From positions 1 through 37,053 of the forward strand of contig CAUJEC010000016.1 of NCBI GenBank assembly GCA_963169245.1: a stretch of DNA of 37,053 nt, in the 5' to 3' direction. Positions within the stretch are counted from its first letter, which is position 1, and each line of letters starts with the position of its first letter. The notes under the pieces were generated by a model. It was not told the DNA's origin, ran no database searches, and saw nothing but the letters and a program-made list of their open reading frames with translations. Source of the stretch: Actinomycetota bacterium (GTDB taxonomy: Bacteria; Actinomycetota; Acidimicrobiia; Acidimicrobiales; Microtrichaceae). Both the position numbers and the translations under genes were made by a program. Below are positions 1 through 37,053 of the stretch, one piece after another.

Positions 1-1
1 G

Positions 2-349
2 GTCACGGGCGAAGGCGAACGGACCGTTCTTCATGTGCTCGGCGACGTCGACCTGGCTTCGCTCCCGATCCTTGCGGGCCACATTGGCGCCACACAGGGC
101 GAAGCGCTGGAGATCGACTTGAGCAGTGTCGACCACTTCGACCCACTCGCGATGGGCGTGCTGCTGGCTGCGAAGCTTCGCATGAGGCGACGCAATGGAA
201 CTCTGAGCATTGTCTGCCCTCCAGGAAGGACGCGTTCGGTCCTCGAGGATTGCGGCCTCACTTCGGTTCTCACGGTGAAGGACGGCGCCCTTCCGGCTCG
301 GGACAGTGACCTGCCGGTGCAGGACGGCAAGGCGCAGGACGGCGAGTAG
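2..349 (+). CDS. STAS-domain (anti-anti-sigma factor-like) protein, 5' truncated at window edge
   Basis: Open frame runs to the left edge (VTGEGERTVLHVLGDVDLASLPILAGHI...LSSVDHFDPLAMGVLLAAKLRMRRRNG); typical STAS pattern of beta strands and a (V/D)xSxVxFhD-like segment. Confidence 0.65.
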   Translation, partial: VTGEGERTVLHVLGDVDLASLPILAGHIGATQGEALEIDLSSVDHFDPLAMGVLLAAKLRMRRRNGTLSIVCPPGRTRSVLEDCGLTSVLTVKDGALPARDSDLPVQDGKAQDGE

Positions 350-1567
350 TCAGCCCTCCGCGTAGCGAGCGAGTTCGGTTCGAGCGACCTGTCGGCGGTG
401 GACCTCGTCAGGGCCGTCGGCAAATCGGAGTGTCCGAAGACCCGCGTACATCCGAGCGAGCGGGAAGTCATCCGAGACGGATCCTCCGCCGTGTGCCTGC
501 ATGGCCCTGTCGACCACACGAAGCGCCATGCTTGGGGCAACGACCTTGATCGCCGAGATCTCGATCGCTGCACCTTTCGCTCCGACTGTGTCCATGAGCC
601 AGGCCGCCTTGAGCGTCAGAAGTCTGGCCTGTTCGATCTCGATTCGTGAATCCGCAATCCATTCCCGGATCACTCCTTGCCGGGCGAGCGGCCCACCGAA
701 TGCCACTCGTTGGGTCACTCGCCGACACATCATCTCAAGTGCGCGTTCCGCGATCCCGATCGTGCGCATGCAGTGATGGATACGTCCTGGACCCAGGCGT
801 GCCTGAGCAATCGCAAAACCGCCACCTTCCTGGCCGACCAGGTTCGACACCGGAACCCGGACATTGTCGAAGTCAACCTCGCCGTGACCTTCACGATCTG
901 TGTAGCCGAACACGGTCAGGTCTCGAACCTTTGTGACGCCGGGCGTATCGAAGGGAACCAGAATCATCGACTGCTGCAGGTGACGAGGGGCATCCGGATT
1001 GGTCTTGCCCATCACGATCATGACCTTGCAACGGTCCGAACTCGCCCCTGAGGTCCACCATTTGCGGCCATTGAGGACGTAGTGATCGCCGTCGCGTTCG
1101 ATTCTCATCTGAATATTTGTGGCGTCAGAGGACGCGACATCGGGTTCGGTCATGGCGAACGCCGAGCGGATCTCCCCCTGGAGGAGCGGCACGAGCCACT
1201 CCTCCTTCTGTTCAGGGGTGCCAAAGAGGGTCAGCACCTCCATGTTGCCCGTGTCGGGCGCTGAGCAGTTCATCGACTCGGGAGCGAGTTCGGCGTGACG
1301 TCCGGTCAACTCTGCGATGTGGGCATAGTCGAGGTTGGAGACAGGGTCCGGTGTCCACTCGGTCACATGGGGCATGAACAGGTTCCATAGGCCTCGGTCA
1401 CGGGCTGCCGCCTTGAGATCCTCGAGTATCTGGGGGTGGCCATGAGGATCGCCAAGGTCAGCCATCTGCTGTCGGTAGATCGGCTCGGCGGGGACCACCT
1501 CGGAAGCCAGGAAGTCCTCAGCTCGGGCCTTGAGGTCACGTCCGCGGTCACTTGGTTCGAAGCTCAT
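350..1567 (-). CDS. acyl-CoA dehydrogenase family protein
   Basis: 405 aa; [70 protein letters not shown] are acyl-CoA dehydrogenase signatures. Confidence 0.93.
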
Positions 1568-1573
1568 GTCCCG

Positions 1574-1579
1574 AACCTA
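1574..1579 (-). promoter_or_regulatory. putative -10 box TAGGTT, 6 nt upstream of the acyl-CoA dehydrogenase ATG (candidate leaderless promoter)
   Basis: Minus strand reads TAGGTT-CGGGAC-ATG; part of a recurring TAGGNT-N6/7-start pattern in the window. Confidence 0.45.
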
Positions 1580-1638
1580 TCCAAGCCCGATGGGCGATGC
1601 TTGCAAACCGTCAGATTGATGGAATTGAGCGAACTTGT

Positions 1639-1667
1639 TTGACATCGGGCCGTGAGCCTCGTTATCT
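1639..1667 (+). promoter_or_regulatory. putative topA promoter: TTGACA (1639-1644), 17-bp spacer, TTATCT (1662-1667)
   Basis: Perfect -35 consensus; the -10-like box ends 7 nt before GTG at 1675 and there is no obvious Shine-Dalgarno. Confidence 0.5.
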
Positions 1668-1674
1668 GTGCAAC

Positions 1675-4548
1675 GTGGGTAACCCTCTGGTCATCGTCGA
1701 GTCTCCGGCAAAAGCGCGAACAATCGCGCGCTTCCTGGGGTCCGGATTTCAGGTCGAGTCGTCGATCGGTCACATCCGTGACCTGCCTCAGAACGCGGCC
1801 GAGGTCCCCAAGGAGTACAAGGCGGAGAAGTGGGCGAGCCTGGGTGTCGACACCGACAATCACTTCAAGCCGATCTATGTGGTCAATCCGGACAAGAAGG
1901 ACCATGTCCGATACCTGAAGCAGCTTCTAAAGGATGCGGATGAGCTCTATCTCGCAACCGATGAGGATCGCGAAGGGGAGGCGATCGCCTGGCATCTGCT
2001 CGAGGTGCTCAACCCGAAGGTCCCGGTCAAGAGAATGGTGTTCCACGAGATCACCCAGTCGGCGATCCGTCACGCGATCGAGAACCCCCGCGAACTCGAC
2101 ATGCGTCTCGTCGATGCCCAAGAGGCGCGTCGCATCATGGACCGGCTCTACGGGTACGGGCTCTCGCCGGTCCTCTGGAAGAAGGTCATGCGTGGACTCT
2201 CGGCCGGACGCGTTCAGTCGGTTACGACCCGACTGATAGTCGAGCGTGAGCGTGAACGGATGGCGTTCCGATCTGGCCGCTGGTGGGACCTCCAGGCCCG
2301 CTGCCGTCACAGCGAACCTGCCAAGGACCAGACCGGTTTCGGGGCGACGCTGCTGGAGATCGACGGCAGGCGAATCGCAACCGGCAAGAACTTCTCCTCT
2401 GTTGGAGAACTCCAGGCCAAAGACGGCTCGAACCTGGTGCTGCTCGACGAGACCTCGGCCACCCAGTTGCGTGATGCTCTCTCGGGCGAGCAGCTCAGGG
2501 TTCGCTCGGTCGAACGCAAGCCCTATACCCGCAAGCCTTCGCCTCCGTTTATGACCTCGACGCTCCAACAGGAGGCGGGCAGGAAGCTTCGAATGTCGGC
2601 CGCTCAGACGATGTCGACAGCGCAGCGTCTCTATGAGAACGGCTTCATCACCTACATGAGGACCGACTCGTCGACCCTCTCGGAGACCGCCATCAACGCG
2701 GCACGCGCGCAGATTCGCGAACGCTATGGCGATGACTATCTGCCCAGCTCGCCACGCGTCTACGCCAATAAGTCGAAGAACGCCCAGGAGGCCCACGAGG
2801 CCATTCGTCCTGCGGGGGAGACCTTCCGCACACCCGAGCAGGTCGCATCGCAGTTGAACGCGTCAGAACTGCGGCTCTATGAACTCATCTGGCAGCGCAC
2901 GATCGCGTCGCAGATGACCGATGCCCGTGGTGAGTCCGTCCACGTGCGACTCGTTGCTCACACCGCTGGGTTACAGATGGCTGCGGCGGGTGGAGTCTTC
3001 GCAGACGGCACCGAGGCGCTCTTCGCCGCATCCGGACGCACAATCCAGTTCCCCGGGTTCCTTAGGGCATATGTTGAGGGATCAGATGACCCCGAAGCTG
3101 GTGGCGATGATCAGGAGCGAGTGCTTCCGAACATGTCAGAGGGCGACGCCATAGCCTTCGACTCCCTCGATGCCGTGTCGCACGACACTGAACCGCCGGC
3201 ACGTTTCACCGAGGCGTCGTTGGTCAAGAAGCTCGAGGAGATGGGGGTGGGCAGACCGTCCACCTACGCGTCGATCATCTCGACGATCCAGAACCGCGGG
3301 TATGTCTGGAAGAAGGGCACAGCGCTGATCCCGAGCTTCACTGCGTTTGCTGTTGTCAATCTGTTGGAACGCCATTTCGAGACCTTCGTCGACTATGCGT
3401 TCACCGCAAAGGTCGAGGAGCAACTGGACGCGATCGCATCGGGTAACGCAGAGATGGAGGCGTGGCTCTCGAAGTTTTACTTCGGTGAAGCGGGTCCGGA
3501 CGCACATCGAGTTGAGGCGGCCCTTGATGCGGCTGTGGCGGACCTCGAGGACCTTGAAGACCTTGGACTCAAGGCACTCATCGATACGAGCATGGGCCTC
3601 ATCGACGCGCGATCGGTCAACTCGATCCCGCTCGGCGTCGACAGCGAAGGACGCACGATCGAGGCCCGAGTCGGTCGCTATGGCCCCTACATCGAGCGTG
3701 TGATCTCAGAGGATGAGAGCCAGCGAGCGAGCATCCCCGATGACATCCCTCCGGATGAGTTGACCATCGACCGTGCGGTTGAACTCCTGGAAGCCCCAGC
3801 GGGCGACCGTTCGCTTGGAGTTCATCCGGACACCGGTCTGGAGGTCCACCTGAAGGCCGGGCGGTTCGGTCCATATGTACAGGAGGGGACTCACGAGGAG
3901 TCACCGGATGAGAAACCCCGTACGGCGAGCCTGTTCAAGGACATGGACCCGGCAACGGTCACGATCGAGGATGTGTTGCCGCTACTTGCCCTGCCTCGCC
4001 AAGTTGGCCTCGATCCGGAGTCCGATGAACCGATCTTGGCCTACAACGGCAAGTTCGGCCCCTATCTGAAGAAGGGCACTGACAGCCGCTCGCTCGAGAC
4101 AGAACCGCAGCTTCTGAGTGTGACACTCGAAGAGGCGCTGCGGATATTTGCTGAACCCAAGCGCCGGGGACGTGCCGCCGCCAAGGGGCCGCTACGGGAG
4201 ATGGGTCCGGATCCGGACTCCCAGAAACCGATCGTGGTCAAGGACGGGCGCTTTGGTCCATATGTGACCGACGGTGAGACGAACGCGAGCCTCCGCAAGG
4301 GTGACTCGGTCGAGGAACTGACGCTGGAACGGGCGGTGGAGCTACTCGCCGACAGGCGTGCTCGTGGACCGGCGAAGAAGGCTTCTAAGAAGAAGTCCGC
4401 CGCCAAGAAGCCGGCGAAGAAGGCGACGGCCAAGAAGGCCGCCGCCAAGAAGCCAGCGAAGAAGGCAGCAGCGAAGAAACCCGCCAAGAACGCACCAGCG
4501 AAGAAGGCCGATCCCGTCGATGACTCAGCTACCGAGTCCGGTGACTGA
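1675..4548 (+). CDS. topA: DNA topoisomerase I (type IA) with Lys/Ala-rich C-terminal tail
   Basis: GNPLVIVESPAKARTIARFLG, DEDREGEAIAWHL, LSAGRVQSVTTRLIVERE, TYMRTDSSTLS, GVGRPSTYASII; GTG 1675 is preferred over the upstream 1552 start; KKASKKKSAAKKPAKK... tail. Confidence 0.96.
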   Translation: MGNPLVIVESPAKARTIARFLGSGFQVESSIGHIRDLPQNAAEVPKEYKAEKWASLGVDTDNHFKPIYVVNPDKKDHVRYLKQLLKDADELYLATDEDREGEAIAWHLLEVLNPKVPVKRMVFHEITQSAIRHAIENPRELDMRLVDAQEARRIMDRLYGYGLSPVLWKKVMRGLSAGRVQSVTTRLIVERERERMAFRSGRWWDLQARCRHSEPAKDQTGFGATLLEIDGRRIATGKNFSSVGELQAKDGSNLVLLDETSATQLRDALSGEQLRVRSVERKPYTRKPSPPFMTSTLQQEAGRKLRMSAAQTMSTAQRLYENGFITYMRTDSSTLSETAINAARAQIRERYGDDYLPSSPRVYANKSKNAQEAHEAIRPAGETFRTPEQVASQLNASELRLYELIWQRTIASQMTDARGESVHVRLVAHTAGLQMAAAGGVFADGTEALFAASGRTIQFPGFLRAYVEGSDDPEAGGDDQERVLPNMSEGDAIAFDSLDAVSHDTEPPARFTEASLVKKLEEMGVGRPSTYASIISTIQNRGYVWKKGTALIPSFTAFAVVNLLERHFETFVDYAFTAKVEEQLDAIASGNAEMEAWLSKFYFGEAGPDAHRVEAALDAAVADLEDLEDLGLKALIDTSMGLIDARSVNSIPLGVDSEGRTIEARVGRYGPYIERVISEDESQRASIPDDIPPDELTIDRAVELLEAPAGDRSLGVHPDTGLEVHLKAGRFGPYVQEGTHEESPDEKPRTASLFKDMDPATVTIEDVLPLLALPRQVGLDPESDEPILAYNGKFGPYLKKGTDSRSLETEPQLLSVTLEEALRIFAEPKRRGRAAAKGPLREMGPDPDSQKPIVVKDGRFGPYVTDGETNASLRKGDSVEELTLERAVELLADRRARGPAKKASKKKSAAKKPAKKATAKKAAAKKPAKKAAAKKPAKNAPAKKADPVDDSATESGD

Positions 4549-5167
4549 CACGCCACGGGGCAGGCTCATCGTCTTCGAGGGTGGTGAGGGCTCCGGCAAG
4601 TCGACTCAGGCGAAACTGCTCGCCGAACGGATCGACGCCTTGTTGACCCGGCAGCCCGGAGCGACCGAATTGGGAGCGAGGATCCGGTCGATAGTTCTCG
4701 CCGAGGTGGGGGAGGGTGAACCGCTTTGCGACCGTGCCGAGGCGCTGTTGATGGCAGCTGATCGCGCGCAGCATGTCGAGACCGTGATCGAACCAGCGCT
4801 GCAGTCGGGCCGCGATGTCGTCTGCGACCGCTTCATCGGTTCTTCGGTCGCATACCAGGGATATGGCCGTGGGCTTGATGTTGACATCGTCCGGTCCATC
4901 TCGGGTTGGGCCTCTGGTGGGCTTTGGCCAAACGTCACGATTCTGCTCACAGTCTCCGAGGAGACAGCGGCCATTCGCACAGGTGGGGCACGAGATCGAA
5001 TAGAGGCAGCCGGGGCGGATTTCCATCGTCGGGTCCTTTCCGGGTTCCTCGAACAGGCCGGGGACGAGGACGACTGGTGGATCCAGGTTGATGGCGAAGG
5101 GTCTGTCGAGGAGGTTCACGAGCGAGTGCTCGATGCGCTTCGGGAGATGCTGGGAGTAGACCTATGA
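4541..5167 (+). CDS. tmk: thymidylate kinase
   Basis: GTG at 4541 (overlaps the topA end): GRLIVFEGGEGSGKSTQAKLLAERI...TRQPGATELGARIR...VVCDRFIGSSVAYQGYGRG. Confidence 0.92.
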   Translation: MTDTPRGRLIVFEGGEGSGKSTQAKLLAERIDALLTRQPGATELGARIRSIVLAEVGEGEPLCDRAEALLMAADRAQHVETVIEPALQSGRDVVCDRFIGSSVAYQGYGRGLDVDIVRSISGWASGGLWPNVTILLTVSEETAAIRTGGARDRIEAAGADFHRRVLSGFLEQAGDEDDWWIQVDGEGSVEEVHERVLDALREMLGVDL

Positions 5168-6237
5168 GCGATCAGCCGACAGTGGCCGAGGCCCTCTGGG
5201 CAAAGGTCCCGGGGCAGGCCGAAGCGGTTCGTCAACTCCGCGCCGCAGTGTCGATGCCGACCCATGCCTACCTGATCTCTGGGCCACCCGGGGCAGGCAA
5301 ACGCGAACTTGCCACAGCGTTCTGTGCGTCGCTGTTGGCTCGTGGCCTGGACGGCGACGAGGCCGATCGGGTAGCTGCCAGAGTTGAGTCCGGTGACCAT
5401 GGCGGAGTTGTGGTCGTCGAGCGCGAGGGGCCCTTCATCACCGCCGATGACGCTAGACGGGTCGTTGAACGAGCATCGAGATCTCCGCTCGAAGGCGACC
5501 TGCAGATCATCGTCATCATTGACTTCCATCTGGTCAGGGATGCCGGTCCGATGCTGCTCAAGAGCATCGAGGAACCGCCACCGCGCACCATGTTCGTGCT
5601 CCTGTCGGAGGAGCTACCTAGGGAACTCGAGACGATCGCGTCACGTTGCGTGGTCATAAACGTCGATGCCGTTCCGGTCGACACGCTCCTTGAGTTGCTG
5701 GTCTCAGAGGGCATAGACGACGATGTCGCCCGAGCGGCGGCCGAGGTCGCTGGTGGAAGCTTGACCCGGGCTCGACTGTTGGCCCGTGATCCGAAGGTCT
5801 CGCATCGTCGTGACCTGTGGTATCGAGTCCCCGAAAGACTCAATGGTCGCGGCTCGCGAGCCGGTGAGGTGGCCGATGACCTGGTCGGCTCGATCGAGGA
5901 TCTGAAGGCTCCACTCGCTGAGATGGAGGCCGAGGAACTCACAGCGCTCGACGCCCGGGCTGAGTCCATGGGGATCGATCCGACCAAGGGAGAGATCAAC
6001 AGGATCAAGGACCGTTACAAACGGACCGCTCGTCGGCTCCACACAGACGAGATGCGAGTCGGACTCGGGGTCCTTGTCGGCAGGTATCGGGACGAGGTCC
6101 TGTCGGGAGCGGACCCCGAAGACTTTCTCAAGGCGTCGGACCTGGTTCAGGGACTTTGTGACAATCTGGTCTTCAACGTCGGTGACGAACTGGCCCTCCA
6201 GTCGCTGCTGATGTCCCTGCCTCCGATCGGGCAGTGA
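5164..6237 (+). CDS. holB: DNA polymerase III delta' subunit
   Basis: HAYLISGPPGAGKRELATAFC, AGPMLLKSIEEPPPRTMFVLLSEEL, IASRCVVINV; ATGA overlap with tmk; tmk-holB order. Confidence 0.87.
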   Translation: MSDQPTVAEALWAKVPGQAEAVRQLRAAVSMPTHAYLISGPPGAGKRELATAFCASLLARGLDGDEADRVAARVESGDHGGVVVVEREGPFITADDARRVVERASRSPLEGDLQIIVIIDFHLVRDAGPMLLKSIEEPPPRTMFVLLSEELPRELETIASRCVVINVDAVPVDTLLELLVSEGIDDDVARAAAEVAGGSLTRARLLARDPKVSHRRDLWYRVPERLNGRGSRAGEVADDLVGSIEDLKAPLAEMEAEELTALDARAESMGIDPTKGEINRIKDRYKRTARRLHTDEMRVGLGVLVGRYRDEVLSGADPEDFLKASDLVQGLCDNLVFNVGDELALQSLLMSLPPIGQ

Positions 6238-6299
6238 GTTTGGGCCGAGTAGCGCCGTGGCCGAAGCGTTGTATCATCTAGGACTTCGCGAAAGCGTGC

Positions 6300-6375
6300 G
6301 CCCGGGTAGCTCAGTCGGTAGAGCAATTCACTCGTAATGAATAGGTCAGGAGTTCAATTCTCCTCTCGGGCTCCA
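6300..6375 (+). tRNA. tRNA-Thr (anticodon CGT), CCA encoded
   Basis: Cloverleaf by eye: acceptor GCCCGGG/CTCGGGC (one G-U), D-arm GCTC..GAGC, anticodon stem ATTCA/TGAAT with loop CTCGTAA, T-arm AGGAG-TTCAATT-CTCCT, then T-CCA. Confidence 0.96.
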
Positions 6376-6485
6376 TCAGTTGGGACAACGAGGTTGGCCT
6401 CAGGTCAGCTGTCCGAAAAACCCGGCCATTGTCTCAGGGGTCGGTGCTACCTTCGCTGAGGGGTAACCTGATCCGGGGGTGAGCG

Positions 6486-7106
6486 ATGACTGCTGTCATT
6501 AGTTCGAGCGGCGGTGAAAGGCCCGGCTCTGTTGCTGGGACCGGGCCCGGCGGCATGGACATCAGCATCGTGCCATTGAAGGGGCTTCCGTTTGCAGCGG
6601 CAGCGTTCGCGTTCGTGATCTATGCGATAGCGGCTAACTCCACATGGGCGCTGATGCTCGCCCACGTCGCAGGGGGCGCGCTCTGGACCGGAGTCGATCT
6701 CTATGTGGGGCTGATTCTCGGGCCGATCATCGGCGGGCTCTCACCGGCCGCCCGGATGGAGTTCTCCTCAAGGTTCATGCCGAAAATGGTCATCCTCATG
6801 CCGACACTGGTCATGATGACGTTGGCCGCCGGCTTCCAGATAGCCATCAACTACGGGAACCTCCTTCCGGGTACGGTCAACCGCCCTTGGCTTATCGTCT
6901 CGATGGCTGTCGTGGGTGTCATGTCAGTTGTCGCCCTCGGCTTCCTCGAGCCCGCCAACATTGCGGTTCTCTTCGAGATGAAGAAGTCCGAACCCGATGT
7001 GGATGTGATCGCTCACCTGATGAGACGATTCGTGTACACGGCTGGGGTGACCGGACTGATGCAGATCGCAACTCTGATCATCATGACAAGGGTGGCAACA
7101 CAATGA
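6486..7106 (+). CDS. uncharacterised multi-pass membrane protein
   Basis: 206 aa with several hydrophobic segments; GGGGGTGAG Shine-Dalgarno just before the ATG; ATGA overlap with the next gene. Confidence 0.75.
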   Translation: MTAVISSSGGERPGSVAGTGPGGMDISIVPLKGLPFAAAAFAFVIYAIAANSTWALMLAHVAGGALWTGVDLYVGLILGPIIGGLSPAARMEFSSRFMPKMVILMPTLVMMTLAAGFQIAINYGNLLPGTVNRPWLIVSMAVVGVMSVVALGFLEPANIAVLFEMKKSEPDVDVIAHLMRRFVYTAGVTGLMQIATLIIMTRVATQ

Positions 7107-7534
7107 CCCCCGAGTCTGCCGCCCCCGACGTCGTGCGCCCCTTCGAACGGCCGATGCCGCCGATCGTGGCCATCGGCATGTCGGCACTCTCACTCGCGGT
7201 GATCAGCGGAGTGCTTGTGGCGGGGCAGATCGGAGGGCAGCCCTCACTGACTCTGCCCGCAGTTCTGGTCGTCATCGGGCTTCTGTTGGAGATCGTCTCG
7301 GTAGCGTTTCTTGTGAGGATCCGACCGTTCGCGTGGTGGCGCTTCAGGACCGTATTCGGGTGGACACTGCTTGCCTATGTACTTCAGAGCAGCGTCATCG
7401 AATGGTCGTTCGTGAAGAACGATGTTCCCGGTAGACCGATGGCGATACTGAGCGCCGGGCTCGTGGTGTTCGCCACTGTCGTTCCGCTGATGATCTCGTT
7501 CACCACGGCGCGCTATCAGGACACGGGCACCTGA
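7103..7534 (+). CDS. uncharacterised membrane protein, coupled to the preceding gene
   Basis: ATG at 7103 overlaps the upstream TGA; MTPESAAPDVV...LVIIGLLLEIVSVAFLVRIRPFAWWRFRTVFG, about 4 TM segments. The longer ORF-track start at 6644 overlaps the previous gene and is unlikely. Confidence 0.7.
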   Translation: MTPESAAPDVVRPFERPMPPIVAIGMSALSLAVISGVLVAGQIGGQPSLTLPAVLVVIGLLLEIVSVAFLVRIRPFAWWRFRTVFGWTLLAYVLQSSVIEWSFVKNDVPGRPMAILSAGLVVFATVVPLMISFTTARYQDTGT

Positions 7535-7544
7535 AGCTCTGAGG

Positions 7545-7904
7545 ATGGTTCAGGAACCTCACCACGATACCGACCCTCACGACGATGCCGACGGCGCGGT
7601 CGAGAAGGCGTGGGCACGCCGGAGTGAGACTGGCTGGATGCTCTCGATTCGGGTTCAACCCGCTGGGGGGTGTACCCGCGTGGTCGGGTTACACGGCGAC
7701 GCTCTGAAGATCCGAGTGTCGGCCCCTGCGAACGAGGGCAAGGCCAACGCAGAACTGATCCGGTTCCTCGCCGACACCCTGGGAGTAGGCCGCTCAGATG
7801 TGAGGTTTATCCGTGGTCAGCGGAATCGGGAGAAGGTGGTCGAGGTTCGTGGGGGCATTGGACCGCTGCTTGCGCTCGTCGAGGACGCTCAAACGGGGGA
7901 GTAG
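7545..7904 (+). CDS. DUF167 / YggU family protein
   Basis: LSIRVQPAGGCTRVVGLHGDALKIRVSAPANEGKANAELIRFLADTLGVGRSDVRFIRGQRNREKVVEV is the family pattern. Confidence 0.88.
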   Translation: MVQEPHHDTDPHDDADGAVEKAWARRSETGWMLSIRVQPAGGCTRVVGLHGDALKIRVSAPANEGKANAELIRFLADTLGVGRSDVRFIRGQRNREKVVEVRGGIGPLLALVEDAQTGE

Positions 7905-7966
7905 CCTGCGCCTGTGTGGCGTAGCAGGTTGGCCCGGAGTCGAGTTCGGAGAGGAGGAGTGGCGAC

Positions 7967-10390
7967 TTGAGAGATGCAGGTTCCCTTGAGTTGCTGAACG
8001 GGCTGACCGCCGAGGAGGTCAAGGAGAAAGTCGTCTCCGGACGAGTCAATCACGTGCCGAGAGACCCGATGCCCTCGGTTGCGAGGATCATCGCCAACAA
8101 TGTCCTGACGCCCGTCAACCTGATTGTCGGCGTCATGCTCGTCCTCGTCGTCGTGGCAAATGGGATCGGTCCTGACATGCTCTTCGGAGGTGTGATCGTC
8201 TCGAACTCGGTGATCGGTGTCATCCAAGAACTCCGCGCTCGAGCAGCCCTGAACCGATTGAGCGTGTTGTCGGCACCCCACGTGTGGGTTCGCCGTGATG
8301 GAGTCGACTCGGAGATCGCTCTCGAGGAGATCGTTGAGGACGACATTCTCATTCTTGATACCGATGGTCAGGTCGTGGTCGATGGTGAGGTCGTCGATGC
8401 CTCCGGTCTCGAATTGAACGAGTCGCTTCTGACCGGAGAGTCCGATCCCGTTGGGAAGGACACGGGTGATCTGGTCCTGTCCGGGAGTTTCGTCTCAGCC
8501 GGGCGAGGCGCCTACAGGGCAACTCGGATCGGTGGCGACTCTTATGCGGCGACTCTGGCCAGCGAGGCTCGCAAGTTCTCGCTCGTCGATTCGGAACTTC
8601 GTCAGGGCGTCAATCAGATCCTCAAGACTCTCATGGCGATCATTCCTATCGTCGCTGTCCTCCTGCTCATCCGTCTCATGAGAACCGGGCAGGGATGGCA
8701 GGACGCGCTTTCGGGAGTGGTCGCCGCTTCGGTGGCCATGGTGCCCGACGGTCTGGTTCTGTTGACGAGCATCTCATTCATGGCGGGAGTTGTGACACTC
8801 GCGAAGCGGGGAGCGTTATTGCGTGAACTGGCAGCGGTGGAGCTGCTCGCTCGGGTGGACACGATCTGTCTGGACAAGACGGGGACGATCACCACAGGTC
8901 GAATGACGGTTGGGCGGATCGAGGTCATTGATCCTCCAGACACTTCGCCGATGACTGAGGCCGAAGTTCTCGCTGCGCTGGCCGCATTCGCGCACTCCGA
9001 CCCGAATCCAAACTCGACTCAGGGTGCGATCGCCGACGCGCTGATGGAATCTCCCGCTTGGGTAGTGGACGACACCGTCCCGTTCTCCTCGACCCGGAAG
9101 TGGTCAGCAGCATCGTTCCATGGAGCGCCGGCGGGATCACACGCGGCCACGTTCGTAGGCGCTCCCGAGATGCTGCTCGACGGGGTTGGAGGATCCGAGG
9201 ATCGTCGCGGACGGCTCGCCGGAGACGTGGCTGAGTTCGCGTCGCAGGGATATCGCGTACTTCTCTTCGCAACGGCCACATCGCTCGAAGGGGAGTCACT
9301 GCCACCGGATCTGACCCCGCGAGCGCTTGTCCTTCTGGAGGATGAGGTCAGGCCCGACTCCAGAGAGACCTTAGAATATTTTGCAGCGCAAGGAATTGGG
9401 CTCAAGGTCGTGTCTGGGGACAATCCGCTCACGGTCGCCGCCGTTGCGCGTCGTGCCGGAATCGTCGGCGCAACGGATCACCCCGTCGATGCCAGAACGC
9501 TTCCCTTCGACGACAGGGAACGACTCAGCGACGTGGTCGAGAACAATGCGGTCTTCGGTCGGGTGACCCCGAGGCAGAAGCGCGAGATGATGCAGTCCCT
9601 TCAGGCCCGGGGCCGCAAGGTGGCGATGACCGGCGATGGGGTCAACGACGTCCTCGCCCTCAAGGATGCCGACATGGGCATCGCCATGGGTGCCGGATCC
9701 AGCGCAAGCCGATCCGTCGCCGAGCTCGTACTGGTGGACAATCGATTCGATGTTCTGCCCGGCGTGCTTGCCGAAGGTCGCCGCGTCGTCAACAGCATCG
9801 AACGAGCCGCCAACCTGTTCGTCTACGGCACCGTCTATTCGTTCCTGATCTCGCTTGTCATAGCGCTGGCAGGAACGGAGTTTCCCTTCCTTCCACGACA
9901 TCTGACACTCGTCAGAACTCTGACCGTCGGACTCCCCGGCTTTGCTCTTGCGCTCGCCCCCGACTCGCGCGTCGCCAGACCGGGATTCGTCAAGCGGGTC
10001 ATCCGCTTCTGTGTTCCGGCCGGCGCCATTGCCGCAGTCGCGACTCTTGTGATTTGGTTCTACAGCAGGGATCGTGTCGAACTGATCGAGGCCCGTACAG
10101 CGTGCACCTATGTCCTGATGATCGTCGGTCTCGGCATCCTCTGGCGCCTTGCCGCGGCGCTGCCTCCATGGCGCTGGGTGCTTAAGGTCTCGATGGCGAC
10201 CCTGATGGCGCTCGCGTTGTTGATCCCGTTCTCACGCAGGTTCTTCGAGCTTCAGAGTCCACCGATGTCCATCTGGGTCGTGGTGTCGTTGGTGGGGATG
10301 GCCGGTTGGGTCCTGATTCGCTTCATTCCTGTGGGGGTTGATTCCGTCACGGTCGATTCCAATCCGGTCGACGACGGGCGGGCGAAATGA
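7967..10390 (+). CDS. P-type cation-transporting ATPase, CtpE-like
   Basis: LTGESDPV, CLDKTGTITTGRMTV, VAMTGDGVNDVLALKDADMGIAMGAGSSASRSVAELVLVDNRFDVLPGVLAEGRRV; GAGGAGGAG upstream of the TTG start. Confidence 0.9.
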   Translation: MRDAGSLELLNGLTAEEVKEKVVSGRVNHVPRDPMPSVARIIANNVLTPVNLIVGVMLVLVVVANGIGPDMLFGGVIVSNSVIGVIQELRARAALNRLSVLSAPHVWVRRDGVDSEIALEEIVEDDILILDTDGQVVVDGEVVDASGLELNESLLTGESDPVGKDTGDLVLSGSFVSAGRGAYRATRIGGDSYAATLASEARKFSLVDSELRQGVNQILKTLMAIIPIVAVLLLIRLMRTGQGWQDALSGVVAASVAMVPDGLVLLTSISFMAGVVTLAKRGALLRELAAVELLARVDTICLDKTGTITTGRMTVGRIEVIDPPDTSPMTEAEVLAALAAFAHSDPNPNSTQGAIADALMESPAWVVDDTVPFSSTRKWSAASFHGAPAGSHAATFVGAPEMLLDGVGGSEDRRGRLAGDVAEFASQGYRVLLFATATSLEGESLPPDLTPRALVLLEDEVRPDSRETLEYFAAQGIGLKVVSGDNPLTVAAVARRAGIVGATDHPVDARTLPFDDRERLSDVVENNAVFGRVTPRQKREMMQSLQARGRKVAMTGDGVNDVLALKDADMGIAMGAGSSASRSVAELVLVDNRFDVLPGVLAEGRRVVNSIERAANLFVYGTVYSFLISLVIALAGTEFPFLPRHLTLVRTLTVGLPGFALALAPDSRVARPGFVKRVIRFCVPAGAIAAVATLVIWFYSRDRVELIEARTACTYVLMIVGLGILWRLAAALPPWRWVLKVSMATLMALALLIPFSRRFFELQSPPMSIWVVVSLVGMAGWVLIRFIPVGVDSVTVDSNPVDDGRAK

Positions 10391-10396
10391 GCCACG

Positions 10397-10426
10397 TTGG
10401 GTGAGCGGCGGCACTCCGCCTAGGAT
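10397..10426 (+). promoter_or_regulatory. putative promoter TTGGGT-N18-TAGGAT for the microprotein/DUF2342/tilS operon
   Basis: TTGGGT 10397-10402, TAGGAT 10421-10426, then 6 nt to ATG 10433. Confidence 0.5.
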
Positions 10427-10432
10427 GGACCC

Positions 10433-10573
10433 ATGGTTCTTGCTGCAGAGAAGGTCTGGCATTTCTGGATCGCCGTTCCACTGGCGGCCTCGGCGATTCT
10501 CCTTGTGCTGTCACTGGTCGGGCTGTACGTGGCCAAGGTGAGCCGCACCCGCTATCCAAGCTCACACAGCTGA
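10433..10573 (+). CDS. 46-aa single-TM microprotein (below the ORF-track length cutoff)
   Basis: MVLAAEKVWHFWIAVPLAASAILLVLSLVGLYVAKVSRTRYPSSHS*; one TM helix with a basic C-terminal flank; promoter-like sequence ends 6 nt upstream; stop is 7 nt before the DUF2342 ATG. Confidence 0.65.
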   Translation: MVLAAEKVWHFWIAVPLAASAILLVLSLVGLYVAKVSRTRYPSSHS

Positions 10574-10580
10574 CACGCAG

Positions 10581-11645
10581 ATGACCTCCGCCGTCGACTG
10601 GGATCTGGCGGAGCAGGTCGCGGCCCGAATCGCCAAGGGCGATCCCTTCTCGCGCTCCTATCACCGAGAGGGGATGGAGTCGGACTTCGAGGAGTTCACG
10701 TCCCGAGCGCAGGGCTATGTGGAGGCCGAGATCGGTTTCTCGTCACTCTCGGGCAATGCCCGGGCACGCGTTGTCGATCGTCGGGACTGGGTTCGCGCAA
10801 ACCTGGCCAGCTACAACCGTCTGCTCAGACCTCTGCTGGACCGGTTTGAGGGCAAGGAAGGTCCCACGGCGGAACTCAGCTCGAAGATCGCTGCTGTGGA
10901 ACTCGGTTCGCTGCTCGGATGGATGTCATCGCGGGTGCTGGGTCAATATGACCTGTTGGTGCTCGAGGAAGAGGACCCCGATGAACAGGACATCGTCTAT
11001 TACGTTGGTCCCAACATCCTGAGTCTTGAGAAACGCCACTCGTTCCCACCGGACGAGTTCCGTTTGTGGGTCGCTCTTCACGAGGTGACCCACCGCACGC
11101 AGTTCACGGGTGTGCCGTGGCTTCGCCAGTACTTTCTCGACCAGGTCGGCGAGTTGATCACCGCTGCCGAGCCAGACCCGAAAAAGCTCTTCATCGCGGC
11201 CGGGCGGCTGGCCGAAGGGATCACGAAACGGACCAATCCCTTTGCCGAGGGTGGTGTGGCAGCACTGTTCGCAACCCCCGAGCAGAGACTGGCGATGGAC
11301 CGTGTCGCCGGTCTCATGAGTCTTCTCGAAGGTCATGGCGATGTGATCATGGACCGTGCCGCGCTCGATCAGGTCCCATCGGCACCACGATTCGGTCGGG
11401 TGCTTCGTGCTCGCCGCAAGGAGATGAACCTGGCGACGAAGCTCCTGCAGAGACTCATCGGACTCGAGGCCAAACTCGCGCAGTACGAACAGGGCGAACT
11501 GTTCATCGAGGCCGTCGAGAAGGTCGGCGGTCCTCAGTTGTTGAACCGTGCGTTCGAGAGCGCCGAGAACCTGCCGACGATCCATGAGATCAGGAACCCA
11601 GATCTGTGGCTTACGAGGATCGACTCGAAAGCCATCTCGATCTGA
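10581..11645 (+). CDS. DUF2342 zinc-dependent metalloprotease-like (zincin) protein
   Basis: LWVALHEVTHRTQFTGVPWLRQYF (HExxH-type motif) and overall resemblance to the DUF2342/F420-associated family. Confidence 0.88.
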   Translation: MTSAVDWDLAEQVAARIAKGDPFSRSYHREGMESDFEEFTSRAQGYVEAEIGFSSLSGNARARVVDRRDWVRANLASYNRLLRPLLDRFEGKEGPTAELSSKIAAVELGSLLGWMSSRVLGQYDLLVLEEEDPDEQDIVYYVGPNILSLEKRHSFPPDEFRLWVALHEVTHRTQFTGVPWLRQYFLDQVGELITAAEPDPKKLFIAAGRLAEGITKRTNPFAEGGVAALFATPEQRLAMDRVAGLMSLLEGHGDVIMDRAALDQVPSAPRFGRVLRARRKEMNLATKLLQRLIGLEAKLAQYEQGELFIEAVEKVGGPQLLNRAFESAENLPTIHEIRNPDLWLTRIDSKAISI

Positions 11646-11658
11646 CCGAGGCCGGTCC

Positions 11659-12612
11659 ATGCCCATGCCCATCTCCACGGCCGAGTCGACCCCGATCACC
11701 TCATCGGATCTGAAGGCTTCGAGGCTGGTCGGTGACCTTCTGAAGCGGTGCGCCTTTTCGGCGGCCGCCCGTCGAGTCGACCTTGCAGTCTCCGGCGGTG
11801 CGGATTCGTCAGCGCTTCTGATCCTTGCGGTGGCGGCTGGCCTCGAGGCCCACGCGTTCCATGTCGATCACGGGCTTCGGGCAGGTTCCGATCTGGAGGC
11901 GCGCCGCGTCGGGGAACTGGCGGGGAGGCTCGGAGCGCGGTTCACCTCTCTCACCGCTGCGGTGACAGATGGTCCGGACCTGGAGGCTCGAGCCAGGGAG
12001 GTCAGACACGGCGCGCTCCCAGAGGGTGTCCTGTTCGGCCACACCATGGATGACCTCGCCGAGACGGTTCTCCTTCGGATCATGCGTGGAACCGGACCTG
12101 GAGGGTTGGCGTCCATGCGCTATGACAGGCATCCGATCCTTGGGTTACGCCGAAGCGAGACTGTCGCTCTGTGTCGGGAGTTGTCCATCGCGGTGGTCGA
12201 CGACCCCTCCAATCTCGACCCTCGTTTCCGGCGCAACAGGGTTCGACACGAGGTCCTTCCGCTCCTCGGGGACGTCGCCGATCGTGATGTCACTCCTCTG
12301 ATCGCCAGGCTCGCGCATCAGTCCGCAGAGCAGGCCGATCTGATCGACGAATTGGCCAGAGACCTGGACGCGAGCGACGCCAGGGCCCTGGCCGCAACGC
12401 ACCGCGTGCTTGCGGCCGTGGCCATCCGGCATTGGTGGAGCGACTCGACGGGTGATCCCTACCCTCCTGATTCAGCAGCAATCGAGCGAATACTTGGCGT
12501 AGCACACGGATCTGCTGTGTCCTGTCAGGTCCACTCCGGTTGGGTGATCAGGCGCACTGGTCAGCGATTGAGGATCGAGCGTGACGACACTCCCGAGGGG
12601 ACCAGCAGGTGA
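11659..12612 (+). CDS. tilS: tRNA(Ile)-lysidine synthase
   Basis: VDLAVSGGADSSALLILA (PP-loop), AFHVDHGLRAGSDLEA, GHTMDDLAETVLLRIMRGTGPGGL, DPSNLDPRFRRNRVRHEVLP; start chosen downstream of the DUF2342 stop. Confidence 0.92.
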   Translation: MPMPISTAESTPITSSDLKASRLVGDLLKRCAFSAAARRVDLAVSGGADSSALLILAVAAGLEAHAFHVDHGLRAGSDLEARRVGELAGRLGARFTSLTAAVTDGPDLEARAREVRHGALPEGVLFGHTMDDLAETVLLRIMRGTGPGGLASMRYDRHPILGLRRSETVALCRELSIAVVDDPSNLDPRFRRNRVRHEVLPLLGDVADRDVTPLIARLAHQSAEQADLIDELARDLDASDARALAATHRVLAAVAIRHWWSDSTGDPYPPDSAAIERILGVAHGSAVSCQVHSGWVIRRTGQRLRIERDDTPEGTSR

Positions 12613-12646
12613 CCATCAAGCGACACGGGACTAGGGTCAGACGCTG

Positions 12647-13222
12647 ATGAGTGGCACAGAGCACCCGATTCACCTCTCCGATGATCCTCGCATCGGCAAC
12701 ATCTTGTTGACCGAGGAACAACTCACTTCGCGAATAGCGGAACTGGGAGCGCAGATCACGGAGGACTACGCGGGCCGGAATCCTCTGCTCGTATGCGTTC
12801 TGCGTGGCGCCTATGCGTTCGCCACCGACCTCTGTTTCGCGATCAACCTCCCGATCGAACTCGACTTCATTGCGGTGTCCTCCTATGGGGCCACGACGCG
12901 CACATCGGGAGTCGTGAGACTCGTCAAGGATCTCGATGTGGACCTGACAGATCGTGACGTGATCCTGGTCGAGGACATTGTCGACACCGGACTCACTCTT
13001 CGATATCTGCGACGCAGTCTGGAGGCCCGCGGTCCCGCCAGTCTGGAGGTCTGCACACTGCTCGCCCGTGAGGCCGCCGACCTAGAGGGTCTGGGCGTTC
13101 GATACGTCGGTTTCACCATCGGCGGCGACTTCGTGGTGGGCTATGGCTTGGATGCGAACGAGAAGTACCGCAACCTCCGCTACCTGGCGGTCTTTGACTC
13201 CTCGGATACAGAAGTTCGCTGA
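12647..13222 (+). CDS. hpt: hypoxanthine phosphoribosyltransferase
   Basis: VCVLRGAYAFATDL, VSSYG, VILVEDIVDTGLTL, VVGYGLDANEKYRNLRYLAVF. Confidence 0.95.
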   Translation: MSGTEHPIHLSDDPRIGNILLTEEQLTSRIAELGAQITEDYAGRNPLLVCVLRGAYAFATDLCFAINLPIELDFIAVSSYGATTRTSGVVRLVKDLDVDLTDRDVILVEDIVDTGLTLRYLRRSLEARGPASLEVCTLLAREAADLEGLGVRYVGFTIGGDFVVGYGLDANEKYRNLRYLAVFDSSDTEVR

Positions 13223-13228
13223 CCGACG

Positions 13229-13885
13229 ATGGAACTGAATCAAGTTGAACCAACGGGCCACGGTTCGCTCCATGATCTCGATGACATCGGAATCGACGCG
13301 TCCCCTCTCTCATCTGCCATAGATCTGCCCCGAATTGAGCGGGCCGTCGCCGAGATCCTTGCCGCGATTGGTGAGGATCCCGACCGCGATGGGCTGCGAT
13401 CCACCCCGGGTCGGGTTGCTCGCATGTACGCCGAGACGTGTTCGGGTCTGCATTCGGATCCGGCGGAACATCTCAAGGTCACCTTCGATGCGCAACACGA
13501 CGAGATGATCATGGTCCGCAACATCGACCTCTACTCGATATGTGAACATCACCTGGTGCCATTCCACGGCAAGGCACATGTCGCATACATCCCCAATGTC
13601 GATGGCCGTGTGACGGGTCTGTCGAAGATCGCCCGACTCGTCGATGGCTACAGCAAACGCCCCCAGGTTCAGGAACGCCTGACCACCCAGGTTGCCGACG
13701 CGATCGAAGCGACCCTCGAACCCCGTGGTGTGTTGGTCGTGATAGAGGCCGAACACATGTGCATGTCGATGCGCGGGGTCCGCAAACCCGGCTCTTCGAC
13801 TGTCACGTCTGCAGTTCGGGGGATCTTTCGAGACGATGTCTCGGCGCGGGCAGAGGCAATGCGCTTCATCCCGAGCGCTGACTGA
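13229..13885 (+). CDS. folE: GTP cyclohydrolase I
   Basis: [85 protein letters not shown]. Confidence 0.97.
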
Positions 13886-13917
13886 GAATCCGTATCGATG
13901 ACCGAGCTTCCATATCG

Positions 13918-14886
13918 ATGACCGACGGGGAGACCGAACCAGCAGGACCGAGCGGCGAACCTGCACGCAGGACGATCCGTGTCATGGGCGTCCTCAATGT
14001 CACCCCCGACTCGTTCTCCGATGGCGGACAGAACTTCGACCGTGACAGGGCAATCGCCCGGGGGCTCGAGATGGTCGCGGAGGGGGCCGATGTAATCGAT
14101 GTCGGTGGCGAGTCCACCCGCCCCGGCGCCGAACCGGTCGACCCCCACACCGAAGCGGCAAGGGTGATACCGGTGATCGAGCACCTCGCTGCTGCACGCG
14201 AGCAGCACGACGATGGCGAATCCGGACGCTTCCAGATCTCGATCGACACCCGGAACTCGGCGACTGCCCGACTGGCTGTCGCCGCGGGTGTCGATCTGAT
14301 CAACGACGTGAGCGCTTCGCTGTGGCACGTGGCAGCAGAATGCGGGGTCGGCTGGGTTGCGATGCACATGCTGGGCGATCCGCGCACGATGCAGAAGTCT
14401 CCCGTCTATGGCGATGTCGTGGACGAGGTACGGAGCTTTCTGGTCGACCGGGCCAGGGCAGCGCTCGAAGCGGGAGTGAGCGAGGTCTGGATCGATCCGG
14501 GAATCGGATTCGGCAAGACGACGCGCCACAACCTGGAACTGCTCGCCCGACTCGATGAACTCGTGTCGGAGGGGTTCCCAGTGTTGATCGGGACCAGTCG
14601 CAAGAGGTTTCTGGGAGAACTGACTGGACTCTCCGATGCCGCGGCAGACAAGAGAGCGCTGGCTGTCCGGAGGAACGCTGCCGGAGATGGATCGGGTCTC
14701 GATTCGGCCGATGCGCTCCACGGTCACGTCGCCCAGAGCGGTGTCCCCGTCACGGATCGGCTCGAGGCGTCGGTCGCGTCAGCCGTGTGGGCGATGAGCA
14801 AAGGTGCGACGATGGTACGAGTCCATGACGTCAGGGCGACTGCCGAGGCTGTCGCTGTGATTCAGGGAAGTATCCCCGAGCGCTGA
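13918..14886 (+). CDS. folP: dihydropteroate synthase
   Basis: RVMGVLNVTPDSFSDGG, DVGGESTRPGAEPV, ISIDTRNSATA, INDVSA, DPGIGFGKTTRHNLELL, GTSRKRFLG, RVHDV. Confidence 0.95.
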   Translation: MTDGETEPAGPSGEPARRTIRVMGVLNVTPDSFSDGGQNFDRDRAIARGLEMVAEGADVIDVGGESTRPGAEPVDPHTEAARVIPVIEHLAAAREQHDDGESGRFQISIDTRNSATARLAVAAGVDLINDVSASLWHVAAECGVGWVAMHMLGDPRTMQKSPVYGDVVDEVRSFLVDRARAALEAGVSEVWIDPGIGFGKTTRHNLELLARLDELVSEGFPVLIGTSRKRFLGELTGLSDAAADKRALAVRRNAAGDGSGLDSADALHGHVAQSGVPVTDRLEASVASAVWAMSKGATMVRVHDVRATAEAVAVIQGSIPER

Positions 14887-14932
14887 GATCCTCTACCATC
14901 GAAGCCCGAAGTTCGCAGGTCAGGAATTGGCA

Positions 14933-15535
14933 ATGGCAGGAAAAGGCAAGTGGGCGCAGGGTATCCAACCCCGCCATTTCAACTGGGTCATCAAGGACCA
15001 GTTGGCGGTCTGCGAACGTCCCGGAGGTTTCGGTGCCAATCACCGCAAGGTGCGACGGCAGGAGGAGATCATCTGGATCCGCGAACAGGGCTTCGACTTC
15101 GTCGTATCCCTGTCGGGTGGGCCCAACAATCTCCACAGCTACGACGAACTAGCCGTTCGCTGGAAGCACTGGCCGCTGCCCGCACCGGATGAGACTCCCC
15201 GTTATCTGAACCAGTCCTACAGCGAACTCCGTCGCCTGCTCACCGAACGACGCAAGCTCATCCTGCATCACGATGAACTCTCCGATCGGCTCACCGGGTT
15301 CCTTGCCGGTTATCTCGTGTGGAACTCGATGGTTCCCGAGATTCCCCGGGCAGTGTCGATGGTCGAACACATCGTCGGTCGACAGATGGGTACCGAAGGA
15401 CGCCAGATGGTCGTGGAGGCAGGGCGTCTCCTCGAAGCCCGCCGGATAGCTCAGGCAGCCGCAGCCGAGCAGATGATCACGTCTCCCCGCCCACCCGAAG
15501 GTGACGACGGCGACGACGACCTGACCGGCGAGTGA
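14933..15535 (+). CDS. tyrosine/dual-specificity phosphatase-fold protein, probably catalytically degenerate
   Basis: IREQGFDFVVSLSGGPNNLHSYDE followed by LILHHDELSDRLTGFLAGYLVW, which aligns with the HCxxxxxR(S/T)G loop but with His at the Cys position; lies between folP and folB. Confidence 0.65.
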   Translation: MAGKGKWAQGIQPRHFNWVIKDQLAVCERPGGFGANHRKVRRQEEIIWIREQGFDFVVSLSGGPNNLHSYDELAVRWKHWPLPAPDETPRYLNQSYSELRRLLTERRKLILHHDELSDRLTGFLAGYLVWNSMVPEIPRAVSMVEHIVGRQMGTEGRQMVVEAGRLLEARRIAQAAAAEQMITSPRPPEGDDGDDDLTGE

Positions 15536-15563
15536 GCCGTCCGTCGTGGTGGGCTCGGCGGAT

Positions 15564-15962
15564 ATGTCAGTGAACATGTCCGAGGACCTGAATAGTTCAG
15601 ACCGAATAATCCTGCGTGACCTGCGCCTCGCTGGAGTCGTCGGGGTGTTGCCCGAGGAGCGTGTACGCCCACAGCCGCTCAGTATCGACATCGAGATCCT
15701 CACCGACCTGACCCGGGCTGGGCTGAGTGATGACCTCGACGATTCGGTCGACTACGGAGCGCTGTGTGACCGGGTGGCCGACATGGTCCATGCAGGCGCA
15801 CCGCTTCTGCTCGAACGTCTGGCGCATCTGCTTGCAGACGACCTGCTCGCTGAGTTTCCCCTGATCGATGTGGTCGTGGTCGAGGTGCGCAAGCTGCGGC
15901 CTCCAGTTCCACATCAGTTGGGAACCTCCGGCGTGAGGATCGCCCGCAGAAGGAAAGCGTGA
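15564..15962 (+). CDS. folB: dihydroneopterin aldolase
   Basis: RIILRDLRLAGVVGVLPEERVRPQPLSIDIEI, DSVDYGALCDRVADMV, LLERLAHLLADDLL; the start could also be GTG 15546. Confidence 0.9.
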   Translation: MSVNMSEDLNSSDRIILRDLRLAGVVGVLPEERVRPQPLSIDIEILTDLTRAGLSDDLDDSVDYGALCDRVADMVHAGAPLLLERLAHLLADDLLAEFPLIDVVVVEVRKLRPPVPHQLGTSGVRIARRRKA

Positions 15963-16453
15963 GTCCCGCTCCCAGAGCCAGCGTTCGTCGCTGTTTCATC
16001 TCGATCGGGTCGAACCTGGGTGACAGGCTCCAGTATCTGCGTGACGCCGTTGAGATGCTTCCCGACGTCATCGCCGTCTCCCCAGTCTATGAGACCGATC
16101 CGGTAGGTGGTCCTGAGCAGGCAATGTTCCTGAACATCGTCGTCGAGTTGCGCACGGCCATCGCTCCGCTCGACCTACTCGGGATCTGTCACAGGATCGA
16201 GACTGCAGCAGACCGTGTGCGTGACATCCACTGGGGGCCACGCACCATCGATCTGGACATCATCTGGATCGATGGCGTCGAGATGGACACCGCGCGGCTG
16301 ACGGTCCCGCACCCCAGGTGGAAGGAGCGCCGGTTCGTGTTGGCGCCCCTGAGGGACCTGGACTCCTACCTGGTCAGCGACGACGACCTTGCTGCCGCCG
16401 ATGGGCGGGTCAGGCTTCTCGGCCCTCTGGATCAGCCAAGCTCGCCAATATGA
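15959..16453 (+). CDS. folK: 2-amino-4-hydroxy-6-hydroxymethyldihydropteridine pyrophosphokinase
   Basis: CFISIGSNLGDRLQYLRDAVEML, VSPVYETDPVGGPEQAMFLN, WGPRTIDLDIIW, VPHPRWKERRFVLAPL. Confidence 0.95.
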   Translation: MSPAPRASVRRCFISIGSNLGDRLQYLRDAVEMLPDVIAVSPVYETDPVGGPEQAMFLNIVVELRTAIAPLDLLGICHRIETAADRVRDIHWGPRTIDLDIIWIDGVEMDTARLTVPHPRWKERRFVLAPLRDLDSYLVSDDDLAAADGRVRLLGPLDQPSSPI

Positions 16454-17269
16454 ATGGGCTTGGGTGTGAGTGCCTCTGACCACATGACGCGTTCGATCGG
16501 GATCGTGGGTCAGGGTCGCGCTGGAAGAGCCTTCGCTCAAGCGCTCGAGCAACTCGGATGGGACGTGCACGTTGTCGTCCGCTCACAGCTCAGCGCTGCT
16601 GTACTGGCTCGGTTGGCGGACTCGGTGGACATTGTCCTGTTGTGTGTTCCCGATGGCGCCATCGCCGACGTCGTCTCCGCGTTCGATCCCGAGTCGCTCG
16701 ATGATGATGTCGTTCTGGTGCACTGCTCGGGCGCAAGCGGGCTGGAGGTGCTTTCGCCCGCTGTCAGGCGCGCGTCCCTTCACCCACTCGTCTCGCTAAC
16801 CGATGACCTCGGATCGGCGCAGCGGCTCACCGGCGCGTATTTCGCCGTTGCGGGTGACCCGGCCGCTTCGGCGATCGCCAGCGCGCTGGCGGGGCATGTG
16901 ATTCATGTGAACGACTCAGATCGGGCGATCTATCACGCCGGGGCGGCGATAGCGTCGAACCATCTGGTGGCGCTGCTCGCGCAGGTCGAATCGATTGCCG
17001 ATCGACTGTCGCTTCCACTGGAGGCGTTCCTCGATCTGGCCCGGGGGTCACTTGAGAACACATCACGACTTGGACCAGCAGTTGCGTTGACCGGCCCTGT
17101 CAGCAGAGGTGATCTGTCCACGGTCGAGGGCCACATCCGGGCTTTTGGGAACCATGGTCTGGAAGAGGAATTGGATGCCTATCTGGCACTCGCTCGCCGG
17201 GCCGCTGTCCTTGCCGGGCGTGATCCGTCAGAGATCGACCGACTGGTGGATGGCGCAACGCCTGAGTAG
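16454..17269 (+). CDS. Rossmann-like / DUF2520 domain protein
   Basis: SIGIVGQGRAGRAFAQALEQLGWDV, VLLCVPDGAIADV, HCSGASGLEVL, AIYHAGAAIASNHLVALLAQ; start may be 16484. Confidence 0.86.
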   Translation: MGLGVSASDHMTRSIGIVGQGRAGRAFAQALEQLGWDVHVVVRSQLSAAVLARLADSVDIVLLCVPDGAIADVVSAFDPESLDDDVVLVHCSGASGLEVLSPAVRRASLHPLVSLTDDLGSAQRLTGAYFAVAGDPAASAIASALAGHVIHVNDSDRAIYHAGAAIASNHLVALLAQVESIADRLSLPLEAFLDLARGSLENTSRLGPAVALTGPVSRGDLSTVEGHIRAFGNHGLEEELDAYLALARRAAVLAGRDPSEIDRLVDGATPE

Positions 17270-17389
17270 CGGTGGGGTCGGTTCACTGTGCGGTTTCGAT
17301 TCGCTGGCTACCGAGGTTTTCGCGGTGAGGCGACGTTACGGCCCCGACGGTGCTGGCTGCCGGTCAAGCGAATGCCGAGTCCGGACGCG

Positions 17390-17433
17390 CCAACGCCCCC
17401 TACCGCTGGTGGGGGCGTTGGGCGGTTCCCGCC
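17390..17433. terminator. two adjacent GC-rich hairpins in the DUF2520-panC gap (possible terminator or RNA element)
   Basis: CCAACGCCCCC (17390-17400) / GGGGGCGTTGG (17411-17421), then GGCGG-TTC-CCGCC (17421-17433); no U-tract. Confidence 0.45.
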
Positions 17434-17573
17434 GGAACAACAAAGTGGTCGGCAGATTTTCCGCCGGGCTGTAATAAGAATTTCCGGAGCTGCCCTATTG
17501 ACCCCAGCGACGCCGGTTAGGACCGTGCCCTTGCATCGTCAGATCTACTTCGGGGAGCGTTGCTCTTTGGCCA

Positions 17574-17579
17574 TAGGCT
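17574..17579 (+). promoter_or_regulatory. putative -10 box TAGGCT, 6 nt upstream of the panC GTG
   Basis: TAGGCT-GATCCG-GTG; no obvious -35. Confidence 0.4.
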
Positions 17580-17585
17580 GATCCG

Positions 17586-18470
17586 GTGCGGACCATCACC
17601 TCGATATCCGAACTCCGGCAGACACTCGACGAGATCCGGTTCTCCGAAGAGGCCGACAGACGAGTCGGGTTCGTTCCAACGATGGGCTACCTGCACGACG
17701 GACACGTCTCGCTGATCGAACATGCGGCCCGGACGAATGACCACGTCATCGTTTCGCTGTTCGTCAACCCGCTGCAGTTCGCCCAGAACGAGGATCTGGG
17801 AACCTACCCCCGCGATCCCGATGGCGATGCTGCCAAGGCCGAAACGGCCGGAGCCCAGATCCTCTTCTGTCCGGACCCATCCGAGATGTATCCGTTGGGT
17901 CAGGCCGGTGTCCTGACCACTGTGGCGGTCCCCGAACTCGCCGGTGTTATGGAGGGGGCCTCCCGGCCCACGCATTTCGCCGGGGTCTGCACTGTCGTCG
18001 CCAAACTCTTCAATCTGGTTGGACCATGTTCGGCTTACTTCGGCGAGAAGGACTATCAACAGCTCGCGATCATTCGGCAGATGGCGCTGGACCTGTCATT
18101 CCCTGTAGACGTCATCGGGTGCCCAACCGTGCGAGAACCGGACGGTCTGGCCATGTCGAGTCGCAATGTGTATCTAAGTGATGACGAACGTCGAGTCGCC
18201 CCGGCACTCAACGCGGCCCTGCGTGCCGGTGCCCAACTGATACGGGAGGGCGAAACGAGCCGAGGTATCGTTCTCGACGTGATGACAGAGGTGATCGCTT
18301 CGCAGTCGCTGGGCACGCTCGACTACTTCGAGATCACAGATCCCCTCACCCTTTTCCCGGCCCACACAGTGGGACCCGACTGTCGTATCTTCGGCGCACT
18401 CAGGTTCTCCCGGGCAAGACTGATCGACAACATCTCTGCATCGTTGGCCAATGAGGTCGTCGATGCTTGA
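17586..18470 (+). CDS. panC: pantoate--beta-alanine ligase
   Basis: VGFVPTMGYLHDGHVSLIEHA, VSLFVNPLQFAQNEDLGTYPRD, YFGEKDYQQLAIIRQM, MSSRNVYLS. Confidence 0.96.
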   Translation: MRTITSISELRQTLDEIRFSEEADRRVGFVPTMGYLHDGHVSLIEHAARTNDHVIVSLFVNPLQFAQNEDLGTYPRDPDGDAAKAETAGAQILFCPDPSEMYPLGQAGVLTTVAVPELAGVMEGASRPTHFAGVCTVVAKLFNLVGPCSAYFGEKDYQQLAIIRQMALDLSFPVDVIGCPTVREPDGLAMSSRNVYLSDDERRVAPALNAALRAGAQLIREGETSRGIVLDVMTEVIASQSLGTLDYFEITDPLTLFPAHTVGPDCRIFGALRFSRARLIDNISASLANEVVDA

Positions 18471-20040
18471 TCTACTGGTTCTGGGTTCAGGGGTTGCAGG
18501 CCTGTCCGCTGCCGTACGCGCCCACACGGTGCACGGCCTCAATACTGCGATCCTCACCAAGGGAACCCTGGATATGGCCACAACCCGATGGGCCCAGGGT
18601 GGGGTGGCCGCAGCGCTGTCCGGCTCCGACTCCGACGTCGAACTGCACCTGGAGGACACACTCGCCGCCGGAGCCGGACTCTGTCAGATCGACGCAGTGC
18701 GCGTACTGGTCGAGGAAGGCCCGTGGCGTCTCCAGAATCTGATCGACCTTGGGGCACAGTTCGACAGGGATGTCTCCGGCGAGTTCGAACTGGCCCGCGA
18801 AGGCGGCCATTCGGTGCCCCGAGTCGTCCATGCCGGAGGCTCAGCCACGGGTGCCGAGATCGAACGGGCACTCGTTGCTGCTGCAATCAAATACGGCCTG
18901 GTGCGTCACGAGTTCAGCTTTGCAGTGGATCTGATCGTCGAAGGCGGCCGGTGTGTGGGCGTGACCGTGCTCGGTTCCGACGGTGTTTCCTCCGAGATCC
19001 GCGCCCGGCATCTGCTACTCGCGACAGGTGGGGCCGGGCAGCTCTACTCGGTGACCACGAATCCATCGGTAGCGACCGGAGACGGTGTAGCGATGGCGCT
19101 GCGTGCCGGAGTGGCGACAGCGGATCTCGAGTTCTTCCAGTTCCATCCAACTGCCCTACACCACCCCGTCATGCCCCGCCCCCTCTTGACCGAGGCGCTC
19201 AGGGGTCATGGAGCGAAACTGAGGGACAGTTCCGGTGAACGATTCATCGACGAGCTGCTTCCTCGCGACGTGGTCTCTCGGGCCATCCATGCCAAGATCC
19301 TCGAAGAGGGAACCGAGCACGTCTGGTTGGATGCCACCGAACTGGAGCAGTTCGAGGATAGGTTCCCCAACATCTCGGGTGAACTCGACCGTATTGGTCT
19401 GGACCCCGGTAGGGACTGGCTGCCTGTGGCTCCGGCAGCACACCACCAGTGTGGGGGGATCGTCACCGATCTGTTCGGAGCGACCTCGCTGCCGGGACTC
19501 TGGGCGGCGGGCGAGACGAGTTGCACCGGGGTGCATGGCGCCAACCGGTTGGCGTCGAACTCGCTGCTCGAGGGGATGGTGTTCGGACCCCGAGCGGTGG
19601 ACGCGATATCCGAAGGTGTGGATGGAGCATCTCACAGCGGGGTCATGGGCGAACTACTGGCTGATGACGCCCCCTGGTTGAAGGTCGAACCGGTGCTCGG
19701 AGGGTTGAGCCGACAGTCCGGCCCAACCCTGGAAGAACCACTCGATGACGGGCGAGTCTCCGCGATGAGAGAGGACCTGCAGGCGTCGATGTTCCGCTGG
19801 GCGGGAGTCGAACGGGACGCCGAGTCCCTGGAGAATGCCCGCAACGCAATCCGTGACGTGATCGCCGGACTGGGTGAACCACCTGTGCAGACCCAGGCGA
19901 CGTTGGAACTCCGCAACCTGGCCGAGGTCGGCTGGGTTCTGGTGTCATCGGCCATAGCGAGGGAGGAGAGCCGCGGTACTCACATGCGGATCGACCACCC
20001 GGACCCGGTCGAGTCGCTGGCCCACAGATTCTTCGTCTGA
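18463..20040 (+). CDS. nadB: L-aspartate oxidase
   Basis: LDLLVLGSGVAGLSAAVRA, TRWAQGGVAAAL, LLATGGAGQLY, FQFHPTALHHP, TSCTGVHGANRLASNSLLEGMVFG; start may be 18451. Confidence 0.94.
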   Translation: MLDLLVLGSGVAGLSAAVRAHTVHGLNTAILTKGTLDMATTRWAQGGVAAALSGSDSDVELHLEDTLAAGAGLCQIDAVRVLVEEGPWRLQNLIDLGAQFDRDVSGEFELAREGGHSVPRVVHAGGSATGAEIERALVAAAIKYGLVRHEFSFAVDLIVEGGRCVGVTVLGSDGVSSEIRARHLLLATGGAGQLYSVTTNPSVATGDGVAMALRAGVATADLEFFQFHPTALHHPVMPRPLLTEALRGHGAKLRDSSGERFIDELLPRDVVSRAIHAKILEEGTEHVWLDATELEQFEDRFPNISGELDRIGLDPGRDWLPVAPAAHHQCGGIVTDLFGATSLPGLWAAGETSCTGVHGANRLASNSLLEGMVFGPRAVDAISEGVDGASHSGVMGELLADDAPWLKVEPVLGGLSRQSGPTLEEPLDDGRVSAMREDLQASMFRWAGVERDAESLENARNAIRDVIAGLGEPPVQTQATLELRNLAEVGWVLVSSAIAREESRGTHMRIDHPDPVESLAHRFFV

Positions 20041-20131
20041 GGGGCTTGGCCACCGGCTCCGCCGTCGTTGAGGCCTCCGGTGGGTGTAGCGCGGGTCGAA
20101 ACATCCGACCGATTCATGCAAAGCTCGTTCG

Positions 20132-21016
20132 GTGGACACATCCCGAACAGACTCCGCTTGGTTGCATCCGCCAATTGACGCCGTCAGAGACGCGGTCAAG
20201 CAGGCGTTGGCGGAAGACCTCACTCCACTGGGAGATCTGACGTCGTCGCTGGTTCCCCCGATGCTGAGCGAGGCACGGATAGTTCCACGCCGTCCCGGGC
20301 GTCTCGCAGGAACACTGTGTGTTGATGAGACCTTCGCTGCGGTCGACGCGAATGTAGTCGTGTCGTGGTCTGTCGATGAGGGGGCCGTCGTCTCGGCTGG
20401 AGAGGTCGCGGGAATCGTCCGTGGACCCCTCGCCTCGATCCTGACGGCGGAACGCACGGCGCTGAACTTCCTCGGACATCTCTCGGGCATCGCGACTCTG
20501 ACCGCGGAGTATGTGGAGGCTGCCGCCAGTGCCGGTGGCAGGGCGCAGGTCTGGGACACCCGAAAGACGACACCCGGACTGCGATCATTGGAGAAGGCCG
20601 CGGTGCGCTCCGGCGGAGGCAGGAACCATCGCGGCAACCTCTCCGACTGGATCCTCGTCAAGGACAACCATCTGGTCGGCATCGGAATCGCACAGGCGGT
20701 GGCCACAGCCCGAGACAGATGGCCCGGCCGACCCGTCCAGATCGAGTGCGACATCTTCGATCAGTGTGTGGAGGCCCTCGAGGCAGGAGCGGATGCCGTT
20801 CTGCTCGACAACATGAGCCCAGAGGAGATCGCGGCGTGCGTCGCCGCCGCGGAGGTGCGCCAGGGTGGGCAGCTTCGTCGAACGTTGATCGAGGCATCAG
20901 GTGGGATCGACCTCGAAACGATCGCGGCGTGCTCAGCCGCTGGACCGGACATGATCTCGGTGGGAGGGCTGACCAACTCGGCGCCCGTCCTCGATATCGG
21001 ATTCGATCTGGACTGA
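20132..21016 (+). CDS. nadC: nicotinate-nucleotide pyrophosphorylase (quinolinate phosphoribosyltransferase)
   Basis: ALAEDLTPLGDLTSSLV, ERTALNFLGHLSGIATLT, DTRKTTPGLRSLEKAAVRSGGGRNHRGNLSDWILVKDNH, DAVLLDNMSPEEI, EASGGIDLETI. Confidence 0.96.
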   Translation: MDTSRTDSAWLHPPIDAVRDAVKQALAEDLTPLGDLTSSLVPPMLSEARIVPRRPGRLAGTLCVDETFAAVDANVVVSWSVDEGAVVSAGEVAGIVRGPLASILTAERTALNFLGHLSGIATLTAEYVEAAASAGGRAQVWDTRKTTPGLRSLEKAAVRSGGGRNHRGNLSDWILVKDNHLVGIGIAQAVATARDRWPGRPVQIECDIFDQCVEALEAGADAVLLDNMSPEEIAACVAAAEVRQGGQLRRTLIEASGGIDLETIAACSAAGPDMISVGGLTNSAPVLDIGFDLD

Positions 21017-21093
21017 GTCCCGCGCCATCATGGGGAATCCAAGCGAAGCGGAGTTCCACCTGTTGCGGGGGAGCTACCGGCCGAGCACCAAGT

Positions 21094-21151
21094 CACCAAA
21101 CGGACTGACATGCGGCTCCCGAGTCGAACCCGCTGTTTGGTGGTCCGTTGA
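21094..21151 (+). promoter_or_regulatory. candidate structured leader upstream of coaX with alternative helices and a 13-aa uORF
   Basis: CACCAAAC (21094-21101)/GTTTGGTG (21135-21142) versus AACGGAC (21099-21105)/GTCCGTT (21143-21149); uORF ATG 21110-TGA 21151 (MRLPSRTRCLVVR). Confidence 0.35.
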
Positions 21152-21166
21152 AGATCGGAGAACGAC

Positions 21167-21952
21167 GTGCTGTTAGCCATCGACGTCGGAAACACACAGA
21201 CGGTCGTCGGCCTCTACGAGCCGAACGGGCCCGGGCGAGAGATGCTCGACCACTGGCGGCTGGCCACCCGATCGGATGCGACCAGTGACGAGCTTGCGCT
21301 CATCATCGGCCAGTTGCTCGCGACGGTCGACATGGACATCGCCGCGGACATCACTGGTGTGGCGATCTCTTCGGGGGTCCCGGCGCTCACCTTTGAACTG
21401 CGGGCCATGTGCGAGCGCTACCTCGACATCGAACCGGTGATCCTCGGTGCTGGAGTCAAGACGGGAATGCCTGTCCTCTATGACAACCCCCGTGAGGTCG
21501 GAGCCGACCGCATCGCGAACGCCGTCGGGGCCTATGACCTCTACGGCGGGCCGACCATCGTGGTGGACTTCGGTACAGCCACAACCTTCGACGTCATCTC
21601 GGAGAACGGCGAGTACATGGGTGGGGCGATATTCCCCGGGATCGAGATCTCGATGGAGGCACTTTTCGGTCGAGCTGCGGCACTGCGGCGCGTCGAACTG
21701 ACCGAACCCCGCAGCGTCATCGGACGCACGACAGCAGAGTCGATCCAGTCAGGGGCCATATACGGCTATTCGGCAATGGTTGACGGCATGTGCGAGCGCA
21801 TCCAGGAGGAACTCGGTGATGCCACCATCATCTCGACCGGTGGGCTCGCTTCGCTGATCGGACCCAACACCGACTCGATCGAACGAGAGGAGCCGTGGCT
21901 GACCCTCCACGGTCTGCGTCTGATCTGGGAGAAGAACCAACGTGAGCGATGA
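21167..21952 (+). CDS. coaX: type III pantothenate kinase
   Basis: LLAIDVGNTQTVVGLYE, GADRIANAVGAYDLYGGPTIVVDFGTATTFDVIS, GGAIFPGIEISMEALFGRAA, IISTGGLASLI. Confidence 0.94.
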   Translation: MLLAIDVGNTQTVVGLYEPNGPGREMLDHWRLATRSDATSDELALIIGQLLATVDMDIAADITGVAISSGVPALTFELRAMCERYLDIEPVILGAGVKTGMPVLYDNPREVGADRIANAVGAYDLYGGPTIVVDFGTATTFDVISENGEYMGGAIFPGIEISMEALFGRAAALRRVELTEPRSVIGRTTAESIQSGAIYGYSAMVDGMCERIQEELGDATIISTGGLASLIGPNTDSIEREEPWLTLHGLRLIWEKNQRER

Positions 21953-23429
21953 ACTGAACGACCAGACCACGTTCTCCCCGGACTCGGTCCGAGAGGGCGG
22001 CTTCGATCAGCCCTACACCTATGACGTCACCCACAGCGCCGCGGAGCTGGCCGACCGCTTCGGTGACCTGGAGCCGGGTTCGGAGACCGGTGAGAGCGCG
22101 AGTATCGCCGGACGGCTCATGCTCCGACGTGTGCAGGGAAAACTTGCCTTCGGAACTATTGCTGATTCAAGTGGTAGGATCCAGTTGTTCGCGCCATCCA
22201 AGACGACCCCGGCGTTCGACGAGTTCTGTGAGTTGAACATCGGCGACTGGGTGGGCGTCTCTGGTGAGGTGATGACAACCCGACGTGGTGAACTTTCGGT
22301 TCGCGTCGACTCGTGGACCCTGCTCGTTCCGTCCCGTCGGTCGTTCCCCGACAAGTGGCATGGGATCAGCGACACCGACACCCGCTACCGCCAGCGCTAT
22401 GTCGACCTGTGGGTGACCGACGGGGCTCGACAGGCGTTCCAGACCCGGTCACGGATGATCTCCCTGATACGGCGTTTCCTCGAGGACCGTGGCTACATAG
22501 AGGTCGAGACCCCGGTGTTCCACCCGGTTGCCGGGGGAGCGCTCGCTCGACCCTTCGTCACACATCACAACGCCCTCGACCTGGAGATGTTCCTTCGGAT
22601 CGCTCCGGAGTTGTACCTCAAGAGGCTGGTCATCGGTGGATTCGAGAAGGTCTTCGAGATCGGCCGGGTGTTTCGCAACGAGGGGATCTCGACCCGCCAC
22701 AACCCCGAGTTCACAATGATGGAGTGCTACGAGGCCTACGCGGATTACAACGACTACATGACCATGACCGAGGAACTCGTGTCCTCGCTCGCGGTCGAAC
22801 TCTGCGGGTCGACGACCATCACCTATGACGGTAGGGAGGTGGACCTCTCGACTCCCTGGCGCAGAGCATCAGTGGCCGAGTTGACCTCGGCCCAGATCGG
22901 TCAGGACATCTCAATCGAGACCCCCATCGAGGATCTGCGTTCGATCTGTGACCGATTCGAAGTTCCATGGAAGGACTCATATGGTCCGGGCAAGCTTCTG
23001 TTGGAGATCTACGAGAAGACCACCGAGACGGCCATCTGGGACCCGTGCTTCGTGACCGACTACCCGGCAGAGGTCTCGCCTCTGTCGCGTGAACACAGGG
23101 ACAAGCCGGGCCTTGTCGAGCGTTTCGAGGCAATCATCGTTGGTCGTGAACTCTGCAACGGGTTCACCGAGTTGACCGATCCGGATGAGCAGCGTCGACG
23201 GTTTCTCTCCCAGGTCGAACAGAAGGCAGCCGGTGACGACGAGGCTATGGACGTCGATTACGACTACCTGAGGGCACTCGAGTTCGGACTTCCCCCGACG
23301 GTCGGTCTGGGCATCGGAATGGACAGGCTCGCGATGCTTCTCACCGACAGGTCGACGATTCGCGATGTCGTGCTGTTCCCGACCCTGCGCCCAGAGGTAT
23401 TCAGCGCCGCGGACATGTACCAGGACTGA
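21942..23429 (+). CDS. lysS: lysyl-tRNA synthetase, class II
   Basis: OB-fold then RYRQRYVDLWV, FLRIAPELYLKRLVIGGFEKVFEIGRVFRNEGISTRHNPEFTMMECYEAYADY, GLGIGMDRLAMLLTD. Confidence 0.97.
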   Translation: MSDELNDQTTFSPDSVREGGFDQPYTYDVTHSAAELADRFGDLEPGSETGESASIAGRLMLRRVQGKLAFGTIADSSGRIQLFAPSKTTPAFDEFCELNIGDWVGVSGEVMTTRRGELSVRVDSWTLLVPSRRSFPDKWHGISDTDTRYRQRYVDLWVTDGARQAFQTRSRMISLIRRFLEDRGYIEVETPVFHPVAGGALARPFVTHHNALDLEMFLRIAPELYLKRLVIGGFEKVFEIGRVFRNEGISTRHNPEFTMMECYEAYADYNDYMTMTEELVSSLAVELCGSTTITYDGREVDLSTPWRRASVAELTSAQIGQDISIETPIEDLRSICDRFEVPWKDSYGPGKLLLEIYEKTTETAIWDPCFVTDYPAEVSPLSREHRDKPGLVERFEAIIVGRELCNGFTELTDPDEQRRRFLSQVEQKAAGDDEAMDVDYDYLRALEFGLPPTVGLGIGMDRLAMLLTDRSTIRDVVLFPTLRPEVFSAADMYQD

Positions 23430-23437
23430 GGTCGGAC

Positions 23438-24538
23438 GTGAGCGGGTCGGGAGGAGCCTCCGTTTCGGTCAGTGGCCTGACGAAGTCGTTCCCCGGATCT
23501 CCCAGTGTGCTCGACGGCGTCGACCTGAGTGTCGGTGCCGGCACGTCGATGGTTCTTCTCGGGCCGAGCGGTTGTGGCAAGACTACGCTCCTGCGGATCA
23601 TCGCAGGTCTTGAGCGGCCCGATGCCGGGACGGTTCGGGTGGGCGATCGTGAGTTGGTCGGACCCGGCACCTTCGTGACCCCCGACAGGCGGAACATCGG
23701 AATGGTCTTCCAGGACTGGGCGCTGTTCTCACATCTGAATGTCGCGCGCAACGTCGGGTTCGGACTGCCGCGACCCGAGCGTCGGTCATCACCCAGAATC
23801 GATGAGTCTCTTCGGATGGTGGACATGGAGACGATGTCCGATCGCGAGATCGACACGCTCTCTGGCGGTCAGCGCCAACGTGTAGCGTTGGCCCGGGCAT
23901 TGGCACCGCGGCCAGAGGTCTTGTTGTTGGATGAGCCGTTCTCCAACCTCGACGCGACTCTTCGCTCGACCTTGCGCACCGAACTCAGAGAGTTACTGAA
24001 GGACCTGTCGGTCACCTCGATATTTGTCACCCATGACCAGGAGGAGGCATTCATCCTCGGTGATCGGATTGCCGTCATGAACCAAGGACGGGTGGTCCAG
24101 TCTGGGACTGCCGTTGAGATATATGAATCCCCAGTCGATAAATGGGTGGGCGACTTCGTGGGCGAGTCGAACCTGATTGCCGGGACCGCAACGGTGGCGT
24201 CCTCCCGAACCGTGGACACGCCCTTTGGTCCTGTCGAGATGGATCGGGACATCACGGGCCCGGTCGATGTCCTGGTCAGACCCGAGCGACTCATTCTCAA
24301 CCGGGCCGGTCAGGCGGATCGCTCCGAGACTGTCGACCCCAACCGGCGCAACGCCGGTCATGGTGTCATGGCCACTGTGTCATCAGTGGAATACCTGGGG
24401 CACGGAACCCGCTACCGGCTTGACTGGCAGGGAGTCGAACTGACCGCTCGAGAGGTGGATTCTCCACGCTTCACCGTGGGTGAGACGGTGAGGGCAGCGC
24501 TACGTGAGGGGACCTTCCGAGGATTCTCCAAGGCCTGA
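23438..24538 (+). CDS. ABC transporter ATP-binding protein (Fe3+/spermidine/thiamine-type)
   Basis: LLGPSGCGKTTLLRIIAG, LSGGQRQRVALARALAPRPEVLLLDEPFSNLD, FVTHDQEEAF; C-terminal TOBE-like region; no permease next to it. Confidence 0.9.
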   Translation: MSGSGGASVSVSGLTKSFPGSPSVLDGVDLSVGAGTSMVLLGPSGCGKTTLLRIIAGLERPDAGTVRVGDRELVGPGTFVTPDRRNIGMVFQDWALFSHLNVARNVGFGLPRPERRSSPRIDESLRMVDMETMSDREIDTLSGGQRQRVALARALAPRPEVLLLDEPFSNLDATLRSTLRTELRELLKDLSVTSIFVTHDQEEAFILGDRIAVMNQGRVVQSGTAVEIYESPVDKWVGDFVGESNLIAGTATVASSRTVDTPFGPVEMDRDITGPVDVLVRPERLILNRAGQADRSETVDPNRRNAGHGVMATVSSVEYLGHGTRYRLDWQGVELTAREVDSPRFTVGETVRAALREGTFRGFSKA

Positions 24539-24577
24539 CAGACCTGATGCGTTCGCCCGACGTTGCCTATCAGTCAG

Positions 24578-25339
24578 TCATGATCCAGTTTCCGCATAAC
24601 CCAGTTCCCGCATAAGTGAGTCCACGCGATCCTCAAGGTTGCTCACCCGGTCCTTAAGAGCGGCGATCTCGTCTCGAGCGCTTCCCGAACGTGTTTCGCC
24701 GTCACCGCCACCGGAGGCACCTGTCGACGCAATATATGCGTCCACCCGCTCTGAGGCATTGGCCTCCAGAAGCTGGATCCAGCGCTCGCCTTTCTGTCCG
24801 GGTTGGCGGGCGAGTCGTTGCACCAGCGGTGGTGACATCGTCTGGAGTGACCCGAGGGTTGACTCGAGTTCCTCGGGAGAGTCGAAGCCGTGGAGTCGCT
24901 CGCTACGGGTGCGGAGTTCCGAGACCGTCTGTGGCCCCCGCAACAGAAGCAGTCCGATGATCGCCCGCTGCGGGGTGGTGAGCCCGAAGGCCTCGTCGAT
25001 GACGTGGCGATACTTGGTTGCGCGTTCGCCGTGGGCGGGGTGGACAATACGGATCAGTTTCTTGGCCTTGAGCGCCTGCAGGGTGGTCTCGACGAGCGTC
25101 TCGGCATAGTCGACCACCGGAAACCGACTGGTTGACTGATTGCAGGCATTGGTCAGCGCCTTGAGCGTCATCGGATAGGTGTCCGGGGTGGCCAGTTGCT
25201 TCTCGATCAGGCATCCGAGCACGCGGGCCTGCGCAGCTGTCAACAACATGACGTCACCGGACTGGTCGACTGTCCCGGCTGGGCTGGCCTCGGCTGGGCC
25301 TGCCTCGGCTGGGCTGGCCTCGTGAGGGTCTGGGTACAC
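24578..25339 (-). CDS. DUF480 / YceH family protein
   Basis: LTAAQARVLGCLIEKQLATPDTYPMTLKALTNACNQSTSRFPVVDY...VETTLQALKAKKLIR...KYRHVIDE...LLLLRGPQTVSELRTRSERLHGF; the true start could be the internal ATG before LLTAAQ. Confidence 0.88.
   Translation of the reverse strand: MYPDPHEASPAEAGPAEASPAGTVDQSGDVMLLTAAQARVLGCLIEKQLATPDTYPMTLKALTNACNQSTSRFPVVDYAETLVETTLQALKAKKLIRIVHPAHGERATKYRHVIDEAFGLTTPQRAIIGLLLLRGPQTVSELRTRSERLHGFDSPEELESTLGSLQTMSPPLVQRLARQPGQKGERWIQLLEANASERVDAYIASTGASGGGDGETRSGSARDEIAALKDRVSNLEDRVDSLMRELGYAETGS
25276..25320. repeat. three tandem 15-bp units near the 5' end of the yceH-like ORF
   Basis: cggctgggctggcct / cggctgggcctgcct / cggctgggctggcct; in frame this gives EASPAEAGPAEASPA. 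Confidence 0.9.
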
Positions 25340-25359
25340 AGGTCGCTCCGGAGTGCTGG

Positions 25360-25378
25360 TCGACTGCTCGACAGTCGA
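25360..25378. promoter_or_regulatory. inverted repeat TCGACTG-N5-CAGTCGA upstream of the yceH-like gene (possible operator or RNA hairpin)
   Basis: Perfect 7-bp arms, 5-bp centre, between a TATGCT box (25400-25395, minus) and the GTG start. Confidence 0.45.
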
Positions 25379-25425
25379 TCTCGATCAACTCTCAAGCATA
25401 GGGAGCGAGCGTCAACGTCGAGTGC

Positions 25426-26679
25426 CTAGTCGATGCCCTTCACCTGAGGCTTCGGGTAGTCAGCGGTGACGGTCGATGGAGCATCGGGCTGATTGTGCGA
25501 CGGCGGCACGGCGCTGACCTCTGCTGAGGGAACCGCGTGGCGCTTCAGGTTCCGGGCGGTGAATATGGGGGCGATGGACTCGAAGATGACGATTGCGCCC
25601 AGAACCACGGCGGCTATCTGAGCGCCCTCGGCAGGGATCTCCTCGGTCAGGATCACCACCAGGGCAACGGCGGAGCCCGCCTGTGGGAGTAGATCCGTCC
25701 CCAACCGGAGCGCGTCGTTTCGTTTCTGTCCGGCAATGATGCCGCCGAGGAACCCGCCGAGGATCTTCCCCGCCGTCCGGCCAAGGATGTAGATGACACC
25801 CAGCAGACCAAGACCCGGAAGGAGCCCGACGTCGAGCGAGGCTCCAGCGATGGTGAAGAACGCGAGGAACAACGGCTCCTCGATCTGTTGAACCGACTTG
25901 AAGATGAAAGTGTGCTTCTCGCCGTGCACTCGTGTTGCGACGACGGTCCCCGAAACGAGCGCGGCCAGAGGGATCGAGGCGCCAGCTGCAGCAGCGATTG
26001 CCGAGAGGACGACCATGTGGACCATCACCAGGACCATCGACTCGCCGACACCGGCCGAATTTCTGCTGAATCTGGCCACCACCAGACCGACGACGACGCC
26101 AAGAGCGACGGAGCCCGGACCCAGTCGGAGGAAGAATCCGACGGCGTCGCCGATGCTCGAGCTCCTTCTGACCAACATGAGGGCGATTGGCAGCGCCAGG
26201 GAGAACGCGATCGCGGCGACGGCATCCGATACGGCATGAGCACCGATCAGGCCGGTCGAGTAGGGGGAACGGACCTTGGCCGAGAGCGCAGTCAGCGTCA
26301 TCGGAGCTCCGGCCGATGCAAGGACCGCGAGCATCATCGCCTCAGCGCCATTGGCTCCGGCCAGCAATGACAGGGGAGCGACGATGACCGCGGTGAGCAG
26401 GGCCGAGAACATGCCGGCGGGCGCTGAGAAGGGACTGACCCGCAACTCTCTTGGACTCAGTCGCTCGCCTATGCCGAACATCAGCATCGCTGTCGCAATG
26501 GCGACGACCGGCTTCAGGCCCTCGAGTAGGTCCCGGTCCACGAGCCTGAAACCGTGAGGTCCGATGAGGGCGCCCACGATCAGGAAGGCGACGAGTTCTG
26601 GAATTCCCTTCGTTCGGATCAGGCGTGCTCCGAAGAACGCGAGCCAGAACCCGATAGCAAGAACCATGGTCGCACCCAT
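25426..26679 (-). CDS. cation:proton antiporter, CPA2 family
   Basis: About 12 hydrophobic segments; GIPELVAFLIVGALIGPHGFRL, LAFFTIAGASLDVGLL, GRTAGKILGGFLGG; ATG 26679 is preferred because a TAGGTT box lies 7 nt upstream (ORF track starts at TTG 26688). Confidence 0.87.
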   Translation of the reverse strand: MGATMVLAIGFWLAFFGARLIRTKGIPELVAFLIVGALIGPHGFRLVDRDLLEGLKPVVAIATAMLMFGIGERLSPRELRVSPFSAPAGMFSALLTAVIVAPLSLLAGANGAEAMMLAVLASAGAPMTLTALSAKVRSPYSTGLIGAHAVSDAVAAIAFSLALPIALMLVRRSSSIGDAVGFFLRLGPGSVALGVVVGLVVARFSRNSAGVGESMVLVMVHMVVLSAIAAAAGASIPLAALVSGTVVATRVHGEKHTFIFKSVQQIEEPLFLAFFTIAGASLDVGLLPGLGLLGVIYILGRTAGKILGGFLGGIIAGQKRNDALRLGTDLLPQAGSAVALVVILTEEIPAEGAQIAAVVLGAIVIFESIAPIFTARNLKRHAVPSAEVSAVPPSHNQPDAPSTVTADYPKPQVKGID

Positions 26680-26686
26680 CAGATGC

Positions 26687-26692
26687 AACCTA
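26687..26692 (-). promoter_or_regulatory. putative -10 box TAGGTT, 7 nt upstream of antiporter ATG 26679
   Basis: Minus strand reads TAGGTT-GCATCTG-ATG. Confidence 0.4.
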
Positions 26693-26880
26693 GTTGCCCA
26701 TCGAATGATCGGTTACGCGCAGTCGCGTCCCGTGCCCCAAACGTCGACGCCGATCGCCAACCCTGCCGCGCGCACTGCCGCGTGTCGATCGCGGCCCCGT
26801 CGTGATCCGCAGCGGCGTAATGTCGCGTCCAGAGTTCGGGCCGGTCGTGCTGAGTGGGCCCATCGGAAAGGTTCGTTGAG

Positions 26881-28344
26881 ATGTCCATTGATACGACAAG
26901 CGCTGGCGCCGGCCCCGTGGGAGGTGCGGATGACATAACTGTCGAGGCAGAGGCGCCGGAAGCCATCGCGGCACCAGAAACCATCGCGGAGCTTCGCCGT
27001 GAACTCGGCAAGGTCTTCCTGAGTGGCCGTACGGCGACCCTCGACTGGCGTGAGACACAGCTCCGGGGCGTAATCGATCTCGTTCAGGACAACGAAGCGC
27101 AACTGCTCGACGCCATGGCCAAGGATCTCGGCAAGCCAGCGTTCGAGGGGTGGATGACCGATCTGCTGACTGTTCGCGACGAGGCCAAGGATGCCCTCGC
27201 TCTCGTGCACAAGTGGGTGAAGCCGACCAGATACAAGGTTCCGGTCATAGCGCAGCCGGCCAAGGCGTGGACCGAGCCACAGCCGCTCGGCACGGTGCTG
27301 ATCATCGCCCCGTGGAACTATCCGATTCAGCTTCTGCTCGCCCCGCTCGTAGGAGCGCTTGCAGCGGGAAACACTGTCGTGCTCAAGCCATCCGAGCTCG
27401 CGCCCGCCACGGCGGCTCTTCTGGCCGAACTGGTTCCGAGGTACGTCGATCCGAAGGCCGTTCGCGTCGTGCTCGGTGGAGTGGAGGTCTCATCAGAACT
27501 TCTCGCTCAGCCCTGGGACCACGTGTTCTACACGGGCAGCACGCGGGTTGGCCGCATCGTCATGGAGGCTGCGGCCAAGCACCTGTCACCGGTGACTCTG
27601 GAGTTGGGCGGCAAGAGCCCGACGATCATTGCATCGGACGCCGACCTTGAAGTCGCTGCACGACGGGTCGCGTGGTCCAAGTACCTGAATGCGGGACAGA
27701 CATGCGTCGCTCCCGACTATGTGCTTGTCGAGCGAGCAATCGCTGATGAGTTCACCGACAAGGTTGTCGAGGAACTCGCTCGCAACCGGGACAAGGCTCC
27801 GCCGACGTCGATAGTTAACGGTACGCATCTCGGGCGTCTCGAGGGTCTGCTCGAGAATCATGGTGGGCACGAGCTGATGCGACGTCGTGTAGATCCCGTC
27901 GCCCGGACCTTTGCTCCTGTGGTGATAGTCGACCCCGACCCTGAATCGGAGGTCATGCAGGAGGAGATCTTCGGACCGATCCTCCCGATCATCACCGTCG
28001 CGTCGATCGACGACGCGATCGACTTCGTCAACGCCCGACCCCGTCCGCTTGCGCTGTATGTGTTCACTGAGTCCAAGGACACCGAACGTCGGGTATTGAC
28101 GCGGACCACATCGGGTTCGGTTTGTGTCAACCATCTCGTATATCAGGTGGCCACCACCATGCCTTTTGGAGGGGTGGGGCCCAGCGGGATGGGTGGATAT
28201 CACGGAAAGGCCGGATTCGACACGTTCAGTCACATCAAGTCGGTGCTCCGCCGCCCGACCAAGGGTGACCTCAAGGCTGCCTACCCTCCATACCCGAGGG
28301 TCGTGCAGAAGGTGATCCGCAAGATCACCAGATGGCCCAGCTGA
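26881..28344 (+). CDS. aldehyde dehydrogenase family protein
   Basis: IIAPWNYPIQLLLAPLVGALAAGNTVVLKPSELAP, FYTGSTRVGRIV, LELGGKSPTII, NAGQTCVAPDYVLV, EEIFGPILPI, PFGGVGPSGMGGYHG. Confidence 0.95.
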   Translation: MSIDTTSAGAGPVGGADDITVEAEAPEAIAAPETIAELRRELGKVFLSGRTATLDWRETQLRGVIDLVQDNEAQLLDAMAKDLGKPAFEGWMTDLLTVRDEAKDALALVHKWVKPTRYKVPVIAQPAKAWTEPQPLGTVLIIAPWNYPIQLLLAPLVGALAAGNTVVLKPSELAPATAALLAELVPRYVDPKAVRVVLGGVEVSSELLAQPWDHVFYTGSTRVGRIVMEAAAKHLSPVTLELGGKSPTIIASDADLEVAARRVAWSKYLNAGQTCVAPDYVLVERAIADEFTDKVVEELARNRDKAPPTSIVNGTHLGRLEGLLENHGGHELMRRRVDPVARTFAPVVIVDPDPESEVMQEEIFGPILPIITVASIDDAIDFVNARPRPLALYVFTESKDTERRVLTRTTSGSVCVNHLVYQVATTMPFGGVGPSGMGGYHGKAGFDTFSHIKSVLRRPTKGDLKAAYPPYPRVVQKVIRKITRWPS

Positions 28345-28388
28345 TCCTGAAAGCTCGTGGCCGATCCATCCTGAAAGCTCGTGGCCGA
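28344..28388. repeat. two perfect 21-bp direct repeats (period 24 bp) at the aldehyde dehydrogenase stop codon
   Basis: atcctgaaagctcgtggccga at 28344-28364 and 28368-28388. Confidence 0.95.
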
Positions 28389-28430
28389 GATATTGGCCAG
28401 ATATGACCGATTTCGCAGCTATCGTGCCCT

Positions 28431-28661
28431 ATGTCCCGCAAAGCGGATATGCCAGACCGCATGGCCAAGTTGGCGGCTGTGCTTGGCGCCGATCCTCCGG
28501 CCGGCCTCGCTGAACTGACCGACGACGAACTTCTGACGCTCGTCACCGCTATCGAGTCCTCTCAGGAGAATCACCGTCGAGAGGTCATCCGTGCTGAGTC
28601 CGACCTGCTTCATCATGTTCCAAGACCCTTGCGGGGCACTGTGAAACGGATCATCCGTTGA
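28431..28661 (+). CDS. small uncharacterised protein (76 aa)
   Basis: MSRKADMPDRMAKLAAVLGADPPAGLAELTDDELLTLVTAIESSQENHRREVIRAESDLLHHVPRPLRGTVKRIIR; 4-nt TTGA overlap with the next ORF; TATCGT box 5 nt upstream. Confidence 0.6.
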   Translation: MSRKADMPDRMAKLAAVLGADPPAGLAELTDDELLTLVTAIESSQENHRREVIRAESDLLHHVPRPLRGTVKRIIR

Positions 28662-29632
28662 CACTCGCGAGCGTGGCACTCACCGATCGGATCGCCCATG
28701 TGCTCGGTGTGTCGAGCGAGGAGATCGACTTCCTGGGACGCCTTGATTCGGACACGCTCAGGGCGCTGCATTCCCAGATTGTCGAGCTTCTCTTCGACCC
28801 CGCCCAGAGTCGAATGGGTGGACTCCAGAACGCGGCGAAGATCCTGCCCCCGCCGGTTACGGCCAAGGTTGCCGAGAAGGCGCTCGGCCCGGTTCTGGCG
28901 GGTCGTATAGCGGGCTTGCTCGATACCGGTTCATCGGTGGCGATCGCGCGACGGTTACCGCCGGAGTTTCTCGCTGACGTAGCGGGACATGTCCACCCCC
29001 AGCGGGTCGAGGTGCTGGTTCGAGATCTACCTTCCCGGCAACTCGATGCCGCCGCTGACGTACTCATCGAGCGTCATGATCTGCTGGCCCTTGGGCATTT
29101 CGCTGGGATCATACGGCCCGACACCCTGCAGTCGATCGTGAGTCGTCTGGACGCATCGGTGATCCTCGATGTGGTGCCCTATATCGAACCCGCTGCACGG
29201 GTCGATGATCTGATCGAACTCGTCGAGAACCCCGTGCTGCTCTCGGTGCTGCGGACAGCGCATGACAACACGCGCTGGGTCGATGCTTTCGATCTGGTCG
29301 ACCTGTTGAACCTGATCAGTCGCACACGAGTGGCCGAGTTGAGCGTGCCCGAGTCCGAGTTGATAGATGGAGCGGTGAGAGCGGCGGCCGAATGGGACCG
29401 CTGGCCTGCGCTTTTGTCCTTTGCATCTCTTGCCTCGGGAGTTCCGGCCAAGCACTGGAAGGACATCGACTCCTTCGGGGACCCTGAGATAATCGGTGCA
29501 GCGATCGAGGGAGCTGCTCGCCACGACCTCTGGGACCCGCTCGCCCTGCTCGTGACACTCTGGCCCGCGGTGATGCGTAGGAAGATCGGCCCGACGATCG
29601 ACTCGGAGTACCGGGCGCGTCTTGCGCTGTGA
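28658..29632 (+). CDS. uncharacterised helical-repeat protein, MgtE-N-like character
   Basis: 324 aa; repeated amphipathic units (ARRLPPEFLADVAGHVHPQRVEVLVRDLPSRQLDAAADVL); TTG start overlaps the upstream stop. Confidence 0.65.
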   Translation: MTLASVALTDRIAHVLGVSSEEIDFLGRLDSDTLRALHSQIVELLFDPAQSRMGGLQNAAKILPPPVTAKVAEKALGPVLAGRIAGLLDTGSSVAIARRLPPEFLADVAGHVHPQRVEVLVRDLPSRQLDAAADVLIERHDLLALGHFAGIIRPDTLQSIVSRLDASVILDVVPYIEPAARVDDLIELVENPVLLSVLRTAHDNTRWVDAFDLVDLLNLISRTRVAELSVPESELIDGAVRAAAEWDRWPALLSFASLASGVPAKHWKDIDSFGDPEIIGAAIEGAARHDLWDPLALLVTLWPAVMRRKIGPTIDSEYRARLAL

Positions 29633-29697
29633 GTTCGGCCCGGCATGTAAGTTGACCGACGTGCATGTGAGTGACTCGCAATGGCCGAGGGGTCGGC

Positions 29698-30210
29698 GTG
29701 ACTGAGGATGCCGAGTCGACAGACTCGGTTGAGGTTCAGGCGGTGGTAGGTCCGACGATCACGTCCATCGATGAGATGCCGTGGATCGAGGTCAAGGCCC
29801 AGTCCCACAATGGGAGACGGGTGTCTGTGTGGGAGAAGTTCCTCGAGTGGAGCCCACAGCGAATGGTGATCTACGCACGTTATGACCCGGGCGTGGTCGT
29901 CGAGGCCCATGGACACGCGTCCGACCATTACGTGTTCGTCGTCTCGGGCGAGGTTACGATCGGCGATCGGGTCTGTGGACCGGGGACCTCGGTGTCCCTG
30001 CCTGAGGGTGCCGTGTTCGGCCCGCTGATCGCAGGTCCCGAGGGCGCGACGATGTACGAGATCATGTGTGGAGATCCCCGAGCAGTTCCTGCGGACAGGG
30101 CAGGTTTTGAACGGCTGTGCGCCGACCGGGGTATCGAGCCGTTGCCGAATCCTCCGGTGCCTTGGCCGGAGTGGTTGGAGAGTCGAACAGATAGTGACCC
30201 AGGGGCCTGA
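29698..30210 (+). CDS. cupin-domain protein
   Basis: PGVVVEAHGHASDHYVFVVSGEVTIGDRVCGPGTSVSLPEGAVFGPLIAG is a cupin pattern; the start may be GTG 29671. Confidence 0.78.
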   Translation: MTEDAESTDSVEVQAVVGPTITSIDEMPWIEVKAQSHNGRRVSVWEKFLEWSPQRMVIYARYDPGVVVEAHGHASDHYVFVVSGEVTIGDRVCGPGTSVSLPEGAVFGPLIAGPEGATMYEIMCGDPRAVPADRAGFERLCADRGIEPLPNPPVPWPEWLESRTDSDPGA

Positions 30211-30338
30211 TCAGCCTTCTGTGGAACCGGCGGCAGCCCGGGTCGTGAGCCTGAGTCATTGCCCCAGCGATTGGTGTCGAACCGGTCGGTCATCTCTCGC
30301 GGGTATAGGGCGACTTGCCTATGACGCGCTCTGGGTCA

Positions 30339-32234
30339 TCAGTCCCCAGCCGGTGACCAGAGGAGCGCGCCGAGCCCCGAGGCCCGCGATATCGGACGTC
30401 CCACGCTCTGGCGGATGGCGTCCTCCGAGCCCACGATTGTCACCCTTTCCTTGGCCCTGGTGACGGCGGTGTAGAGCAGTTCCCTGGTCAGTATCGGGAC
30501 GTTGGGCGGTGGTAGCGACACGACGACGTGGCCGAACTCAGAGCCTTGGCTCTTGTGAATGGTCATCGCCCACCAAGTCTCGACTTCCTGGAGTCTGGCG
30601 GTCTGGATCTCGAGCCGGTCATCGGGGTTACCGGCCATTGCCACCACCAGAACTCCGTCGCGTTCGATGGTTATGCCGACATCGCCGTTGGAAATGCCGA
30701 GAAGACGATCATTCCGGGTGTTCAACACGGGCCGGCCCACATACCACCGTTGCCACGGTGCTGGGGCCTGACCGGGACCGAGGTTGGCGAACACGCCGCT
30801 CTCTATCCGTTCGGACCAGTCGTTGCGGCCAAAGGGGTAGAGCCGGGTGGCGGCCAGAACCTTGACAGCAGCGAGTCGGTCCAGGGCCTCGTCAACATTT
30901 CCGTTCCTGGCAGACGACATGGCCTGGATCGCATTGGTGATGAGCAACTCGGAGATCGAGCCGATTCCGGCCTGGTCATCAGATCTGACCCAGGTGACCT
31001 CGTCGATACCTGATCGGAGTAGTTCGATCACCTCGTCGGTCTCGCCCTGGCGGATCCGTGTCGCGAGTTCCGCGATGCCAGAGTCGGATCCGAATCGGTG
31101 AGCAGTCTGCAATGTCGTGATGTGAGCATCCAACGCCGAACCCTGTGACTTCCCGGCCAGCTCTGCGCCTCGGTATGGATGCTCGGGTGCTCTGACGATG
31201 TCACCCAGAACCGTGCCGGCTTCGACACTCGCCAGTTGATCGGGGTCGCCCACCAGAACGACGTGACACTCGGGCCCTACCGCTTCGAACAGTGCATCCA
31301 TCAGGGGAAGCGAAACCATGGAGGTCTCATCGATGATCACCATGTCCATGTCCAACCTGTTGTGGGCGTTCTGCCCAAATCCCCTCCGCGGATTGGCCCG
31401 GAGCAGTTTGTGGATTGTTGTAGGTCGGATGTCTCGGAGGGAGTCGGCGACGCCTTGGTCTATGAGGCCGTCGGAGAGAAGTCCATCGACGGCGACCTCG
31501 ATCGCCTCGCCCATCCTCGCCGCCGCTTTTCCGGACGGGGCAGCGAGAGCGATCCGCAACCTGGATGAGGAGTCGGTCCTCAGGTCGGTCACGGCCGCCA
31601 TCATCCGGGCGATGGTCCGGGTCTTGCCGGTCCCCGGGCCTCCGACCAGAACACTGAAGGGTCTTCTCAGGGCACGTTTGGCGCCAGCCCGCTGGAGGTT
31701 GGGCACACCGTTGTCCGTCTCCGGTCCGAAGAACCTCTCGAGCGATGCCTCGATGGCCGCCGTGTTGAAACCCAGATAGTCAGCAGCCTCGACCCGGCCG
31801 ATGACGAACTTCGCCACAGCTCGTTCGGCAAGCCAGTAGCGCTGCAGGTATACCGAGTCGCCATCGAGAACCAGCGGTCTGATCGGGGAGAGGTCGGCTG
31901 TGTCAGGGGTGGCCACCACGACGTCGCATGAGCGAAGGATCTCTGACCACGCCTCCGGCTCGGGCCAGGGCAGGTCGCTGTCGATGTCTGACTCGTCGAC
32001 CATCAGTTCCGATGCGCGTCGCAGTTCGATTCGAACGTGGCCAGAACGCGGTCCGCGTGCAGCAGCTGCCACTGCGAGGATCACCTCGGGTGGAGCATCT
32101 GGGCGCTCTGCTTTCGCTAGTCGCTCCACCAACGTGGCGAGTTGGATTTCTGCGTCGTTGAATATCCCGGCCTCTATGAACGGCTTGAGCGCGGCGACAC
32201 TTGGGGAGAGCACTGAGACAGGTGCGCTGTTCAT
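30339..32234 (-). CDS. recD: exodeoxyribonuclease V alpha subunit
   Basis: VLVGGPGTGKTRTIARMMAAV, MVIIDETSMVSLPLMDALFEAV, VVLVGDPDQLASVEAGTVLGDIV, TIHKSQGSEF, ELLYTAVTRAKERVTIVG; start ATG 32234 overlaps the recB stop. Confidence 0.94.
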   Translation of the reverse strand: MNSAPVSVLSPSVAALKPFIEAGIFNDAEIQLATLVERLAKAERPDAPPEVILAVAAAARGPRSGHVRIELRRASELMVDESDIDSDLPWPEPEAWSEILRSCDVVVATPDTADLSPIRPLVLDGDSVYLQRYWLAERAVAKFVIGRVEAADYLGFNTAAIEASLERFFGPETDNGVPNLQRAGAKRALRRPFSVLVGGPGTGKTRTIARMMAAVTDLRTDSSSRLRIALAAPSGKAAARMGEAIEVAVDGLLSDGLIDQGVADSLRDIRPTTIHKLLRANPRRGFGQNAHNRLDMDMVIIDETSMVSLPLMDALFEAVGPECHVVLVGDPDQLASVEAGTVLGDIVRAPEHPYRGAELAGKSQGSALDAHITTLQTAHRFGSDSGIAELATRIRQGETDEVIELLRSGIDEVTWVRSDDQAGIGSISELLITNAIQAMSSARNGNVDEALDRLAAVKVLAATRLYPFGRNDWSERIESGVFANLGPGQAPAPWQRWYVGRPVLNTRNDRLLGISNGDVGITIERDGVLVVAMAGNPDDRLEIQTARLQEVETWWAMTIHKSQGSEFGHVVVSLPPPNVPILTRELLYTAVTRAKERVTIVGSEDAIRQSVGRPISRASGLGALLWSPAGD

Positions 32235-35200
32235 CTGCCACCCCCTTGGGAACCCTGCTCGGCAGTATCCATTGTGCCTGCAAGTAGATCGCTCAGTTCG
32301 ACGATCAGTCCGGCCGGGGGAACCCACGACCACACGCCAGTGGAATGACCGTCGATCACCGGTGTGTCGGGTCCGACCATCCCTCGGACGAACAGGTAGC
32401 AGACCCCGCCGAGGTGCAGTGAGGGGTCATAGTCGGACAGGCGTCCACGAAGGTAGCGATGCAGTGCAACCGAGTAGAGGAGTGCCTGCAGCGGATAGTG
32501 ATGTTCGACCATTGCCCGTGTCATCGACTCGAAGTCGTAGTGCTCCGGACGGGGCGGTTCGTTGGCTGCACTGAGACGGTTGGTCTTGTAGTCGGTGACT
32601 ACGAACCGGTCGTGATTCGGTCCTCTCACCCTGAAAATGGCATCGATCGAACCTGTCAGGTGACCTCCAAGGGTGACTCCGAAAGCCCCTGAAGCGAGTT
32701 CTGCAGCCCAGCCTCCCAGAGCTGTGGTTGGATCGAGCCACCTGACCAGGACCTGCCCGATCGCCCGATCATCGAGATGAGGGCTCTCATATGAGGTTCG
32801 CTCCGCGTCGAGGAGCAGTTCGAAGCTCATTTCGTTGAGCCGGTTGCTCTGGGTAATGGAGTTGAGAGCGGCGTAATCGAAGAGTGAGCCGAGTGGGGTG
32901 GCAAGCGTTCTTTGGACTCCATCGGCAAGCAGGTCGAGCCCGTAGGCCTTGTTGGTCCCGTCGAGTAGTGGGGGTGTGAGATCCAGGTCCCGCCAGGCCA
33001 ACTCGTTCTCGGCGACAGTTCGAATCGTTGGCGACGGATCCACCTCGGTGAAGTCGAGGTGTTCGTAGATGGTGTGGACGAGTGTTCCGAAAGATGCGCC
33101 CGCTGGGAGCCATCCGAGGGGCAGTGCTGACACACTTTCGTTCGAGGACTTCTGCGATGTCGTCCCCGGCGAGTCACTCGATGTGATGGGCGGTTCGGGC
33201 GGTGTGCCAGTCCCGGTGCCAGCGACAGTGCCGGTGCCGGTGCCTGGACTGGTACGGTCGATCCCGACCTGCTTCTCGTCGTTGGCGCCAGAGTCATCTG
33301 ACGATGGATCCTCAGCAGTACTCCTCAGGTCCTCGTGAGCAGTGATCGCACTGAAGGACCATCGTCCCGATGACCTGTCCGGCTTATGGGTCAACTCCTG
33401 AGCCGATAGAGCCGGACTCGCCGCTGAGCCATCGGTGGCCGGCCCCCACTCTCTGAGGTTCTCTAAGCGACGACTGCCCGAGCCGGATGGGACGGGCTCC
33501 ATGCCGATCTCTGCCACCTCTATGAGTCCACCTGACCGTTCAACGAGTGCCCACAATCCCTGGTGGGTTCGCTTGAGCCATGGTTCTTTGTCTGTGTCGG
33601 AGGGTGTGTCAAGGTCGTCGGACTCATTCCCGTCCGCGGTCTGCCCGCTCTTTGCTCTGCCTTTCGCCTTCTTGGTAGCCACCTTTGGGCTGGTTCCCGT
33701 GGGTATCTCCACTTTGTCCTCGTAGAGCGCCTTCTGGTCTACTTCACCTGTGTCGTCACGGGCGAAGAGCAGCCTGGACAAAGCGGACTTTTTGGAATGG
33801 TTGGGAGTGGCCCACCACACGGTCACCTGATGGCTTGCTCTGGTGAGTGCGACATAGGAGAGGCGAAGACGTTCCCCGATGGAACGTTCGAGCGACGCGA
33901 CCTTCCTGCTCTCCTCTGCGGCGGCGCCCGAGAGATCGAGGATTCGTTTGCCGCTCGTCGAGTCATGAACCACGACCGGGGGGTCGTCGTTCCATTCCAT
34001 GAACAGCGTTGGTGCCATGACTATGGGGAACTCAAGCCCCTTCGACACCCACACAGTCATGATCTGAACAGATGAGTCCTCGGTCTCGATACGTCTAGCT
34101 TGCTCGTCGTCTGCCTGTTCGTCTGCGGAGCGGTCATCAGGTCTGAGCACTTCGAGCAGGCCCTGGACTGTCGCATGCGGTCCGGCGGCCTGCATCAGTT
34201 CACCTACATGGGTCAGATCCGTTGCGAGTCGATCACCGTTCGGTCGCAGCAACACTCGAGGAATGATCTCGCTGTCGTCGAGTACCCGCTGCACGAAGGT
34301 GGTCACTCCATGCCGTTGAAGTTCATCGACCCAGGAGCTGAACAACTCGAAGACGCTGACCATGAGGGCGTCATCGGGTGAGTCGATCTCTTCGATGGGG
34401 GTGTCCATGAACCAGCCGATTGCGAATCGCCTGGCTCTGGCAACATCAGTCGGGTTTGAAAGGGCATCGAGGAGCCAGCGCCACTGATCTGCGGCTTCGG
34501 AGTCGAGGACCTTCGACGCCCGGCTGAGGACCGCAGGGATGCCTGAGGATGCGAGCAGTTCTTGGATCAGGAGCGCATTCTTTCCGCTGTTGACCAGTAT
34601 TGCGATGTCTGAGGGCTGGACCCGGACCATGGTCCCATTCACATCCGGTATGGTTGTTGACGCAAGTGTCTCCATCACGCAGGAAACGACATCATTCCAG
34701 ACAGCGTCTCTTGCCTCGGGTGCGGAGATACCCTGGGTATTTCGGGGAATACTCTCCCCGAGGGCCAATCGAAAACGGACCGGAACGACCGGCTCGCCAT
34801 CCGTCAACGCAACGCGACTCGTGTTCTTCTCGCAGGCACCCACCTGGAGGTAGTCGATGCCACGCCCAAAGGACACCCCGCTGAACAGCGTCCCGAGAGC
34901 GTCCACCAGTTGCCCATCTGACCTCCAGTTGGTGGCCAGGGCAACGCTGCGGGTCCCAGGCTCGGACACAGCACCGCTATAGGTGGAGATGTCGGCGCCT
35001 CTGAAGCTGTAGATGGCCTGCTTGGGGTCGCCAACCAGCACCAGAGCGGTCGGCTCACGCCCTGCTTGTGGTTCGACCTCGCGATCGCCGAATATCGTGC
35101 CGAAGATCCCCCACTGGACCGGGTCGGTGTCCTGGAACTCGTCGATCATCACCACTCGATAGCGGTCACGCAGCAGGGCCACAGCAGATGCACCGTCGGG

Positions 35201-35944
35201 GGACTGGACCATCTCTCTCAGGCCGCTGAGTACATCGTCGAAGCTTGCGCTGTCGCTCGCCTGTCGGCGCATCCGCAGCGTCGTTACAACTGTCCGTACA
35301 AGGGAAGCGAGCACTGTGTGCGCGGTGGGCTCGCCCTCGAGTTCGGGTGGTTCGATGATCGTGTCTGGTGAATTTGTAGCGACGTTCACGGCTTTCAGGA
35401 GCGCTTTGCTGTCCGGGAGCAGCGTGCGATCAACTCCACTGGCAGCGGCTCTGACGACAGCATCGGTGCAGGCCGATTCCGCGAGTTTCGTGTCTTCCGA
35501 AGTCGGCCCGTTCGGCGGGTCGAGCTTGGACGTGACGCCAATGGCCGTGATCGCCTGGGTGGCAAAACTGTGGATGGTTGAGATGGTGATGGAGTCGAAG
35601 TCGGTCAGCGCATTCCGGAGATTCTTCAGCCGATGTTCCAGATCGTTGGACACCTCGTTGTCGGGAGTGGCGCAGGCGACCTCCCGTTCGAGTCGTCTGA
35701 TCTCGTCTCTTATGGCCTCGCGGATCCGCGACCGCAGTTCTGCTGTGGCCGCACGCGTGAAGGTGACGAGCAGGATGGCCGAAGCCGCTACATCAGCCTC
35801 GGCGATGTAGCGGACGGCCAGATGGCACAGCGTGTGGGTCTTGCCGGTTCCGGCAGAGGCCTCGATGGCGAGGCGGCCCCATGGCAGCGGCCCATTGAGG
35901 TCAAAGGCTTCCGGTTCAGTTATCAGTACCCCGCCCATCTTCAA
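32231..35944 (-). CDS. recB: exodeoxyribonuclease V beta subunit
   Basis: AIEASAGTGKTHTLCHLAVRYI, VMIDEFQDTDPVQW, LVGDPKQAIYSFRGADI, ISTIHSFATQAI, VWVSKGLEFPIVMAP, LSYVALTRASHQVTVWW, C-terminal nuclease motif GSIDAIFRVRG...VVTDYKTNRL. Confidence 0.95.
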   Translation of the reverse strand: MKMGGVLITEPEAFDLNGPLPWGRLAIEASAGTGKTHTLCHLAVRYIAEADVAASAILLVTFTRAATAELRSRIREAIRDEIRRLEREVACATPDNEVSNDLEHRLKNLRNALTDFDSITISTIHSFATQAITAIGVTSKLDPPNGPTSEDTKLAESACTDAVVRAAASGVDRTLLPDSKALLKAVNVATNSPDTIIEPPELEGEPTAHTVLASLVRTVVTTLRMRRQASDSASFDDVLSGLREMVQSPDGASAVALLRDRYRVVMIDEFQDTDPVQWGIFGTIFGDREVEPQAGREPTALVLVGDPKQAIYSFRGADISTYSGAVSEPGTRSVALATNWRSDGQLVDALGTLFSGVSFGRGIDYLQVGACEKNTSRVALTDGEPVVPVRFRLALGESIPRNTQGISAPEARDAVWNDVVSCVMETLASTTIPDVNGTMVRVQPSDIAILVNSGKNALLIQELLASSGIPAVLSRASKVLDSEAADQWRWLLDALSNPTDVARARRFAIGWFMDTPIEEIDSPDDALMVSVFELFSSWVDELQRHGVTTFVQRVLDDSEIIPRVLLRPNGDRLATDLTHVGELMQAAGPHATVQGLLEVLRPDDRSADEQADDEQARRIETEDSSVQIMTVWVSKGLEFPIVMAPTLFMEWNDDPPVVVHDSTSGKRILDLSGAAAEESRKVASLERSIGERLRLSYVALTRASHQVTVWWATPNHSKKSALSRLLFARDDTGEVDQKALYEDKVEIPTGTSPKVATKKAKGRAKSGQTADGNESDDLDTPSDTDKEPWLKRTHQGLWALVERSGGLIEVAEIGMEPVPSGSGSRRLENLREWGPATDGSAASPALSAQELTHKPDRSSGRWSFSAITAHEDLRSTAEDPSSDDSGANDEKQVGIDRTSPGTGTGTVAGTGTGTPPEPPITSSDSPGTTSQKSSNESVSALPLGWLPAGASFGTLVHTIYEHLDFTEVDPSPTIRTVAENELAWRDLDLTPPLLDGTNKAYGLDLLADGVQRTLATPLGSLFDYAALNSITQSNRLNEMSFELLLDAERTSYESPHLDDRAIGQVLVRWLDPTTALGGWAAELASGAFGVTLGGHLTGSIDAIFRVRGPNHDRFVVTDYKTNRLSAANEPPRPEHYDFESMTRAMVEHHYPLQALLYSVALHRYLRGRLSDYDPSLHLGGVCYLFVRGMVGPDTPVIDGHSTGVWSWVPPAGLIVELSDLLAGTMDTAEQGSQGGGR

Positions 35945-37053
35945 GACTGCTCATCTTCAAGACCACCCAGGGTGATCGTCTCGTTGAAGGGTTTCCAGAC
36001 AAGCGCGGCATACCGCCGGGCCACCGGTTCGCCATCGTCGACCAGTGGGTGCCCGTCACCACCAATTGCCGACACCTCGTTGAAACTGAATCCCGGGTAG
36101 ACGAACGAGGTTGGGTCAGGACCAACTTCTCCGTACGGGGCCGGGTCGGCGAGATTTCTCCACGCTCTGGCAGCAGCGTCGGAGTTGTCGTCGTTGAGGG
36201 CTGAGGAGAAGTCCGCGTCGAATGGGATGGGGCGGCTCGTGGCTGCCTCACAGAAATCGGCGAGCACGTTCAGAGCGTCGAGCGCTGTCTCTGATGTTGC
36301 GTTTGTGCGCAGCCGTCTACCGATGGCATCGATCGGGTTCTTTTTCGTGACCTGGGACTTCGAGGCGCGCTTCGAGATGATCGTTGCCTGCCATTCCTCG
36401 GTGTCATCCATGGCAGTCAAGGCCATTAGGTCAACCCAGGCAAACAGTTCCTGCACCTTCTTATGTCGGCTGAACGAGAGCGTCACGACTCGTCGTGTAC
36501 CCGGGTCGACTCCGGTCACCTCTCCGACGAGTCGGCGGCCCGAAGGCAGGCGCAGGTCGATGGGCACGCTCTGACGCTCCCCAACGCCTCCCGACTCTTC
36601 TGCGAGCTCAATGATTCCGCCAGCTTGGGTCCTGATGTCCTTTACCTTGGCCTCCTGAACCCCCAAGGGGGGTATCGCTCCGAGTGCTGACTGTCGCTTC
36701 TCCCAGCCATCGATGGGGTCTCCGGCGATGAGTAACTCCACCAGCGCAGTCCCCAGTTTCCACTGCTCCAGATTCTCAATGTCGATTGGCAACGCGTTCG
36801 AAAGGGTTCGGTCATCTTCGTTTAGACGGATACCGAGTCCTTGTGTGAGGAATGTTTTGATAGGGCTCTTAAGGGCCGCTTTGATGGAATCGAGATGGAT
36901 GGTGTCACCGACCGGGTGGACCGGGTTATGGAGCACAACGTCAGGCCAACAGATACCCGTCTGCTCGCTGCTCCTCTCCCGCCGAGCAAGGGCTCCCGCT
37001 AGGCCCGACCTGCTGAACGAGCCCGGCAACGCCGGAGAGCCGTCAAAGAGGGA
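35941..37053 (-). CDS. recC: exodeoxyribonuclease V gamma subunit, N-terminal part outside the window
   Basis: Open to the right edge (SLFDGSPALPGSFSRSGLAG...); GDTIHLDSIKAALKSPIKTFLTQGLGIRL, GLGIRLNEDD...NLEQWKLGTALVELLI; ATGA overlap with recB. Confidence 0.9.
   Translation of the reverse strand, partial: SLFDGSPALPGSFSRSGLAGALARRERSSEQTGICWPDVVLHNPVHPVGDTIHLDSIKAALKSPIKTFLTQGLGIRLNEDDRTLSNALPIDIENLEQWKLGTALVELLIAGDPIDGWEKRQSALGAIPPLGVQEAKVKDIRTQAGGIIELAEESGGVGERQSVPIDLRLPSGRRLVGEVTGVDPGTRRVVTLSFSRHKKVQELFAWVDLMALTAMDDTEEWQATIISKRASKSQVTKKNPIDAIGRRLRTNATSETALDALNVLADFCEAATSRPIPFDADFSSALNDDNSDAAARAWRNLADPAPYGEVGPDPTSFVYPGFSFNEVSAIGGDGHPLVDDGEPVARRYAALVWKPFNETITLGGLEDEQS

Follow-up and report, generated by a model that had tools for sequence, protein, structure and literature searches.

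Genomic location and predicted fold of X

The gene studied here, termed X, occupies positions 14,933–15,535 on the forward strand of the window, that is, the whole stretch of 37,053 nucleotides that was analysed. It begins with an ATG codon, is present in one copy per genome and encodes a 200-amino-acid protein, here assigned as a putative pseudophosphatase with the fold of dual-specificity phosphatases (DSPs). As originally predicted, X is located between folP (dihydropteroate synthase; 13,918–14,886, forward; PF00809, E = 4.5e-73), its ancestral upstream neighbour, and folB (dihydroneopterin aldolase; 15,585–15,962, forward; PF02152, E = 3.9e-30), its ancestral downstream neighbour, the start of which was set by eye, with a GTG at 15,546 also being possible. 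X starts 46 nt past the end of folP and ends before folB, which is followed by folK (HPPK; 15,959–16,453, forward; PF01288 match at G000:C16:15995-16363, E = 1.4e-38). Further upstream lies a tilS-like gene (11,689–12,612, forward), named from its sequence and with an approximate start, preceded by a Zincin_2 (PF10103) metallopeptidase-like gene (10,581–11,645) that keeps the same position upstream of tilS across most of the class.

No Pfam match to DSPc (PF00782) was detected in X, nor at X in a whole-genome search, and no NCBIfam DSPc match was obtained at E values up to 10; indeed, X reached the curated cut-off of no Pfam or NCBIfam family model. A match to Glyco_trans_4_4 (Pfam, E = 0.006, below cut-off) was discarded as fortuitous, since the fold differs. 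When X was compared with the PDB by phmmer, the single match below E = 0.9 was 25xa_A (E = 2.5e-4, residues 14–143), whose PDB title is ‘dual specificity protein phosphatase family protein’, and a profile built from 31 sequences recovered the same entry with E = 3.9e-7 (profile positions 15–149). An AlphaFold2 model of X, computed with 31 relatives, had a pLDDT of 90.1 and a pTM of 0.83. Foldseek searches of the PDB with this model gave 222 matches at E values up to 0.001, the best 50 of which were cysteine-phosphatase-fold entries; the leading ones were of the DSP type, with human DUSP23/VHZ (2img, E = 6.5e-8, TM 0.82 by target length) at the top and KAP and Cdc14 also among them. Neither AlphaFold2 nor Foldseek yielded a different fold, and X is thus modelled with confidence as a PTP/DSP-fold protein, in line with the original prediction.

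The active-site loop of the X family

The original prediction had recognised the phosphatase loop within LILHHDELSDRLTGFLAGYL, read from the codon at 15,257, and its placement of the residues now numbered His113 (15,269–15,271) and Arg119 (15,287–15,289) was exact; His112 is at 15,266–15,268. The remodelled loop itself, HHDELSDRLTG, spans residues 112–122 (15,266–15,298, forward). For comparison, relatives were gathered at four taxonomic levels around the window's genome (family, order, class and phylum) and from a public collection of genomes. Over the match columns, 176 of the sequences were distinct, and 175 of them cover the loop; these sequences are related and hence not independent observations.

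From the DSP signature HCxxGxxR(S/T)G, the first His alone survives in the X family (H112, 174/175), and G122 of the loop is found in 169 of 174 homologs. The position of the catalytic Cys, occupied by His113 in X, accommodates 14 different residues among the 175 homologs, most often Gly (48), Arg (29), Gln (26), Ala (22) and His (13), with Cys in 7. An intact CxxxxxR loop, with Cys113 together with Arg119, was present in none of the 175 distinct homologs. The loop Gly position is occupied by Leu, Val or Ile, the Ser/Thr position after the loop Arg by Leu, Val, Ile or Met in 170/175, and the loop Arg itself (Arg119) is retained in 116/175. By alignment to 25xa, the general-acid Asp corresponds to Ala84 (15,182–15,184, forward), where only 12 of 171 homologs carry Asp. 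The mean number of acidic residues in the loop is 2.9, and a single basic one is most common. On a tree of 171 rows, built without the loop, residue 113 underwent at least 57 changes and residue 119 at least 40.

The proposed exchange of Cys for His therefore held in part: His113 is present in the window's genome and the catalytic Cys is absent family-wide, but His is not a family trait (13/175), and the variability of position 113 ruled out a specific Cys-to-His replacement. Relative to active PTP/DSP phosphatases, X shares the fold and the loop Arg and lacks the Cys, the Ser/Thr and the general-acid Asp. Because Cys, general acid, loop Gly and Ser/Thr have been lost and the loop is acidic, we assign X as a pseudophosphatase, i.e., a protein with a phosphatase fold whose catalytic residues are lost across orthologs, which agrees with the original reading. 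Judged from these alignments, the pocket is inactivated and remodelled as a whole, rather than that of a His-for-Cys enzyme. Catalysis through other residues (H112, H37, E28, D118) may nevertheless occur.

Arg at position 113 and Arg at position 119 were never found together, and most of the 175 homologs have one of them: Arg119 was present in 0 of 29 sequences with Arg113 and in 116 of 146 without it (Fisher 5e-17, relatedness ignored). An Arg exchange between the two positions was, however, not significant after relatedness was considered, with only six changes of Arg113 on the tree and two independent supported pairs, so that the pattern is at most a hint that the loop Arg has relocated between positions 113 and 119.

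Distribution and gene order

X was present in 29 of 33 genomes of the family, 233 of 248 of the order and 232 of 247 of the class (Acidimicrobiia), including 169 of the 174 near-complete Acidimicrobiia genomes, and gave a single match in nearly all genomes searched. Streamlined genomes of about 1 Mb (f65) also retain it. In the phylum sample outside Acidimicrobiia, matches came from one further group alone, designated f105. X is ancestral and near-universal in Acidimicrobiia.

Gene order was read in 67 wider regions, 62 of them planned around X or its place and at least 5 serving as controls lacking X. The usual order was Zincin_2–tilS–hpt–gap–folE–folP–X–folB–folK–DUF2520-like–panC–nadB, where tilS, hpt, folE, DUF2520, panC and nadB were named from sequence rather than by family search; the gap of about 2 kb between hpt and folE seen in many regions is probably ftsH. 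The folP–X–folB arrangement was found at 144 loci (a sample with repeated loci), and in most genomes X is the next gene 3´ of folP. In the Ilumatobacter group (f7), in f40 and in part of f18, X immediately follows tilS, and no folate gene was found within reach. Altogether, X adjoins tilS with folate genes out of reach at 36 loci (not all from distinct or unrelated genomes), and several further loci show X next to hpt; one genome (G248) has the arrangement tilS–hpt–X–DUF2520–panC. Conversely, in f48 and f39, tilS lies on the other strand and X remains with the folate genes. Position thus identifies no partner, because X stays now with tilS and now with the folate genes when these separate.

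Some individual loci deserve mention. At locus L280 (G354, f71), no stop codon separates folP from X, and the two share an open frame that begins near base 8,380 and encodes 492 amino acids (FolP, residues 50–314; X, residues 325–482). As X may instead start at an internal GTG preceded by a GA-rich stretch, a fusion of folP and X is not proven. This was the only in-frame folP–X case in 314 reading frames of X, and gene fusion as a general feature of X was rejected. Upstream of tilS–X at locus L237 (G397, 11,775–12,654), genes resembling those for an ECF sigma factor and a zinc-type anti-sigma factor were observed, and a similar sigma gene lies upstream at locus L174.

An invariant basic segment precedes the loop

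The most conserved segment of X is ERPGGFGANHRKVRRQEE (residues 28–45; 15,014–15,067, forward), which in the AlphaFold2 model forms the predicted β2–α1 loop and the start of α1. In other DSP-fold proteins, the equivalent loop and helix border the pocket. Conservation is centred on ERPGGxGxNHRxVRRQEExxW, with G31 and R38 present in 174/174 homologs, R41 and E45 in 173/174, R42 in 170/174 and H37 in 168/174; R38 and R41 showed no change on the 171-row tree. The invariant part of the protein as a whole (P13, W18, E28, G31–G32, H37–R38, R41–R42, E44–E45, W48 and Y70) precedes the loop.

We also estimated selection by comparing dN/dS values, which are simple pairwise estimates. In each of the 10 genome pairs that allowed both calculations, X had a lower value than FolP (e.g., 0.061 vs. 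0.205), and it was likewise below TilS in each of the 3 calculable pairs (e.g., 0.007 vs. 0.087); one further pair was saturated. Purifying selection on X is therefore strong, and stronger than that on FolP. Together with the conservation described above, these values ruled out that X is a local mutation or a decaying gene.

The explanation we favour, and regard as moderately probable, is that X is a class-wide, catalytically dead DSP-fold pseudophosphatase whose function depends on binding instead of Cys-based hydrolysis. As such, it could serve as an adaptor or bind a ligand, and its recognition face would comprise the invariant ERPGGxGxNHRxVRRQEExxW segment and the rebuilt acidic loop, with its invariant His112 and usually one Arg. 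The combination of an invariant basic segment with an acidic loop suggests a conserved recognition face, which may contact a protein, a nucleic acid or a small anion, and X is probably an unstudied non-enzymatic core protein.

The main alternative, to which we assign a clearly smaller chance, is that X is an enzyme with a new, non-Cys active site on the DSP fold, formed for example by His, Arg and Glu residues such as H112, H37, R38 and E28. The invariant polar residues E28, H37, R38, R41, E45 and H112 exceed what a pure scaffold would need, and the stronger conservation of X relative to FolP points in the same direction. However, the same invariant segment would fit a protein or nucleic-acid interface equally well, and the best 50 of the 222 Foldseek matches included no solved Cys-less enzyme with a DSP fold. 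It likewise appears unlikely that the pocket has been rebuilt around His112, His37, Arg38, Arg41 and Glu28 to form a new site for catalysis or ligand binding, with an activity undescribed for this fold.

X and folate synthesis are dissociated

The folate-linked role that was originally suggested from the position of X was not supported. HPPK (PF01288) was not found in 8 X-bearing genomes among the 54 tested. In seven of them (G240, G397, G432, G095, G213, G189 and G248), neither HPPK nor DHPS was detectable, where folate-gene absence is defined by searches for these two proteins and unrelated replacements are possible. Six of the seven are at least 93% complete, G397 being a single 5.0-Mb contig, and X lies beside tilS or hpt in these genomes. 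In the eighth (G275), folP is beside X near a contig end. The reverse situation was found in Acidimicrobiaceae (f32), which include Acidimicrobium ferrooxidans: HPPK was present in 8/8 genomes and X in 0/8, and in the loci read, folP was followed by folB within about 100 bases in four of five and by folK in the fifth. One genome of another group (G081, f50) similarly has contiguous folate genes without X. In Ilumatobacter coccineum, X adjoins tilS, at a distance of about 2.4 Mb from folB–folK. Near folB–folK in this genome (locus L329, G163 C1, about 1.88 Mb), the other strand carries a divergent FolP-like match (about 29% identity), and the I. coccineum arrangement suggests that the folate genes of this lineage were replaced or moved.

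A folate-pathway pseudophosphatase that binds a phosphorylated pterin, or activates or scaffolds FolP/FolB, would fit the ancestral and commonest position of X between folP and folB and the single open frame shared with folP at L280; moreover, the dephosphorylation of DHNTP is a gap in most bacteria (PMC1971073). Against this, X and the folate genes dissociate both ways, being kept in the seven genomes without HPPK/DHPS, missing from f32 and G081, and separated in I. coccineum, and X is therefore probably not a folate enzyme; a folate role as the main function, deduced from operon position, was rejected on these grounds. The acidic character of the canonical loop also makes it an unlikely binding site for a phosphorylated pterin. 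All things considered, the folate-pathway reading seems improbable, and the place of X between folP and folB is probably inherited gene order and does not in itself point to a folate function. Since X is 3´ of folP in most genomes and shares one frame with it, an accessory folate-linked role may remain in folate-making lineages. Equally doubtful is a joint function of X with TilS (the tRNA-Ile lysidine synthetase) or with Hpt, as the X–tilS loci lacking folate genes and the hpt–X loci could imply, because X stays with the folate genes in f48 and f39, where tilS is on the other strand, no tilS match lies within about 9 kb of the X relatives in the f105 loci read, and staying in place may reflect mere inertia.

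Significance and comparison with known systems

Pseudophosphatases are known mainly from eukaryotes, and no bacterial pseudophosphatase was retrieved from the papers searched. Almost all genomes of an entire bacterial class carry X, which is more conserved than the surrounding enzyme genes and is covered by no family model. A. ferrooxidans served as the source for a published list of proteins specific to the class (PMC5962788); as this species lacks X, the protein could not appear there. X also provides a clean case of operon position misleading functional assignment, as it is kept without folate genes and lost by folate makers. If the new-site reading were true, a class-wide core protein would carry an activity of the DSP fold not described so far.

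In the searches made, relatives of X came from actinobacterial lineages only. The f105 sister family (L126, L127 and L300–L319), from another class of the phylum, was recovered by profile search in 25 of 149 genomes of that class, all but one of them f105. Its model has a predicted DSP fold (pLDDT 86) with Foldseek matches to DSPs. Like X, this family keeps the ERPGxxGxxHR motif; unlike X, it mostly has an HCDRxxEW loop, in which Cys is often present and Trp occupies the Arg position. In the six loci read, neither tilS nor the folate genes of the window had a match, and glycosyltransferase-like genes were found nearby.

The closest solved sequence relative, the bacterial DSP 25xa, shares with X a WVI..LA....PGG start but has an intact loop, HCRAGYGRTG, in place of HHDELSDRLTG. 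With the atypical dual-specificity phosphatases DUSP23/VHZ, Cdc14 and KAP, X has fold and topology in common; it differs from them in lacking the Cys, the loop Gly, the Ser/Thr and the general-acid Asp, in its acidic loop and in the added basic ERPGGxGxNHRxVRRQEE segment. In eukaryotic pseudophosphatases such as STYX, the catalytic Cys is replaced, the fold is retained and the protein has a binding role; in the described examples, the loop is mostly preserved apart from one or two substitutions. X would resemble them in the first three respects, but in contrast to the STYX type, it has lost nearly the whole signature.
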